Of a stretch of DNA of 64,000 bases, positions 1-64,000 are shown piece after piece. The notes under the pieces were generated by a model. The model saw nothing but the letters and a program-made list of their open reading frames with translations, did no database searches and was not told the DNA's origin. A program made the position numbers and the translations under genes. The number at the start of each line of letters is the position of its first letter. The stretch's first letter is position 1. This DNA is from Aporhodopirellula rubra (lineage in GTDB: Bacteria > Planctomycetota > Planctomycetia > Pirellulales > Pirellulaceae), in assembly GCF_014192335.1 (NCBI RefSeq), contig NZ_JACHXU010000006.1:1-64000 (forward strand), read 5' to 3'.

Positions 1-258
1 GCTCGGGTCGACGGCGATGCCAGTTGCGAGGATTACTTTGAGGCCAGTGAGTGGAAACCCGCAATGATGGTTGCCACGAAGACGCGGAAGCTTCCGCCGA
101 CACCGCCGACGATCGCGGAGTTCATGCTGATCCTGGCAAAGCTGGGAGGCTACCTGGATCAGAAAGGCCAAGGCTCGCCTGGATCAAAGACCATCTGGCG
201 AGGACTGCGGCGAATGGAAGCCTACCGCGAAGCCTACACCGTCTTCGGAACTAGCTAA
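1..258 (+). CDS. IS4-type transposase, C-terminal end (partial, cut by window edge)
   Basis: The reading frame is open from base 1 to a TAG at 256-258, so the 5' part lies outside the window. The visible 85 residues contain EWKPAMMVATKTRKLP followed by LAKLGGYLDQKGQGSPG and IWRGLRRMEAY. This is the typical C-terminal signature of IS4-family DDE transposases, the 'LGGFL.RK.DGEPG...LWRG' region. Known family role: cut-and-paste transposition. The DDE catalytic residues are upstream and cannot be checked, so I cannot say whether the element is intact. I could not confidently delimit the right inverted repeat. Confidence 0.75.
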   Translation, partial: ARVDGDASCEDYFEASEWKPAMMVATKTRKLPPTPPTIAEFMLILAKLGGYLDQKGQGSPGSKTIWRGLRRMEAYREAYTVFGTS

Positions 259-653
259 TAAGATGTGGGCTATAAAGAGGGCCTCCGCCACGGGTTCTTT
301 TTTGCATTGAGACGCACTGCGTGTCTGAACAAGACGGCAAATATTCAAAAACGTTCGCCGCGTGACCAAGTAAACGATAGGCTGCCCCCGCCGCCACGGC
401 CTCGATGTGGTCACACCTCGGAACGCGGGTTCGTCTGCCGTTTCACTGGCGACCGAATCAGGGACACGAACCCATCGTTTGCACAATCGATCGGTGATTC
501 GTCTACAATATCGGACATCCCCCAATTCCGTCTCCCTCGAATTTACGTCGGGGGAACGAACGTTACCGACGGGACGATCGAACCCTTTGCGCACGATGCC
601 ACGAACACTCTTAGTTCAGTTCCGGAAACGGCGTTGCCGCCGACATATGCTCA
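259..653. other. Non-coding stretch between transposase and kinase
   Basis: About 395 bases with only short overlapping reading frames of unlikely composition on both strands. It probably contains the right end of the IS element and the promoter of the kinase gene. No clear inverted repeat, promoter or RNA structure was recognised by eye. Confidence 0.4.
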
Positions 654-3600
654 ATGGTTTCACGAACCTCGACTTTACTGAACCGCTACCTGCCCGCGTG
701 GCTGCACTCCAAGGCAAGTTCGTGGTCAAACCGGCACCAGCCGGATTCACGATCGAGTGATTTCCGTAGTGCGTCGAGCGACACCCAACAGGGCTCTCAA
801 ACGCAGCACAGCGACAGCGGGTCGAGCAGTATCACGAATGCCGCGACCGGACCGCTCGCTTATGAGCTAGGTGACAACGATGGTATCTACGGTGAAGCCC
901 CCATCAAAATCGGCCGTTTTGAAATCATTCGGCTGATCGGCGCGGGAGGCATGGGGAGCGTCTACCTTGCGAACGACTCTCTACTCAACCGCAAAGTCGC
1001 AATCAAAATCCCGCAGCAAACTTCGCTAATGAACCGACGAGTTCTGCAGCGATTCCACCAGGAAGCGACCACCGCGGCTCAACTGCGACACCCGAACCTG
1101 ATCGGCGTCTACGAAACGGGTGTCGACTCAGGAACCCCGTTCATTGTTGCCGAATACGTCGAAGGCCCGAGCTTGGCGCAGTTACTACGATTTCGCACCG
1201 AACCGATGGACGTGATTGAAACGTCCACGTTGATCGAGTCGCTCGCCGATGGCATGCAAACCGCACACGCCCTGGGCATCCTCCACCGGGATTTGAAGCC
1301 TGGAAACGTTTTGCTGCAACTACGAGATCCGGACGCGACACAGATGTCGCTGAAGTCTCTCTCGGGATACGTCGGCCGGATCACGGACTTTGGCTTAGCA
1401 CGTACCGAACAGCATGATTTCGCGCTAACCGAACCGGGACAGTTATTAGGATCGGCCGGCTACGCATCGCCCGAACAAGCATCGGCGAGACACAATGAGG
1501 TCAGCTTTCCCAGCGACGTTTTCTCGCTGGGCGTCATCCTTTACGAACTGCTGACCGCCCGCCGACCCTTCTCCCGGAAATCGATCGGTGCCACTCACCT
1601 TGCATTAGAAGTTGAAACGCCACGGCGTCCGCGCGCGATCCGCCCCGACGTGCCTCGGGACCTCGACGCGATCTGCATGAAGTGCTTGGAAAAAACAATT
1701 GCGAACCGCTACGGCACCGCCGAGGAACTGCGCGACGACCTTCGACGCTTTCTCAGCGGCCAACCCACACAGGCTCGCCCCGTACCGATGTGGGAGGAAC
1801 TCCATCGCTGGAGTCGTCGCTCACCTTCGACCGCCGCACTTGTCTTCGTATGCCTTGCCTCACTCGTGTTTGGCGTTTGGGGATTGTCGATCTACTCAGG
1901 CCGCCTACTTCAACATGAGAAAGAACTGTCCGTCGCCCTGACGAACTCTCGCGTAGAACGCGCACGGGCCGACCGGCTGCTCAAAGAATCTCTCGCAGCT
2001 CAAGCCGAAGCACAACGTCAAGAATCGCTTGCACGACAACTCGTCTACGAAAGCGACATGCAACAAGCCTACCGGTTCTACGAAGAGAACCGCCTCAAAG
2101 ACACTCGCAAGCTGCTCGATAAATACCCGGTGCTCGGTTACCCAACGGACCATCGAGACCTCAGCTGGAAATGGCTCAATGCCAAACTCAGAGCCCGATA
2201 CCGGATTCTCGGACAACACAACGGCCCCGCCACCGAAGTCGCGATCGACCCAACCACCGGCGATACTTGGAGCGTTGGCAAAGACGGCGTCATGAGAAAG
2301 TTCAGCTTTGAACAGGAACGCGAGACAGATCGAATTGACTTGAAGTCCGGTGAGATGAATGCCATCGCGATTACAAATGACGGGTCAGAAATTGCCGTTG
2401 GCGTTAGCAAAGGCAGATTCGGACTGCACGCGATTGCCTTCGTCGATCCTAAAACCAGGTCAGTCTCACACGACATCGAAGGAGTGCCCACCACGGTTGA
2501 AGCATTAGCCTGGTCCGGCGACGACCAATGGCTCGCCCTGGCGGCTCGATATGGGGACGCCTTTCTGTGGAACCGCGGCCATGGAATCTCCCGCACGTTT
2601 GCCAGTGGAACTCGAAACATGCAAATTGCCATCCGCGGAATACCGCACGAACTGGTCCTATCAACGCCTGAGAGATTTGGCAGTCACGACATCGCGACCG
2701 GTAAGCCGACAGAAAACATCGCGGACAGTAACCGAGGATTGATGTTCGCCATGTCGCCATCGGGGGACACGATTGCGCACCACAGCCCCAAAAACCGAAC
2801 CCCCTATATCAGCCGCCTTACCGACAAATGGCGGCAAACGGCCCTGACAGGGCGCGTCCTAGGAACGACCAGGGCCATGGCCCTTAACGCCCAGGCGACT
2901 CAACTTGCGATTGCTACCGACGACGGGATGGTTCAAACATGGGCGCTCGATTCCCCCCAAGCTAGTCCGCCCAAGAAAGCCAATGCCAAAACACCTCCGC
3001 CGAACTCCTTGGACCAATTTCACGCCAGCACGTTGCACGATGGCCCCTGCATGTCGGTCGCTTACATCGACAACGACTGGCTCGCGTGCAGTGGCGAAGA
3101 CGGAGTGGTCGCCGCATACAATGCCCTAGGGACCGCGATCAGGCCTCTCACGGGGCCCGAACACCAAGTCTACGACTGCTGGTGCAGCCGAAACGGAACA
3201 CGTGTTTTGACGCTCGACACAAACGCAAAACTGACTCTCTTCGATCGTGACACGAAGGACCCGACACGGTGGTCACAAACCGCTGCCTATCATGTCTTCG
3301 ACAGCGGCACAACAGAGACTTCGAAGGACTGGAAATCCCGGATCAAGAAATGGAAACATGCAGACGAGCAATGGCTCGCGGTGAGTCACGATGAATCACG
3401 TGCGATCGTTTGTTACGACGTTGGCAGCATTGCGATTGTGGACTTACAGTCCCAATCCCCGATCGCGCACTTTCACACCGAATTGGATCCGCATGATGAT
3501 GAGTGGATTGTCTCAGTCGCAATTTCACCTGACGGAAAATTTGCCGCCATCGGCTGTTCTGACCGAAGCTTGATCGTGTGGTCAGTCGACGACCAGACCA

Positions 3601-4124
3601 AACGATTCGAACGCCAATACACTGACAATGTCGAAATTGTCCTCTTTTCTAACGACGGTAAATGGATGCTGGTGGGAGGTCGGTACGAAGATCTATCCGT
3701 CTTCTCTACGAACGATTTCCAACCACGCTGGACCGTTGAAGCAGGCGACGGAACACTCGGAGGAATCTTCACTGACGACAGCCGCCGACTGGTGATCGGA
3801 CACTTGGACCACTCGATTCGGGTTTGGGATGTCGAATCAGGGTCACAGCTAGCGGTACTCCAAGGCCATGACCATCAGTTGTCCGAACTCGAAATCAGCC
3901 AAGACCAAAAGACCTTGATCAGCATCGACGAGGCGGGCGACACTCAGGCCTGGAGCATGCGAGACTACAACAAGATCGGGCCGCTTTGGCCCGAAGCCAA
4001 CACGGACCAACATCTGCGCCGCGTCCGACTATCAGAGGACACTGACCAAGCCATCCTCATGATTAGCGACGCTGACAAAGTCCGGACCCTTCATGTCATT
4101 CGTTTCGACGCGGCACCGAAGTAA
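654..4124 (+). CDS. Ser/Thr protein kinase with C-terminal WD40 repeats
   Basis: A 1156-residue Hanks-type kinase. Residues about 88-370 form the catalytic domain: glycine loop GAGGMG (96-101), VAIK lysine (117), HRDLKPGN catalytic loop (211-218), DFG (245-247) and an APE-like SPE (272-274). A membrane segment follows at about 392-414 (STAALVFVCLASLVFG), then a charged, probably coiled-coil stretch to about 475, then WD40-type repeats to the end (for example 'HSIRVWDVESGSQLAVLQGH'). By analogy with such planctomycete kinases, the kinase is cytoplasmic and the propeller lies on the other side of the membrane as a sensor or docking surface; that topology is inferred. All key kinase residues are present, so it should be active. 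The ATG at 654 is the first ATG after an in-frame TAG at 612-614. The first ~85 residues are low-complexity, so the true start could be further in. Confidence 0.9.
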   Translation: MVSRTSTLLNRYLPAWLHSKASSWSNRHQPDSRSSDFRSASSDTQQGSQTQHSDSGSSSITNAATGPLAYELGDNDGIYGEAPIKIGRFEIIRLIGAGGMGSVYLANDSLLNRKVAIKIPQQTSLMNRRVLQRFHQEATTAAQLRHPNLIGVYETGVDSGTPFIVAEYVEGPSLAQLLRFRTEPMDVIETSTLIESLADGMQTAHALGILHRDLKPGNVLLQLRDPDATQMSLKSLSGYVGRITDFGLARTEQHDFALTEPGQLLGSAGYASPEQASARHNEVSFPSDVFSLGVILYELLTARRPFSRKSIGATHLALEVETPRRPRAIRPDVPRDLDAICMKCLEKTIANRYGTAEELRDDLRRFLSGQPTQARPVPMWEELHRWSRRSPSTAALVFVCLASLVFGVWGLSIYSGRLLQHEKELSVALTNSRVERARADRLLKESLAAQAEAQRQESLARQLVYESDMQQAYRFYEENRLKDTRKLLDKYPVLGYPTDHRDLSWKWLNAKLRARYRILGQHNGPATEVAIDPTTGDTWSVGKDGVMRKFSFEQERETDRIDLKSGEMNAIAITNDGSEIAVGVSKGRFGLHAIAFVDPKTRSVSHDIEGVPTTVEALAWSGDDQWLALAARYGDAFLWNRGHGISRTFASGTRNMQIAIRGIPHELVLSTPERFGSHDIATGKPTENIADSNRGLMFAMSPSGDTIAHHSPKNRTPYISRLTDKWRQTALTGRVLGTTRAMALNAQATQLAIATDDGMVQTWALDSPQASPPKKANAKTPPPNSLDQFHASTLHDGPCMSVAYIDNDWLACSGEDGVVAAYNALGTAIRPLTGPEHQVYDCWCSRNGTRVLTLDTNAKLTLFDRDTKDPTRWSQTAAYHVFDSGTTETSKDWKSRIKKWKHADEQWLAVSHDESRAIVCYDVGSIAIVDLQSQSPIAHFHTELDPHDDEWIVSVAISPDGKFAAIGCSDRSLIVWSVDDQTKRFERQYTDNVEIVLFSNDGKWMLVGGRYEDLSVFSTNDFQPRWTVEAGDGTLGGIFTDDSRRLVIGHLDHSIRVWDVESGSQLAVLQGHDHQLSELEISQDQKTLISIDEAGDTQAWSMRDYNKIGPLWPEANTDQHLRRVRLSEDTDQAILMISDADKVRTLHVIRFDAAPK

Positions 4125-4165
4125 CCGCGAGACACCATCGGCGAAGAAACATCCCGTTCGCGGAC

Positions 4166-5641
4166 CTACTCGGCCGTGCGAAACCGGTTCAGCGTGTAAT
4201 ACGCCACATTGTGAAGCAGTTCACCGTCATCGGCACCGCGCACGCCATCGGCATGCAACTCGTGAACATGCCCTAACTGCAATCCATTAACCGCCAGACT
4301 CACACTCTTGCGATCGTCCGAGACACTCACGGATTGGATCGTCGGTTGCGTCGCATCCACCTCCGGACTGCCGTACTGCGACCGATATTCGTAGGTGTAA
4401 GTCGACATTCGATACGCGCCAACATCGCCCGCGGCATCCGGATCAACCTCCTGCGTGAACTCCAACTCAAAGCCGTTCGGAGTCAAACGCATCTCTTTGA
4501 TTTCGAACGGAACCTTACCCGTCCAATCGAGGCGTTCAACGGCAAACGGACGCCGCCCCACCGATCCCCAACCGCGATTCGTCCCGCCGACAAACAATGC
4601 GCCACTGGCGTCCATCTCGACGCCCACATTTCCGGACCCAAAACCGCTCCGAAACGGAAAACAGGCGCCCTGCCAAACCCCATCCACTTCTTCCAAAAAC
4701 ACTCGCATGATCCGGCTCTGAGTTTGGTCACCCACGAAGAGTTGACCGGCGAACGGCCCGAACTTTCCTGCCGTCGAATCACACGCTATCCCCGACGCAC
4801 TCTTACCGAGTTTGTCGTAAGGAAACAGGATCACGGGAGGAACCAACTCAGGAATCTTCGCCGTTTCAACGTGCATGCGACTGCCGCTTTCGGGCTCCGT
4901 GGGTCGTGGCCCCATCGATGGTGCCGAGTCGTACCACTGGAACCCGCCAGGGTGCCCAACGAATTTACCTTGCTGCAACAACTTCAGCCCACACGTTCCA
5001 TTCCATGGACCCTGATTGTCGGTGTAGAAAAGATTGCCATGCAAATCACTCCCGATCCCGCCGGGTGAACGCACCCCGCTACACATTGGCAACGTTTGAC
5101 CATCGGAAGTGACCTTCATCGCCCACCCACGAAAGGGCACCGCGCTCGAGAAAGATCCCGTCAAACAAAGAGTCAAAACCATGTCGCCGTTTTCGTCGAA
5201 TTTGGATCCGAACGCGTACTCGTGGTAGTCACCCGACACGCCCCATCCGTCGGCATGGGTTTCGAAAACGTCCGCCAATCCATCGCCATCGGTATCACGC
5301 ATCCGTGTTACCTCGGGACGCTGAGTCGCATAAAGCCAACCGTCTCGCTCTGCCAAACTCAGTGGTTCGTGTAACCCGCGTGCGTATACTCGCACCTGAT
5401 CCGCGGTCACCTTTTCAGCGAGGGGATCAGAAATCATGAAGATGTCCCCGCGACGTGAACACACCGCGAGCTTTCCATCCGGCATCCGCTGAAAACCACA
5501 CGCCTCGATCACTTCATCGGGCGGCAACTCGAACGTAATGATGCGATAGAAATCATCTTCCGTTGGCTTCGCCGCGTTTGCCGGAACAACGAACAGCAAC
5601 GCGGCTACGACGAGCGGCCATGCAGGTTTGAATTGAGACAT
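4166..5641 (-). CDS. Exported PQQ-dehydrogenase-like / beta-propeller protein
   Basis: About 491 residues. I place the start at the ATG at 5641 because MSQFKPAWPLVVAALLFVVP then ANAAKP is a clean signal peptide. The frame runs further upstream only to a TTG at 5737 that would bury this signal. The mature part resembles the N-terminal propeller of planctomycete membrane-bound dehydrogenase or sugar-dehydrogenase-like proteins: repeated strands such as GFQRMPDGKLAVCSRRGDIFMI, DTDGDGLADVFETHADGWGVSGDYHEYAFG and GVRSPGGIGSDLHGNLFYTDNQG. It lies about 90 bases downstream of the DUF1080-cytochrome gene on the same strand, so the two are probably one unit acting in the periplasm. The exact substrate is unknown. 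No haem motif is present in this protein. Confidence 0.75.
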   Translation of the reverse strand: MSQFKPAWPLVVAALLFVVPANAAKPTEDDFYRIITFELPPDEVIEACGFQRMPDGKLAVCSRRGDIFMISDPLAEKVTADQVRVYARGLHEPLSLAERDGWLYATQRPEVTRMRDTDGDGLADVFETHADGWGVSGDYHEYAFGSKFDENGDMVLTLCLTGSFSSAVPFRGWAMKVTSDGQTLPMCSGVRSPGGIGSDLHGNLFYTDNQGPWNGTCGLKLLQQGKFVGHPGGFQWYDSAPSMGPRPTEPESGSRMHVETAKIPELVPPVILFPYDKLGKSASGIACDSTAGKFGPFAGQLFVGDQTQSRIMRVFLEEVDGVWQGACFPFRSGFGSGNVGVEMDASGALFVGGTNRGWGSVGRRPFAVERLDWTGKVPFEIKEMRLTPNGFELEFTQEVDPDAAGDVGAYRMSTYTYEYRSQYGSPEVDATQPTIQSVSVSDDRKSVSLAVNGLQLGHVHELHADGVRGADDGELLHNVAYYTLNRFRTAE

Positions 5642-5730
5642 ATCGTTAGGAACCAAAGAGGATAAAAGTTTTTTAAAGAAGCGACCGAAACGGAATAATT
5701 CAAAATGCGTGCGGCATCCGCCGGCCACCG

Positions 5731-8700
5731 TTACCAACGAATGGTCTGTGTCACCGTTGTCGTTGAATCCGCCGCGATGGCAGCCCGCAATACCTGCGAT
5801 CCGTTCACGCTCAACAACTGAACCTTGACACCCTCGACCGAAACCGTCGCTCGATCGTCGATGCGATACCCACCATCGACGGGCTCAATTTTTCCCGTGG
5901 CGATCTGCCAAACCAAAACACCCTCCGGCGCCGCGTCCGAAGCATGAAATGTGAAACGCCGTCGCAAACCATCCGCATCCGGCACTGGGAAATCTTCGAC
6001 AAGGATTTCGCCGATGGTGTAACGGAAGCTCGGATTCCCATTCTCATCGAGACGATAACCTCGCATTTGATAGCCAAGATCGCGTCCGGATTCCTTTGGC
6101 CACGGCTCCGACACGCTCGCAAGCATCGCGAGAGGTGACGCCGAATCGACGGTCAAAACCGCATCTCCGAGCGGTTGCTGACTACCTTGGCCGCGTCCCC
6201 GCCAATGCAGAGAAGCGTCGACGAACGCGTTCTTCCATACCTTCGCGAGCGACATTCGCTCTGCATCCCAAATCAAGTTCAGATCTGCGGGATAGCCCAC
6301 GCCGATTCCACGAGGGCTGACGTCGGTGAAGAAGTTGCGGTAGATCCTCGGCCGCTGATTCGCAGCCAGAACGATCGCTTTCTGATTAAGCCCCTGGGGT
6401 TCTTTTGCCTTGGTACCCATTACCAGGTATTCCCAGATCGCATCGATTTGCCGCGCCGGGTCACCTCCATCGATATCCACCAACGCTGAACGGCCGTCTA
6501 CAAAACTGTTTGGCATCCGCGTTCCCGGTCGATATTTCGTCGGATCCTGCAAATACCGTTGAAACCATTCATGACGCAAACGCTGGGGCATCATCAACAT
6601 GTCAATCGCGCCGAGCCCGCCAGCATCGTTTCCGTTGTAGCTGTGACACTTGATACAAGACAAACCGGCGTTGCCGCAAAGTTTTCGGCCGTCGATTTGC
6701 ACCTGCTGCAACGTTTTCGTGGCCGGATAAGTCTGCACTTCATCGCTGCGATCGAGCCTCACGATGGCATCATAAAACCCGGCCAACCGTTCCTGGTCAA
6801 ATGCCGGCATGCGAGTGTGCATGTAGCCACGGGCGTTCGCCCCCTCACTCAAAACATCCTTCAAGTAACCATCGTTGAGTTTATCTGCGACTCCGGTGAG
6901 CGACGGCGGCAACCGTCCTTCTAAACCCATCTCCGGGATCGTGGTGTGGAAAAACTCATCACGACTCGCCTCAGGTCCGCCGATCGAATCTCGTTCATGG
7001 CAGGCGTAACAATTCAGAGCCATCATGGTGAATTGCACCTGCCGTGAATCCTCTTGGGCAGGCACTTCACCGGCACGACGTCGATCCAGCGCTGCGGCAA
7101 TCGCGTTGACCTGCGTCGCCCCCAATCCGTAGTCGACTGCGGGAGCCTTGGCTGGCACCGCCAAACAACCTCGCGTCAACGTCAATTCGTGCAGCGGCAT
7201 CGCCATCTTCAGACTCGCCGAGTCGCTGCCTTCGAAATCATGGCAGTTAATGCAGCCCGCGCTACCGAAAAGTTTCTGCCCCAAATCAACGAGCGATTCA
7301 TCAGGCTCAAACGCACTGGGCAGCAAATCGATCGGGGCACCTTCTTCGCCGCCCGTCAGCCATACCGAAATATCGTCTTGCCCCAACCGCGGGTCTTTCA
7401 TTTTCAGGCTCAGCGCGATTTGGCCGCCACCGTCAAAATACTCAACACGGATCGGATACACGCCCGCCTTCATCGTGTAGGTGGCCTCGCGAGACGACTC
7501 GGGATGGATACCGTCGTGTTCCAACCGGTGCCCGTCAATTTCCATCGCCGAACCATCATCACTCGACAGCACGAACGTGTACTCGCCGTTGTTTTCGATC
7601 GAAACATTCGCTTCGAAAACAGCTGCAAAGTTGTTCGCGGGGTTGATGTCATCGATTTTCAAATCACCAACTTCGGCAGTCGCAACCGGGTCCATTTCAT
7701 CGAAGTTCGGCAACTGATTCCAATTCCCGCGATAAAGCCGGCGGGTGAATTGCCCACTGCTTTCCCCCACTGTCGTTTCCGCAGTCAGATAGGCTGCCAC
7801 CGCCGCAATTTCTTCCGTCGATCCGACCATCGCTGGCATCCGCAGACCTTCACGAATCGTCGTGCAATTTTGCAGAAAATGGATCAGCGACGGGACCGTG
7901 TATTTGCGGTGGGTTTGACCGAGCGGCACTGTCGTCGCGAGTGGTGTCTTCTTGTTGTCATCGCCGATCGCCCCGTGACACGCGACGCATCCGACTTCGT
8001 GATAAAGCTTCTCACCTTTGTTGGCGAGATTTTGGCTAACGACGCGATCGACGAGCTGCCCCTTACCACGTAGCATCAAATAGCTCGTGATCGCCTCGGC
8101 ATTTTTCCGGCGAGTCTGATCATCCGCACCGGGCCAGGGGTCAGGCATGGTTGTCCCGGTCTTGGTCATGTGAGGATCGGCAATCATCGAAACGATCGAA
8201 TCAGTCCGAACGCGGCCGGCAACTTCACTGAGATTCGGTCCTCGCTGCGCCGGCAACATCGACTCGTCATCACGGTGGCACGCCGCACACGCGAGTGACC
8301 CAATCAACACTTCACCGGCGTCGGCGACGGAGGTGGATGCGGTACCTACAAAACGTTCGAAACCAGGAACGATCGGACGGGCGGCTTCGCGTCGTGAATC
8401 GCGAGGCATCAACCAAATATTTCGAAAGCGAACCGGGTCGCCGTGATTCTGCAAAACGATCGGACCGGGTTCGGGACCGGCTTTCACCGTGGACGCTCGT
8501 GTTGGGTTTGGCACCTCGACATCGTTCTGAACGATGATGCCGTTGAGCCGCACCGTCATTCTGGCGTTCGCGGTTTTGTTGCCATCGGCGTCGTACCTCG
8601 CCGCGGTGAAATCGACATCGTAGGTTTGCCACCGCAGCGGCGGAAAACATGCATTCACCGAAGGAGCACTCACGGTGTAAATTCCGCCCGCTTCGTTATC

Positions 8701-9435
8701 GAGCCCTTCCAAACCGAACGAGTCGAGAATCTGAGTTTCGAATCGCCCCTGGTGATAGACGCCACTGTTGCCTCGCTTTTGGCCGCGAGCCTCCGGTGCG
8801 TATGGCGTTCGGAATTCAAGGTGTAAGGTGTAGTCGTGAAACCGCTGCTTCGTCTGCGTGCCTTCCTTAAGCAGACCGTCGTCGGTGAGCTGCCCTTTTT
8901 CCCAATGCTGATCGATCGCGTCCTGAGTCCCGTCGAACAACGCGATCGCTCCTGCGGGAGCATCTCGGCCCATCGTGGGACTGACCCGTTCGACTTTTTC
9001 TAACCCCATCGACTCGATCAAATCTTCGACTGCGTCGATATCGCTTTCGATGCGACGGGGCTGGCCGGTCGTTCCGGCCCCGGGCAACCCGCCCTCGTAA
9101 ATGACCAAATCAAAGTCGCCATCGCCGGCCGCAATGACCTGCATGGCTCGATCCACACCGACGTACTCCCCCTGAATGGCGAAGTCGGGATCGTCCTGGG
9201 CCACCTCTGGATCCGGCGTTCCGGTTGCGACGGCAACCCGCTGGAAACACAGCGGAATGAGGCAAATGCCAGACATCAACAAGATCGTCCGCCAGGACGG
9301 AGGCCGACACAACAGAGGGCAATTCACGTTTGGGAATCTCACTTGGATAGGCAAAACGAAACTGTCTTCCTCAGAAAACTCGAACAGTTTTCTACTAAAA
9401 ACAGGAGAGAAACGACGCGAAGGAGGCAAAAACAC
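5731..9435 (-). CDS. Exported DUF1080 + PA14 + five-haem cytochrome c protein
   Basis: About 1234 residues. Order of domains: hydrophobic export signal near residues 50-70; DUF1080 (3-keto-disaccharide hydrolase-like jelly roll) about 160-346, with GNSGVYHQGRFETQILDSFG; cytochrome c haem motifs CAACH (383) and CVACH (483); a PA14 domain about 565-690 with 'YTFVLSSDDGSAMEIDG'; then CINCH (728), CYACH (809) and CIKCH (927). Candidate axial methionines lie in TMPDP (430), RMPAM (533) and RMPAF (876). The combination suggests a periplasmic or surface redox enzyme acting on, or bound to, carbohydrate. The longest frame starts at GTG 9435; GTG at 9342 or 9327 gives a more normal signal peptide and may be the real start. 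It probably works with the propeller protein downstream. Confidence 0.85.
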   Translation of the reverse strand: MFLPPSRRFSPVFSRKLFEFSEEDSFVLPIQVRFPNVNCPLLCRPPSWRTILLMSGICLIPLCFQRVAVATGTPDPEVAQDDPDFAIQGEYVGVDRAMQVIAAGDGDFDLVIYEGGLPGAGTTGQPRRIESDIDAVEDLIESMGLEKVERVSPTMGRDAPAGAIALFDGTQDAIDQHWEKGQLTDDGLLKEGTQTKQRFHDYTLHLEFRTPYAPEARGQKRGNSGVYHQGRFETQILDSFGLEGLDNEAGGIYTVSAPSVNACFPPLRWQTYDVDFTAARYDADGNKTANARMTVRLNGIIVQNDVEVPNPTRASTVKAGPEPGPIVLQNHGDPVRFRNIWLMPRDSRREAARPIVPGFERFVGTASTSVADAGEVLIGSLACAACHRDDESMLPAQRGPNLSEVAGRVRTDSIVSMIADPHMTKTGTTMPDPWPGADDQTRRKNAEAITSYLMLRGKGQLVDRVVSQNLANKGEKLYHEVGCVACHGAIGDDNKKTPLATTVPLGQTHRKYTVPSLIHFLQNCTTIREGLRMPAMVGSTEEIAAVAAYLTAETTVGESSGQFTRRLYRGNWNQLPNFDEMDPVATAEVGDLKIDDINPANNFAAVFEANVSIENNGEYTFVLSSDDGSAMEIDGHRLEHDGIHPESSREATYTMKAGVYPIRVEYFDGGGQIALSLKMKDPRLGQDDISVWLTGGEEGAPIDLLPSAFEPDESLVDLGQKLFGSAGCINCHDFEGSDSASLKMAMPLHELTLTRGCLAVPAKAPAVDYGLGATQVNAIAAALDRRRAGEVPAQEDSRQVQFTMMALNCYACHERDSIGGPEASRDEFFHTTIPEMGLEGRLPPSLTGVADKLNDGYLKDVLSEGANARGYMHTRMPAFDQERLAGFYDAIVRLDRSDEVQTYPATKTLQQVQIDGRKLCGNAGLSCIKCHSYNGNDAGGLGAIDMLMMPQRLRHEWFQRYLQDPTKYRPGTRMPNSFVDGRSALVDIDGGDPARQIDAIWEYLVMGTKAKEPQGLNQKAIVLAANQRPRIYRNFFTDVSPRGIGVGYPADLNLIWDAERMSLAKVWKNAFVDASLHWRGRGQGSQQPLGDAVLTVDSASPLAMLASVSEPWPKESGRDLGYQMRGYRLDENGNPSFRYTIGEILVEDFPVPDADGLRRRFTFHASDAAPEGVLVWQIATGKIEPVDGGYRIDDRATVSVEGVKVQLLSVNGSQVLRAAIAADSTTTVTQTIRW

Positions 9436-9701
9436 CCCTCACGCACGTTTTAAGCGGGAACTCGATAGCAGGCAGTAAGGCGGGACTGGCATACAGAGGC
9501 AAGGGAACCACGATAGCCAGCGAACAGCATGATAGTCACGAAATCGTGAGTGCTCAAACCCGTGCCCCCACTTAGAGGATTCGGGCACGCCAATTCGAAA
9601 AACAGTGGTTGCATTCTCTTCTCGTCGGCTAGAATCTGGTCCCCTGAAAGCCGGTCTCCGTTGAGCGGCGTTCACAACTTTGGTGAGGGTCAGCAACAAC
9701 G

Positions 9702-10550
9702 ATGGCAAAACACTCCACGAAGACAGAAGTCCGCACCGTCCTGATTAGCGACGTGCACTTGGGCTCGAAACACTCCCAATCGAAGCAGTGCCTCGAATTC
9801 CTGCGATCCTACTCGCCAAAGAAGGTCTATCTCGTCGGTGACTTCATCGACGGGTGGAGATGCAATCAGGGATGGCATTGGTCGGATGAGTGCAACGAAA
9901 TCATCGAGCACTTGGAAGCCCTCATCAAAGAGGGAACCGAGGTCTACTACGTCCCGGGCAATCATGATTCGTTTCTGCGGAGCGAACACAGCCTGGAGAT
10001 GTTGCCGGGCAAATTTGCAGACGTGCAATTCGCCAACGAGTTCGTCTTCGAGTCCGCCGGCGGATGGCGTTTCTTGATCACCCACGGTGACCTGTTCGAC
10101 ATGGTCGAAACGCAAGCACAGTGGGTTTCGAAAGTGACATCGTTCGCATACGACTCCGTCCTGAGTGCGAATCGGCTATTCAACCGATTACCGACCCGCC
10201 GGCGTAAAAACCCTTATGGTGCCTGCGCGGCGTTGAAGTCGGCGGTCAAACGCGTCGTGATGATGCTCAGCGGTTTCGAAGCCGCGATCATGCAACATGC
10301 TCGCGACCAAGATTGTGACGGAGTGATCTGCGGACACATCCACACACCTGCGATCGTGTACAGCGAAGAGATGCTGTACTGCAACACAGGCGATTGGGTT
10401 GAGAACTGCACCGGGTTGGTCGAGCACCTCGACGGCAGCATCCGGTTGGAATCGATCTACGGATCACCACGAATGCTCGAGTTGCCAACGCACCCACGTC
10501 AGCGCGCCTCAGCGTCGTCAGCACGAGATCGCTTCGCAGCCTGTCGTTAA
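9702..10550 (+). CDS. LpxH-like metallophosphoesterase
   Basis: 282 residues of the calcineurin-like phosphoesterase fold. Metal-binding motifs are all visible: SDVHLGS (16-22), GDFIDGW (46-52), GNHDS (86-90), THGDLFD and GHIHTPAI, followed by CNTGDWVENCTGLVEH, which is typical of UDP-2,3-diacylglucosamine pyrophosphatase-like proteins. Family role: hydrolysis of UDP-2,3-diacylglucosamine in lipid A synthesis, but many planctomycete paralogues have unknown substrates. The C-terminal 20 residues are low-complexity and probably dispensable. The gene stands alone between divergent and convergent neighbours. There is no other lipid A gene in the window, so the lpxH assignment itself is not proven. 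Confidence 0.85.
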   Translation: MAKHSTKTEVRTVLISDVHLGSKHSQSKQCLEFLRSYSPKKVYLVGDFIDGWRCNQGWHWSDECNEIIEHLEALIKEGTEVYYVPGNHDSFLRSEHSLEMLPGKFADVQFANEFVFESAGGWRFLITHGDLFDMVETQAQWVSKVTSFAYDSVLSANRLFNRLPTRRRKNPYGACAALKSAVKRVVMMLSGFEAAIMQHARDQDCDGVICGHIHTPAIVYSEEMLYCNTGDWVENCTGLVEHLDGSIRLESIYGSPRMLELPTHPRQRASASSARDRFAACR

Positions 10551-10617
10551 ACGCGGCGGTTTCCTGTGTCGCGATTTCATTGCCGCAATCATACATACGT
10601 TCGTTGCGTTCGGACGC

Positions 10618-11319
10618 CTAACGACTGCGATCTCGTTTGATGTAACAAACGCGATAGACCGGAATGCCGAACTTGCGACTACGTCGTTCAAAGTGCGTGT
10701 GATAGTCGAGGTCATGGGATGACTCTCGCTGCGTCTCGGGCAACGGCACTCCGAGTTCAGGCGTGATCTCGGCGATCAATTCGACCGTGAGTTCAAAATA
10801 ATCGAGCACGTCGGTCCAAAAATGCAATCGCCCGCCCGTTCGCAGACAACGGCTGAACTGACGAATGTTTGACTCGCTCAAGACACGTCGTTTGCGATGA
10901 CGTTTCTTCCACCACGGGTCAGGAAAGTACACGTGCACCGCTTCGAGTGAACCGCTCTCGATCCGCTCGACCGCCGGTTGCCCCACGTTCTCTCCCTCAA
11001 CAACGATGCCCGACGCAAACAACGGCGTGGCGTCGCCGGCCAGCATCATGGCGTTGGCGCGTTTACGTTTTGCCAATCGAGCGGCCGCGTGGGCGGCATA
11101 CTTCCGTGCGATCTCGATCCCGAAATAATTATGCTCGGGCCGCCGATCCGATTCGGTTTGAATGAACAACCCCTTGCCACTGCCGACTTCGATTTCCAGC
11201 GGCAGATCGTTGCCGAATAGCGATTGGCTCGACAGCATCGGAGGCAGGTCCTCCGGCGTTTTCAACCAGGTGGACAAATCGAGATCGGGATGCGGTTTTC
11301 GCAGTGCGGCGCGAGGCAT
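10618..11319 (-). CDS. trmB: tRNA (guanine-N7-)-methyltransferase
   Basis: 233 residues from the ATG at 11319 (MPRAALRKPHPD). The frame stays open about 50 codons further upstream, but those residues do not look like the family. SAM-binding motif EIEVGSGKGLFI, then NYFGIEIARKYA, and the family hallmark VHVYFPDPWWKKRHRKRRV followed by LRTGGRLHFWTDV. TrmB makes m7G46 in the variable loop of tRNAs. Length fits the family. It is transcribed convergently with the phosphoesterase gene, with about 67 bases between the stops. Confidence 0.93.
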   Translation of the reverse strand: MPRAALRKPHPDLDLSTWLKTPEDLPPMLSSQSLFGNDLPLEIEVGSGKGLFIQTESDRRPEHNYFGIEIARKYAAHAAARLAKRKRANAMMLAGDATPLFASGIVVEGENVGQPAVERIESGSLEAVHVYFPDPWWKKRHRKRRVLSESNIRQFSRCLRTGGRLHFWTDVLDYFELTVELIAEITPELGVPLPETQRESSHDLDYHTHFERRSRKFGIPVYRVCYIKRDRSR

Positions 11320-11580
11320 GAAACGAAGGCTGGGGCTGGTAAACGGAAGGAAAAATGAGGAGATCCAACCGCCATCGTAACGCGTCAGAATTGCTCTACA
11401 ATCTGGGCGGGACCAGATACAGCACGATCCGGCGGTTCTGAAGCCCCGAAAACGACATCGGATCGCCACGGGCCCTCGAGCTTTCCAGGCTCGACGTTTC
11501 TCGCCCCTGAGTTCTCCGCCACGAACGTCTCAATCACCGCGTCTCCCCAACACCAGCCTCTCAGCCCTCAAACCCACCCT

Positions 11581-13569
11581 ATGAATTTTTCTGGACTCCG
11601 TATCGCTTCGCTCGAGAGCCGCCGGGCTGAAGACATGGCCCGCCTGATTACGAAATTTGGTGGTGAGGCCTGCGTGAGCCCCTCAATGCGCGAGGTCCCT
11701 ATCGAGCCTAATCGGCCCGCAATCGATTTTGCTTATCGTGTCATCACCGGTGAAATCCCGATCATGATTTTCATGACCGGGGTCGGATTTCGCTATTTGC
11801 TCAAGAGCACCGAAAAGCACGTCGACTCCCAACGCTTTATCGACGCACTCAGTGACATCACGACGATCGCCCGCGGCCCCAAACCCGCGTCGGCAATGAA
11901 ACAGGTTGGAATCACGGCGACCCATCGTGTCCCCGAGCCTAACACGTGGCGTGATTTGCTCCGGACGATTGACGAAGGCATCCCGGTCGCCAACCAAGTC
12001 GTCGGCATCCAAGAATATGGTGTCACCAACACGTCATTGATCGCGGGTTTGGAGGCACGCGGCGCGATCCCTGAAACCGTCCGCGTTTATGGATGGGAAT
12101 ACCCTGAGGACACCGGCCCGCTCGAAGAGAACGTGAAAGCGATCGCCAAGGGGGAACGTGACATCCTGCTGCTGACGAGCGCTCACCAAGTCGTCAACAT
12201 GCTTCGGATGGCCGATTCGTTGAACCTGACGGAAGCACTGCGTGACGGACTCGCCCAAACCGCCATCGTCTCGATCGGCCCAACGACCAGTGACATGCTT
12301 CGCGAGAGCGACATCCACGTGGACATGGAACCGTCGCATCCGAAGATGGGACACCTCGTCAGTGAGTCCGCCCGCGAAGCAACCGCACTGGTTGAAAAGC
12401 GGCGGACCGCATACCAAGCCGAATCAACCACTCGAGTTTCAATGACCTCTTCGTCCGATCGTGAACCCCTCACCGCCATTGATGACCATCCGTCGCAGTC
12501 CAGCCTATTCATGATGGCTTGCCGCGGCGAACCGACGCCCCGCACGCCCATTTGGTTGATGCGGCAAGCAGGTCGTTACATGCAGGAGTATCGATCCGTA
12601 CGGTCGCAGCAAACCTTTCTCGAACTGTGTGCGAACCCTGCCTTGTGCAGCGAAGTGATGTGCACGGCGGTGGAACGTCTCGGTGTCGACGCGGCAATCA
12701 TCTTTTCGGACTTGCTGCCGATCCTGGTGCCGATGGGATTCGATCTGGAATTCGTCAAAGGCGATGGCCCCGTCATCCACAACCCGGTTCGAACCGCGTC
12801 GGACGTTGATCGCGTCAAACCGCTCGACAACCCTCAGGATCTCGGATTCGTTTACGAGACCGTTCGTCAAACTCGCAAAGACCTGCCCGAATCGATCCCG
12901 CTGATCGGATTCGCCGGGGCCCCGTTCACACTGGCGAGCTACGCGATCGAGGGCGGTGGCAGCAAGCAGTACGCCGCGACCAAACAACTCATGCGTGCCA
13001 ACGATGGTGGCTGGGCGGCGCTGATGGACCGGCTTACCGATGCGATCATCGTTTACCTCAACGAACAAATCGCGGCCGGAGCCCAATGCGTGCAATTGTT
13101 CGACAGTTGGGCGGGGTGCCTTTCCGCTGCCGACTACACCCGGTTCGTGTTGCCATGGATGCATCGAATCATCGCGGGCGTAGCGCCGGGTGTGCCTCTG
13201 ATTAATTTTGCTACCGGCAACCCTGAATTGTTGCCTCTGCTGCGAGGCGATCGTCGTACCGTCGTCGGCGTCGATTGGCGGATCGACATGACATCCGCAT
13301 GGAAACGGATCGGACACGACATCTCGGTTCAAGGAAACTTGGACCCGACGGTGCTGTTGACCGATCCTAAAACGATCCGTGCCGCCGCCAAAGAATTGCT
13401 CGACCAAGTCGGTGATCGTCCCGGCCATATCTTCAACCTTGGTCATGGCGTAATGCAAATGACGCCTGTTGAAAACGCAATCGAACTCGTTCGCGCCGTT
13501 CAGGAACTATCCGTCCGAGAGGACTTCTCCGGTGCACCGGATGACTCCGACGAACAGGATGATTCATGA
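11581..13569 (+). CDS. hemDE: Fused uroporphyrinogen-III synthase / uroporphyrinogen decarboxylase
   Basis: 662 residues in one uninterrupted frame. Residues 1-~270 form a HemD domain (LRIASLESRRAEDMARLI, MTGVGFRYLL, VGIQEYGVTNTSLIAGL, DILLLTSAHQVVNMLR, IGPTTSDMLRE). A polar linker occupies about 275-305. From about 308 a full HemE follows: PIWLMRQAGRYMQEYR (RQAGR at 328-332), the catalytic Asp in IFSDLLPI (D377), GFAGAPFTLASYAIEGGGSK, DSWAGCLS and FNLGHGVM. It would perform two consecutive steps of tetrapyrrole synthesis, hydroxymethylbilane to uroporphyrinogen III to coproporphyrinogen III. The Met at 288 (MTSSSDRE) could in principle give a separate HemE. The next gene overlaps by ATGA. 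Confidence 0.9.
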   Translation: MNFSGLRIASLESRRAEDMARLITKFGGEACVSPSMREVPIEPNRPAIDFAYRVITGEIPIMIFMTGVGFRYLLKSTEKHVDSQRFIDALSDITTIARGPKPASAMKQVGITATHRVPEPNTWRDLLRTIDEGIPVANQVVGIQEYGVTNTSLIAGLEARGAIPETVRVYGWEYPEDTGPLEENVKAIAKGERDILLLTSAHQVVNMLRMADSLNLTEALRDGLAQTAIVSIGPTTSDMLRESDIHVDMEPSHPKMGHLVSESAREATALVEKRRTAYQAESTTRVSMTSSSDREPLTAIDDHPSQSSLFMMACRGEPTPRTPIWLMRQAGRYMQEYRSVRSQQTFLELCANPALCSEVMCTAVERLGVDAAIIFSDLLPILVPMGFDLEFVKGDGPVIHNPVRTASDVDRVKPLDNPQDLGFVYETVRQTRKDLPESIPLIGFAGAPFTLASYAIEGGGSKQYAATKQLMRANDGGWAALMDRLTDAIIVYLNEQIAAGAQCVQLFDSWAGCLSAADYTRFVLPWMHRIIAGVAPGVPLINFATGNPELLPLLRGDRRTVVGVDWRIDMTSAWKRIGHDISVQGNLDPTVLLTDPKTIRAAAKELLDQVGDRPGHIFNLGHGVMQMTPVENAIELVRAVQELSVREDFSGAPDDSDEQDDS

Positions 13570-14660
13570 CCCTATCAGGTCGGCTCGATGACACCGCGAT
13601 CAACCAATCGATCGTCTGCCCGTTGTGCCCTCTGCACTGCGATGACGTTCGCCTCGGTGAAACCGGCGACCTGATCGCAGACCATTGCCCCATTGTCGAC
13701 GAGTTCAACGCGCCCTCGTCAGCATCTGACCGCGAATCGGCAACACTCGATTCAGCGGATAGTCGCTCGGAGGATCACGGCAAACGCTGGCGTCTGGTCA
13801 CTACCGGAGTCGATCTTGCCACCGCACGGCAATTGTCCGATTGGCAACGTGACGGCCAAATCGATCTGACGATTGAATCCGATGCGAGCATCCAAGCGAT
13901 ACTCGAGGTGATCAGCCGCGACGGCATCGTTTCGGCAACCATCGCGGACGTCGCCACCCACGCGGACCTGATTTGGACGTTTGGACGTGTCGACGAAGCA
14001 TGGCCGCGTCTGATGCAAAAGATTTGCCAAGGGCCACGCGGCGACGCGAATGATAACGTTTGTCGGTTCGGAGAATGCTCCGCCGATTCACTATCCCAAT
14101 TCGCTGCGGCGACACGCCCGGACTCAGGCTCTGTCTCGAATGTGTCTGCGGAAATCTTCGGCCCGGCCGGCCAGATCGATCGTTGGAATTCGTCCAAATA
14201 TGCCGCGATCCTGGTGGGCCCCGGTGCGTTTGCCCCCGGCGAAGAATCGATCTCGGCCGCGATGTTGTGCCGACTCGTCCGTCTTCGTAACGCGGATTCT
14301 CGTTGCGTTTTAGTGACGCTCGATTCCGCCGCGACGCTGCGAAGCGTTTGTTTGTGGAAGACAAACGAAAGCCCCTCGTCAATCGCCCCTGACAACACCG
14401 ACGTGACGTTTGATATCCGATTGGGCTCTCCGCTGAACCGCGATTCGTGTCCCTCGACATTGCAGATCGGAGGCATCGACCCCGGCCCCAAATTGGCACA
14501 CGCCTACCGCTCCAGCTCAACCGCCGGACTGCATCGCCGCGGCATGACGATTCGCGGCGACGGTTCGGTTTCGCTCCCGTTGGCGGCCCCGATGACCTGC
14601 GAACGCCCGGCCCCCTGTGAAATCATTCGCGGTTTAATCTCGCCACTGAGCCCGTCGTGA
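13566..14660 (+). CDS. fhcB: Formylmethanofuran dehydrogenase / formyltransferase-hydrolase subunit B-like protein
   Basis: 364 residues, start ATG overlapping the hemDE stop (ATGA, 13566-13569), so translationally coupled. The N-terminus has a Cys motif CPLCPLHCDDV (C18, C21, C25) like the CPFC..LCDDL of FwdB/FhcB. The middle has ADLIWTFGRVDEAWPRLM, and the end STAGLHRRGMTIRGDG then VSLPL resembles the conserved C-terminal region of subunit B. In planctomycetes the Fhc complex belongs to tetrahydromethanopterin-linked C1 transfer. The protein is short and divergent. No fhcA, fhcC or fhcD is adjacent. Assignment rests on motif similarity judged by eye. Confidence 0.6.
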   Translation: MTLSGRLDDTAINQSIVCPLCPLHCDDVRLGETGDLIADHCPIVDEFNAPSSASDRESATLDSADSRSEDHGKRWRLVTTGVDLATARQLSDWQRDGQIDLTIESDASIQAILEVISRDGIVSATIADVATHADLIWTFGRVDEAWPRLMQKICQGPRGDANDNVCRFGECSADSLSQFAAATRPDSGSVSNVSAEIFGPAGQIDRWNSSKYAAILVGPGAFAPGEESISAAMLCRLVRLRNADSRCVLVTLDSAATLRSVCLWKTNESPSSIAPDNTDVTFDIRLGSPLNRDSCPSTLQIGGIDPGPKLAHAYRSSSTAGLHRRGMTIRGDGSVSLPLAAPMTCERPAPCEIIRGLISPLSPS

Positions 14661-14712
14661 AACGCGAGACCGCCCAAAACGCGAGCTCCATCACGCACAA
14701 CGGCGGCGACTT

Positions 14713-15504
14713 TTAGAACTCGATGACTTGTTTGTCGCTGACGATTTCACACGGCATCGAAAATCTCTCGTCACCCTTGTCCAACGTCAGCTCGTCGATC
14801 GGATTGACATGGGTCAACAGAACACGTTTGGGCGATGCCGCGGCACTGATTTGCGCGACCCGGTCGAGATAGCAGTGCCCGGTCTTGATCGCCCACTCGA
14901 CCTGATGATCGTGAAAGTTGCATTCGTGCAACAACAGGTCCACATCCTTCATCCAGTGCAACGTGTCCTCATCGGTCGCACCAACCGTGTCCGTCGCGTA
15001 GAGAAGAACGCGTGAGGTTGCACCGGAGTCCGGACTGTTTGGCTCGTTGATGTTCGTCCAATGGATGCGATAGCCGATTGATCCACCGGGATGTTCCTGA
15101 CGACGCCAACTGACACACGCTCCGTTGATTTCGAAGGTTTGATTCCCCGATGCATGGTCAGGGTCATCGATCGCACACCACTGGACAGGCAACTCCACGG
15201 GAAAAATGAATTCACTCGCCAACAGCGTTCGGATCGCGTTGATTTTTTCTGCCTCGCCCCAAACCCGCACGCTTTGAAGCGGATGCTGGTAAAGGATATC
15301 GAGCAAAAAGGTCAGCCCGACGATGTGATCGAGGTGAGCGTGAGAGAGCAGAATGTCGAGCGTGTCGGTCTTCAACAGCGATGGCAGCCGAAAGATGCCC
15401 GTCCCGGCATCGAGCAGCAGCCCCGTCTCGGGGACGAAGTAACACGACGTATGCCGCGTTTCGCTTGGGTGGTAGCCGGCCGTTCCGAGGCAATGGAGCT
15501 GCAT
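14713..15504 (-). CDS. MBL-fold metallo-hydrolase (ribonuclease Z-like)
   Basis: 263 residues from the ATG at 15504 (MQLHCLGTAGYHPSETRHTS). The frame runs on upstream to 15801, but those residues are not family-like and would overlap the divergent transporter gene. Metal site SHAHLDHIVG, later LLHECNF, TGHCYLD and VLLTHVNP, fit the RNase Z/beta-lactamase group. The substrate cannot be deduced; candidates are RNA, a cyclic phosphodiester or another small ester. It is convergent with the fhcB-like gene and divergent from the ABC transporter. Confidence 0.85.
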   Translation of the reverse strand: MQLHCLGTAGYHPSETRHTSCYFVPETGLLLDAGTGIFRLPSLLKTDTLDILLSHAHLDHIVGLTFLLDILYQHPLQSVRVWGEAEKINAIRTLLASEFIFPVELPVQWCAIDDPDHASGNQTFEINGACVSWRRQEHPGGSIGYRIHWTNINEPNSPDSGATSRVLLYATDTVGATDEDTLHWMKDVDLLLHECNFHDHQVEWAIKTGHCYLDRVAQISAAASPKRVLLTHVNPIDELTLDKGDERFSMPCEIVSDKQVIEF

Positions 15505-15602
15505 GAGATTGTGTTTTTTCCAGCAAATACTCGCTGCGGGTGCGATTTCCTTCCCGCTATCGTCGTCTGTGGTGGCTGGCAAGTCTAGTTGCCTCACCCA
15601 CA

Positions 15603-16520
15603 ATGTCCTGGGAAACTCGTTTTCGACTCCTTCGAACGTCCGATTCGATTGAGTCAAGTCGTCGTGACGACATCCTCCCGACACCTCCTTTGTCCACTGT
15701 CGTTTTGAAATCCACCTCCAATCCCGAGACCAACGCTGGTACCGAAAACGCGGTGACGGTTCGTCATGCCACGGTTGAATTTGGGGGTGGCAGGCGATCA
15801 AGAGACCGTGTCAAAGCCATCGACAACGTGGACATTCCGATCCGGGCTGGAGAACGGCTGGCTCTCGTCGGGCAGAGTGGATGTGGCAAAACGACTCTAT
15901 TGAGAGTGGTCGCGGGCCTGCAATCGCTCACCTCCGGCCAATGTGAACACCACAACCCGGGCTCGACGTCGTTTGTATTTCAACAGCCCGCGCTGCTGCC
16001 ATGGCGACGGGTAATCCGCAACGTGCAACTGCCCCTTGAACTCCAATCGGGCAATCACAACGCCGTCTCGGCACGCGACGCCGCGACGGCCGCGTTGAAA
16101 GAAGTGGAGCTGAGCGATGCGACTCGTCGCTTTCCCTACCAACTGTCCGGCGGCATGAAGATGCGAGTTTCGATAGCCCGTGCGTTGGTGACTCGTCCGG
16201 ATTTGTTATTGCTGGATGAACCGTTTGCGGCGCTCGATGATCTCCTCCGCACACAACTCGGCGAACTGGTCACTCGCCTGTGGCGGGCTCATCGATTCAC
16301 CGTCGTGATGGTCACGCACAACATCAGTGAAGCAATTGCATTGAGCGATCGCATTTGTGTCATGCACGACGGACGAATCAGCTCGGTCCTTGAAAACCCC
16401 GTCACCCAATCGCAGCGTGACGCGAGTGTCGAACGATCAGAAGACGTGCGTCGCACGCCCGAGTTCGCCGAGTTCTACGGCGTCGTCAGTGATCAATTGC
16501 GGGAGGCGGCCGGCACATGA
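15603..16520 (+). CDS. ABC transporter ATP-binding protein (NitT/TauT/Thi type)
   Basis: About 305 residues from ATG 15603; the frame is open from GTG 15540 and a later start near 15690 is also possible because the homologous part begins only at ENAVTVRHATVEF. Walker A is VGQSGCGKTTLL, signature LSGGMKMRVSIARAL, Walker B LLLLDEPFAALDD, and H-loop VMVTHNISEA. It energises uptake through the permease encoded next, whose ATG overlaps this stop (ATGA, 16517-16520). Divergent from the MBL-fold gene, with the shared promoter region around 15505-15600. Confidence 0.85.
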   Translation: MSWETRFRLLRTSDSIESSRRDDILPTPPLSTVVLKSTSNPETNAGTENAVTVRHATVEFGGGRRSRDRVKAIDNVDIPIRAGERLALVGQSGCGKTTLLRVVAGLQSLTSGQCEHHNPGSTSFVFQQPALLPWRRVIRNVQLPLELQSGNHNAVSARDAATAALKEVELSDATRRFPYQLSGGMKMRVSIARALVTRPDLLLLDEPFAALDDLLRTQLGELVTRLWRAHRFTVVMVTHNISEAIALSDRICVMHDGRISSVLENPVTQSQRDASVERSEDVRRTPEFAEFYGVVSDQLREAAGT

Positions 16521-17362
16521 TATCCCGCGAGCGCAACCAAACCGATCACCGAAAACCGTCCACAACCCACCAACGCATGCCCAACCATGGTTGGCATGAT
16601 GCGGCGTGGAGCGTCGTCAGTGTCTTGGTGGTCGCGATTCTAGGCCTGCTCGTGTGGCACCTTTGTGTTCGCATTTTTGACCTGCCCAAAATCCTTTTGC
16701 CGACGCCGTGGCAAGTCGCTGAGGCGGGATGGCGACGACGAGACGAACTGCTAATGGCGAGCTGGGTGACGTTTTTCACCGCCGCCGTGAGCCTGATGGT
16801 GGCGATCCTGATCGGGGGCGTCCTGTCGGTCATCTTTAGTCAATCACGAATGCTTCGCCGCGCGTTTTTCCCTTACGTCATTTTTCTACAAACGGTCCCG
16901 ATCGTGGCGATCGCGCCGCTGCTGATCATTTGGAGCGGATACGAATTCCGAACGGCGGTGATTGCGACGGTCATCATTTGTCTGTTCCCGATCGTCAACA
17001 ACATCACCACGGGACTGGAATCGAGTCGGCCCGAACATCACGATTTATTCCGACTCTACGGCGCGTCGAGGTGGCAAATGTTGGTGCGTTTACAAATCCC
17101 AACATCGATTCGGTACTTGCTGCTCGGCGCACGGATCAGCAGCGGGCTGGCCGTGATTGGCGCGATCGTGGCCGAATTCTTCGTCAGCAATGGAGCCGAT
17201 TACGTGGGGCTCGGCGCGTTGATGACGCGGTGGCAGGGGCTTCTGCAAACTGACGCGTTAATCGCCGCATTGGGGATGTCGACGTTGCTGGGACTGGCGT
17301 TATTCGGTTTGGTCAACGGCATCGGACTGATCTTCTTCAGCCGCTACACTCGGGTGGATTGA
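16517..17362 (+). CDS. ABC transporter permease (NitT/TauT/Thi type)
   Basis: 281 residues with about six membrane segments, the first at WSVVSVLVVAILGLLVWHLC. The EAA-like cytoplasmic loop is visible as HHDLFRLYGASRWQMLVRLQIPTSIRYLLLGARI, which contacts the ATPase. ATGA overlap with the ATP-binding subunit, and 25 bases before the binding protein, make a classic three-gene importer. The substrate is best judged from the binding protein. Confidence 0.88.
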   Translation: MISRERNQTDHRKPSTTHQRMPNHGWHDAAWSVVSVLVVAILGLLVWHLCVRIFDLPKILLPTPWQVAEAGWRRRDELLMASWVTFFTAAVSLMVAILIGGVLSVIFSQSRMLRRAFFPYVIFLQTVPIVAIAPLLIIWSGYEFRTAVIATVIICLFPIVNNITTGLESSRPEHHDLFRLYGASRWQMLVRLQIPTSIRYLLLGARISSGLAVIGAIVAEFFVSNGADYVGLGALMTRWQGLLQTDALIAALGMSTLLGLALFGLVNGIGLIFFSRYTRVD

Positions 17363-17387
17363 TCTCGCCCTCGAAAACTCATCACCG

Positions 17388-18404
17388 GTGAAAACAGAAA
17401 TGTTCAACTGCGAATCCAACAAAACCGTTTGGGCTATCACGCTGACTGCGTTCCTTGTCACGGGCACCACAGGCTGCTCGACGCAAAAATCCGAACCGGA
17501 GGGCTCGGCATCGGAGACGACCTCGGTCAGTGTGCAGTTGAATTGGTATCCGGAAGTCGAGCACGGCGGTGTTTATCAGGCGTTAATCGACGGCTCCTAC
17601 AGTGATCGCGGGCTGGACGTCGAAATCAAACCGGGCGGCAGCGAAACGCCCGTCGCCCCCGAATTGCTGCTCGGCAGAAGCCACTTCGCGATCACCAACG
17701 CGGACGACGTGGTTCTGTTTCGAGCCCAGGGGGCGGACATCGTCGCCGTGCTGGCAGCGGTCCAGGACAACCCGCGATGTCTGCTCGTGCGGTCGGACAG
17801 CGGCGTCGAGACGTTTGACGACTTGTCCGGAATGACGCTGCAATGCCAGCCGGGACGAACGTTCCTGCCGTTTCTGCGACAGCGTGGCATTCTCGAGGGC
17901 GTGCGCGAGGTTCCCTATTTCAACTCGATCGCGGGAATGGTGAACGATCCCAAAATGGCCGTTCAGGCATACGTGGTTGCCGAACCGTTGCTCGCCCGGC
18001 AACAAGGCCTTGATATACGAACGTTAATGGTCAGTGAACTCGGTTGGAATCCGTATTCGAGTGTCTTGGTCACGACTGGTGACCTCATTCGCGAATCACC
18101 CGAGATGGTTCAGCAATTCGTGGACGCCACCCGTCTCGGATGGGAAAACTATCTGTCGGCACCCGACAAAGCCAACGCACAGATTCTGGCGGCGAACAAA
18201 CACGGCATGACCGATGAGGTATTGCAATTCGGGGCTGAGCAGATGCGTGATCTCGCGTACCCTTCCGAAAAAACCAAACTGGGCCAGATGAGCTTGGATC
18301 GTTGGCAAACGCTCGTCGGTCAGATGAGCGAACTGGAAGTGATCGATGCCGATTCGGTCCAAGCCGAAGAGTGCTTTACGACGCAGTTCTTGCCTAACGA
18401 GTAG
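17388..18404 (+). CDS. Thi5/NMT1-type substrate-binding lipoprotein of ABC importer
   Basis: 338 residues from GTG 17388 (or ATG 17400). Lipoprotein signal with lipobox LVTGTTGCS, so anchored in a membrane. The mature N-terminus VQLNWYPEVEHGGVYQAL, then RGLDVEIKPGG, is the NMT1/THI5-like fold that binds pyrimidine precursors of thiamine or related compounds. ITNADDVVLFRAQGADIVAV and DDLSGMTLQCQPG match the same family. Thiamine-precursor uptake is therefore the most likely job, but aromatic or sulfonate substrates are not excluded. I saw no TPP riboswitch upstream of the operon. Confidence 0.8.
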   Translation: MKTEMFNCESNKTVWAITLTAFLVTGTTGCSTQKSEPEGSASETTSVSVQLNWYPEVEHGGVYQALIDGSYSDRGLDVEIKPGGSETPVAPELLLGRSHFAITNADDVVLFRAQGADIVAVLAAVQDNPRCLLVRSDSGVETFDDLSGMTLQCQPGRTFLPFLRQRGILEGVREVPYFNSIAGMVNDPKMAVQAYVVAEPLLARQQGLDIRTLMVSELGWNPYSSVLVTTGDLIRESPEMVQQFVDATRLGWENYLSAPDKANAQILAANKHGMTDEVLQFGAEQMRDLAYPSEKTKLGQMSLDRWQTLVGQMSELEVIDADSVQAEECFTTQFLPNE

Positions 18405-19040
18405 GCCGCGGCAGACCGCCCCCTTAGGACGCCTCCCTTTCGGACCTGCTTTGGCGTTAGGCAGAAGGTATCCCCCTGGCTTTCAGCGACTTCCAAAGGC
18501 AACAGTTGCTTCGAGGACAGGAGCGTGGTCGTTACCGCCCCGCCCAAACGCCGTGTTCGACTTTGGGTGGACCCACCCAAAAAGCGGTCAATCGGGAACC
18601 TATTTCATCCCGCAAACGTCAATATCGGTAAGGTCGGCACAGCGGTCTTGCGTTGCATATTCAGCGTCAAAGTCACGAAATCGACGATGGGTCCGGGCGA
18701 AAACATTGGAAAAACGTTGGATTTCCGACGTAAATGGTCTGTTTGTCGCCTCGTAAAAGGCGTGGCGGGGAGATCCCTGTTTTGGCAATCTTTGCGGATT
18801 AGCCTGCCGTTGATGGATCCGGACCACTGCGCCGGTTGGGACAACTCGTCGGGATGGCGAGACGACAACGCCTGTACTGAAAAACCTTGTTACCGCGACC
18901 GTACTTGGTCGACTTTTCCGATACATCCTGCTTTTCCGATTCCGCCGTCGCCCTGTTGTGGCGGAGCCGACCCGACGTACCGCGATCGATCGCCACGGTG
19001 ACGCAGGCCCACTCAATCCCCGCAAGAAACACGCTCGCTG
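18405..19040. other. Long intergenic region upstream of giant secreted protein
   Basis: 636 bases. Reading frames of up to about 150 codons exist on both strands, but their composition is not protein-like and none has a credible start context. A short palindrome (CGCCTCGTAAAAGGCG, near 18750) is present. It presumably carries the promoter and leader of the gene at 19041. No tRNA, riboswitch or repeat was recognised. Confidence 0.4.
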
Positions 19041-22000
19041 ATGAATCTCGCTCAAAAACTACGCCAACGTCTCGCCCGCATGGTCGCCATGGACGCTTCC
19101 GGTCGCGGTGATCAGGCCAAGATTTCGGCTGATCGTGGTCGCCTGCTACTCGAAACTCTCGAAGGCCGACAGATGATGGCGGGAGACGTGGAACTTTTGT
19201 TCACCGACCCGTCGGCACCTGCGGAAAATGTAGCCGCCTTCACCGATGCCTCGGCGACCGATACCTCAACGACCGATCGTGGCTCGTCGGAACGGGAAGC
19301 CGAAGGCGAAGCGGCGCTGGATTTGGTCGAACTGGCAAAGTGGTTGGACCAAACGGGATTCGAATTCTACGGTGCGAACTGGTGCCCGGCGTGTACCGAA
19401 CAGAAACAACTGTTTGAAGATGGTGCGAGCTTCCTTCCGTTCACCGAGGTGACGCTTCCCAACGCGACACGCTCGCAAGACCCACAGTTCGCGAGTTTGG
19501 GAATCACGACTTACCCAACGTGGATTTTCCCCGACAACACGCGGCATGAAGAAATTCTTTCGATCGAAGATTTGATCCAAGCGAGTGGATTCGTCAATCC
19601 GACCGATGAACGTCCGACCTTCGCACAAATCGGCTCGCAAACAGTTGCGATCGGATCGCCCCTGCACATTCCGGTGGACGCTTATGACGCCGAGGGTGGC
19701 CCGCTCACGGTGACGGTCTCGGTCGCCAACCCGGCACTGCTGTCCGCCGAAGTCATCACGGGCAACCGCTCGTTGCGACTGGACATGGACGGCTATGACG
19801 ACATGGTCTTCGAATTGTTTGAACAACGTGCCCCCGTCGCTGCCGGTCGCGTCGTAACGCTCGCCGAAAGTGGTTTCTACGATGGGATCATTTTCCACCG
19901 CGTCGATGGTGACTTCGTCATCCAAGCCGGTGATCCGGGCGGTACCGGCACGGGTGGTTCTAACTTAGGCACGTTCGACGACGATTTCCATCCCGATCTA
20001 CAACACAACACCTCCGGTGTGCTCTCGTTCGCAAAATCATCAGACGACACGAATAACTCGCAATTTTTCGTGACCGAAACGGACGCACGGTTCCTCGACT
20101 TCAACCACTCCGTGTTCGGACAACTCGTCGAGGGTGAAGACGTTCGCGAGGCGATCAGCCAAAACCATACCGACGCGAACGAGAAACCCACCAACACGGT
20201 TCGCATCAACAACGCGACCATCTTTGACGACACCGAAAACTCGGTCGTGATGCTGAAGGCACTCGGCGGCACCGGGACCACGAACGTCACGTTCACAATC
20301 ACCGACAGCGATGGGAACCAATTCCAAGAGGTCGTCGCGGTGACGGTGACCGAAGACCTCAGCCTCCAAGGCGTGCCGATCAACAGCCAACCGTACCTCA
20401 AACCGATCGCCGATCCGATCCTGGCCAACGGGAACGTTGCACAATTGCAACTCGAAAGCATTGACGTTGAAGGCGACTCAGTCCGTTACTTCATCGGTGG
20501 CACGAGTTCCAGTAACGCGACCGCGGTCGTGAACCCGACCACCGGTTTGGTCGAAGTCACCGCCGTGGATGGATTCACTGGCAACGTGACGGTTTCCGTC
20601 GGTGTGTTCGCCGAGACCGGCGCCGGCAGCGCCTCGGACACCCAAAGTGTGACCTTCACGTTCGACGATCAAGCCATCGCGGCTCCAACATCGATCGACC
20701 TGCGAGCGTCGAGCGACTCGGGATCTAACTCCACGGACAACATCACCAATGTCGGATCGCTGACGTTTGACATCACGGGTGTGACCTCCGGAGCCACCGT
20801 GCAAATCATTGATACGTCGGACAACACCGTGATTGGCGTTGGCACCGCGACGGGCAGCACGATCGCGGTGACAACCAACAATTTATCGGCCCTCGGACAA
20901 GGCAGCTACACGCTCGCCGCACGCCAAGTGATCGATGGCACCGCAGGCGGAAATTCGCCATCGATTACAGTCGTCTTTGACACTACCGCTCCGGCGTTTG
21001 ATGTCACGAACATAACGACAACGGGCAACGTCAGCACGCTCTACACAACCGACTTGGTTAGCGCCGAAGAAGGTTCCGGAGTGACGTACGCGTTGTCGAC
21101 GTTCCCAACCGGAGCGAGCATCGTGGCATCCACTGGCGTGATCAGTTGGACGCCGACCCAAACCCACACCGGAACAAACGACTTCACCGTTACCCTGACC
21201 GACCGAGCGGGTAACGTTCGCACCGAATCGTTCTCCGTCACTGTCGCCGGCGAACCACTCGCCGGAATCAAACTCGAAGCCACCGACTTGAACGGCAACG
21301 TGATCACGTCGCTCGACGTCGGTGATAAATTCCTGCTCCGCTTCTACGGCACCGATGAACGCGAACGCGGCAGCCAGGGCGGGATCTATGCCGCCTACGC
21401 GGACGTCGTTTTTGACGGAACACTCGTGCGAGCGGTTCCAGGAACGACCATCGATTTCGAAACCCTGTTCGGCAACACTCAATCGGGAACCGTCGGCACC
21501 GGACTGATCGATGACCTCGGTGCCGTCAGCATCAGCACCGCTCCTTCGAACGAAGTCGAGACCCTGATCGCGACCATCGAAATGGAAGCTCTCGCCTCAG
21601 GTACGGTGAATTTCGTCACTGACCCCGCCGACGGAACGAATCGGGAAGTGTTGCTGTTCTTCAACAACGACAACATCCCTACCGACGCGGTCGCCTACGG
21701 CAGCGTTTCGCTGGCCATCGGACAATCGTTCACGGCCCTGGCGGACACATTCACCGTCGCCGAAGACAGCGGCGCAACCGTCCTAAACGTGCTCGCCAAC
21801 GACACCATCACCTCAGGTTCAGGATCGCTCTCGGTAGTCAGCGTGACCCAGCCCGCAACGGGCGGAAGCGTGACATTGAGCAACGGCGAAGTCCGGTTCA
21901 CTCCGGCGACCGACTTTGTAGGAACGGCCGAATTCACCTACCGTGTTTCGGGTCCGGGCGGCGTGCAAGAAACCGTCCCCGTGACGGTCACCGTCACCGG

Positions 22001-23891
22001 CGTCAACGACCCACCGGTCGGTGTCGATGACACGTTCATCGTCGACGCCGGATCGGGTGCGAATTCCCTCGACGTGCTCGCCAACGAAGCCTCCGCTGCG
22101 GAAGAAGGCGAAACACTCACCGTGACCGCAGTCACCACGCCGACCAACGGCGGTACCGTCACGATTGCGTCCGACGGCCTGTCGGTGAACTACACCCCGC
22201 CGGCATCGTTCGTCGGTACCGATACGTTCGAATACACGCTCAGCGACGGCACCAGCACGGACACCGTTTCAGTTACCGTGACGGTGAATCCGACCGACGA
22301 TCCACCGACCGCTGTTGATGACGCATTCCCCGCGTCGAACGATCCGGCAATCAACGAAGACGCCGCCCAAGCGAGCTATGACGTTCTCGCCAACGACACC
22401 CGCGACGCCGACAATCAGTCGTTCGTGATCACGGCATTGGGGACGCCTTCGGCGGGCGGCACCGTCTCGATCGGCAACAACGGCACCACATTGCTGTACA
22501 AACCGAGCGCTAACTTCAACGGGACCGAAACGGTCACCTACACGATCCGTGACACCGGGGGCGGTCTCGCCACCGCCACGGCAACCTTTGTCGTCACCAG
22601 CGTCAACGACGCACCGCCGATTTCGGCCGGTTCAATCGTTTTGGTGAAAGGCTCCAGCGCGTCGACGGTTCTTTCGATCTCCGACTTGCCCGCCAACGTT
22701 GATTTGAACGAAACGTTATCGTTCGTCGACCTCACCACGCCAACGAGCGGCAGCGCGACCGTCTCGAGTGACGGGCAATCGATCTCGTTCACACCCGCCG
22801 ATGCCGACTTCACCGGAGAAGTCACCTTTGACTTCTTCGTCGAAGACTCGAACGGCTTGAAGAGCGGTCCAGCTACGATGACGATCACGGTCGCCGATTA
22901 CCAACGCCGTGCGATCGACGTCCAATTCCGCAGCAGCACGTTCGGTTTGCTCAGCAGTGACCTGTCGCAGTTCACCCTGACCGGCACTGATGTGCTCAAC
23001 CAATCGGTCTCGCTACCGCTCAACCACAGCTCCGTGGTCGTGACCGCCAACGGCATCCGCGTCCCGAACTTGCTGCCCGGTTCGTACAAACTGAACGTTC
23101 CCGCGATCCCGTTCTTACATAACGGCGATAGTGCTCAAGCGATCGATATCGAAAGCGATGTTGATGAGGGCGACGAGTCTGTTGAACTGAACCTCGGTTC
23201 GGTGAAGGCCGCTTACTACAGCGTCACGGACTGGTTCGGTTCGGCACCACGATTGGCCGTCTTGGCCGCCGTCAGCCCAGGTGGTTCTGCGATTTACGCA
23301 CAATCCTCCACCGCCGCACTCGACGCCGTGACGGACCTGCAAGTCCAACTCAATGACACCGGATCGGCCGTCACCGTCAGCGCAACGCGACCCGCCGACT
23401 CCAGCACCACGAGCGACGTTGCGGTCAGTTTGTCAGCCAACGTCGCCGACTCGACCGTCATCCGAACACGCGGTGAATCCGGCGTCATGCGATTGGTCTT
23501 GGTCAGCCTGGAAAACAGCGCCGGCGAATTGAGCCTCGTCGAGGTGAGTTCATCGTCAACAGCCGCGGCCGCGGTCGCCGCTTCGTCGGTCAACGACGCT
23601 TTCGTCCCCGCCGGCGAGCCTCTCTCGAGTGCCGATTTGGCGGCGATGGAAACCGAATCCTCCGACGAGTCAGACGACGACTCGAGCTCCGTCGCACCGT
23701 CGGGCGAACCCATTTCAGGGCCCGCTTCGACGCAGCAATCCGCCAACATTGATGCTGCAATGAGCGATGTTTCGGAGAGTTTGGAGGTAATTTCACCCGC
23801 TGGAGACCGTGTCGCAGAGCAGACCTCCGACGGGGTCCAAACGTTCACCGAAGCGGTGGATCAGGTCTTGACAAACTCGGAGGGGACCTAA
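19041..23891 (+). CDS. Giant secreted protein: thioredoxin + cyclophilin + tandem-95/cadherin-like repeats
   Basis: 1616 residues. The N-terminus (about 1-48) carries a planctomycete-type secretion/sorting motif, [15 protein letters not shown]. Residues about 95-185 are a thioredoxin domain of the kind attached to VKOR proteins: [17 protein letters not shown] (CPAC 115-118) and cis-Pro TTYPTW. Residues about 244-395 are a cyclophilin-type peptidyl-prolyl isomerase ([34 protein letters not shown] then FNHSVFGQL). The rest is Ig/cadherin-like, including a cohesin-like stretch (about 745-900) and at least three tandem-95 units with 'DVLANDT'-type cores, ending in a Ser/Glu-rich acidic tail. Likely cell-surface or extracellular; role inferred as adhesion combined with redox or proline-directed folding of other surface proteins. 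Both enzyme active sites look intact. Confidence 0.85.
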
Positions 23892-24069
23892 TCCGGGGGG
23901 CATGAGGGCCCGATTCGGCGAAAACACGGAAAAACACGAGGTTTTTGTCGGTCAGGAGGGTTGCAGGTTTTCCAGTGCCGACATAACACTTGCACCCGCA
24001 ACGAAGTGGAAACGATTTTGCTTTCCTTCGTTTTTTCCTGTCTCAGTATCCAATTTACAGGTGCAGCCC

Positions 24070-24390
24070 ATGCCCGCAGCCATTCCACCCAAAGCGCCCA
24101 CAAAGACCCAGATCCTCGCCAACATCGCCGAAGAGACGGAGTTGAGCAAGAAAGATGTCGCCGCCGTCCTGGACGCGCTGGCGGCCGAAATCGAAAAGTC
24201 GCTGAAGAAGGGTGGGCCCGGCCAATTCGCAATTCCTGGACTTTGCAAAATCGTCCTCAAAGACGTTCCAGCTAAACCGAAACGAAAAGGTCGCAACCCA
24301 GCCAACGGCGAAGAAATCTGGCTCGCGCCAAAGCCGGCTAGCAAGAAGCTGACAATTCGCCCACTCAAGGGCCTCAAAGAAATGGTCTAA
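24070..24390 (+). CDS. HU-like DNA-binding protein
   Basis: 106 residues from the ATG at 24070 (MPAAIPPKAPTKTQILANIA). The frame is open to 23902, but upstream residues are not family-like. Contains the HU helices (ILANIAEETELSKKDVAAVLDAL), the turn GPGQFAIPGLCKIVLKD and the arm region KRKGRNPANGEEI then W, followed by KKLTIRPLKGLKE. The proline/alanine/lysine-rich N-terminal extension is typical of planctomycete HU variants. Role: nucleoid compaction. Monocistronic, with about 178 bases of leader. Confidence 0.88.
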   Translation: MPAAIPPKAPTKTQILANIAEETELSKKDVAAVLDALAAEIEKSLKKGGPGQFAIPGLCKIVLKDVPAKPKRKGRNPANGEEIWLAPKPASKKLTIRPLKGLKEMV

Positions 24391-24549
24391 TCCGGTACCC
24401 GGATTCGGATCATGTCGTTATCGACAGACACGCCTGCCTTCCTCTCGATCGCCTTCGAGACGGAAGGCAGTTTCATTCTGATCTAGAGAGATTTCCCGCG
24501 GTTTGTTATTGACCTGTTTTTGGTCTTTTATCGATGCCGCGGTGACAGC

Positions 24550-25401
24550 ATGAATCTCTTGCAACGCATCTTTCCTACGCGTGCTCTTTTCGCCCTCACA
24601 GCCGCATGCGTCTGCGCCCTCGGCATCAGTGCCTCCGAAGGGATCGCCCAAGACGTGTTTGCACGCAGCGGGATCACCCAGGTCGCGAACCAGGGCCCCG
24701 AGACCGCCTCAACACCGAAACCTCGTCCGTGGATGGCCGTCAGTCACATCTATCAGGGTGACGACCCGAACCCTGTCGAAACGCATCACGTCGTTTTCGA
24801 AAACGGGATCTACTACGACTTTCCCGCCGACGAACAACAACCCTGGACGATCTTCGACCTGAAGGCCTCACGGGTGATCCTGTTGGATCGCCAACGACAA
24901 ATTCGAACAAGCGTTCCCACCGACGACCTGGTTCAACTGGCCGCTCGCGCCGAAGCGGAAATCACCGATCCCGTCGATCGCCAACGATACGGCATGGACG
25001 CGGTACCAACCCGGTCGGGTGAACTGCAATTCGATGTCGCGTACGCAGACACACGCTATCGGGTTACCGGCACACGTCCCGACGCACCGAAACTCGCCGC
25101 GGAATACGGCCGCTTCGTCGATTGGGCATGCCGACTCAACGTTGCCCGCCCACGCGGTGTGCCGCCATTCGCACGTATGAAACTCAACGCGGTCATGACA
25201 CGGCAAAACGTGTTACCCAAAGAGACCGCCGTAACACTGACCCGGCACATCGGCGCCGAGCGCACTCCCGCACAAATTCGGTTGCGATCAACCACCGTGA
25301 TCCAGGATGATCTGACCGCGTCGATCAACAAACAAGTCAAAGACGCACAATCCATGCGTGTCATTTTTCAAGAGATCCCGTGGGATCAGTACGAGCACTG
25401 A
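24550..25401 (+). CDS. Exported protein of unknown function
   Basis: 283 residues from ATG 24550, chosen because MNLLQRIFPTRALFALTAAC... is a signal peptide with cleavage near GIAQDVFA. The mature part has no motif I recognise (HIYQGDDPNPVETHHVVFEN, DLKASRVILLDRQRQIRTSV). It looks like a globular periplasmic protein of mixed strand and helix with no repeats. The next gene begins directly after its stop codon, so the two are co-transcribed. Possibly linked to envelope lipid synthesis through that neighbour, which is inference only. Confidence 0.7.
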   Translation: MNLLQRIFPTRALFALTAACVCALGISASEGIAQDVFARSGITQVANQGPETASTPKPRPWMAVSHIYQGDDPNPVETHHVVFENGIYYDFPADEQQPWTIFDLKASRVILLDRQRQIRTSVPTDDLVQLAARAEAEITDPVDRQRYGMDAVPTRSGELQFDVAYADTRYRVTGTRPDAPKLAAEYGRFVDWACRLNVARPRGVPPFARMKLNAVMTRQNVLPKETAVTLTRHIGAERTPAQIRLRSTTVIQDDLTASINKQVKDAQSMRVIFQEIPWDQYEH

Positions 25402-26229
25402 ATGAACGAATCCATCGAACGTGATCCCGAGCCAACGCTCTCGGCTGATTCACAATCCGAACGCACCGCCCGGCGGGCAGAGCGAAAACGCCGAAACAGT
25501 GCCCCGAAGAAACTCTCTCTCGGCAAACGTCTCGAACTGTTCGGTCTGCGTTGGTTCTTCGCATTGATCCGCCGAACCGTCCGCATTCACGTCGTCAACG
25601 ACCAGCGAGATCAAATTCGGTACCACTCCGACCGCCAATTCATCTACGCGATCCTGCACGCCCACCAAGTCGCCGCGACCGCGTTATCGGACCCGAACAC
25701 GGGCGCGTTGGTCTCACGGTCTCGCGACGGCGATCTTCTCGTCCCGTTGCTCGAGTCATGCGGCTGTGTGCCGATCCGCGGCAGCAGCGGTGAGGGACGC
25801 AAGGGCGGCGCCACGGCGCTCACTCAGTTGATCCGGCATTGCCAACAGGGACACCCCGCCGTGATCGCGGTCGACGGCCCCAAAGGCCCCCGTGGCAAAG
25901 TCCAAAAGGGAGCCGCGATGTTGGCACAGAAAGCCGGCATTCCGATCCTGCCCGTCGTCCTCGTCGCGCGTCGTCGCTGGCTATTCGCGAAAGCGTGGGA
26001 CCGCATGCAATTGCCGATCCCGTTCTGCCGTTTGGACTGCCGTTTCGGCGACCCTATCTACGTTCGCGAGAGCGACGACCTGGCCGCGATCGCAAGCCAA
26101 GTCGGAACGTCGCTCGAAAAACTCGAACAGATCGAAGACCCCCACGAAGCCGCCATTGCACAGGCTCAAAAACAAGCTCGCAACGAGTCGACGACAGCCG
26201 CTCCAGAGAGCCTCTCCAAAGCGGCCTAA
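25402..26229 (+). CDS. DUF374-type lysophospholipid/lipid A acyltransferase-like protein
   Basis: 275 residues, starting immediately after the preceding TGA. Matches the DUF374 (lauroyl-acyltransferase-like) family: FIYAILHAHQVAATAL replaces the usual WHG/H motif, then LVSRSRDGDLLVPLLESCGCVPIRGSS, AVIAVDGPKGPRGKVQKGAAMLAQKAGIPILPV and a final GDPIYV. The protein probably transfers an acyl chain to a membrane lipid at the cytoplasmic membrane. The N-terminus (to about 35) and the C-terminus are polar extensions. Confidence 0.8.
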   Translation: MNESIERDPEPTLSADSQSERTARRAERKRRNSAPKKLSLGKRLELFGLRWFFALIRRTVRIHVVNDQRDQIRYHSDRQFIYAILHAHQVAATALSDPNTGALVSRSRDGDLLVPLLESCGCVPIRGSSGEGRKGGATALTQLIRHCQQGHPAVIAVDGPKGPRGKVQKGAAMLAQKAGIPILPVVLVARRRWLFAKAWDRMQLPIPFCRLDCRFGDPIYVRESDDLAAIASQVGTSLEKLEQIEDPHEAAIAQAQKQARNESTTAAPESLSKAA

Positions 26230-26475
26230 AGACGACACACGAGGCCTACGCCGCCGATTTGCTCAGCACGTACGGCCGCACCTCACTCGCCGAATTGCTC
26301 CGCAAGTCGAATCGGTTAAAACGCATCCCACCGAGTGCTATCCCTGCACGAAAACGTCGGGACAAGACCGGATGGCTCGCGGGCGGTTGATCGACTGGCC
26401 CGCCGCGCAAGCAAGAGATTCCGTTGCCCCACTTGCACCGCCTCACGACGGTGGTCACGGTTAAAACGGCAATAC

Positions 26476-27966
26476 CTAGACCGCTGGCTTGATCTCGTAC
26501 CCGCTGCGGTATTCACGCCGCAGAAACGGGTTCGCCAACTCTGCGTGTTCGCCGACAAATCGTTCCGTCGCTGGATCGTGTTGCAACATCGGGCACGACA
26601 CCAGATCCTCGACGCTGGCACCAAACTCTGACAGAGGTGCCGTCATGTCGTTCATGATCGCCTTCCACTGAGGCAACTCGCTCGCCTGAGTCAATTGCTC
26701 AGCATCGAACGCCCCGCCGGCGCGAAACGCGACATTGGCGAGGTTACACCATCCCGTGCTGTGATGGCCGTTCTCGATCGGCGCCGCTAACATTCCCTCG
26801 TTGCGTGACCGAACCGCTTCGACAAAGTTGTTCACGTGAGCGGGCACGGTACTGACGCGTTCCCGGAAGGTACGCACCGTTTTCCCATCCAAATCAACGA
26901 CCTTGCCACTGCCTCGCTGGCCGAGATAAGTGCCGCCTTCGCAGACAATCGCATAACCACTGTTAGGCGCCGAAACCTGCATCTGGCCCTTTACCGACCA
27001 AGTGCCTTTCACGCCCGGTTTCGGTGGCAAATTGCTCAACGCGATCAACGTCGGAAACGTCTCCGTTTCAAACAAAGCGAAGTGAACATTCGGCGTCTGA
27101 CCGGCATCATTCCATCCGATACGTCCGCCACCACAGATGATGCGGTTGGGCGTCGAGATTTCATCTTGATAAGCGACATTGCGAACGTCATCGAGAATGT
27201 GAACGCCCCAGTTGCCCATCTCGCCGCTGCCGGTGTTCCAGTCCCAATGCCAATCGTAGTGAAAGCTGTTTCGGTAGATCGGCTCATCTGCGGCCGGTCC
27301 GAGCCACAAATCGTAGTCAACGCCTTCGGGCGGAGTCAGCGGTGTGTCGCGTTTGCCGATCGACCCACGCGTTCCCAACCGGTTCGCTTGAACATACTTG
27401 ATCTCGCCGATCCCCTTCTCTTCGTGGAGGAACTGGCGAGCTTGCATTTGAATCGGATCACTGCGTTGCTGCGTCCCGAGTTGAACGATGCGTCCCGACT
27501 TCTGTGCCGCGAGAACGACCTGGCGGCCCTCCCACTGAGAGTGCGACAGAGGCTTCTCGACGTAAACATCTTTGCCCGCTTCGATCGCCCAAATCGATGC
27601 CAAACAATGCCAATGGTTGCACGTCGTGATCGCCACCGCGTCGATGTCGTCAGAATCCAAAACCGTTCTCAGATCCGTCACCGCCTGAGAGTTGTATTTC
27701 TTGGCGAGCTGCTCGGCGCGGCCCTTGTCCGGATCCGCCACCATCACCAACTTCGCCCCCGGAGCAGTGTCGATCGCACGAGCAATTTCGCCCCCACGTC
27801 CGCCCGCACCGAGGACCGCCATTCGCACCTCTTCATTGGCCGAGGCACGGACCACACGAGGCAACGCGGCGGTTGCAATTCCGGCGGCGGCGAAACTGAG
27901 CAATTGACGTCGATCAACTCGACCGGCGAAGTGGGTACGGAGACTGGATTTTGTTTGGGTATTCAT
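26476..27966 (-). CDS. Tat-exported Gfo/Idh/MocA family oxidoreductase
   Basis: 496 residues from ATG 27966 (MNTQTKSSLRTHFAGRVDRR). A twin-arginine signal, DRRQLLSFAAAGIATAALP, is followed by the Rossmann fold EVRMAVLGAGGRGGEIARAI and the family motif DVYVEKPLSHSQWEGRQ. NSFHYDWHWDWNTGSGEMGNWGVHILDD marks the C-terminal substrate domain typical of secreted planctomycete members. Likely acts on sugars or inositols in the periplasm, with tightly bound NAD(P) acquired before export. Transcribed on its own. Confidence 0.88.
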   Translation of the reverse strand: MNTQTKSSLRTHFAGRVDRRQLLSFAAAGIATAALPRVVRASANEEVRMAVLGAGGRGGEIARAIDTAPGAKLVMVADPDKGRAEQLAKKYNSQAVTDLRTVLDSDDIDAVAITTCNHWHCLASIWAIEAGKDVYVEKPLSHSQWEGRQVVLAAQKSGRIVQLGTQQRSDPIQMQARQFLHEEKGIGEIKYVQANRLGTRGSIGKRDTPLTPPEGVDYDLWLGPAADEPIYRNSFHYDWHWDWNTGSGEMGNWGVHILDDVRNVAYQDEISTPNRIICGGGRIGWNDAGQTPNVHFALFETETFPTLIALSNLPPKPGVKGTWSVKGQMQVSAPNSGYAIVCEGGTYLGQRGSGKVVDLDGKTVRTFRERVSTVPAHVNNFVEAVRSRNEGMLAAPIENGHHSTGWCNLANVAFRAGGAFDAEQLTQASELPQWKAIMNDMTAPLSEFGASVEDLVSCPMLQHDPATERFVGEHAELANPFLRREYRSGYEIKPAV

Positions 27967-28217
27967 GCTGCCTAAGCTGGATGCGAGGAGGCGGGGGAGG
28001 GAATTCGGGCACGCCCGATAAGTAAATCGCCAAGTAAATCGCCGACGATCCACAATCAGATTCGGATCACGCGTTAACGTAAACGGGCCGCGCAGCATTC
28101 TATCCCAAAGCAACCCAACATGTGATCGAGATCAAACGCGACCGCAGGTTTTCCCAAGAGCGAACTGACGCCTGTAAATGGTGCCTCGCGCAGACGCCTT
28201 TTAGGCAGAAAATCGTT

Positions 28218-29198
28218 TCAGTGGACGCCCTGAACCACCGCGGCAATCAAGCACTCCAACCGCCCGGGTTTTTCAACGACTGCGTCGATCCCGTTCTCGC
28301 GAGCCACTCGCCGCTGATCACGATTCGCCATTCCGGTCATCCAAATGTGTCGAGCGTGAGGAGCCCGTCCGCATCGCTGAACCCATTGATCGCCTGTCGT
28401 GGGCGGGGCCGCCGAGTCGTCCCAGAGAACGGTCGCAAAACCCGCGGACGAGCGCCGCGTCAATTCCCGTTGCCACTGGACCAAAGGCGCCGAGTGGGCA
28501 CCGCATCGCCAAAGACCTTGCAACGAATCGAGATAACATTCGGCATCGGTGTATTGCGACGCAACCACGACAACCGGACGGACGATCACGTCGCTCGAGC
28601 CTGAATACACGCCAGAACGCTCTTCTGAACCAACCGCATCCACCGCCGTGGAATCATCGAACCAATGCGGCAGATAATTCACCGCCTCGAGTACTGATAC
28701 GGAATTAACCCAAACCGGCATTGGCGGTTCATTTAACGAGCCCGGATGGCCAGAGCATGCGGTGTTATTGGGCACTCCGCCACCGTTTGGCAATCGAACC
28801 GTTGGCGCGACCAACGATCCACGCACGACAAGGACATCGGCCTCGGCAAACTTCGATCGCAACGAAACCGATCGCTCGCCATCAATCACGAACCCCGCCA
28901 CCTCGTGTCGGTTCGTTTGTGCGACGATGACGTGCGTGGGCGAGTGCCGAGGTGGTGATCCAATCGCATCATCGATACTTCGCCGAATCGCGATCACGTC
29001 ACAACTCTGCTGACAAACCTGCCACACCGCTCGCATTTCGGGGTGCTCGCTATCGCCGATCCACAACAATGTGTCGCAGCGGTAAGGTCGCGGTGCCCTA
29101 GAAACGCTCGAGCGAATGGCTTTTGACGCGTCCAATGCCGGACGCACGCCCACGGTTTGGGACGCAGATAGTGATAGATTAGAGCGAGATGTTTTCAT
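28218..29198 (-). CDS. Hypothetical protein with receiver-like C-terminus
   Basis: 326 residues overlapping the end of the upstream HTH-PTS gene by 20 bases (29179-29198). No family recognised with certainty. Segments such as DTLLWIGDSEHPEMRAVWQV and the C-terminal FATVLWDDSAA...ARHIWMTGMANRDQRRVARENGIDAVVEKP resemble a degenerate response-regulator receiver domain: the last strand-Lys-Pro is kept, but a clear phospho-acceptor Asp is doubtful. Probably an output or partner of the PTS-like protein it is coupled to. Confidence 0.6.
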   Translation of the reverse strand: MKTSRSNLSLSASQTVGVRPALDASKAIRSSVSRAPRPYRCDTLLWIGDSEHPEMRAVWQVCQQSCDVIAIRRSIDDAIGSPPRHSPTHVIVAQTNRHEVAGFVIDGERSVSLRSKFAEADVLVVRGSLVAPTVRLPNGGGVPNNTACSGHPGSLNEPPMPVWVNSVSVLEAVNYLPHWFDDSTAVDAVGSEERSGVYSGSSDVIVRPVVVVASQYTDAECYLDSLQGLWRCGAHSAPLVQWQRELTRRSSAGFATVLWDDSAAPPTTGDQWVQRCGRAPHARHIWMTGMANRDQRRVARENGIDAVVEKPGRLECLIAAVVQGVH

Positions 29199-29886
29199 CG
29201 ATGGCAGCTTCGGCTTCCTTCAAAATCAACCACGCGTCGCCGGGCGAATCGCTCGACCGGAGCCCGTCGAGGAACGCATCATCGGAAACCAACCGGCTCA
29301 ATTTTGCGAGAATACGCAGGTGGCTCGAATCGTCATAAGAGCAGATGAGGAAGAATATGTCCGTCAATTGCCCACGATTCGAAAACGGCAATCCAGCCTG
29401 ACAAATGCCCAACGCGAGAACCGAGTCGGCCAGAATCGAAGTTTGAGGCCGGCGAGGGTGCAGCAACGCGACCCCGTTGTCCAACGCCGTCGGATGCAGT
29501 TTTTCCCGCTCGGCGACCGCCTGAGCCATCGCCGGGGCATCCCACAGCATCCCCGTCGTCGATGCCAGGTCGCTCATGCCGCGGATCACACTGCCACGTG
29601 TACGTGCGGACAACGGATTGGCGATCAAGTCGACCGTACACAACTCGCTCAACTGGCGAGTCGGTGCGTCCGAACTGCGATGTAGCACCCTGCGGACTTC
29701 GTCGAGCTCGTTGGGGTCACTCAGCCCGATCCGCTCCTCGAGCCAGTGGTGGATTTCGGCTTCGTTGAATCGCCACTGCCCGCCGACTTTGCGTCCGGGC
29801 AAATTTCCCCGCGTCACCATTTTCGTGATTTGATCAGGGGTAACGTGCAGATATTCGGCGAGTTGGGGGATATCGAGGTCTTCCAT
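29179..29886 (-). CDS. HTH (excisionase-type) + PTS IIA (PtsN-like) protein
   Basis: 235 residues from ATG 29886 (MEDLDIPQLAEYLHVTPDQI). Residues 1-~50 are a MerR/excisionase-type DNA-binding helix-turn-helix (MVTRGNLPGRKVGGQWRFNE then AEIHHWLEE). Residues about 75-230 are an EIIA domain of the nitrogen/fructose class with the active-site histidine in DNGVALLHPRRP, then DIFFLICSYDDSSHLRILAKLSRLV. Expected to link phosphotransfer state to a DNA target. No EI or HPr gene is in the window. The following gene overlaps by 20 bases. Confidence 0.85.
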   Translation of the reverse strand: MEDLDIPQLAEYLHVTPDQITKMVTRGNLPGRKVGGQWRFNEAEIHHWLEERIGLSDPNELDEVRRVLHRSSDAPTRQLSELCTVDLIANPLSARTRGSVIRGMSDLASTTGMLWDAPAMAQAVAEREKLHPTALDNGVALLHPRRPQTSILADSVLALGICQAGLPFSNRGQLTDIFFLICSYDDSSHLRILAKLSRLVSDDAFLDGLRSSDSPGDAWLILKEAEAAIDENISL

Positions 29887-30032
29887 CGGATTTTCAATCA
29901 GCGGTAAACGTTTGGCTTCTATCCACACTTCCCTTGACGGAAGTCACACAAAATCAGTAAATCGACTCAAGTTATTCCTTCGTCGGACCGACGTCGACGT
30001 GCCCACGCGGGTCATCACGCGGAGTTTTTTGT

Positions 30033-31640
30033 TTGCCTATCGCATCGGACAACCGTTTATCGTTACGCCTGAACCGTTTCTGGCTAGTGGGGGCGTTCGC
30101 GCTGATCACCCTCGCCACGTTCGATTCGGCGTCCGCACAAAACGGCTTTTCGTCGACGCCACAAACAAACATGGGACCGATCGGCCCCCCATCGTCGGCA
30201 AATGCCTATCCGCCCACCAACGGGAGCACTTACGGTGCCAACCCGTTCGGATCGAGCAACCCGGGAACGCTCAGCCCCACGACACCTTCCTTTGATCCCT
30301 ACGCGACCTCGGGCGGCGCCAGCCTCGGTGGCCCGGGGATCAACTTTGCCCCTCCTGGATTCGGCGGAACGGCCGGATACGGCACGACGACACCACTGGG
30401 CACCCCCACACCCGTCGGACCTCCGTCGTACAGCGCAGGCCCGAGCGTCGGCCCCAACCCGTCCTACCCCAACGGCGGCCTGCTCAGCGGACTGTTCTCG
30501 GGAAACTGGTTTCAAAGCAACAGCGGCACGGGCCTGTACCAGGGCGCCGGATACCCGTCCGCAACGGCAGCCCCTTACAACGCCCCTCCGATCTACAGCA
30601 CTCCTCCAGCATACAATTCACCGCCCGTGGGCAGCGGATCGCTCTATGGCACCGGCCCGATGATCGCCCCGCCGTCGCCGAGCGGTTTCTCCGGCGATCC
30701 GTTTCCACCCTCCGCCTACCCGTCTGGCTCACCGACATCACTCTTCCCCGGTGGACTCAACGGCCCCGGCTACGGCGGAACACTGTTGCCTGCCGGGCTG
30801 ATTCCCGCAGGCGGCTTCAGTGCGTACCAATTGCTGCACGGCCCTCGATTGCGTCACACATGGATCGGCGGGGGCGGCGACGACCAAGACGACCTCGGAA
30901 TCAATCAAACCGATGTGTCACTCGGTTTTGCGTTTGGCAATTTTTTCTACAGCAACCGCCCCCTCTACGTCGTACCGTCCTTCTCGCTGTATCTGTTTGA
31001 CGGTCCGATCACGACGCCCGGCAACCCCGCCGATCTGCCCGGCAGCGCGTATGGCGGCTATCTGGATTTCGGTTGGCAATCCGACCCCAACCAAATCATC
31101 GGCGGCGAACTCGGGTTTCGCGTCGGTGCTTTCACGGACTTCGACACGTTCAATTCAGACAGCATTCGCTACATGGGCAAGGCACTCGTGGCGTTTCGCC
31201 TGACGCCCGCGTCAACGCTGAAAGCGGGAGTGTATTACCTCGACCGGGAAAGCATCAAAATGTTGCCTGCCGGTGGCCTGCTTTGGCAACCGAACCCGTA
31301 CACCCGTTTCGACATTTTCTTTCCCGAACCCAAACTCGCGAAATACTGGCGAACCATCGGCACGCAAGACGTCTGGTGGTACTTGGCCGGCGAGTACGGT
31401 GGCGATTCCTGGACAGTCACGCGTAACAACGTGGGCAGCACAGAGGAACGCGTCGACGTCAATCAAATCGCCGTTACGTTCGGATGGGAATGGGGCCGCA
31501 GTGATCTCATCAGGGCAGGGCAACGCACCGCGTTTATCGAATTCGGTGGCGTCTTCCAACGGGAACTCAAATACGAATTCTCACCAGACGATCAAGACCT
31601 CGGCGAAGCGTTCATTGTTCGAGCGGGCTACGGATACTAA
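30033..31640 (+). CDS. Outer-membrane-type beta-barrel protein with Gly/Pro-rich N-terminus
   Basis: 535 residues from a TTG at 30033, preceded by GGAG at 30021-30024 with good spacing. Signal peptide LVGAFALITLATFDSASAQN. Residues about 40-265 are a low-complexity Gly/Pro/Ser/Tyr region. From about 270 alternating strands follow (TDVSLGFAFGNFFYSNRPLYVVP, GGYLDFGWQSDPNQIIGGELGFRVG, FIEFGGVFQRELKYEF), ending in AFIVRAGYGY with an aromatic C-terminus, as in outer-membrane barrels. Probably a porin or surface anchor; no ligand can be inferred. Confidence 0.7.
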   Translation: MPIASDNRLSLRLNRFWLVGAFALITLATFDSASAQNGFSSTPQTNMGPIGPPSSANAYPPTNGSTYGANPFGSSNPGTLSPTTPSFDPYATSGGASLGGPGINFAPPGFGGTAGYGTTTPLGTPTPVGPPSYSAGPSVGPNPSYPNGGLLSGLFSGNWFQSNSGTGLYQGAGYPSATAAPYNAPPIYSTPPAYNSPPVGSGSLYGTGPMIAPPSPSGFSGDPFPPSAYPSGSPTSLFPGGLNGPGYGGTLLPAGLIPAGGFSAYQLLHGPRLRHTWIGGGGDDQDDLGINQTDVSLGFAFGNFFYSNRPLYVVPSFSLYLFDGPITTPGNPADLPGSAYGGYLDFGWQSDPNQIIGGELGFRVGAFTDFDTFNSDSIRYMGKALVAFRLTPASTLKAGVYYLDRESIKMLPAGGLLWQPNPYTRFDIFFPEPKLAKYWRTIGTQDVWWYLAGEYGGDSWTVTRNNVGSTEERVDVNQIAVTFGWEWGRSDLIRAGQRTAFIEFGGVFQRELKYEFSPDDQDLGEAFIVRAGYGY

Positions 31641-31723
31641 CACCGCTCGATGACGAGCACGGCTCGACGAAGTAACGTGCTGTTGCACCGAGCGATTCAT
31701 TCTCCTCGCTACCATCTATCCGC

Positions 31724-33034
31724 GTGCGTCAGATCACCAAAGGGACCAACAATCATCTCTTGACCAACGCCGCCGTTTGGTCGCACGACAGCGAGTGGAT
31801 CTATTTCGACACACGCAGCGATACCGACGGATCGGCCTTCGACTGTTCCACGGTCGCACGGGTCCATGTTCACGATGGCCGCGTCGAAACCGTCTACCAC
31901 GCTCATCACGGCGCTCACGTCGGTGTCGTTACCGCCAGCCCCACTGATGATCGAGTCGTTTTTATCCACGGCCCCGAAGTTCGTCCTGAGGATCCCGCTG
32001 AAGATTGGCCATACAACGCCTACCACCGTCGTGGCGTGATCGCGATCCCGAACCACCCCGATCAAACCTGCAACCTCGACGCACGCGATCTTTCGCCTCC
32101 CTACACCCCCGGTGCACTGCGTGGCGGCACCCACGTGCACGTATTTTCGGGTGACGGATGCTGGGTCAGTTTCACTTACGAAGATCACGTCCTCGCCTCG
32201 AGCACGTCCCCCGGCGCGGAACTCAATCAACGCGGCGTCGGAATCAGCGTCCCTGTGCGAAACGTATCTGTTCCCCAAACCCACCCACGCAACCACGACG
32301 GTTCGCACTTCAGCGTTCTCGTCACGCGAACGTGGGATCGCCCAGAGCCAGGTAGCGATCAAATCAACCGAGCCTACAGCGACGCGTGGGTCGGCGTCGA
32401 TGGCTACCGAAATAGCAACGGCGAACACCAAAAACGAGCGATCGCATTTCTCGGCGATTGCCTCAGCGAACACGGACACCCCATCACGGAACTGTTCGTG
32501 GTCGATATACCATGCGACGTTACCGTCGCGGGTGATGGCCCATTATCAGGAACCGAAACGACGCGTCCCGCACCGCCCGCCGACACGCACCAACGCAGAC
32601 TCACGCACACCGCCGATCGTAAATATCCAGGCATCTCCGGTGTACGGCATTGGCCGCGCAGCAGCCCCGACGGTGAACGGATCGCGTTTCTCATTAAGGA
32701 CACCCACGGTGTGTCACAGCTATGGCTCGTCTCCCCTCTCGGCGGCGAACCTCGACAACTAACGACTTCCCGCACTCCGATCCAATCCGCGTTCACCTTT
32801 CGCAACGATGGGCAAAAAATCGCCTGCGTGATCAACCACTGCGTCTGCGAGGTCGATACCGAGACAGGCATGATCGACGGTCTGACACCCCAAAGTCCGC
32901 CCGAACTCTCTCCTCTCAGCCTCGCGTGTGTCTACAGCCCAGACGGAACGCAAATCGCCTTCCTCCGCCGAATCCCCACGCCCGCCGGCCCGCGAAATCA
33001 TCTCTTCACCTGCCGTTCCAAACTTCGCCAGTAA
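31724..33034 (+). CDS. DUF3748 / YidR-like beta-propeller protein
   Basis: 436 residues from GTG 31724. The N-terminus RQITKGTNNHLLTNAAVWSH, then HHGAHVGVVTASPTDDRVVF, then IHGPE and YHRRGVI, matches the YidR (DUF3748) family of enterobacteria. Later TolB-like blades are seen (SPDGERIAFLIKDTHGVSQLW, YSPDGTQIAFLRR). The family has no established biochemical role; oligogalacturonide-lyase-like propellers are the nearest functional analogues. No signal peptide, so probably cytoplasmic. Confidence 0.8.
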   Translation: MRQITKGTNNHLLTNAAVWSHDSEWIYFDTRSDTDGSAFDCSTVARVHVHDGRVETVYHAHHGAHVGVVTASPTDDRVVFIHGPEVRPEDPAEDWPYNAYHRRGVIAIPNHPDQTCNLDARDLSPPYTPGALRGGTHVHVFSGDGCWVSFTYEDHVLASSTSPGAELNQRGVGISVPVRNVSVPQTHPRNHDGSHFSVLVTRTWDRPEPGSDQINRAYSDAWVGVDGYRNSNGEHQKRAIAFLGDCLSEHGHPITELFVVDIPCDVTVAGDGPLSGTETTRPAPPADTHQRRLTHTADRKYPGISGVRHWPRSSPDGERIAFLIKDTHGVSQLWLVSPLGGEPRQLTTSRTPIQSAFTFRNDGQKIACVINHCVCEVDTETGMIDGLTPQSPPELSPLSLACVYSPDGTQIAFLRRIPTPAGPRNHLFTCRSKLRQ

Positions 33035-33069
33035 CATTCACCGACAGCACGATTGGCTGGCTTCGCCAA

Positions 33070-33109
33070 CCGATGTCGATCCCGACACCAAAATCGGCAC
33101 ATTTTTTTT
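33070..33109 (+). terminator. Possible factor-independent terminator after yidR-like gene
   Basis: An interrupted stem CCGAT-GTCG / CGAC-ATCGG (33070-33097) is followed after CACA by eight T residues at 33102-33109. It sits about 35 bases after the stop codon, as expected for a terminator. The inner bulge (ACCAAA) weakens the stem. Confidence 0.45.
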
Positions 33110-33489
33110 GCTGATTTCATCACGAAGCTGAACCGCGGACCGCCCCCCACCCATTGGCGAAATCCAAACCGTTAGGGATCCGGTTTTACCCCTGATGTCT
33201 CCATCAACACGACGAACGCCGGTCCGCTCGTCAAATCCCGCATCCCGTCATAACGCAATCACAACGGCCCAACTCGCCCGCCTCGCTCGAATTAACCAAG
33301 CGATCCGACTAACATGTGTCAGCCAGCGTCGCTAGACGGTGGACACGCTCTAGCAAACACAGCGACCGATCAAGAGCCTTCGTCATTTACAAAACACCGT
33401 AAACAAAAAACGACGAAGTTGCCCCTTGAGAACTCTCGCTTTCCTCCCGACCGAGGATCTTTCCCTAGATCCATTCCTTTCTAGTCCAC
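33110..33489. other. Intergenic region at the left edge of the polysaccharide locus
   Basis: No credible gene. It separates the last backbone gene from the first sugar-nucleotide gene and presumably carries the locus promoter. No repeat of the kind found further right was seen here. Confidence 0.4.
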
Positions 33490-34530
33490 TTGATCTCCGT
33501 GCCCGAATCAGCCCCAACCACGTCGCAGCCCAAAACCGCTCTGATCACCGGGATCACCGGTCAAGACGGTTCTTACTTGACGGAGTTGTTGCTCGCCAAA
33601 GGCTACACCGTGCACGGTCTCGTCCGGCGTACCAGCAGCACAGTTCGGTCGCGATTGGACTCACTCTTTCATGACAAGAGTGTCTACGAACGTTCGCTGT
33701 TCCTGCACTACGCCGATCTCGATGACGCCACCACCATCCGTCGGATTTTACTCAAAACAAGCCCCGACGAGATCTATCACCTAGCCGGTCAGAGCCACGT
33801 CGGCCTAAGTTTTGAAATCCCCGAATCCACGTGCCAATTCACAGCCATGGGAACGCTCCGGTTGCTCGAGATGATTCGAGATCTCGAAAAGCAACCGCGT
33901 CTGCTTCACATCAGCAGTAGCGAAATTTTTGGCCGCCCGGACGCCTCGCCGCAAAACGAAGCGACCCCGATGCGGCCTGTTACGCCATACGGCGTCGCTA
34001 AGACCTTCGCGACCCAAATGGTTCAGGTGTATCGTCGTTCGTTCGATTGTTTTGCCTGCAACGCCATCTGTTACAACCACGAATCACCGCGTCGTGGTGA
34101 GTCCTTCGTCACCCGCAAAATCACTCGCGCAGCCGCGGCCATCTCACTAGGCCTCCAATCCGAACTCCGCCTCGGTGCTCTGGATGCACGCCGTGACTGG
34201 GGCGACGCTCAAAGTTACGTGGCCGCGATGTGGATGATGCTGCAACAAGACTCTCCTGACGACTATGTGCTCGCAACCGGACGCACTCACAGCATCCAGG
34301 ACTTCCTCGAGTTCTCCTTCGAACACGTCGGACTCGACTGGCGTGACTACGTCGTCACCGATGCCAAATTCATCCGCCCGACCGACGTCGCCGACCTTTG
34401 CGGCGACCCGTCTCACGCCATCGAAAAACTCGGATGGAAACCACCGGAAAGCTGCCAAGAACTCGCACAGCAGATGGTCGACCACGACTTGAAGTTACTC
34501 CAAGAAAAAACAGCTCCCATAAGCTCCTAG
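33490..34530 (+). CDS. GDP-mannose 4,6-dehydratase-like protein (first copy)
   Basis: 346 residues; start TTG 33490 or GTG 33499. SDR Rossmann motif [19 protein letters not shown], catalytic YGVAK, SSSEIFG, and the Gmd signature [17 protein letters not shown]. It is divergent at the nucleotide-sugar site: RRTSSTVRSRLDSLFHDKSV replaces the canonical [15 protein letters not shown] found in the second copy, and AGQSHVGLSFEIPEST replaces [13 protein letters not shown]. It may therefore act on a different nucleotide sugar or be a 6-deoxyhexose reductase-type paralogue. Confidence 0.85.
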   Translation: MISVPESAPTTSQPKTALITGITGQDGSYLTELLLAKGYTVHGLVRRTSSTVRSRLDSLFHDKSVYERSLFLHYADLDDATTIRRILLKTSPDEIYHLAGQSHVGLSFEIPESTCQFTAMGTLRLLEMIRDLEKQPRLLHISSSEIFGRPDASPQNEATPMRPVTPYGVAKTFATQMVQVYRRSFDCFACNAICYNHESPRRGESFVTRKITRAAAAISLGLQSELRLGALDARRDWGDAQSYVAAMWMMLQQDSPDDYVLATGRTHSIQDFLEFSFEHVGLDWRDYVVTDAKFIRPTDVADLCGDPSHAIEKLGWKPPESCQELAQQMVDHDLKLLQEKTAPISS

Positions 34531-34589
34531 CCCATCCCACTTAGCTGATCACCCAACCATAAAACACACGAAACAAACCCTACCCCACA

Positions 34590-35165
34590 ACTTTCGTGTC
34601 ATTCGTACTTTTCGTGGTCAAAAACACACGTCACCACCGGCAACCAACTAAGCCCCCCAACCACAAACCACACCACCCGCAGATACGAGAGCACCAATCT
34701 CCATCCAATCAATCGCACGATCCGCACCAGCAATTGAGACAACGGCTTTACAAACAACCCGCCCCCTAACACTTTCGTGGCATTCGTAATTTTCGTGGTC
34801 GAAAAACACACGTCACCACTGGCAACCAACCAAGCCCCCCAACCACAAACCACACCACCCGCAGATACGAGAGCACCAATCTCCATCCAATCAATCGCAC
34901 GATCCGCACCAGCAATTGAGACAACAGCTCTACAAACAACCCGCCCCCTAACACTTTCGTGGCATTCGTAATTTTCGTGGTCGAAAAACACACGTCACCA
35001 CTGGCAACCAACCAAGATTCCCAACCACAAACCACACCACCCGCAGATACGAGAGCACCAATCTCCATCCAATCAATCGCACGATCCGCACCAGCAATTG
35101 AGACAACGGCTCTACAAACAACCCGCCCCCTAACACTTTCGTGTCATTCGTAACTTTCGTGGTAA
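34590..35165 (+). repeat. Array A: 182-bp tandem repeat between gmd1 and fcl
   Basis: Three nearly identical head-to-tail units plus a partial fourth. The marker CGTCACCAC recurs at 34629, 34811 and 34993, that is exactly every 182 bases. Each unit begins with the triple-TTCG element (such as ACTTTCGTG, CATTCGTA, TTTTCGTGGTC) and continues with a conserved AC-rich block containing CGCACGATCCGCACC. It lacks the hairpin found in arrays B-D. Differences between units are few, implying recent expansion or homogenisation. Long reading frames exist across the array on both strands only because units lack stops. Confidence 0.9.
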
Positions 35166-35257
35166 AGGTCGCCCCATAACAACGTGGCCGATCGATATTT
35201 CCGAAAACAGCAATCAGCTAGGCCCTTACTAACAACTACCGCTAACAGCCATCTACT

Positions 35258-36202
35258 ATGAACTTTCAAAAGATCTTTGTTGCCGGACATCGCGGAATGG
35301 TGGGCAGCGCTCTCATCCGCAAACTCACGTCGAGCCCCAATCCGCCCGCCCAAATTCTGACTCGCACTCGCGATCAACTCGACCTCTGCAACCAAGCCGC
35401 CGTTGACGATTTTTTCGCGACTGAAAAGCCCGACTGCGTTCTGTTCGCGGCAGCTAAAGTCGGCGGAATCCACGCCAACGCAACCTATCCCGCTGAGTTC
35501 GGTTACCAAAATACAGCGATGGCGATGAACTCCATTCATTCTGCATACCGACACGGAACCGAACGTTTCCTGTTTCTCGGCAGCACATGTATCTACCCAC
35601 GAAACGCCCCCCAACCGATCCCTGAAGACAGCCTGTTGTCGAGCCCTCTGGAGCAAACCAACGAGGCGTACGCGTTGGCAAAAATCATGGGACTGAAACT
35701 CTGCCAGTACTACCGAGAGCAATACGGCGTGATGTTTCACTCCGCCATGCCGACCAACCTTTACGGCCCCGGTGACAACTATCACTCCGAAAATTCACAC
35801 GTCATCCCTGGGCTGATCCGCCGATTCCACGAAGCCAAACTGGGCGAAGCGGATTCGGTCACGGTTTGGGGTTCAGGCAACCCGCGACGCGAGTTCCTCC
35901 ATGTCGACGATCTTGCCACCGCCGTGCTGCACCTGATCACGCTGGCCGATCCACCACACTGGGTCAACGTTGGAACCGGCACCGACTTACGGATCGCCGA
36001 CCTAGCAGCCAAAATCGCGAGCGTCGTCGGATTCCAAGGCGAGATCATCCAAGACACCTCCAAACCCGACGGCACCCCCGTCAAACGAACCAATACGGAA
36101 CTCATCAACTCGACCGGTTGGCACCCATCGATCGACCTCGATGAAGGTCTCAAAACCACCTACGCCGATTTCATTCGCAACAGCGAAACGATCCGCTGCT
36201 AG
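35258..36202 (+). CDS. fcl: GDP-L-fucose synthase
   Basis: 314 residues. Motifs: [19 protein letters not shown] (nucleotide binding), [38 protein letters not shown] (catalytic Tyr-x3-Lys), [18 protein letters not shown] and [18 protein letters not shown]. It converts GDP-4-keto-6-deoxymannose to GDP-L-fucose by epimerisation and reduction, using the product of a Gmd. The array-A repeats lie upstream and array-B repeats downstream. Confidence 0.93.
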
Positions 36203-36464
36203 CACGCGATCCAGGGTAGAATCGAGAGGGCAACGGCATCCGTTGTCCCTCTCGCCAAACACATTCAACCAATCATCAATCGCATTCTCTCTCCCACACG
36301 GGAGCCCCTGCAGGTATCAAGCGAACGCAATCAAAACGTTCGCCCAAAACCTCTCTCCCAAGCCTGCGCAAACACAATCCGCGCCGCTCAGCCCCTCTAC
36401 CTTCGCTCCCCCCGAGTCGAACAAAGCAACCAGAGGGCCCACGATCACGCACACCTCACACGCC
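36203..36464. other. Spacer between fcl and array B
   Basis: About 260 bases with no gene. It becomes increasingly C-rich towards the array and contains the AACG...CACATTC stretch. No other signal recognised. Confidence 0.35.
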
Positions 36465-37262
36465 CCCCACAACCTTTCGTGTCGTTCGCGCATTTCGTGG
36501 TCAAACAAATCCAACCCAAAAGTCGACCGATCGCTCCGACGATCGGATTCCACCCCAACGCCAAGCATCCCCCCCTCACCCCAATCAAACAAAACCACCC
36601 ACAACCTTTCGTGTCGTTCGCGCATTTCGTGGTCAAACAAAACCCACCCAAAGTCGACCGATCGCTCCGCCGATCGGATGCCACCCAACACCCAGCATTC
36701 CCCCCTCACCCCAATCAAACAAAACCACCCACAACCTTTCGTGTCGTTCGCGCCTTTCGTGGTCAAACAAATCCCACCCAAAAGTCGACCGATCGCTCCG
36801 CCGAGCGGATCCCACCCCAACACCAAGCATCCCCCCCTCACCCCAATCAAACAAAACCACCCACAACCTTTCGTGTCGTTCGCACATTTCGTGGTCAAAC
36901 AAACCCAACCCAAAGTCGACCGATCGCTCCGCCGATCGGATCCCACCCCAACACCAAGCATCCCCCCCTCACCCCCCAATCACACAAAACCACCCACAAC
37001 CTTTCGTATCGTTCGCGCCTTTCGTGGTCAAACAAATCCCACCCCAACACCAAGCATCCCCCCCTCACCCCCAATCACACAAAACCGCCCACAACTTTCG
37101 CACCGTTTGTGTATTTCGTGGTCAAACAAAACCCACCCAAAGTCGACCGATCGCTCCGCCGATCGGATGCCAACCCAACACCAAGCATCCCCCCCTCACC
37201 CCCCAATCACACAAAACCGCCCACAACTTTCGCACCGTTCGTGTATTTCGTGGTCAAATAAA
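36465..37262 (+). repeat. Array B: ~131-bp tandem repeat with hairpin, between fcl and gmd2
   Basis: Seven units. The TTTCGTGGTC core recurs at 36493, 36625, 36755, 36887, 37020, 37114 and 37246, giving periods of 130-133 bases and one of 94 where the unit lacks its hairpin. Five units contain CCGATCG-CTCCGN-CGATCGG, a 7-bp stem with a 6-base loop (first at 36527-36546); the third has a one-base mismatch (CGAGCGG). Spacer sequence is extremely C-rich and G-poor (CCACCCCAACACCAAGCATC, CCCCCCTCACCCC). Frames open across it are repeat artefacts. Confidence 0.92.
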
Positions 37263-37343
37263 TAAATCCCCACCACAATCACACCAACCACCACCCAATC
37301 GCTTCGCGCACATTCCGTAATCAAAACTACTCCCCACGCCCCC

Positions 37344-38363
37344 ATGCCCACACAATCCAAAACCGCCTTGGTCACGGGAATCACCGGCCAAGACGGATCG
37401 TATCTCGCCGAATTACTGCTCGAAAAGGGCTACACCGTCCACGGAATCGTCCGCCGATCGAGCTCTTTCAACACGTCACGAATCGACCACCTCTACCGTG
37501 ACCCGCACGAAGCCGACACGCGTTTGTTTCTCCACTACGGCGATCTGACCGACGGCCAGAATCTCACCAATCTGGTGCTCGATGTGCAGCCCGATGAGAT
37601 CTACAACCTCGGAGCTCAATCGCACGTCCGCGTTTCTTTCGACGCCCCCGCCTACACCGTTCAAACGGTCGCCCTCGGAGCACTCAACGTGCTCGAAGCA
37701 GCGAGACAACTCTCCAAAACCAAACCGACGCGGGTTTACCAAGCCAGCAGTAGCGAGATGTACGGTGATGTTGTTGAAACACCGCAACGAGAGACCACCC
37801 CGTTCAGCCCACAGAGCCCGTACGCGTGCGCGAAAGTTTACGCGTTTCACCAAACCGTGAATTACCGCAACGCCTACAGTCTCTTCGCCAGCAACGGGAT
37901 TCTCTTCAATCACGAGTCCCCACGACGAGGCGAGACTTTCGTCACGCGAAAAATCACCCGTGCCGCCACTCGGATCAAACTCGGCCTGCAGAAGAAGCTC
38001 TACCTCGGCAACCTCGACGCGAAACGCGACTGGGGCTACGCCAAAGACTACGTCGAAGGCATGTGGCGGATACTGCAACACGACGAACCCGACGACTTCG
38101 TGCTCGCCACCGGCGAAACCCAAACCATCCGAACCTTCCTCGACTATGCGTTCGGCGTCCTCGATCTCGACTGGAACGACTACGTCGAAATCGACCCCCG
38201 ATACTTCCGCCCCTCCGAAGTCGATCTTCTACTCGGCGACAACACCAAAGCCAAGGAGAAACTAGGCTGGGAGCCCAAAACCACCTGCAAAGAACTCGCC
38301 GAACTCATGATCCAACACGACCTAACCCTAGCCCACCAAGAACTCAAACGAACTAGCAATTAG
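37344..38363 (+). CDS. gmd: GDP-mannose 4,6-dehydratase (canonical copy)
   Basis: 339 residues. Canonical motifs: [84 protein letters not shown] and [19 protein letters not shown]. It makes GDP-4-keto-6-deoxy-D-mannose, the substrate of the fcl product. The stop codon lies within AACTAGCAATTAGC, part of a CTAGCAA-type motif also seen at the ends of two downstream glycosyltransferase genes. Arrays B and C flank the gene. Confidence 0.95.
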
Positions 38364-38384
38364 CTTCTAGCGAACAGGTAAAGC

Positions 38385-39680
38385 CGCCACAACGTTCGCG
38401 TCATTCGCACCTTTCGTGGTCAAAAACTTGCCCATAGTCGACCAATCGCTCCGCCGATTGGATCCCCCACAACTCAACCCACCATTCTCCCACCAGCAAA
38501 ACCGAGCGAAGGGTTACCACCGCGCCGAAAGTCCGCACATGAGTCACCCAGGCCCACCCAAAACCTTTCGTATCATTCGCCACTTTCGTGGTCAAGAACA
38601 CGCCCATAGTCGACCAATCGCTCCGTCGATTGGATCCCCACATCTCCACCCAGCACCTGCACTCACAAAACGCTTCATTTCTTCCCGGGAGAGCCAAGCC
38701 AAACGAGCCAAGGGGCATCACAAGCACTAACCACAAACACACCAACTCTACAAATCCCCCCCCCAAAGACTTTCGCGTCGTTCGCACCTTTCGTGGTCAA
38801 AACACCACCAATCACTCGCCACTTCACTCCCATCACTTCGTCGGATAACCGGCATATCCAGCCCCAATCCGGCCAACGCAATCGCATACCGCGAGCTGAT
38901 TAACCTTCCCCGCACCACCATTCGGGCGCGAGATTGCATGCTTTCGTGCAAGCCAAAAGCAAATTCAAATTTGCGTATTATACTGGCCCCAAAGAAAGCG
39001 TTTTCGCCTACTTCAATCCATCTCTTCCGCGTCGTTCGTGGTTAAAAAAACCATCGCCGACCGATCGGATCCCATCCGTCCACAATCAACACGACACGCA
39101 AGCACTCCACCTCAATCGCCGCACTCCACGAATCAAGCCACACGAGGTACCACCCAACAACGTTCGCGTCTTTCGCACCTTTCGTGGTCAAAAACTTGCC
39201 CATAGTCGACCAATCGCTCCGTCGATTGGATCCCCCACAACTCAATCCACCATTCTCCCACCCGCAAAGCCGAGCGAAGAGTTACCACCGCCAAAAGAGT
39301 CACCCAGGCCCACCCACAAACGTTCGCGTCTTTCGCAATATTCGTGGTAAAAAACACCACCATAGTCGACCAATCGCTCCGTCGATTGGATCCCCACAAC
39401 TCAACCCACCATTCTCCCACCCACAAAGCCGAGCGAAGGGTTACCACCGCCCAAAGAGTCACCCAAGCCCACCACAACTTTTGTGTCTTTCGCAATTTTC
39501 GTGGTCAAAAACACGCCCATAGTCGACCAATCGCTCCGCCGATTGGATCCCCACAACTCAACCCACTATTCTCCCACCAGCAAAACCGAGCGAAGGGTTA
39601 CCACCGCGCCGACAGTCCGCACAAGAGTCACCCAGGCCCACCCAAAACCTTTCGTATCATTCGTTACTTTCGTGGTCAAA
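38385..39680 (+). repeat. Array C: ~160-170-bp repeats with hairpin, between gmd2 and rfbB
   Basis: Less regular than arrays A and B. The box CATAGTCGACC begins at 38433, 38604, 39201, 39361 and 39518. Each is followed by hairpin CCAATCG-CTCCG(C/T)-CGATTGG. Each is preceded about 20 bases earlier by the triple TTCG element ending TTCGTGGT and followed by CCACCATTCTCCCACC-type spacer and a GAGCGAAG block. Between about 38,640 and 39,180 degenerate copies of the TTCG element occur without the hairpin (for example near 38,770 and 39,030), alongside unrelated sequence. Confidence 0.88.
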
Positions 39681-39731
39681 AAACACTGCAACCTGCAACC
39701 CACCAACCCACCAACCCGTCCCTGTCACCTC

Positions 39732-40838
39732 ATGAAAACCCTCATCACCGGCGGTGCCGGCTTCATCGGCAGCAACCTCGTTCGACTGGCGTTATCGCAA
39801 GGCCACCAAGTCCTCAACGTCGACGCCCTCACCTACGCGGGCAACCTTGCCTCCCTCAGTGACATCGAAGACAACCCGAACTACCGCTTCGCGAAAATCG
39901 ACATCACCGATGCGGACTCCGTGCAGCAAACCATCGCGGACTTCCGCCCCGACGCCGTCATGCACCTTGCCGCCGAGAGCCATGTCGACCGCAGCATCGA
40001 CGGGCCCGGCCAATTCATCCAAACCAACGTCATCGGCACATTCAACTTGCTGCAGGCGAGTCTCCAACACTACCGATCGTTACCGGACGACCAAGCGGAA
40101 AAATTCCGGTTCCTGCACGTCTCTACTGACGAAGTCTACGGCAGCCTCGGCCAGACCGGACTGTTCACCGAAACCACGCCCTACGACCCGCACTCGCCGT
40201 ATTCGGCCAGCAAAGCGTCCTCTGATCACCTCGCCCGCGCATGGCAGGACACCTACGGCCTCCCCGTCCTCGTCACCAACTGCAGCAACAACTACGGGCC
40301 CTATCAATTCCCCGAAAAACTGATTCCCGTCGTCATCCTCAAATGTCTCCGCGGTGAACCAATCCCCGTCTACGGCAAAGGCGAAAACATCCGCGACTGG
40401 CTTTACGTTGAAGACCACTGCCGCGCCCTGTTGACGGTCGTTGAGAAAGGCAAGCCGGGCCAGACCTACAATATCGGCGGCAACAACGAACGCACCAACC
40501 TCGAACTCGTCCAGACCCTCTGCAGCATTCTCGACGAACTCTGCCTAAGGGCAGAGAGTGGCGAGTCACGAGCAACGAGCAGCGAGATGAAATCAGATAC
40601 AAACTCGCAGCTCGCGACTCGCTACTCGCAACTAATTACCTTCGTCACCGACCGCCCCGGCCACGACCTCCGCTACGCGATCGACGCCAGCAAAATCGAA
40701 CGTGAACTCGGCTGGAAGCCCCTCGAAAACTTCGAAAGCGGCTTCCGGAAAACAGTCCAGTGGTATCTCAACAACGAATCCTGGTGGCAAAACATCCTCT
40801 CCGGCGACTACCAACTCGATCGGCTAGGAAAAAAGTAG
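39732..40838 (+). CDS. rfbB: dTDP-glucose 4,6-dehydratase with in-frame repeat insertion
   Basis: About 368 residues from ATG 39732 ([20 protein letters not shown]). Contains [71 protein letters not shown] and [20 protein letters not shown]. Makes dTDP-4-keto-6-deoxyglucose, the entry to rhamnose and many deoxy sugars. Unusual: residues about 271-302 are Ser/Ala/Glu-rich and encoded by a palindromic repeat (18-bp arms 40556-40573 and 40610-40627). They replace a surface loop before [11 protein letters not shown]. Catalytic motifs are intact, so the enzyme is probably active. No rfbA, C or D neighbours are visible. The stop codon lies in AGTAGCGAGCAGCGAG, the same repeat family. Confidence 0.92.
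40556..40627 (+). repeat. Palindromic repeat inside rfbB coding sequence
   Basis: Left arm 40556-40573 pairs with right arm 40610-40627 over 18 positions with two mismatches (GAGTGGCGAG... against ...CTCGCTACTC), loop 36 bases. The arms are built of AGCGAG/GCGAGT micro-repeats, also found just after the gene (40836-40851). The element keeps the reading frame. Confidence 0.8.
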
Positions 40839-40884
40839 CGAGCAGCGAGAACACAGCCATCGCCCACATCAACCACGCAAAACG

Positions 40885-42270
40885 CCCCCCTCCAAATTCG
40901 ACCAATCGCTCCGCCGATTGGATTCCCCACAACTCAGCCCACCATTCTCCCACCGGCAAAACTGAGCGAAGCGAAGGGCTACCACTGCGCCGAAAGTCCC
41001 TACAAGAATCCCCCCCAGCCCACCCACCACTTTCGCGTCGTTCGCAATTTTCGTGGTCAATAACCACACCCATAGTCGACCAATCGCTCCGCCGATTGGA
41101 TCCCCCACAACTCAACCCACCATTCTCCCACCGGCAAAGCCAAAACGAAGCAAAGGGCCACCACCGCGCCGAAAGTCCGCACAAAAATCCCCCAGCCCAC
41201 TCACCACTTTCGAGTCTTTCGCAACTTTCGTGGTCAATAACCACACCCATAGTCGACCAATCGCTCCGCCGATTGGATCCCCACAACTCAACCCACCATT
41301 CTCCCACCAGCAAAGCCAAGCAAAGGGCTACCACCGCGCCGAAAGTCCACACAAGAATCCCCCAGCCCACTCACCACTTTCGCGTCTTTCGCAACTTTCG
41401 TGGTCAAAAACCACGCCCATAGTCGACCAATCGCTCCGCCGATTGGATCCCCCCACAACTCAACCCACCATTCTCCCACCAGCAAAGCCAAGCAAAGGGC
41501 TACCACCGCGCCGAAAGTCCACACAACAATCCCTCAGCCCACTCACCACTTTCGAGTCTTTCGCAACTTTCGTGGTCAATAACCACACCCATAGTCGACC
41601 AATCGCTCCGCCGATTGGATCCCCCCACAATTCACCCCACCATTCTGCCACCGGCAAAGCCAAAACGAAGCAAAGGGCCACCACCGCGCCGAAAGTCCGC
41701 ACAAAAATCCCCCAGCCCACTCACCACTTTCGAGTCTTTCGCAACTTTCGTGGTCAATAACCACACCCATAGTCGACCAATCGCTCCGCCGATTGGATCC
41801 CCAACAACTCAGCCCACCATTCTCCCACCGGCAAAGCCAAGCGAAGGGCCACAACTGCGCCGAAAATCCGCACAAAAATCCCCCAGCCCACTCACCACTT
41901 TCGAGTCTTTCGCAACTTTCGTGGTCAATAACCACACCCATAGTCGACCAATCGCTCCGCCGATTGGATCCCCACAACTCAACCCACCATTCTCCCACCA
42001 GCAAAGCCAAGCAAAGGGCTACCACCGCGCCGAAAGTCCACACAACAATCCCTCAGCCTACCCACAACTTTCGCGTCTTTCGCAACTTTCGTGGTCAAAA
42101 ACCACGCTCATAGTCGACCAATCGCTCCGCCGATTGGATCCCCCCACAACTCACCCCACCATTCTGCCACCGGCAAAGCCAAAACGAAGCAAAGGGCCAC
42201 CACCGCGCCGAAAGTCCCCAAAAGAATCACCCACGCAGCCCCACCCAGAGCCTTTCGAGTCATCCGCGTC
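40885..42270 (+). repeat. Array D: 170-178-bp tandem repeat with hairpin, between rfbB and first glycosyltransferase
   Basis: Eight hairpin units. CATAGTCGACC boxes start at 41071, 41248, 41418, 41590, 41768, 41939 and 42109 (periods 170-178), preceded by a degenerate first unit near 40897. All carry CCAATCG-CTCCGC-CGATTGG. Unit order: triple TTCG element, about 20 bases, hairpin, CCCACCATTCTCCCACC(A/G)GCAAAGCC, an AAG(C/G)(A/G)AAGGGC block, GCGCCGAAAGTCC and a C-rich tail. Two spacer subtypes alternate (AAAACGAAGCAAAGG and AAGCAAAGG). Open frames running through many units on both strands encode only Pro/Ser- or Gly/Trp-rich repeats and are not genes. Confidence 0.92.
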
Positions 42271-42679
42271 TTTAGCGCTCAAAAATTCACCACCATCACC
42301 ACCCAATTACTTCCCCCCTCAACCCAACACGCAGCTCCCTTCAACCGCGCCAGAACCACGAGACACTCCAGTCCAACCTCCTGTGCCAACCACGACTGTG
42401 GCAGCAAAAAAACCAATCCTCCCCACTCGCCCTCCGATTGCGCAGATTGCGCAAACTATCCGGTAGACATCGAGCAAAACGTGAAATTCCCCCCCTTCCG
42501 TCATTGCAAATTCACGACCCGCGAACGATGCTTTGAGCGTCCAGGCGGAATCCTTTGCCTTGTCCGCAACGGCAAGCCATTTCGCCCATACCCTACCCCG
42601 ACGTAGGTGTCACGAGAGCGAAATTGTTCGCCCCAGAGTGTCACCCAAGGGGACGAAGTCTGCGCTAATCGTCGGTTTT
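42271..42679. other. Leader of the glycosyltransferase block
   Basis: About 400 bases with no convincing gene. Begins with a decayed TTCG element (TTTCGAGTCATCCGCGTC, TTTAGCGCTC near 42,260-42,280). A reading frame from 42533 runs into the glycosyltransferase gene but does not look coding before about 42,680. Confidence 0.35.
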
Positions 42680-44083
42680 TTGCTGTCCAAACTCGTCTTC
42701 CTGAATCGTTGCTACTGGCCGGACACCGAGGCAACTGGACAATTGCTCACCGACCTCTGTGAACACCTCGGTCGCTGCGGCCACGAAGTTCACGTCGTAT
42801 GCGGACAACCCAACAGCCCACGAGCGAACACCCCCTTTTTGCCGCATGGCGTCGAAGTCCGAAACGGGGTTTCGATCCACCGACTCACCCACGCCCGATT
42901 TCCCAAAAGGGTCCCCGCCGGTCGACTCCTCAACCTCGTTTCGTTCACCCACGCGGCGCAGCGGTACCTCAAACAAACCCGACTCCAAGCCGACGTCTTT
43001 GTCAGCGAAACAGACCCATTTTTACTGCCGGCTGTCGTCGCCAAACATGCTCGGCGGTTCAACGCTCACTTCGTCGCCTACCTCCAAGACATCTACCCTG
43101 ACGTCGCCGAAGCGATCGGCAAAGCAAAACCGGGGCTAGTCACCAACCAAATCCGCAGCCGGCTGCGAAACGCCTATCAATCCGCCGCAAAAGTGATCGT
43201 CCTCGGCTCGTGCATGAGAGACCGGCTAGCCAGCCCACCGTGGTCACTCGACGCTGACAAGATCGAGATCATCCCCAACTGGGCCGACTGCGGGGCCATC
43301 CGGCCGATCCCACACACCGACAACCCGCTTCGCCAGCAATGGAACCTGAACGACAAATTTGTCGTCATGCACTCGGGCAACATGGGCCTGACCCAGCGAC
43401 TCGATTTCCTCATTGACGCCACGAACGATCCCGCTTGGCCCGAAAACGCGGTCCTCCTCCTCGTCGGCGACGGAGCCGCCAAACAGCAACTCCAACACCA
43501 ATCCGCCCACCCCCCGCCAAACCCACCGACGGACAAAGTGAGCCGTTTTGGCGCTAGCCACGGTTGTGATCCTTCATCCAATCATCACCCTCCCTCTGGG
43601 AGGGTCGAGCGAAGTGAGGGGAGGGCCGAACCGCAAAACCAACAACCCGAAAAGCTAAAAGCTAATAGCGATCAGCTAATAGCGAAAAACAAAACAACGC
43701 CCCGCGTTCAGTTCCTCCCCTACCAACCCCGCGAACAACTCGCCGAATCACTCTCGGCTGCGGACCTGCATGTTATCTCCATGCACGAGAACATCACCGG
43801 CTGCTTATGCCCCAGCAAGCTGTACGGCATCCTCGCCGCCGGCCGCCCTGTCCTCGCCATCGCCCCCGACCAAACCGACCTCGCCCGCACAGTCCATGAA
43901 CAGAAAATCGGTTGGGTGTGCGAGCCCGGCAATGCGAAACGAATCGCAGAGTCCGTCGCGAAAGCCGCCACGTCGCAAATCGCCCCCATTGGCCAGACAG
44001 CCCGCCGCCTAGCAGAAACCAATTACGACCAATCCGTCGCCGTGGCGGCCTTCGAAAAGCAAATCACTAACCTGAACAACTAG
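42680..44083 (+). CDS. Family 4 glycosyltransferase (WbuB/WcaI-like) with in-frame repeat mosaic
   Basis: About 468 residues from TTG 42680 (LLSKLVFLNRCYWPDTEATG). The frame continues upstream but loses family resemblance. GT-B fold: N-terminal LTDLCEHLGRCGHEVHVVC, middle FVVMHSGNMGLTQRLDFLID, C-terminal ADLHVISMHENITGCLCPSK then LYGILAAGRPVLAIAP. Transfers a sugar from a nucleotide donor to the growing lipid-linked glycan. Between VGDGAAKQQLQ and RVQFLPYQPREQL lies an inserted low-complexity stretch of roughly 60 residues (bases about 43,500-43,700) built from at least three DNA repeats. Family members normally lack it. The stop codon is within AACAACTAGCAACC. Confidence 0.88.
   Translation: MLSKLVFLNRCYWPDTEATGQLLTDLCEHLGRCGHEVHVVCGQPNSPRANTPFLPHGVEVRNGVSIHRLTHARFPKRVPAGRLLNLVSFTHAAQRYLKQTRLQADVFVSETDPFLLPAVVAKHARRFNAHFVAYLQDIYPDVAEAIGKAKPGLVTNQIRSRLRNAYQSAAKVIVLGSCMRDRLASPPWSLDADKIEIIPNWADCGAIRPIPHTDNPLRQQWNLNDKFVVMHSGNMGLTQRLDFLIDATNDPAWPENAVLLLVGDGAAKQQLQHQSAHPPPNPPTDKVSRFGASHGCDPSSNHHPPSGRVERSEGRAEPQNQQPEKLKANSDQLIAKNKTTPRVQFLPYQPREQLAESLSAADLHVISMHENITGCLCPSKLYGILAAGRPVLAIAPDQTDLARTVHEQKIGWVCEPGNAKRIAESVAKAATSQIAPIGQTARRLAETNYDQSVAVAAFEKQITNLNN
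43541..43690 (+). repeat. Composite of small repeats inside glycosyltransferase coding sequence
   Basis: Three elements in series: a 22-base box (43541-43562, core TTTTGGCGCTAGCC) identical to one at 45275-45296; a perfect hairpin CCCTCCC-TCT-GGGAGGG at 43588-43604 followed by GAGCGAAGTGAGGGGAGGG; and a run of AAGCTAAAAGCTAATAGCG / CAGCTAATAGCG motifs at about 43653-43690. All are read through in frame. Confidence 0.85.
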
Positions 44084-44098
44084 CAACCAACAACTCCC

Positions 44099-45223
44099 TT
44101 GCGTCTCCTCGTCAACACTCTCTCGATCGGCTCCATGAGCGGCAATCACGTCGTTTATGGATTCTTGCGGCCCTACGCGGCGGCGATTCTCCCCAACGAC
44201 GAGCTTCTCATTGTGCACTACGAGGACAATCCGCCTCCGCAAGAGATACTTGACCAGGGCGCGACAACGATCCCCGTCTCCGCCCGCTACCAAAAATGGT
44301 CCAAACGGTTGCTTTGGGAATCGACCCGATTGCCATCCGTTATCCTCAGCGAGAGAGCTGACGTGGTGCTGACCGTCTCGGGAGCATTGACGCCGCGCTG
44401 TCCCGTTCCTCAAGCCGTCCTTTGCCAGAACCCGTGGTGCTACCGTCCCGTTGTCCATCGTGATTGGAAAGAGCGAATCAAGGCACGTCTTCAGAGAGTC
44501 GGATATCGCAAAGCCTTCGAGAAGGCCGACTTGATGATCTATATTTCGGGGCACCTCCGCGACCTCTATCGCCAAGACAATCTTGGACGCGGCGAAGCCC
44601 CCAGTGAGATTGCCTATGTGGGGCTGAACGACGACACCTATGCTGCCGCCCAGCAACATGCCGACCTGCCGCGCGACCCTTACTCAATCCTGTCCGTCTC
44701 CGCGATGGCGTCATGGAAAGGAGCCCACACGCTTGTCGAAGCGGTCTCAATTCTTCGCAAGCGAGACATCCCTGCCATTTTGCGACTCGTGGGCCCATGG
44801 CCGCACCCTGAATACGAACAACGCATCCGGAGGCAGATACAGTCACTCGGGCTGGATGAGGCCGTGGAGATCCTTGGCCGAGTCAGCGACGAAGAACTTC
44901 ATCGGCAATACGCGATCAACCAAGTCTACGCGTTACCAAGTCACTGCGAGTCCTACGGAATCCCAGCCGCCGAAGCGATGGCTTTCGGGACCCCCGTCGT
45001 CAGCACCACCTGCTGTGCGATCGCCGAGATCTGTGCCGAGGCCGGTGAATTCGGCCCGGTTGAAAATCCCAACTGGACCGCTGATGCACTGCAAAAGCTG
45101 CTATGTGACCAGAATCGATGGAACGAGCTCAGTGCAGCGGCCAAACAAAAGGCCGCCACTCTCAACTGGCAAACCTGTTACCAACCCCTGCTCAAGCTCA
45201 GCCAACTAGCAACTAGCAACTAG
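44099..45223 (+). CDS. Family 4 glycosyltransferase
   Basis: 374 residues from TTG 44099, 15 bases after the preceding stop. Central PYSILSVSAMASWKGAHTLV and ILRLVGPWPHPEYEQRI; the donor-site E-x7-E motif is in YALPSHCESYGIPAAEAMAF then GTPVVST. The last residues SQLATSN and the TAG stop are encoded by the first three copies of a CAACTAG heptamer array. Probable function: elongation of the polysaccharide repeat unit. Confidence 0.88.
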   Translation: MRLLVNTLSIGSMSGNHVVYGFLRPYAAAILPNDELLIVHYEDNPPPQEILDQGATTIPVSARYQKWSKRLLWESTRLPSVILSERADVVLTVSGALTPRCPVPQAVLCQNPWCYRPVVHRDWKERIKARLQRVGYRKAFEKADLMIYISGHLRDLYRQDNLGRGEAPSEIAYVGLNDDTYAAAQQHADLPRDPYSILSVSAMASWKGAHTLVEAVSILRKRDIPAILRLVGPWPHPEYEQRIRRQIQSLGLDEAVEILGRVSDEELHRQYAINQVYALPSHCESYGIPAAEAMAFGTPVVSTTCCAIAEICAEAGEFGPVENPNWTADALQKLLCDQNRWNELSAAAKQKAATLNWQTCYQPLLKLSQLATSN

Positions 45224-45268
45224 CAACTAGCAACTAGCAACTAGCAACTAGCAACTAGCAACTAGCAA
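45203..45268 (+). repeat. CAACTAG heptanucleotide tandem repeat at gene end
   Basis: About 9.4 perfect copies of CAACTAG across the 3' end of the glycosyltransferase gene and into the spacer. Because 7 is not a multiple of 3 and each unit contains TAG, translation stops within three units in any frame. The array is followed directly by the 22-base box at 45275-45296. Confidence 0.95.
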
Positions 45269-45274
45269 TCCATT

Positions 45275-45296
45275 AGCCGTTTTGGCGCTAGCCACG
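45275..45296 (+). repeat. Second copy of the 22-base GGCGCTAGCC box
   Basis: Identical over 22 bases to 43541-43562 within the preceding glycosyltransferase gene. It contains the small palindrome TGGC-GCTA-GCCA. Here it is intergenic, 24 bases before the Wzm start codon. Confidence 0.9.
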
Positions 45297-45319
45297 TTTC
45301 TCAACACAACTCGCAAACT

Positions 45320-46222
45320 TTGTCCACCACATCCCCTCTCGAAGCCAGCACCTCGGCGCTCGCTGCTACCCCGGATGACCTTCCCGTCACGGTGTACTCC
45401 CCCGAGTCGCCGCTTGCACACCCCATCAAGCTTGTCAAGGAGATCTTCGGGGATATGTGGCGGTGTCGCGAACTGACATGGATCCTATTCACACGAGACC
45501 TCAAAGCCCAATATCGCCAAAGCTACTTTGGCTATATCTGGCTGTTCGTGCCCGTCATTTCGACCACGATCGTGTGGATGTTCCTGAACAGCACCAAGGT
45601 CATTCAAGTCGCCGACACCCCGATCCCATATCCGGCCTATGTACTTCTCGGCTCGATGATCTGGGGAGTGTTTACCTCTTCACTGAACCAACCACTCGCA
45701 TCGTTCAACGAGGGTCGCAACGTCTTCATGAAGCTGAAGGTACCACCTGAAGCGTTTATTTTGTCTGGTTTGAGCAAGGTCGTCTTCGAGCTCCTCATCA
45801 AGATGTTGGTATTGATTCCAGTCTTCGCGGCACTTGGGATGATGCCGGCGTCGACAATGTGGCTGTTTCCCGTCGGCATGGCATGCACGGTTCTGATCGG
45901 GGTCTCCATTGGATTCCTGATGATTCCTCTTGGATCGTTGTACACCGATGTCAGCCGCCTTGTCGTAACCGCCTTGGGCTTTGCGATGTACTTAACCCCG
46001 GTGGTCTACCCGCCCCCAACAAGTGGTTGGGCGGCGACGCTTGTCCAATACAACCCCATGACTGCAGTCGTGATGACTACTCGCGATTGGTTGACCATCG
46101 GTCACAGCGATTACATGCCTGCAATGCTAATTAGTACTGCCATCGCTACTGTGGCTCTGTTTTTTGGGATTGTTGTTTTTCGCGTCGTGCTTCCAAACCT
46201 CATTGAACGGATGGGGATGTAG
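45320..46222 (+). CDS. wzm: Polysaccharide ABC exporter, permease subunit
   Basis: 300 residues from TTG 45320. ABC-2 type permease: after a soluble N-terminus, ELTWILFTRDLKAQYRQSYF then GYIWLFVPVISTTIVWMFL, and further hydrophobic segments (YVLLGSMIWGVFTSSLNQPL, VTALGFAMYLTPVVYPPP). Partners the ATPase encoded two bases downstream to export undecaprenyl-linked glycan across the cytoplasmic membrane. Confidence 0.9.
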   Translation: MSTTSPLEASTSALAATPDDLPVTVYSPESPLAHPIKLVKEIFGDMWRCRELTWILFTRDLKAQYRQSYFGYIWLFVPVISTTIVWMFLNSTKVIQVADTPIPYPAYVLLGSMIWGVFTSSLNQPLASFNEGRNVFMKLKVPPEAFILSGLSKVVFELLIKMLVLIPVFAALGMMPASTMWLFPVGMACTVLIGVSIGFLMIPLGSLYTDVSRLVVTALGFAMYLTPVVYPPPTSGWAATLVQYNPMTAVVMTTRDWLTIGHSDYMPAMLISTAIATVALFFGIVVFRVVLPNLIERMGM

Positions 46223-46224
46223 CC

Positions 46225-47391
46225 ATGAGTGATAACGAAGTCCTAATCCGCTGCGAAAACGTCGGCAAAAAATTCTGCCGCGATCTGAAGTCTAGTCTTT
46301 GGTATGCAGTGAAAGACTCAGCGAGGGATCTAGTAGGAGTAAATCGCGATAACAGCAATCCCGAACTACGCCCCTACGAGTTCTGGGCAAATCGAGATAT
46401 CAATTTTGAGCTGCGCCGTGGAGATTGTTTGGGGCTCGTCGGCAGGAACGGCGCGGGAAAAACGACGCTCCTGAAAATGCTGAACGGCCTTATCAAGCCG
46501 GATACGGGCTCCATAGAAATGAGTGGCCGAGTTGCGGCAATGATTGCTCTTGGCGCTGGATTCAACCCAGTTCTAACTGCACGCGAAAACGTCTATATCA
46601 ACGGATCCATACTGGGGCTCAGTAAAAAACAAACAGATGATCGATTTGACGAAATCATAGATTTCTCCAACCTCCACAAGTTTGTCGATGCCCCGGTAAG
46701 AACGTTCAGTTCTGGCATGTATGTGCGTCTCGGGTTTTCGATTGCCGCAGTGATGTTTAAGCCAGATGTACTTCTATTGGACGAGGTCATTGCCGTAGGA
46801 GACCGAGATTTTCGAATTAAGTGCATGGAACGGGTCTCGCAAATGCTGACAACAAGCGCTGTTATATTCGTAAGCCATCAGTCTTCCCTGGTCGCGCGAG
46901 TCTGCACGCAAGCCGTCCTAATGGAAAATGGCACTCCGAAGTTCTTTGGTTCACCACGAGACGTGATTTCTAAGTACGAAGACACTTCGACCGAATTGTC
47001 CACGCAATTCACAACCATTGAAACACTGGATACGCCCTCATGCAAACTCGATGCTCATGAATTGCCTTTCGGGGGATCTTTAAGACTTTCTATCGCGTTG
47101 GATTCGAAAACGCACTTTTCTGGTCTGATACTTCGTGTTCATATTGTTGACAGTTCTGGTGAATCGATCGCTGAATGGGACTCGCGCAACCACGATTATC
47201 CCATAGATATTTCCGTAGGAAGCAATGAATTTGACGTCGTGCTGAGTGATCTTCGGCTCTCGTTTGGCGAATACTACATTTCATTCTCGATCAATGACGC
47301 CGATGAAGTGCGTTATCTGGTCACAGGTGCAAAGTGCTGTCGTTTTTCTTCGCTCGCAAAGCACTACGGCGTCTGCAAAGTGCAATTGTGA
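46225..47391 (+). CDS. wzt: Polysaccharide ABC exporter, ATPase with C-terminal Wzt-type domain
   Basis: 388 residues. Walker A GLVGRNGAGKTTLL, signature region FSSGMYVRLGFSIAA, Walker B PDVLLLDEVIAVGD and IFVSHQ. From about residue 255 an extra beta-rich domain (LRLSIALDSKTHFSGLILRV, GEYYISFSINDADEVRYLV) corresponds to the Wzt C-terminal carbohydrate-recognition domain, which in known systems reads a modified terminal sugar before export. From about here the DNA looks more A+T-rich than upstream. The permease gene ends two bases before. Confidence 0.92.
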   Translation: MSDNEVLIRCENVGKKFCRDLKSSLWYAVKDSARDLVGVNRDNSNPELRPYEFWANRDINFELRRGDCLGLVGRNGAGKTTLLKMLNGLIKPDTGSIEMSGRVAAMIALGAGFNPVLTARENVYINGSILGLSKKQTDDRFDEIIDFSNLHKFVDAPVRTFSSGMYVRLGFSIAAVMFKPDVLLLDEVIAVGDRDFRIKCMERVSQMLTTSAVIFVSHQSSLVARVCTQAVLMENGTPKFFGSPRDVISKYEDTSTELSTQFTTIETLDTPSCKLDAHELPFGGSLRLSIALDSKTHFSGLILRVHIVDSSGESIAEWDSRNHDYPIDISVGSNEFDVVLSDLRLSFGEYYISFSINDADEVRYLVTGAKCCRFSSLAKHYGVCKVQL

Positions 47392-47401
47392 TGGCGTCAC
47401 T

Positions 47402-48346
47402 TTGAAAAAGCTAGATTTCTCTGACCCTTTCCAAGCTCGCAATTGGTTGCGAGCCTTGCGCTGCGATCCTGTATCAAATATCCGGATCGCTCCCAACCTT
47501 TCGCTTTCACGCCGCCAACTTGGATTCGCATTTCGCTCAAACCAATTTGGGCTTCGGGGCCCAAACGCTCGCGATGGTTCATGCGTCATCCTTGGAACGT
47601 CTTTTGCGATGGGGTTTGCGGTAGATGCAGGCATGGACTGGTACGACAACTTGCTTGACTACAATCAATGGTTCAATGCCGGACTCCCAGTTGGGCCGTT
47701 GCAATGGAAGCGTTTGCTAGACAGCACTTACAGGGGAAACCGAAACGTTGCTTTCCTTATTTACCATCCAAACCTTTTACCAATCGCAAACGCATATCAC
47801 ACAATGACCCAGAATGGACAAACAGCGTTCGAATTCTATCGGTGGAAAACAGGATGGTTGGACTGCTGGAAGCTGTCTCGATCAAAACGCAAACAGTTGA
47901 CCCAAAGAATGGCAATCGGTGAAATTGTGGAACTGGAGCACCGTGGTGAAATGTTCCGCTTCAATTCGAACTACTGCTACATTCGGCCAGATGAGATCGA
48001 GGACATCGTCGAGCAACAGAAAGGCACTCTCTGTCAACTTGCCAGTACATTCGATTCTGTTATTTGTTTGAGAGTCCCTATCAAGGAAGAGCTGCTACCC
48101 ACGACGCATTTGAACAAGCGATTTGAGGTCTTAAAAGAATCACTTGAAATATCTTGGAGCCGAGTGAAGTCAGCTTTGGCAAAGCATGTTCTATTTTGTC
48201 ACACTGCTGAAGGATTTGAACTCTCTCACTTTCATGGGCATGATACCCACTTGAACGAAACGGGAAATCAACACCTTAGAAATCAAGTCCGTAAAACCCT
48301 TGAATACGCTGGCAAATCAGACACTCTGTGTCGAATAGACGAATGA
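47402..48346 (+). CDS. SGNH-hydrolase-like protein
   Basis: About 315 residues from TTG 47402 (LKKLDFSDPFQARNWLRALR). The frame extends upstream within wzt but is not family-like there. Block I CVILGTSFAMGFAVDAGMDW contains the nucleophile Ser region; the C-terminal GHDTHLNETGNQHLRNQV holds the Asp-x-x-His pair typical of SGNH/GDSL enzymes. No signal peptide. Position between wzt and an FkbM methyltransferase suggests O-acyl transfer or removal on the glycan. Confidence 0.75.
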   Translation: MKKLDFSDPFQARNWLRALRCDPVSNIRIAPNLSLSRRQLGFAFRSNQFGLRGPNARDGSCVILGTSFAMGFAVDAGMDWYDNLLDYNQWFNAGLPVGPLQWKRLLDSTYRGNRNVAFLIYHPNLLPIANAYHTMTQNGQTAFEFYRWKTGWLDCWKLSRSKRKQLTQRMAIGEIVELEHRGEMFRFNSNYCYIRPDEIEDIVEQQKGTLCQLASTFDSVICLRVPIKEELLPTTHLNKRFEVLKESLEISWSRVKSALAKHVLFCHTAEGFELSHFHGHDTHLNETGNQHLRNQVRKTLEYAGKSDTLCRIDE

Positions 48347-49254
48347 CTAAGACTCCCAAAAGTACCGGCATGCGACGCCTTATAGACAACCTTTATCTCG
48401 TCCGTCAGTTTAGCCGCGCAATTAACGAAAGCGGATTCCGCCACCCTTTTGCACGCCATGAGGTGCTTCGGATTGCACACCGGTGCACGTGCGAAGAATC
48501 GCTAAAACGAGAGCTTCTACGGGCGGCGCTGGCGAATGGCAGCCGTTCGTTTGAAGAACTCGAAATGCTCTTGACTCTTGATCGACTATGGGTCGTTTTC
48601 AATGAGATTTTCGTTGATCAGGAATATCAGATCCCTGCTACTTTTCCAAAAGCACCACGCATTTTGGACTGCGGCGCAAATGTAGGATTCGCGACGGAGT
48701 TTTTCAAAACGAAACGCCCGGACGCATCGATTATCGCATTTGAACCCACCCCAAAACTCGCCGATTCAGTTCGGGACATGGTCCAACGTCGAAACTGGGA
48801 TAGTATCTTTGTCGAAACGGCTGCGGTTTCCGATCATGAGGGGAGTGCCGAGTTCCTGTTTAGTGAACACGATCCTTTGGGAGGTTCATTGACCACCCGC
48901 AAGCAAGAGCGAGGAGATGCATCGCTTCAGAAACAAACTGTCCAGGTAAAGCGTCTAAAGGACTACCTACAAAACCATGTAGACTTGTTGAAACTTGATG
49001 TTGAAGGATCAGAGTTCGAGGTCTTGGAAGATATTAAAGATGATCTTGCAGCAGTAGACCGCATTTTCATCGAGTATCACCGCGGACCGTCGTGGACGAA
49101 TGAACGATTGGAACGGATTCTGAGCATCTTGCGACAGGCGGGAATTGACTACGTGATTGCCCCAAATCGTTCGTCGCGCGAGGCGGGGTCCTTATTTACG
49201 CAGCGAAACCTTGCGAACGCATCACTCTGTATCTACGGCAGTAGGAAGAACTGA
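48343..49254 (+). CDS. FkbM-family methyltransferase
   Basis: 303 residues; ATG 48343 overlaps the previous TGA (ATGA). SAM site ILDCGANVGFATEFFKTKRP, acidic loop IIAFEPTPKLADSV, VSDHEGSAEFLFSE and the family hallmark DLLKLDVEGSEFEVLEDI then FIEYH. Probably methylates a hydroxyl group of a sugar residue. In ABC-exported O-antigens a terminal methyl can be the signal read by the Wzt C-terminal domain, which fits its position here. Confidence 0.9.
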   Translation: MTKTPKSTGMRRLIDNLYLVRQFSRAINESGFRHPFARHEVLRIAHRCTCEESLKRELLRAALANGSRSFEELEMLLTLDRLWVVFNEIFVDQEYQIPATFPKAPRILDCGANVGFATEFFKTKRPDASIIAFEPTPKLADSVRDMVQRRNWDSIFVETAAVSDHEGSAEFLFSEHDPLGGSLTTRKQERGDASLQKQTVQVKRLKDYLQNHVDLLKLDVEGSEFEVLEDIKDDLAAVDRIFIEYHRGPSWTNERLERILSILRQAGIDYVIAPNRSSREAGSLFTQRNLANASLCIYGSRKN

Positions 49255-49327
49255 GCTGGCTCGAAGATGTATCTCCAGCCGGACCTGACTTGGAACCACT
49301 TGGCGAAATTTGCCTAAATAACCTGAC

Positions 49328-50143
49328 ATGCATATCTATTTCGATACCCAGACGCTCAATGGTTTTGTTAGTGAACTAACTAGCAGGGCAACAGATGACC
49401 GAAGCACAGCAAATATCCTTCTGGTGGGTGGCCGAAAGATAGACTTGGATGCGCATCCAAATCTTCGGGGAATTTTCAAGACTGGTGTCGGCACGGATAA
49501 TCTCCCCTTCGAAGAAGCCAAGAAACGCGGAATTGAAATCGCCCTTCCATGCGAGGCAACTCGCAGCATCATCTATCGAGAAACTGCGGATTTTGCTTGT
49601 CATCGAATCCTACAGTGTCTCTACCGAAAACTAGGCTGCTTTGAGACTTGGACAAAAGAACCTCGCAATGCGCTGCAGCGGAAAACACTCCTTGTCGTTG
49701 GCACTGGTAAGATTGGTGCGATGGTGCGAAACAAGATGGCCGCTTTTTGTAACACCATCACGTTCGATTCACTAACAAATGAGAGCGGCGAACTGCGACC
49801 GATGGTCGAGATGGCTGATTGCGTTTCTTTGCACATTCCTTTACTGGATTCCACTCACGGTTTTTTTGACTCGGAAAAACTGAGATGGATGAAAGACGGG
49901 GCGAGCTTGGTTAACACCGCACGCGGCCCAATTATCGATGAGCAGGCGTTGCTGAATGAATTACAGACTGGTCGAATTTTCGCGGCGTTGGACGTATTCT
50001 CAAACGAACCATATAACGGTCCGCTGTGCGAGCTCTCGCCGGACAAAATCTCGCTGTCACCGCACGTCGCGAGCACCTGCAGCGACTTCCTCGCAGCGAC
50101 TGCTAAAGACTTCAGGGACTTCATTGCGAAGCTCTCGGCTTGA
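49328..50143 (+). CDS. D-isomer-specific 2-hydroxyacid dehydrogenase
   Basis: 271 residues. NAD-binding LLVVGTGKIGAMVRNKMAAF, then CVSLHIPLLDSTHGFFDSEK, NTARGPIIDEQALLNELQTG, ALDVFSNEPYNGP and the catalytic His in SLSPHVAST. Shorter than the usual 310-330 residues, with a compressed N-terminal substrate domain (FKTGVGTDNLPFEEAKKRGI). May reduce or oxidise a keto- or hydroxy-acid sugar precursor or acyl donor for the glycan; substrate unknown. Confidence 0.85.
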   Translation: MHIYFDTQTLNGFVSELTSRATDDRSTANILLVGGRKIDLDAHPNLRGIFKTGVGTDNLPFEEAKKRGIEIALPCEATRSIIYRETADFACHRILQCLYRKLGCFETWTKEPRNALQRKTLLVVGTGKIGAMVRNKMAAFCNTITFDSLTNESGELRPMVEMADCVSLHIPLLDSTHGFFDSEKLRWMKDGASLVNTARGPIIDEQALLNELQTGRIFAALDVFSNEPYNGPLCELSPDKISLSPHVASTCSDFLAATAKDFRDFIAKLSA

Positions 50144-50190
50144 CGCTCAAACAACATGATCAACAAACGCGATAGGGATAGAGCCGCACG

Positions 50191-50667
50191 ATGTTTGCGT
50201 CAACGCTAGAAGATGAAATGACGATTGACTGGCTCTGTCATTCAAGTGTTTTCCAACGCTGCATCGAATGGTTGCACGCAAACTCGACGCAGTACCCCGC
50301 TGGCATCACGAAACTAGAGGGCGATCAGTTCTTTGTGAATGTACACGGGTATGAAACAAAGCACCGCACCAATTGCAGGTGGGAATCACATCGCAGAACG
50401 GTTGATCTCCAGTATTGCATCTCAGGCAGTGAGAGAATTGACTGGACAAACGAGAGATTTGACAAAGGCACCAGCGATTATGACGAGCAAAGCGACTTCG
50501 AACTGTGGAACGCTCGAGAAACGGATTTCAGTTCGTTTGAACTCACACCCAGGCGATTCGTGATTTTCTTTTCGGGTGAGCCGCATCGCCCCATGGTGTT
50601 GCACCCCGCAAGTAAATCGATTCACAAGCTCGTATTCAAAATCGACATGGAGCTCTTGGCCCAGTGA
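50191..50667 (+). CDS. YhcH/YjgK/YiaL (NanQ-like, DUF386) family protein
   Basis: 158 residues. Conserved features: GDQFFVNVHGYETK, ESHRRTVDLQYCISGSERID, SFELTPRRFVIFFSGEPHRP, ending KLVFKIDMELL. The E. coli relative YhcH/NanQ is reported to speed anomerisation of sialic acid. Its stop overlaps the GTG start of the phosphatase gene (GTGA, 50664-50667). Neighbourhood with a CMP-sugar synthetase supports a role in handling an acidic sugar anomer, which is inference. Confidence 0.82.
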   Translation: MFASTLEDEMTIDWLCHSSVFQRCIEWLHANSTQYPAGITKLEGDQFFVNVHGYETKHRTNCRWESHRRTVDLQYCISGSERIDWTNERFDKGTSDYDEQSDFELWNARETDFSSFELTPRRFVIFFSGEPHRPMVLHPASKSIHKLVFKIDMELLAQ

Positions 50668-51404
50668 ATTGGCAGGCAGAACTGAATGTTGCGACAAGGG
50701 CCGCTGAGTTAGCGGGGGCTTGTCTAATGGAACAATTCCAAGCAAACCCGCACGTCCTCAGTGAAGACGGCAAAGACATCAAGACTCTGGCGGATTTAGA
50801 AGCGGAATCGATCATCCTGTCAAAGCTGTCGGAAACTAAGCTTCCAATCATCGCGGAAGAATCCGCCTCCGATTCTCTTCAGGATAGCTTGCACTGGCTA
50901 GTTGACCCGCTCGACGGAACCATGAACTTTACCAGGGGATTCCCTGTTTTCGCTGTTTCGATTGCGTTGTGGGATGGATTGACTCCAGTCCTTGGCGTGA
51001 TTCTCGACCTAGCAACCCAAAACCTATACACAGGGATCGCTGGGCATGCTTCGTGGATGAACCAGACACCGATTCGTGTATCGAGTGTCGATTCCACCGA
51101 CCGTGCAATCTTGGCGACGGGGTTTCCATCCTTGCGAAACTACGATGAAGAAAAACTGACACAGTTTGTTGGGCACATTCAAGCATTTAAGAAGATACGC
51201 ATGATTGGCTCTGCGGCACTATCGATGGCCAACGTTGCGAAGGGAGTTTTCGACGCTTACTTCGAGGAAGACATCATGCTCTGGGACATTGCAGCGGGCG
51301 CTGCAATCGTCGACGGTGCCGGTGGACGACTATTAATTCGCCCCGGCAACCGCACGCATTCGGTGCACGCGATTGCAACGAATGGGCAATTGAATTTCGA
51401 ATAG
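50664..51404 (+). CDS. Inositol-monophosphatase-family phosphatase
   Basis: 246 residues from GTG 50664. Metal-binding motifs: LPIIAEESASD, WLVDPLDGTMNFTRGFP and LWDIAAGAAIVDGAGGRLL. Family members hydrolyse inositol phosphate, fructose 1,6-bisphosphate, PAPS or sugar phosphates. Here, between a YhcH-type protein and a CMP-sugar synthetase, dephosphorylation of a sugar phosphate intermediate is most likely. A role in recycling 3'-phosphoadenosine 5'-phosphate for the sulfotransferase at 61516 is an alternative. Confidence 0.88.
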   Translation: MNWQAELNVATRAAELAGACLMEQFQANPHVLSEDGKDIKTLADLEAESIILSKLSETKLPIIAEESASDSLQDSLHWLVDPLDGTMNFTRGFPVFAVSIALWDGLTPVLGVILDLATQNLYTGIAGHASWMNQTPIRVSSVDSTDRAILATGFPSLRNYDEEKLTQFVGHIQAFKKIRMIGSAALSMANVAKGVFDAYFEEDIMLWDIAAGAAIVDGAGGRLLIRPGNRTHSVHAIATNGQLNFE

Positions 51405-51471
51405 GCCGCTGCGAAGACTCGGCGAAAACAATGAATTCTGCCAATCGAATTGAAGGCAAGAAACTACCTAT

Positions 51472-52143
51472 ATGATTATCGCAATGATCCCCGCACGAAT
51501 GGGCAGCCAGCGTCTTGCTAAGAAGAACCTGCGGGAGTTGGGAGGTGTGCCTCTTATCTCCCGTGCGATCCGCAAGTGCGTTGCAGCGAATGTCTTCGAT
51601 GAGATATGGGTCAATTCGGAGCATCCAGACTTTGGCCAGATTGCCCAAGACGAGGGAGTTTCATTTCACCAACGTCCCGAGGCACTTGGCAACAACCAAG
51701 CTACCAGTGAGCAGTACACCGCCGAATTCCTGACCGCACATGCATGCGACTACGTCTTTCAAGTGCACAGCATCGCCCCCTTGTTGACGATTCAGGATAT
51801 CACGTTCTTTGTCAATGAAATGAACACCGGCAAGTACGACTGCCTGTTAAGCACTGAAGAGATACAGATAGAGTGCGCTTTCGAAGGCAAGCCGGTCAAC
51901 TTCACACTTGACGAAAAAACGAACTCACAAGAACTCACGCCAGTGCAAAGAGTTTCTTGGAGCATAACCGGATGGCGGCGGGACACCTACTTGGAATCAT
52001 TCAACGCGGGGCATTGTGCGACCTATTCAGGCAGGGTCGGGTTCACGCCGATAAGCCGTTTAGCCGCACATGTCATTAAGACAGAAGCTGATCTGGAGCT
52101 TGCCGAAGCCCTGCTGCCCACCCTAGAAAACAAACTGACTTAG
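51472..52143 (+). CDS. CMP-N-acetylneuraminate synthetase-like cytidylyltransferase
   Basis: 223 residues. N-terminal MIIAMIPARMGSQRLAKKNL then RELGGVPLI follows the NeuA-type pattern ARxGSxxxxxKN rather than the KdsB pattern. Other family parts: EIWVNSEHPDFGQIAQDEG, FHQRPEALGNNQATSEQ, YVFQVHSIAPLLTIQDI, ISRLAAHVIKTEADLELAE. Likely activates an acidic or amino sugar with CTP. No NeuB-type synthase or aminotransferase is in the window, so the precursor may come from elsewhere or the substrate may differ. Confidence 0.85.
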   Translation: MIIAMIPARMGSQRLAKKNLRELGGVPLISRAIRKCVAANVFDEIWVNSEHPDFGQIAQDEGVSFHQRPEALGNNQATSEQYTAEFLTAHACDYVFQVHSIAPLLTIQDITFFVNEMNTGKYDCLLSTEEIQIECAFEGKPVNFTLDEKTNSQELTPVQRVSWSITGWRRDTYLESFNAGHCATYSGRVGFTPISRLAAHVIKTEADLELAEALLPTLENKLT

Positions 52144-52200
52144 AGCCAGACGCTAGTTCCTGACCAGGCAAAGCTTGCACCTGTTCCTTTCCTGAATTCT

Positions 52201-54126
52201 ATGAGTTCGTCTATCCCCTATCGCAAGGACATCGATGGCCTTCGGGCCATCGCCGTCCTTGGTGTGATTCTATATCACTTTTTTCCAACACGGCTCACAG
52301 GAGGTTTCGTAGGCGTCGATGTCTTTTTTGTGATCTCAGGCTATCTGATCACTTCGATTCTGATTTCAGATAAGGAGAAAGATACTCTTTCGCTTCGCAC
52401 GTTTTGGGCACGGCGAATTCGAAGAATTTTCCCCGCTGCTCTGGTGGTCACCTGTGCGAGCATGGTCGCAGGTTACTTCTGGCTCGAACCCGCATCCCTG
52501 ACGTCGCTAGGAAAGCAAGTTGTAGCGGCTAGTTGCTTTGCTGCCAATTTTTTCATGTGGCGGCAAAGCGGCGATTACTGGGCGCCAGCAGCCGAAGCCG
52601 TCCCCATGCTTCACATGTGGAGCCTCGCCGTTGAAGAGCAGTTCTACCTCGTGCTCCCGCTGTTGATTTGGTTCCTCAAGCTGAAATGGATAACACGGAG
52701 CCTTTTCATCCTTTTCGTGGGGAGTCTAGGGCTTTCGGTTTACGCCAGCCTGAATCACCCGGTTGCTGCATTTTACTTAACACCGAGTAGATCCTGGGAG
52801 CTTCTGGCCGGTGCCCTAGTCGCTTGCAAGGCGACGAATTCAGCAGGACAGTTGGCTCGACTGTCCACGCCATGGGCTGGATGGCTTGGCCTCGCACTGA
52901 TTGCAGGGACGTATTTGGGACTAAACGGTCAAGTCTATTTCCCTGGACCATTGGCGGCCCTTCCTGTCATCGGAGCCTGTCTCGTAATCATCTCAGGCAT
53001 CCCGCAAACGAAAACTAACTCGCTATTGTCATGTGCGCCAATGACCTACGTCGGCAAGCTTTCGTATTCCCTGTATCTGTGGCATTGGCCCGTATTGGTT
53101 TTCGGACGCGTATGCGGTTTTGGCATTCCATTTTTGTTGTCCTTTATCCCGCTCAGTCTAATCACCTATCACCTCGTCGAGCAGTCGACCAGAAAGCGAG
53201 CGAATATTTCTACTGTACTTTCGGCTAGCCTTGCCGTATTGGTAGTGGCGACAATGATCGGGACGGGGAAACTCAACGGTCGTACCCCGGAAGGCTACGA
53301 AGCCCCTCAGCTCAGTAACTACGACTGCCAATCCACGTTCAGCGACGGAGGCATTGTTTTCAACGAAAATGCAGAACCAACCATTGTGCTGGTCGGGAAC
53401 AGCATGGCATATCAGCATGGCGATTTGCTTCGCTCTGCGTTCCCTAGTTGCCAAATGAGATTCCTGACTGTTGGAGGAACTCCGGCGAGATTTTTAGATC
53501 AAGGCGAAGATGGCACTGACCTGATCCCACCGGTCACCTGGACTCATCAAGCAAGGCTTGAGCTTGATAAGAAACGCCGTGCAATACTGGATCAAGGGGC
53601 CGATGTTGTCTTCGTGGGAGATCGATGGCTGGGGCCAAATCCTGCGATTGCAAACGCAGAAACGGAAGCCGTCTATTATGAGGAACGGCAAAGCACGGAA
53701 GCGTTCATTGAGTATCTGGCAACTCGTTCACGCTTGGTTGTGATCGCGTTGGAAACCCCAATCCTCGATGTACCTAAAGAAATGAGCATGCAACGGATTG
53801 CAGAGAACCTAATAACCAATCCGACTGAGCCTCTGCGCGAGGACCCCGATTTTGCAGCGAGATTCCCAATCGCGAAGGAGTTTCTTCGCGAGGTCGCATC
53901 GCGGTTTAAAAATGTAATCCTTTTTGATCCGTCTCAAGCCATACGTGATGGGGAAAAACTTGTATTTGTTCGCGATAACAGAATCCTGTTCTACAATAGA
54001 TCACATCTCAGTGTTGCCGCGACATTCACACTTCGCGAGGCAATAACCGAGCTCATCTCACCTTACGTAGGTAAGCTGGAAGAAATCACTCATGACGCAA
54101 TCAAGGCGCCGGTGACCGATGATTAA
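52201..54126 (+). CDS. OafA/YrhL-type O-acyltransferase with C-terminal SGNH domain
   Basis: 641 residues. Residues 1-~345 are acyltransferase-3: YRKDIDGLRAIAVLGVILYH with the family Arg/His, FVGVDVFFVISGYLIT, MWSLAVEEQFYLVLPLLIW and about ten membrane helices. From ~370 an extracytoplasmic SGNH domain: VGNSMAYQHGDLL (Ser), VFVGDRWLG and the Asp/His-type end NRSHLSVAATF. Such proteins carry acyl groups across the membrane to exported glycan. The last 8 bases overlap the next gene. Confidence 0.93.
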   Translation: MSSSIPYRKDIDGLRAIAVLGVILYHFFPTRLTGGFVGVDVFFVISGYLITSILISDKEKDTLSLRTFWARRIRRIFPAALVVTCASMVAGYFWLEPASLTSLGKQVVAASCFAANFFMWRQSGDYWAPAAEAVPMLHMWSLAVEEQFYLVLPLLIWFLKLKWITRSLFILFVGSLGLSVYASLNHPVAAFYLTPSRSWELLAGALVACKATNSAGQLARLSTPWAGWLGLALIAGTYLGLNGQVYFPGPLAALPVIGACLVIISGIPQTKTNSLLSCAPMTYVGKLSYSLYLWHWPVLVFGRVCGFGIPFLLSFIPLSLITYHLVEQSTRKRANISTVLSASLAVLVVATMIGTGKLNGRTPEGYEAPQLSNYDCQSTFSDGGIVFNENAEPTIVLVGNSMAYQHGDLLRSAFPSCQMRFLTVGGTPARFLDQGEDGTDLIPPVTWTHQARLELDKKRRAILDQGADVVFVGDRWLGPNPAIANAETEAVYYEERQSTEAFIEYLATRSRLVVIALETPILDVPKEMSMQRIAENLITNPTEPLREDPDFAARFPIAKEFLREVASRFKNVILFDPSQAIRDGEKLVFVRDNRILFYNRSHLSVAATFTLREAITELISPYVGKLEEITHDAIKAPVTDD

Positions 54127-55096
54127 AGCTGGAATAATTGGCTATGGGAAAATGGGGCGTATTCGAGCGGAGGCTTTGAAACAGTCTGGACGCGCCGAAG
54201 TAACGGAGGTGTACGACGTCCATGCGAACGCCTCGGACGTGACTTTTGTCGCATCGGCTGAACAGTTGATTCAATCCAATGATATAGATGCTGTATTTGT
54301 TTGCACTCCCAATCATTTGATCTGTCCTCTGATCATCTCATCCTTGAATGCTCGCAAGCATGTATTTGCGGAAAAGCCGCCAGGACTAAACGCGGAAGAA
54401 GTTCGGTCCATCCGCGCGGTAGAAGTCGCGTCAGGACGTGTGTTGATGTATGGGTTCAACCATCGACATCATGAAAGCATCAAACGCATGAAAGAAATCG
54501 TCGACTCCGGAGAATTGGGGCGAATTCTATGGATGAGAGGAAGGTACGGCAAAGAAGTGGATGAGTCGTTCTTCAAGGGATGGCGTGCAGATCCCAAATT
54601 GGCTGGCGGGGGAATCATGCTTGATCAAGGCATTCACATGCTTGATCTTATGTTGCACTTGGGCGGCGGTTTTGATGAAGTACACGCGGTTGTGTCTAAC
54701 CTGTTCTGGAAGATCGAAGGCATTGAAGACAATGTTTTCGCCATTTTGAAAAGCAACGAATCCGGTATCTGCGCTTCCCTGCACTCGACGATGACCCAAT
54801 GGAGATACTTGTTTTCCTTGGAAGTCTTTCTGGAGAAAGGATCGCTTATCATCAATGGGCTAAAAACGTCTTCAAACGCGTACGGTGAAGAAAAACTCTC
54901 CATCAAGCGAAACGCTTCTGATGGTCATTTCACAAGCGAAGAACACAACGTCTTCCACGTTGACACGTCTTGGAATTCTGAAATTGAACATTTCCTTGGA
55001 TGCGTGGAAACAGGCAGTGAAGTGATGTATGGAAGCTCGACCGATGCGTTAAAATTAATGCAACTGATGGACCGAATTTATGAGGCGAGCGCGTGA
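54119..55096 (+). CDS. Cytoplasmic Gfo/Idh/MocA family oxidoreductase
   Basis: 325 residues overlapping the acyltransferase gene by 8 bases. Rossmann motif IKAGIIGYGKMGRIRAEAL, then VFVCTPNHLICP, HVFAEKPPGLNAEEVRSIR, GFNHRHHESIKRMKEIV and GGGIMLDQGIHMLDLMLHLG (catalytic-type His/Asp). No signal peptide, unlike the member at 26476. Probably an NAD(P)-dependent sugar dehydrogenase in nucleotide-sugar synthesis, working with the SIS protein that follows by GTGA overlap. Confidence 0.9.
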   Translation: MIKAGIIGYGKMGRIRAEALKQSGRAEVTEVYDVHANASDVTFVASAEQLIQSNDIDAVFVCTPNHLICPLIISSLNARKHVFAEKPPGLNAEEVRSIRAVEVASGRVLMYGFNHRHHESIKRMKEIVDSGELGRILWMRGRYGKEVDESFFKGWRADPKLAGGGIMLDQGIHMLDLMLHLGGGFDEVHAVVSNLFWKIEGIEDNVFAILKSNESGICASLHSTMTQWRYLFSLEVFLEKGSLIINGLKTSSNAYGEEKLSIKRNASDGHFTSEEHNVFHVDTSWNSEIEHFLGCVETGSEVMYGSSTDALKLMQLMDRIYEASA

Positions 55097-55656
55097 TTGA
55101 TGAAGCTTGGTACAGCGACTATCTCGAACGATACCGCCGCGTGTTATTCGGAAAGGAAGTCTATACTTGCTGCCGTAAACTCTACGAAGTGGCTGTGCGG
55201 GTAAGGGACAACGGGAACAAGTTCATGGTTGCTGGCAATGGCGCCAGCGCCTCCATTGCAAGCCACGTAGCAGCCGACATGACGAAACAGGGCGGCGTCC
55301 CCGCGATCACTTTTCACGATCCCAATTTGATTACGATGCTTTCAAACGACTATGGTTTTGAGCATTGGGTTGAACAGGCAATCGAGAAGTACCATCGCCC
55401 TGGTGATGCTGTAATCCTGATTAGCTCAAGCGGTTCTTCGCCAAACATGGTCAATGCAGCTGCAATCAGCGAAAAACTGGGGCTACATGTCACCACTGCA
55501 GTTGGGTTCGACAACGAAGGACCTCTGGGACAAACTGGTGACATAAATTTCGTCGTCGACTCGAAGGCCTATAACGTCATCGAAAACGTTCATAGCATAT
55601 GGCTCACCATGGTGGTCGACATGCTTGTGGGAAATGCAGAATACTCGGTCAAATAG
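55093..55656 (+). CDS. SIS-domain sugar isomerase (GmhA-like)
   Basis: 187 residues from GTG 55093, overlapping the previous stop. SIS motifs: VAGNGASASIASHVAADMTK, LISSSGSSPNMVNAA and GFDNEGPLGQTGDINFVVDS. Closest in form to phosphoheptose isomerase GmhA, which makes D-glycero-D-manno-heptose 7-phosphate. A heptose or other ketose-aldose phosphate isomerisation is expected. The partner heptose kinase and nucleotidyltransferase are not obvious here. Confidence 0.88.
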   Translation: MIDEAWYSDYLERYRRVLFGKEVYTCCRKLYEVAVRVRDNGNKFMVAGNGASASIASHVAADMTKQGGVPAITFHDPNLITMLSNDYGFEHWVEQAIEKYHRPGDAVILISSSGSSPNMVNAAAISEKLGLHVTTAVGFDNEGPLGQTGDINFVVDSKAYNVIENVHSIWLTMVVDMLVGNAEYSVK

Positions 55657-55713
55657 CACGTCGATGTTCGTCTTTTTGCACTCGAAACCAACCCGATTAC
55701 CGGACGGCACAGA

Positions 55714-56604
55714 ATGATTGCGTGGGACGACAGTACTCCGAAGCTTCGAAAGTTGGTGTATTGGTATCGCCTCTTCCGGGCGAGAGCACAATTCTTCGAT
55801 GGCTATGCAATCGGCCGGGGTGGAAAGCGTTTCCCACGTCTATACAAAAGGGAAGGCTACCAAAGCCGGATGACCGGTCTGTACAACAAGTTTGCTGGCA
55901 AGCGTTGCTTTATCGTTTGTAATGGGCCAAGTCTTAAAGGCATGGACCTCAGCTTTCTCAAGGATGAGATAACAATTGGTTGCAACGGCATCTACAAGAA
56001 CTTTGATGAGTGGGGATTTCACACAGATTTCCTTTTGTTCGAAGATGTTGAACAGTTCGAAATACGTTCGAAAGACCTTGAGACGGTGCGCGGTCCAGTG
56101 AAGATGGCCGCGCTGTACAATTCTTATGCGATCAAAGACCGCCGCGATTGGATCTTCTTCAATTCTCCGCGGTGCAATACGCCGAAGCACTACTATTATT
56201 GGAATGGCATTTTCCCTCAGTTCTCTCATGATTTCGCGTCGATTGCGCATCTTGGCAGCACGGTCACTTACCTGATGCTGCAGCTTGCCTATTTCCTCGG
56301 GTGCACGTCCGTCTATGTGCTCGGACTGGATCACAGCTACGGTCGACTTTCCGATCTTTTTCCGCCCGGTAAAATACCTATCACCGAAGAGAATATCGAC
56401 CTAGTTAAACAGTGTCATTTCGACCCAGACTATTATCGTCTGGGCGATGTGATGGGTGTTCCGGATGTCACTCGCCAGGAAAAGGCGTACGCGTTGGCGC
56501 TCGCGGAATTTGAGGCTGATGGTCGAGAACTGATCAACTTGACTCCGGACTCATGTCTGAGTCTGTTTCCGAAAATGTCGTTGGAGCAATTGAAGTTGCA
56601 ATGA
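55714..56604 (+). CDS. DUF115 / sialyltransferase-GT42-like protein
   Basis: 296 residues. FIVCNGPSLKGMDLSFLKDE then ITIGCNGIY is the nucleotide-binding signature of DUF115 (MptE-like) proteins. Similar opening NGPSLK and central SIAHLGSTVTYLMLQLAYFL then GCTSVYVLGLDHSYG occur in GT42 sialyltransferases such as CstI, which share the fold. In a cluster with a CMP-sugar synthetase a CMP-sugar transferase role is attractive but unproven; a pterin-related role seems unlikely in this context. ATGA overlap with the next gene. Confidence 0.75.
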   Translation: MIAWDDSTPKLRKLVYWYRLFRARAQFFDGYAIGRGGKRFPRLYKREGYQSRMTGLYNKFAGKRCFIVCNGPSLKGMDLSFLKDEITIGCNGIYKNFDEWGFHTDFLLFEDVEQFEIRSKDLETVRGPVKMAALYNSYAIKDRRDWIFFNSPRCNTPKHYYYWNGIFPQFSHDFASIAHLGSTVTYLMLQLAYFLGCTSVYVLGLDHSYGRLSDLFPPGKIPITEENIDLVKQCHFDPDYYRLGDVMGVPDVTRQEKAYALALAEFEADGRELINLTPDSCLSLFPKMSLEQLKLQ

Positions 56605-57779
56605 TGGAACAGGCCGACAATCGAATTCCTGTTCTCGTTGTGATCTCTCCGATTGTGTCGGGCGTGGTGTCATGGGCGATTCGCGTCAGAGAGGCTTTTG
56701 CGAATGACGACAAGTACCAGGTGGTTCTGGTGTCCAGTCGTGGCGTGGGCGATGGGGCGATCGCATTCGATCATGCGGTGAACTCGCCTTCCGAGTTCAA
56801 GGAACTACTGCGAAAGTATGGTTCGGGAATTGTGGTGCCGAACTATGCGTGGCATTTCTTCACGCCGATTTGCAGTGAGATTGCAGACGGAAGCTCTTGG
56901 CGTATTCTCGGCTATTGCCGAGCCGACAGTGAGGATGAATACTATCAACCACTGCTTCAACGCGCATCGGTGATCTCGCATTTTGTATGCGTCAGCGAAC
57001 AGTGTCGAACCAAACTCGCCGAGTATCTGCCGGATCGGGCGGGCAGTCTCACGACGCTACCAACCGGCGTGGTCGTCCCGACGCACATCGACAAGGGCAA
57101 ATCGCACAAACTGAATATTGTTTATGCTGGCCGTTTGCGGCAGCACCAAAAACGTGTGCTTGATATTGCCATTATCGCTCACCGACTCGAAGAACGCGGA
57201 GTCGACTTTCTGTTGACGATTGTCGGAGACGGCGACGAAGAAGCGATTTTGAAGCAGTGCATGGATTCATTAGAAGGGACTAAAGTTGTCTTCATGGGGC
57301 GAGTTCACCCGAGTGAAATGAAACACGTCTGGTCTTCCGCTGATGTCGGTTTGCTTTGCTCGGAGTTCGAAGGGACGAGCAATAGTTTGCTGGAATCAAT
57401 GGCGTATGGCTGCATTCCGGTTGTCACGCATACGGACAGTGGTGTCGATGGAATTGTCTGCCATGGGAACAATGGGTTCCTGTTCGAGGTCGGTGACATA
57501 GCGAACGCGGTTGATATCTTGCAGGACCTGGCAGACGACGCCGAGAAGCGAATCCACTACAACGAGGCGGCCTTGAAATCGGCCCAGCCATATTCAATCG
57601 AACGTCATGTAAAAACGCTAAAGGGTGTGTTCGACGTTGTCACGCAGTGTCCCATCTGTCGTGACGGGGCGTCATCCTATGCAAGGCAGTCAGAGAATGC
57701 TTCGTCGCCAGCGGCTCCAGAAACAAGAAGTTTATGGCAACGAGCTAGGGGCAAGATTGGTCGGGCAATTCGCGCTTAG
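56601..57779 (+). CDS. Family 4 glycosyltransferase
   Basis: About 392 residues from ATG 56601, which overlaps the previous TGA (ATGA). An ATG at 56553 is also in frame but would overlap by 52 bases. KLNIVYAGRLRQHQKRVLDI, FLLTIVGDGDEEAILKQCMD, then the donor-site motif CSEFEGTSNSLLESMAYG. The final ~30 residues are polar and end with a short basic helix, possibly for membrane association. Confidence 0.9.
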   Translation: MMEQADNRIPVLVVISPIVSGVVSWAIRVREAFANDDKYQVVLVSSRGVGDGAIAFDHAVNSPSEFKELLRKYGSGIVVPNYAWHFFTPICSEIADGSSWRILGYCRADSEDEYYQPLLQRASVISHFVCVSEQCRTKLAEYLPDRAGSLTTLPTGVVVPTHIDKGKSHKLNIVYAGRLRQHQKRVLDIAIIAHRLEERGVDFLLTIVGDGDEEAILKQCMDSLEGTKVVFMGRVHPSEMKHVWSSADVGLLCSEFEGTSNSLLESMAYGCIPVVTHTDSGVDGIVCHGNNGFLFEVGDIANAVDILQDLADDAEKRIHYNEAALKSAQPYSIERHVKTLKGVFDVVTQCPICRDGASSYARQSENASSPAAPETRSLWQRARGKIGRAIRA

Positions 57780-57893
57780 GCGGCGATGAGCGTAGCGGAA
57801 AGATTCAAGTGCCAATGGCGGGGCGTCTTGGGATTGTCTCAATGAACAGCCTCCGCGAACGATGCCACGCTCGCCCTCCCGGTCAAATATTCG

Positions 57894-58940
57894 ATGCAAT
57901 TTGCAACAATCATTACTGAAAGCCATGTCGGCTACGCGTTGGCACTTGCGGAATCCATTAGCTGCCAGGTATCGGATGCGGACAAGGTCCAACTTCACTG
58001 TCTAGTCGTTGATTCAGATGAGCAGCAGGAAGCTTGTCAGATCTCCGCCAATACGATTGTTCGCTTCTACAGATTGGCGGATGTTCGGGGCGGCGTTTAC
58101 TTTGACGTCATCTTTCAGAAGTACCACGGCACTGACTTCGACGCTTTTCGATGGTCGATGAAACCTGTTTTCGTCGCATGCTTACTTAAGGATTGCTCGC
58201 CCGACAGCCTAGCCTTTGTCGATCCCGATCAATTCTTCGTGGGTGATCCGACCGTATTGTTTGAGCAGTTGGATCGGTCAAGATTTTTGCTTTCACCGCA
58301 CGATCGCCCGATCGACCCGTCGGTTGAAGGGATGTTCACTGACAACTTTACCGATGGCATCTTTAATGGTGGGCTATTTGTGTGCCGAGCGGATGCGGAA
58401 GACATCCTAGAATGGTGGGCATCGGTGTGTGCTCATCGTTGCGAAGTCCGACGTGAGCTTGGTTGCTTTGTCGATCAAAAATACCTCGATGCGGTGCTGA
58501 CGAACTTTCATTCCACTGATTGGATTCGACATCGTGGTGCCAATGTCGCAAGTTGGAACATGCACACTCGACGCCGCCAATTGCTAGATCATGGGGCGAT
58601 TAGAATTGACGACCAACCGTTGATCTGCGTCCATTTTAGCGGTAGCACGATTCGGATGATTGACTACGGCATTGACCCCAATTTGGCTCCGGCCTTGAAG
58701 CTCTATCGTGAGGTGTTGGCCAAACATGGAATTAACTTGCCGTTCAACGAGAAGCCCAAGAGCAGAAAACACGAACGAATTCTGCCCCCGGTTCAATCGA
58801 GCACACGAAGCTGGGGCATACGTTCGGTTGCTCGCTATTTGAAACGATGGTTGAGGGGACCTATTGGGAACCTTGCCAGGACGACAGATAGGCAAGCCCG
58901 TGATGCGAACTCGCCCGACGACCAAGACTCAAGTTCCTAG
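57894..58940 (+). CDS. GT-A fold (GT8-like) glycosyltransferase
   Basis: 348 residues. MQFATIITESHVGYALALAE opens a nucleotide-diphospho-sugar transferase fold. The DxD-type metal site is in LAFVDPDQFFVGDP; FNGGLFVCRADAEDILEWW, FVDQKYLDAV, ASWNMHTRRRQLL and ICVHFSGS follow as in GT8-type retaining enzymes. Polar, probably disordered tail from about 285. Exact linkage unknown. About 110 bases separate it from the preceding gene. Confidence 0.8.
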   Translation: MQFATIITESHVGYALALAESISCQVSDADKVQLHCLVVDSDEQQEACQISANTIVRFYRLADVRGGVYFDVIFQKYHGTDFDAFRWSMKPVFVACLLKDCSPDSLAFVDPDQFFVGDPTVLFEQLDRSRFLLSPHDRPIDPSVEGMFTDNFTDGIFNGGLFVCRADAEDILEWWASVCAHRCEVRRELGCFVDQKYLDAVLTNFHSTDWIRHRGANVASWNMHTRRRQLLDHGAIRIDDQPLICVHFSGSTIRMIDYGIDPNLAPALKLYREVLAKHGINLPFNEKPKSRKHERILPPVQSSTRSWGIRSVARYLKRWLRGPIGNLARTTDRQARDANSPDDQDSSS

Positions 58941-59141
58941 GTTGGTAGTGACGAAGCACAACTCCCTCAAAGCAGCATTCCGGATGTATCGCATGCGTCA
59001 TCTATATAACGTCCGGTCTTCGGTTGACGGGATATATTCGTCGTACTCGTTAGCACCAATCATCATGTTGCCCCCGATACCCCTTGTTGGCGAAGAGTGG
59101 GATGAAAGTCCCTTTCATGCTTCAACTGAGAGGACTCGTTC

Positions 59142-60311
59142 ATGTCGTTGAACCGTGAGCCCGTCTCTTCATTGGGAGAGCCCCGCGTTCTCTATGTTGT
59201 TTGGGAACTCGGGAATGTCTCAGAGACGTTTCTTACTCAGACCGCAAAGCGTCTTCCACTCGACGTGCGGGTTCACGAGTGGCTCGCGACGCCCAAAGAG
59301 CCTCAGCCAGGCTCGCATAACATTTTGGAGAGGGTGTGGAGAAGGCTGAGCCCTCGACCGTCAAAGAATACAAACGCTGATCGTGCGCAGAACCGATTTC
59401 GTGAGCAGCTCGCCGCCACCGAAGCGGATACTGTACTGGTCGACACGGGGCCATTGGCAATGCTTGTCGCGACGGTTTGCAAGGAACTGAGTATCCCGTT
59501 GTGCGTTCGTTTTCACGGCGTGGATGCCTATGCGACTCGGTTGACTGGGGAAGGGGGAAACAACTATCGAGATGTGTTTCAATCGGCACAATCGATTATT
59601 GGCGTATCACGCCACATGTGCGAGCAGCTTAAACAGGTCGGTGCCCCAGATGAGAAGATTCGTTACTCGGCGTACTTCGTGGACCCAACGCTATTTGATA
59701 CGTCTGGCATCAACACCGAAGCAATCAGGTTCCTAGCGGTCGGCCGTTTGGTCGAAAAAAAAGCTCCACTCGTTACGCTAATGGCATTTCGCCGAGCTCT
59801 CGAACAATGCCCCGACATTCGATTGATGATCATTGGGGATGGTCCTATGGAGCAGGCCTGCCGTCAGTTTATTCGAGCATCACGCATGTCTCATGCTGTC
59901 GAGTTAGCCGGGCCGCTACCGCATGAGACGGTCGCCGAGTTCATGAGCGCCTCAGATGTTTTTGTCCAGCACTCCGTTGCAGGCACTGACAACGACCACG
60001 AAGGGACTCCTGTTGGCATACTGGAAGCACAAATTTCGGGGCTTCCTGTGGTCAGTACGCGGCATGCAGGCATTCCCGATGTCGTGAAGGAAGGCGTCAC
60101 CGGGTTTTTGGTCGACGAGTTCGACGTTAACGGCATGGCACAACATATGATCACGCTAGCACAGTCCCCCGGACTGGCTCAGCAAATGGGGGCCGCATCG
60201 CGAGAGATCGTTTCTTCAGAATTTTCGTTTGACAATACGCTTGGTAAGCTTGCCAGAATCTTAACCGAAGCAGCGAAAGTACCGTCCGGCGATCAACGAA
60301 AGCGACTCTAG
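59142..60311 (+). CDS. Family 4 glycosyltransferase
   Basis: 389 residues from ATG 59142 with an AGGA about 8 bases upstream. LCVRFHGVDAYATRLTGEGG, VSRHMCEQLKQVGAPDEKI, FLAVGRLVEKKAPLVTLMAF, then HEGTPVGILEAQISGLPVVS with the E-x7-E donor motif. Resembles colanic-acid-type WcaL/AmsK enzymes. About 200 bases of non-coding DNA precede it. Two bases separate its stop from the next start. Confidence 0.9.
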   Translation: MSLNREPVSSLGEPRVLYVVWELGNVSETFLTQTAKRLPLDVRVHEWLATPKEPQPGSHNILERVWRRLSPRPSKNTNADRAQNRFREQLAATEADTVLVDTGPLAMLVATVCKELSIPLCVRFHGVDAYATRLTGEGGNNYRDVFQSAQSIIGVSRHMCEQLKQVGAPDEKIRYSAYFVDPTLFDTSGINTEAIRFLAVGRLVEKKAPLVTLMAFRRALEQCPDIRLMIIGDGPMEQACRQFIRASRMSHAVELAGPLPHETVAEFMSASDVFVQHSVAGTDNDHEGTPVGILEAQISGLPVVSTRHAGIPDVVKEGVTGFLVDEFDVNGMAQHMITLAQSPGLAQQMGAASREIVSSEFSFDNTLGKLARILTEAAKVPSGDQRKRL

Positions 60312-60313
60312 TA

Positions 60314-61516
60314 ATGCGAGTTGTTTTTGTGACTCATTACTCCACGTTGTACGGGGCGAATCGATCACTACTCGGCTTGCTAGATGGATTGAGCCGAAGT
60401 CAGGTTCATCCACTCGTTGTTCTGCCGCCAAGTGTAGGAGACGAACCAGGATTGCATGAAGAGCTTCGGACACGCGGTATCGAAACGATCGAAGCGGATG
60501 TGCCAATTCAGTTCGCGACAAGCAAGAAACTTCCATCCATCTGGAGCCCGATTCGCCGTCGACGATGGAAGGCAACCACGGTCCAGAACATCGATCAGCG
60601 TTCGTCGATTTCAGTGGCAGTGTTAGTGAATCGATTGCAGTCATCTTCAATCGACCTCGTCTATTCGAACACTGCTGCGACTCGCTTTGGCAAAGTCCTT
60701 GCGGACGGCTTAGGGACGCCGCATGTTTGGCATCTGCGAGAATTTGCTGAGAACTATGACATGCATTTTGCTCACGGAATGAGTGACTTTCGTAAGCAGC
60801 TCGCGACAGCCACCGAAGTCGTTGCGATCTCACATGCCGTTGCAAAACGACTGGCAGGTTCCCGCTTGGCGTCTCGGTGTCATGTGATTTACAACGGTGT
60901 TGGAACGCCAAAGGACTTCGAGTCGCTGTCGAGACGAAGAAAGCAGCGGAAGCCCAACTCCCTATTCCGTTTTCTTTTACTCGGACAAATCTTACCAAGC
61001 AAAGGCCACGAGCAGGTCCTTGCCGCATGTGAATACCTTGCAAAGGTTTCCAGTCAATCATTTCAAGTAAGAGTTGTCGGCTCAGGAAAAACCGATTGGC
61101 TGAATGAGAAGATTGCCAGATCAACGTGTCGAGACCTCGTTGATTTGAACGGCCCCACCGACGCTCCATTCGAAGAGATTGTCAATGCAGATTGCCTGTT
61201 GATGTGCTCACCTCTAGAAGCCATGGGACGTGTCACGGCTGAGGCAATGGTTTGCGGTTGTCCTGTGATTGGATACGATGCCTGCGGAACGAGCGAATTG
61301 ATCCAACACGAGCGAACCGGTCTGCTCTATCGCGGCGGAGCAAAACAACTCGCAAAGTCGATGCTTCAATTAATGACTGATGACGACATTCGATCACGAC
61401 TTGCTGAATCAGCGCGTCAATCAGCGATAGTTGAGTTCAGTAACGAAAACTATTCAAGCAAAGTGCTTGCCGTGATCGAAAACGCCCTCAAAAGACAAGA
61501 AACGGTACCATCTTAA
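60314..61516 (+). CDS. Family 4 glycosyltransferase
   Basis: 400 residues. VVFVTHYSTLYGANRSLLGL then LDGL is the typical GT4 donor/acceptor entry; later IYNGVGTPKDFESL, FLLLGQILPSKGHEQVLAAC and CSPLEAMGRVTAEAMVCGCP with the E-x7-E motif. TAATG overlap (1 base) with the sulfotransferase gene indicates coupled translation. Confidence 0.9.
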   Translation: MRVVFVTHYSTLYGANRSLLGLLDGLSRSQVHPLVVLPPSVGDEPGLHEELRTRGIETIEADVPIQFATSKKLPSIWSPIRRRRWKATTVQNIDQRSSISVAVLVNRLQSSSIDLVYSNTAATRFGKVLADGLGTPHVWHLREFAENYDMHFAHGMSDFRKQLATATEVVAISHAVAKRLAGSRLASRCHVIYNGVGTPKDFESLSRRRKQRKPNSLFRFLLLGQILPSKGHEQVLAACEYLAKVSSQSFQVRVVGSGKTDWLNEKIARSTCRDLVDLNGPTDAPFEEIVNADCLLMCSPLEAMGRVTAEAMVCGCPVIGYDACGTSELIQHERTGLLYRGGAKQLAKSMLQLMTDDDIRSRLAESARQSAIVEFSNENYSSKVLAVIENALKRQETVPS

Positions 61517-62229
61517 TGTTTTGGAGCAAACCCAAGAAACTGTTGTTCGAACACGTACCGAAGTGTGGTGGCAACAGTATTCGAGCATTTCTGAAGCAAA
61601 GCTACTCGTCAGAAAAGAGCTTTTTACTTAACGGAGGAAGTCCCCATTCTTCAATTGAGTCGTTCAAGGATTTGCCGAAGCCACAACGTCATTCGTTTCA
61701 ATTTGTATTCGGTCATGGTGCCCACCGTCTGAGGCGACACTGCGATCCTGAGATGCTCGCGGCGACTATCTTGCGAGATCCAATCGATCGAATTGTCTCT
61801 CACTACTATTTCGTCGCTGCGTCACCCGACCACTACCTGTACGAGCAGCTAACTGCAGAAGAGATGACCCTAGCCGAATATGCTCGGTCGAATATTTCAG
61901 GCGAATTGACGAACAACTACGCGTGCCGATTCCTTGAGATTGACAACGAGGAAGCGATGCTCTCGCCACAGGCAACCGTTGATCGAGCATTCGACCTACT
62001 GAGTAATGACTATTCCATCGTCGGGACTCTGGAAAACCTAGACGAATCCATGATGGCGATCAAAAAGATGTTTAGGCTTCGAAAGCGTTGGGTGAATCAA
62101 AAACTGAACGTGACAAAGCAACGGAAGTCAAAAAGCGAGATTTCCGATGAAGAACGACAGGCGATTCAAGAGAGCAACTCGATTGATATCGAGTTGTATC
62201 GACGAGTTCTGGCGATTTCTCCGAAATGA
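61516..62229 (+). CDS. Sulfotransferase (heparan/chondroitin type family)
   Basis: 237 residues. PAPS-binding 5'-loop LLFEHVPKCGGNSIRAFL and 3'-phosphate motif ILRDPIDRIVSHYYF are both complete. VFGHGAHRLRRHC and NYACRFLEI also fit the family. Transfers sulfate from PAPS to a sugar hydroxyl. No signal peptide or membrane anchor, so it would act in the cytoplasm on lipid-linked glycan before export. Overlap with the glycosyltransferase upstream ties it to the polysaccharide. Confidence 0.9.
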   Translation: MFWSKPKKLLFEHVPKCGGNSIRAFLKQSYSSEKSFLLNGGSPHSSIESFKDLPKPQRHSFQFVFGHGAHRLRRHCDPEMLAATILRDPIDRIVSHYYFVAASPDHYLYEQLTAEEMTLAEYARSNISGELTNNYACRFLEIDNEEAMLSPQATVDRAFDLLSNDYSIVGTLENLDESMMAIKKMFRLRKRWVNQKLNVTKQRKSKSEISDEERQAIQESNSIDIELYRRVLAISPK

Positions 62230-62281
62230 GTTGGGTACACGTTCTGTCGATCCGCTTGTCAGACAAGCTAGTGCTGTATCA

Positions 62282-63526
62282 ATGCCGATGTCTTCACTTT
62301 TGATTCTTACCCCCTCGCCGCCCGGTGAGCGCGGCGTTGGACAGAACTACATCCGCGATCTGATTCCTGTTGTCCCGTTTGACAAAATAGAGTGTTGCGC
62401 CCTACTTCAAAGTGAAGACGATTGGGATTTGTGTTCGCGTCAATCCGTGGCGGGCTATCAGACTCTGAACCGCAACTTTGAGTCGGCGTGGAAGTATGGA
62501 CCACCCGGAGCACGACACGCAGCGTCTTGCCTCGCCTTCTTCGGAAAGACGGTGATGCTGGCGCGCCGTCACGCATCGTCGGTTACAGATTATTGCCGAC
62601 AGCATCAAATCGTTGATGTGATGACGGTTCTCTCCTCGCCGTTGTCGATTCTCGCGGCCGCACGCTTAGCGAGTCAAAAGAACATCCGTGTGCACGGCTT
62701 GGTTTGGGATCATCCGGATCACGTCATCCGCGGATTTGGTCACACGGGAGTCCCCTTTCGCTCTCTTCGATCCGCCTTCAACGCAGCGGTCTCGAAATCG
62801 AAGTCGCTGCTGACGGTCTCAAGTTCTCTTAAACGCCTATTGGCGGAGTTGAATCCTTCGGCGCGCTGCACCGTTGTTCCTAGTCCCGTCGAGATCCGCG
62901 ACGCGGTTAGTGAAGGTAAGCATCCCGATAGTCCTTTTGTGATCGGTTTTGCTGGCAGTGTGACAGCGCCGGACGAGTTGCAGGGGCTACAAGATGCGCT
63001 CGCATCCATCGACTGGAAGATTGGAAATCGCAGGATTGTCTTGAGACTTTTCGGATCACGGTTCCCCCTCTCGGCCAGGTCATCGCGATTTGTCGAATAC
63101 CGGGGATTCCTAGAAACCTCGAACGATGTGATCCAAGAGCTATCTCAATGCGACGTATGTTTTTTGCCGCAAGGATTCAAGCCGTCGTTTGAGTTAGTGT
63201 CGAATTATTCATTCCCAACGAAATTGAGCACGTACCTATCATCGGGGCGACCCGTGATCGCTCACGCCCCAGCCAGCGGGACCCTGGCCAGGTTGGGCAC
63301 CGACGTGCCGCCTGATGGCATCTCGGAATTTGGTGTGATTTCAGCGGTCCCTGAGTCAATTAGCCTTCTGCCGCTAATCGAACGGCTTTCACAAGACAGG
63401 AAGTTCTACCAATCAGCTCAAACCCGTGCTCGAGAATTCGCGTTACGAGCGTTTTCACCGGAAGGCACCCGCGCAGCCCTCGCTGATCACTTTCGATCGG
63501 CTTCACCTACTAACCGAGACGGGTAA
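62282..63526 (+). CDS. Glycosyltransferase (GT-B fold)
   Basis: About 414 residues from ATG 62282 (MPMSSLLILTPSPPGERGVG). The frame is open from 62147, but that part overlaps the sulfotransferase gene and is not family-like. VHGLVWDHPDHVIRGFGHTG, FVIGFAGSVTAPDELQGLQD, FGSRFPLSARSSRFVEYRGF and FPTKLSTYLSSGRPVIAHAP define a two-domain glycosyltransferase. Substrate unknown. Eight bases separate it from the next gene. Confidence 0.85.
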   Translation: MPMSSLLILTPSPPGERGVGQNYIRDLIPVVPFDKIECCALLQSEDDWDLCSRQSVAGYQTLNRNFESAWKYGPPGARHAASCLAFFGKTVMLARRHASSVTDYCRQHQIVDVMTVLSSPLSILAAARLASQKNIRVHGLVWDHPDHVIRGFGHTGVPFRSLRSAFNAAVSKSKSLLTVSSSLKRLLAELNPSARCTVVPSPVEIRDAVSEGKHPDSPFVIGFAGSVTAPDELQGLQDALASIDWKIGNRRIVLRLFGSRFPLSARSSRFVEYRGFLETSNDVIQELSQCDVCFLPQGFKPSFELVSNYSFPTKLSTYLSSGRPVIAHAPASGTLARLGTDVPPDGISEFGVISAVPESISLLPLIERLSQDRKFYQSAQTRAREFALRAFSPEGTRAALADHFRSASPTNRDG

Positions 63527-63533
63527 ATCCAAC

Positions 63534-64000
63534 TTGAAGATCGCAATCATTCATGTGTCCGATATGGGGGGTGGGGCGGAACGCAGTGTATTGACGCTGC
63601 ATCAATCGCTTCTCGATCTGGGCCACGATTCTCGTTTACTTGTCGGTTCGAAACGTGGCAATGAACCGGGCGTGGTCGAGATTGATCGTAATCGTCCGAT
63701 TCCTGGTGTTCTGCGTGTGACGCGAAGGCTGGAAAGTTCAGGACTGCAAAATCTCTACTCACCATGGTTCCGAGCTCTGTCGTCTCAGCTCGCTGGCACT
63801 GATGTCGTTCACATGCATAGCTTGTGGAAGAGCCGCGAGAATTTTGCGGATCTGACGGGCGTGAAGCAGATCGCTTCCGAATTTCCGACCGTGATGACCC
63901 TCCGCGATTCGTGGATGCTAACGGGGCATTGTGCGTGCCCGGTTGGTTGTCAGCGTTGGCAGACCGGTTGCGGGCGCTGTCCCGACCTCGCTCGCACTCC
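63534..64000 (+). CDS. Family 4 glycosyltransferase, N-terminal part (cut by window edge)
   Basis: Start TTG 63534, open to the last base. The translated N-terminus LKIAIIHVSDMGGGAERSVL then TLHQSLLDLGHDSRLLVGSK, and the later VMTLRDSWMLTGHCACPVGC then QRWQTGCGRCPDLA, match WcaC/RfaG-like glycosyltransferases with the characteristic Cys-rich 'TGHC...C.RW..GCG.CP' loop. The catalytic C-terminal half is outside the window. Confidence 0.85.
   Translation, partial: MKIAIIHVSDMGGGAERSVLTLHQSLLDLGHDSRLLVGSKRGNEPGVVEIDRNRPIPGVLRVTRRLESSGLQNLYSPWFRALSSQLAGTDVVHMHSLWKSRENFADLTGVKQIASEFPTVMTLRDSWMLTGHCACPVGCQRWQTGCGRCPDLART

Follow-up and report, generated by a model that had tools for sequence, protein, structure and literature searches.

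Why four successive gaps in a nucleotide-sugar operon of Aporhodopirellula rubra should each hold a tandem repeat array, and whether these arrays serve the genes around them, is the question raised by the window, the whole 64,000-nucleotide stretch analyzed here. The initial annotation had described one array per gap in the order gmd1-fcl-gmd2-rfbB-glycosyltransferase (GT), all four sharing a triple-TTCG element, and this description was confirmed. At up to 2 mismatches, the motif TTCG-N5-TTCG-N5-TTCGTGG occurs 25 times in gaps A to D (4, 7, 7, and 7 copies), always on the + strand, which is also that of the genes, and 0 times in 20 mononucleotide shuffles of the window. The locus reads as follows.

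33499..34530, + strand: gmd1, GDP-mannose 4,6-dehydratase family (PF16363)
34590..35163, + strand: array A, 4 triple-TTCG arms, unit of 182 bp, without hairpin box
35258..36202, + strand: fcl-like NAD epimerase (PF01370)
36466..37263, + strand: array B, 7 arms, spacing 130-133 bp (one 94), G-C type box
36527..42137, + strand: hairpin-box stretch (18 boxes of arrays B, C, and D)
37344..38363, + strand: gmd2 (PF16363)
38391..39681, + strand: array C, 7 arms, uneven spacing, tandem from 39150, A-T type box
39732..40838, + strand: rfbB-like dehydratase (Pfam)
40898..42233, + strand: array D, 7 arms, spacing 170-178 bp, A-T type box
42638..44083, + strand: glycosyltransferase (Pfam match taken from 42683)

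The unit lengths first proposed fit three of the arrays. Tandem Repeats Finder reported array A at 34590-35163 with a period of 182 and 96% matches (arms 181 to 182 bp apart), array B at 36466-37263 as two overlapping rows (arms 130 to 133 bp apart, plus one spacing of 94), and array D at 40898-42233 with a period of 170 (arms 170 to 178 bp apart). Array C is looser than had been stated, being detected only in part (39150-39607, period 157), with uneven arm spacing before 39150 and tandem copies only beyond. Units are 90 to 96% identical inside one array and differ from array to array, those of C and D being the most alike. Each window unit has the right arm only, to which B to D add a second palindrome, the hairpin box CC[G/A]ATCGCTCCGNCGAT[C/T]GG, as the initial annotation had noted. 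There are 18 copies of this box in B, C, and D and none in A, both at up to 2 mismatches; 17 of the 18 begin 20 to 24 nt past an arm, while the box at 40902 has no preceding arm, and the palindrome of B differs from that of C/D by a single compensatory change, G-C to A-T. An in-frame inverted repeat of 7-bp steps lies within the rfbB-like gene, at about 40556-40640.

Several simple identities were rejected. Open reading frames cross the arrays, yet copy spacings drift off multiples of three, unlike genes. An intrinsic terminator (hairpin plus T run on the gene strand) was discarded for want of any + site within the arrays. A known structured RNA was discarded because no Rfam match falls in the arrays, the search of the window plus four loci (142 kb) at gathering scores returning only a tRNA in L001. 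Identity with the 23S rRNA intervening sequence (IVS) failed as well, since the arrays are intergenic in a sugar operon, the window has no rRNA by Rfam, and the partner protein is TIGR04256.

Motif copies and GxxExxY genes

The motif is not peculiar to this locus. At least 10 clusters occur in the genome (75 exact matches; reversed control, 0), often as +/− hairpin pairs, and a 25-mer pattern gave 126 exact matches in the same genome (control, 0), those examined being intergenic by gene calls, save single ones. An array on C1 alternates in orientation, with 20 + and 20 − copies (L002), and the array at C1:475-478 kb contains a GxxExxY gene (TIGR04256, E 3e-39; PF13366, E 6e-39). Elsewhere, paired arms occur both with and without GxxExxY, and no GxxExxY gene or fragment was found in the window by tblastn at E 1e-3 with two queries.

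Pfam and conserved residues suggest that GxxExxY is a small PD-(D/E)XK-like putative nuclease, in which residues resembling an active site (D, ExK, and QxxxY) hardly vary across 61 sequences. A single-sequence AlphaFold prediction for the L060 protein was too poor to use (mean pLDDT 38.9), and a PDB sequence search returned no match. GxxExxY matches were found in several phyla; plasmid records gave 8 distant matches, and none of the three examined serves as evidence on repeat period below. Genes of the GxxExxY and four-helix-bundle (S23/IVP) families are spread over many lineages and, to our knowledge, have no settled role. A literature search for the repeat family by name gave no match.

Motif copy number tracks GxxExxY presence across 149 genomes of the family. 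GxxExxY is carried by 46 of the 47 genomes with at least 2 motif copies, the exception being G022 (6 copies, GxxExxY absent), and 893 copies fall in the 107 GxxExxY-positive genomes versus 11 in the 42 negative ones. Because genomes with the motif also tend weakly to have four-helix-bundle genes (42/47, p 0.011), part of this link may come from shared descent or from mobile-rich genomes. At locus level, 10 of 30 GxxExxY matches have the motif no more than 69 bp away, the other 20 loci being without a TTCG-type motif, and none of 30 four-helix-bundle and none of 30 Y1-transposase loci has it within 250 bp; an association of the TTCG motif with four-helix-bundle loci was accordingly dropped.

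In several genomes GxxExxY genes are flanked by the same arm, which also makes up hairpin arrays surrounding or adjoining these genes. Homologues in G154, G045, and G044, 62 to 70% identical, lie inside such arrays or at their margins, and the same arm stands beside GxxExxY in other genera. Within the genus, where 30 of 42 GxxExxY places were examined, the motif accompanies two subtypes (3/3 and 4/5) and none of the others (0/22), and it lies 17 to 136 bp from three more short GxxExxY fragments. Protein distance correlates with arm distance (r 0.48, permutation p 0.0005, 44 loci), a correlation that would also follow from simple co-inheritance. G149 and G115 hold 33 and 30 motif matches (up to 1 mismatch), and among the loci examined in these draft assemblies no intact GxxExxY lies beside the motif.

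Repeat period and candidate movers

Both GxxExxY and four-helix-bundle genes sit between flanking inverted repeats. Inverted-repeat scores fail to separate the two kinds of locus, but the repeat period does: flanks of GxxExxY have a period of 8 or 9 in 39 of 60 cases and of 7 in 0 of 60, whereas four-helix-bundle flanks have a period of 7 in 24 of 30 and of 9 in 0 of 30. We tentatively propose, at somewhat less than even odds, that GxxExxY with 8- or 9-bp-step arms may be a selfish system of the REP/RAYT kind, that S23/four-helix-bundle genes with 7-bp-step arms may be a parallel one, and that the period would act as each family's address label, the window arrays being gene-less progeny.

The arms could instead be MITE- or REP-like sequences moved by another enzyme, such as a Y1/RAYT transposase, with GxxExxY as cargo, a reading that differs from the one we prefer only in the mover. 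Y1_Tnp genes are available in 117 of the 149 family genomes (7 matches in this genome), and four-helix-bundle genes, though by family name no nucleases, also lie between repeat arms (of 7-bp period). The motif, however, was found at 0 of 30 Y1 loci, none of the 26 Y1 loci long enough to test had a period of 7, 8, or 9, and arm subtype tracks GxxExxY subtype, which makes a different mover doubtful.

Fit to the sugar genes

To the initial annotation, the arrays looked like an expandable inter-gene element dedicated to nucleotide-sugar genes, one that could control polarity, allow sugar cassettes to be swapped by recombination, or carry small RNAs. Such an element would act through transcript hairpins that set polarity or mRNA stability, with selection keeping an array in each gap. 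It would account for 25 of 25 arms on the gene strand, for the compensatory box change between B and C/D, and for the folding of the D stretch beyond its shuffles (z −2.8). Window stretches of 131 to 150 nt as a group fold weakly (z −0.1 to −2.8), while paired arms form hairpins of 74 nt (z −3.7 and −5.7). Control of polarity gained no support from predicted signals between 33400 and 43000, where promoter-like and terminator-like sites (0 and 9) are not in excess of shuffles (3.3 and 16.1); 8 of the 9 terminator-like sites are on the − strand, and the sole + site, at 33455, is upstream of gmd1.

Dedication to sugar genes did not hold, most clusters in the same genome lying beside unrelated genes: neighbors include DUF1559, sigma-factor, NtrC-type regulator, TsaD, dioxygenase, T2SSE, asparaginase, patatin, kinase, G6PD, SPFH, and exosortase genes. 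Arrays are indeed missing before 33.4 kb and after 42.3 kb inside the window, but more clusters lie at 91.6-98.5 kb of the same contig and on other contigs. Orientation along the genes is likewise no general trait; the array at C6:91 kb is on the − strand between + genes, and most others are of mixed strand. The box-bearing subtype is found in this genome only at the window locus and at C6:92-93 kb (17 of 17 exact boxes), there between ParA-like and exosortase genes, and this confinement counts in favor of a dedicated element.

The nearest relative, G149, keeps the same gene order up to rfbB, with one arm, three boxes occupying three gaps, and short gaps that differ much from those of the window. 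Tandem arrays are absent from its matching gaps, which bears out that the element is expandable, while the boxes in three gaps would also suit a regulatory one. Arrays and glycan genes do not always go together, however: the motif is absent from 10 of 11 gmd loci in 10 genomes of the genus, and arms and hairpin pairs also occupy several gaps of a prophage-like region in G045 (portal, head, and terminase genes). A dedicated regulatory element is thus very unlikely, and the initial interpretation as a whole is partly supported.

Less probable still, and already weakened, are ordinary minisatellites grown by slippage and tied to no gene, with GxxExxY cassettes carrying look-alike arms, which would suit the array-specific units and the irregular copies of gap C, but not the recurrence of one arm in the same 9-bp register in at least 10 clusters (control, 0) and beside GxxExxY in other genera, at a copy number that follows GxxExxY presence.

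Origin of the arrays

The reading we prefer, at a probability of roughly 0.7, is that the arrays grew from arms that a GxxExxY cassette had shed, by tandem multiplication specific to the lineage and following a REP/RAYT-like logic. A full cassette would comprise three ACGAA units at 9-bp steps, a loop of ~18-20 nt or a GxxExxY gene, and the reverse-complement arm; the window arrays would be degenerate, gene-less offshoots of it. Because their units have no left arm but do have a box absent from the C1 cassette, we infer this descent on the basis of the arm and of intermediates at C6:91 kb and G149:C130. Single arm-plus-box units may have settled in the gaps of the sugar operon, multiplied in tandem through slippage or unequal recombination, and been exchanged among neighboring gaps, as the likeness of C and D suggests. 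The original spread of arms would have been driven by the GxxExxY protein, cutting or copying at hairpins as proposed for RAYT, and the arrays would be passengers tolerated in the gaps.

MITEs are gene-less copies that share terminal inverted repeats with a gene-bearing relative. The paired arms seen elsewhere with and without GxxExxY resemble them; window units keep one arm, tandem growth dominates in the window, and no insertion flanked by a duplicated target was observed. REP/BIME elements are multicopy extragenic palindromes that often form arrays in which orientation alternates, and the RAYT gene is flanked by two inverted REP copies, with copy number correlating with gene presence (PMC2817692). 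Here too, extragenic palindromic copies are many (the 126 exact matches), the gene is flanked by inverted copies and co-occurs with the repeat, and copy number tracks the gene. Alternation is seen at C1 (20 + and 20 −), whereas the window arrays are 25 + and 0 −. The systems differ in that the gene is the PD-(D/E)XK-like GxxExxY, not a Y1 tyrosine transposase (motif at 0 of 30 Y1_Tnp loci), in that the arms have 9-bp steps, and in that the window arrays are single-arm direct repeats.

As described in PMC4990558, the 23S rRNA IVS with S23 protein is a 428-nt element bounded by terminal inverted repeats, with a small ORF in the loop between them, and in Coxiella heptamer repeats lie by the ORF. 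Those heptamers recall the four-helix-bundle flanks, but the window arrays are intergenic and ORF-less, with 9-bp arms and GxxExxY as partner protein. The TAACTGA heptamers of Beggiatoaceae are short-period and mostly intergenic, and their author considers mobility; in the sections cited they are direct repeats of 7-bp steps before start codons, with no gene flanked by inverted copies (PMC4679880). In terms of the period rule, they are closer to the four-helix-bundle flanks than to the TTCG arms.

Short-period repeats litter genomes that carry GxxExxY or four-helix-bundle genes, and a regulatory role should not be assumed for arrays of repeats found in loci for capsule or exopolysaccharide. 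The rule linking period to protein family, if true, would predict which protein reads which repeat and make both testable.

Arm arrays of the sugar operon

The plus-strand sugar operon in the window comprises gmd1, an fcl-like epimerase, gmd2, and an rfbB-like dehydratase, followed by glycosyltransferases and an ABC exporter. A search allowing up to two mismatches found 25 copies of a triple-TTCG arm, TTCG-N5-TTCG-N5-TTCGTGGTC, in the four gaps from gmd1 to the first glycosyltransferase (A to D, in order), each with 0 or 1 mismatch; 20 shuffles of the window gave zero copies. Tandem Repeats Finder described A, B, and D together with the latter half of C. The initial annotation of four directional arrays held in that all 25 arms lie on the gene strand, and needs qualifying for C, which is in part irregular. 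The hairpin box described as common to B, C, and D was recovered in all three, and A is without it. This palindrome reads CCGATCG-CTCCGN-CGATCGG in B (one copy with an altered base) and CCAATCG-CTCCGN-CGATTGG in C and D, a single G-C to A-T change that preserves the stem; two G-T forms occur elsewhere. Window stretches of 131 to 150 nt folded with z scores against shuffles of −0.1, −1.2, −1.6, and −2.8, and only D stood out. Two 7-bp repeats also lie in this region: an in-frame inverted repeat within rfbB (40556-40640), where genome G149 has a longer insert, and a perfect CAACTAG x9.4 between a glycosyltransferase and an ABC exporter gene (45203-45268).

Most top gmd2 relatives are from planctomycete MAGs. 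Of 11 gmd2 loci compared, drawn from 10 of the 12 further genomes in the genus, 10 were without the motif, and gene order differs in most of these ten. The nearest relative by gmd2 (G149, 91% identical) has the same order through rfbB. Its locus has no array; it carries one arm (gap A), boxes in A, in C, and after rfbB, and 7-bp repeats, and gaps A and C measure about 161 and 123 bp versus 727 and 1,368 bp in the window. These short gaps, with the ingredients in place, agree with the earlier proposal that the arrays are expandable. Because arm and boxes occur there without an array, these ingredients had probably reached the site before any array formed, and the arrays probably grew in this lineage. 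The alternative history is that the arrays were lost in G149.

Arm clusters elsewhere in the genome

In the 8.5-Mb A. rubra genome, a longer arm pattern matched exactly 75 times versus 0 in a reversed control, and a shorter pattern with one mismatch matched 166 times versus 1 (positions listed for 100 of the 166). At least 10 clusters lie on contigs C1, C6, C12 (one match alone), C13, C21, and C36. Ten stretches were analyzed, nine around clusters and one linking, with genes called by a simple home-made codon-score script; by these calls the clusters were intergenic, except that the lone C12 match and a weak L002 match fell in called ORFs. Cluster neighbors include DUF1559 proteins and a sigma factor, an NtrC-type regulator, TsaD and a dioxygenase, a T2SSE ATPase, asparaginase and patatin, a protein kinase, and G6PD, cupin, and oxidoreductase genes, as well as exosortase, ParA-like, SPFH, and FHA genes (C6, 91-98 kb). 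Because the neighbors are so varied, the arrays are not dedicated to nucleotide-sugar genes, as had been suggested. Nor does orientation along the genes generalize, since the C6:91 kb array opposes its neighbors and several clusters are mixed-strand.

Arm copies by strand in the analyzed stretches and the window (up to two mismatches)
L001: 9 plus, 9 minus
L002: 20 plus, 20 minus
L003: 4 plus, 3 minus
L004: 9 plus, 8 minus
L006: 2 plus, 10 minus
L007: 0 plus, 1 minus
L008: 0 plus, 9 minus
L009: 5 plus, 2 minus
L010: 3 plus, 5 minus
Window: 25 plus, 0 minus

A 7-bp array, GCTAATC x11.7, immediately adjoins the TTCG array at L001:8820-10063, and units of L008 (C13:245-250 kb) hold a second 9-bp-step arm, CACCGAGGACACCGAGGGCACAGAGG, next to the TTCG arm.

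In the C1 unit, about 18-20 nt separate an arm from its reverse complement, and two such 74-nt stretches fold far below shuffles (z of −3.7 and −5.7). Units at C6:91 kb and on G149:C130, the latter likewise near FHA, SPFH, and ParA-like genes, combine a worn left arm, a right arm, and the box, and therefore resemble intermediate forms linking the C1 hairpin to the units of the window. Unit comparison grouped both with B, C, and D, of which C and D were closest, and left A separate.

The arm is tied to GxxExxY genes

The C1:475-478 kb array contains a gene of 125 codons that matches GxxExxY (TIGR04256, 134 bits) and PDDEXK_3 (PF13366, 133 bits). Across 61 GxxExxY sequences, the D..ExK..QxxxY pattern retains its D in 61, E in 60, K in 61, Q in 59, and Y in 61; these residues are marks of RecB/Cas4-like PD-(D/E)XK nucleases, making GxxExxY a putative member.

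Among 149 genomes of the family (drafts, searched for TTCG-type arms only), 70 contain the exact motif and 107 GxxExxY. GxxExxY is present in 46 of the 47 genomes where the motif occurs at least twice, and 893 copies fall in the 107 positive versus 11 in the 42 negative genomes; because the genomes are related to one another, P values at this level overstate the significance. The four-helix-bundle (S23/IVP) family, used as a control, is present in 42 of the 47; its 115 positive genomes hold 707 copies and its 34 negative genomes 197. At the level of loci, the motif occurred at 10 of 30 GxxExxY loci (best scoring, one per genome, picked regardless of motif), never more than 69 bp from the matched domain. 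Among 30 four-helix-bundle loci taken from these genomes there was one match, about 1.3 kb distant; 30 Y1 transposase loci gave none, and 80 gmd loci, totaling 1.35 Mb of named genomes, gave two. G014 (6 Mb) has the most exact copies of the 149 genomes (130), with 18 GxxExxY matches. TTCG arms and hairpin pairs also occupy several gaps of a prophage-like region that encodes portal, head, and terminase proteins (L243 and L244, G045:C1:150-184 kb). Draft genomes G149 and G115 have 33 and 30 motif matches, part by chance, and no intact GxxExxY gene adjoined a motif among the loci examined; the gene may have been lost there or may fall in a gap of the drafts.

GxxExxY typing covered 30 of 42 places in the genus. 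The motif accompanied all three loci at least 60% identical to the C1 protein, 4 of 5 with 66% or more identity to a second type (one of them broken), and 0 of the remaining 22. Short GxxExxY fragments, two from G130 and one from G150, add three more cases with the motif 17-136 bp off. At L308 (G149:C95), the motif adjoins a broken GxxExxY copy, decay of the sort expected of a mobile element. The searched open-access literature yielded no earlier publication of the GxxExxY-arm link.

Repeat period and a proposed route for the arms

Repeats flanking GxxExxY and four-helix-bundle genes are often inverted about the gene. Period was scored from self-similarity runs in 250-bp flanks of 60 best-scoring GxxExxY loci from family and phylum (L137-L166, L252-L281) and 30 four-helix-bundle loci from the family only (L167-L196). 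At a threshold of 9, GxxExxY flanks showed period 8 or 9 at 39 of 60 and period 7 at none, and four-helix-bundle flanks showed period 7 at 24 of 30, period 8 at 3, and period 9 at none. All three periods were absent from the 26 of 30 Y1 loci with long enough flanks, and shuffled flanks gave 0 to 3. A laxer threshold of 8 added period 7 at two GxxExxY loci and period 9 at one four-helix-bundle locus. Farther out, at 1.25-1.5 kb, 4 of 26 four-helix-bundle loci had period 7 and 2 of 50 GxxExxY loci had period 9. Across 30 genus loci, weaker matches included, 13 had period 8 or 9 and none period 7.

A deltaproteobacterial MAG contig (JAFDAI010000013.1, L060), originally taken for its gmd gene, has a GxxExxY gene with TTCG-N4-TTCG steps inverted about it, 11 of them within 1.3 kb versus 12 in the remaining 19.7 kb. 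At L060:12150-13050, the gene and its inverted 8-bp-step arrays directly precede an ORF resembling an NAD epimerase.

Flanks were long enough at 57 of 60 loci, and at the 44 of these where an inverted repeat was clear, protein and arm distances were correlated (r = 0.48, P = 0.0005), as in the family (22 loci, r = 0.49) and phylum (22 loci, r = 0.40) subsets; co-inheritance of cassette and arms predicts the same, so the correlation alone is no proof of recognition. The logic resembles that of REP/RAYT systems (PMC2817692). The TTCG system is not classed with them, because none of 30 loci of their defining gene, the Y1 transposase, carries the motif. For the four-helix-bundle side, the closest published counterpart in the literature searched is the Coxiella IVS (PMC4990558), which is 428 nt long and has inverted repeats whose loop holds an S23 ORF, with heptamers beside that ORF.

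The data establish that the arm is the same, that it is tied to GxxExxY, and that the nearest relative is without the arrays; how arms move, and that GxxExxY is the mover, we infer. GxxExxY cassettes would shed arms that lodge in intergenic gaps, and in the sugar operon arm-plus-box units would be amplified in tandem and transferred between gaps. This course, from shed arms to tandem multiplication and transfer, is the most likely explanation of the window arrays.
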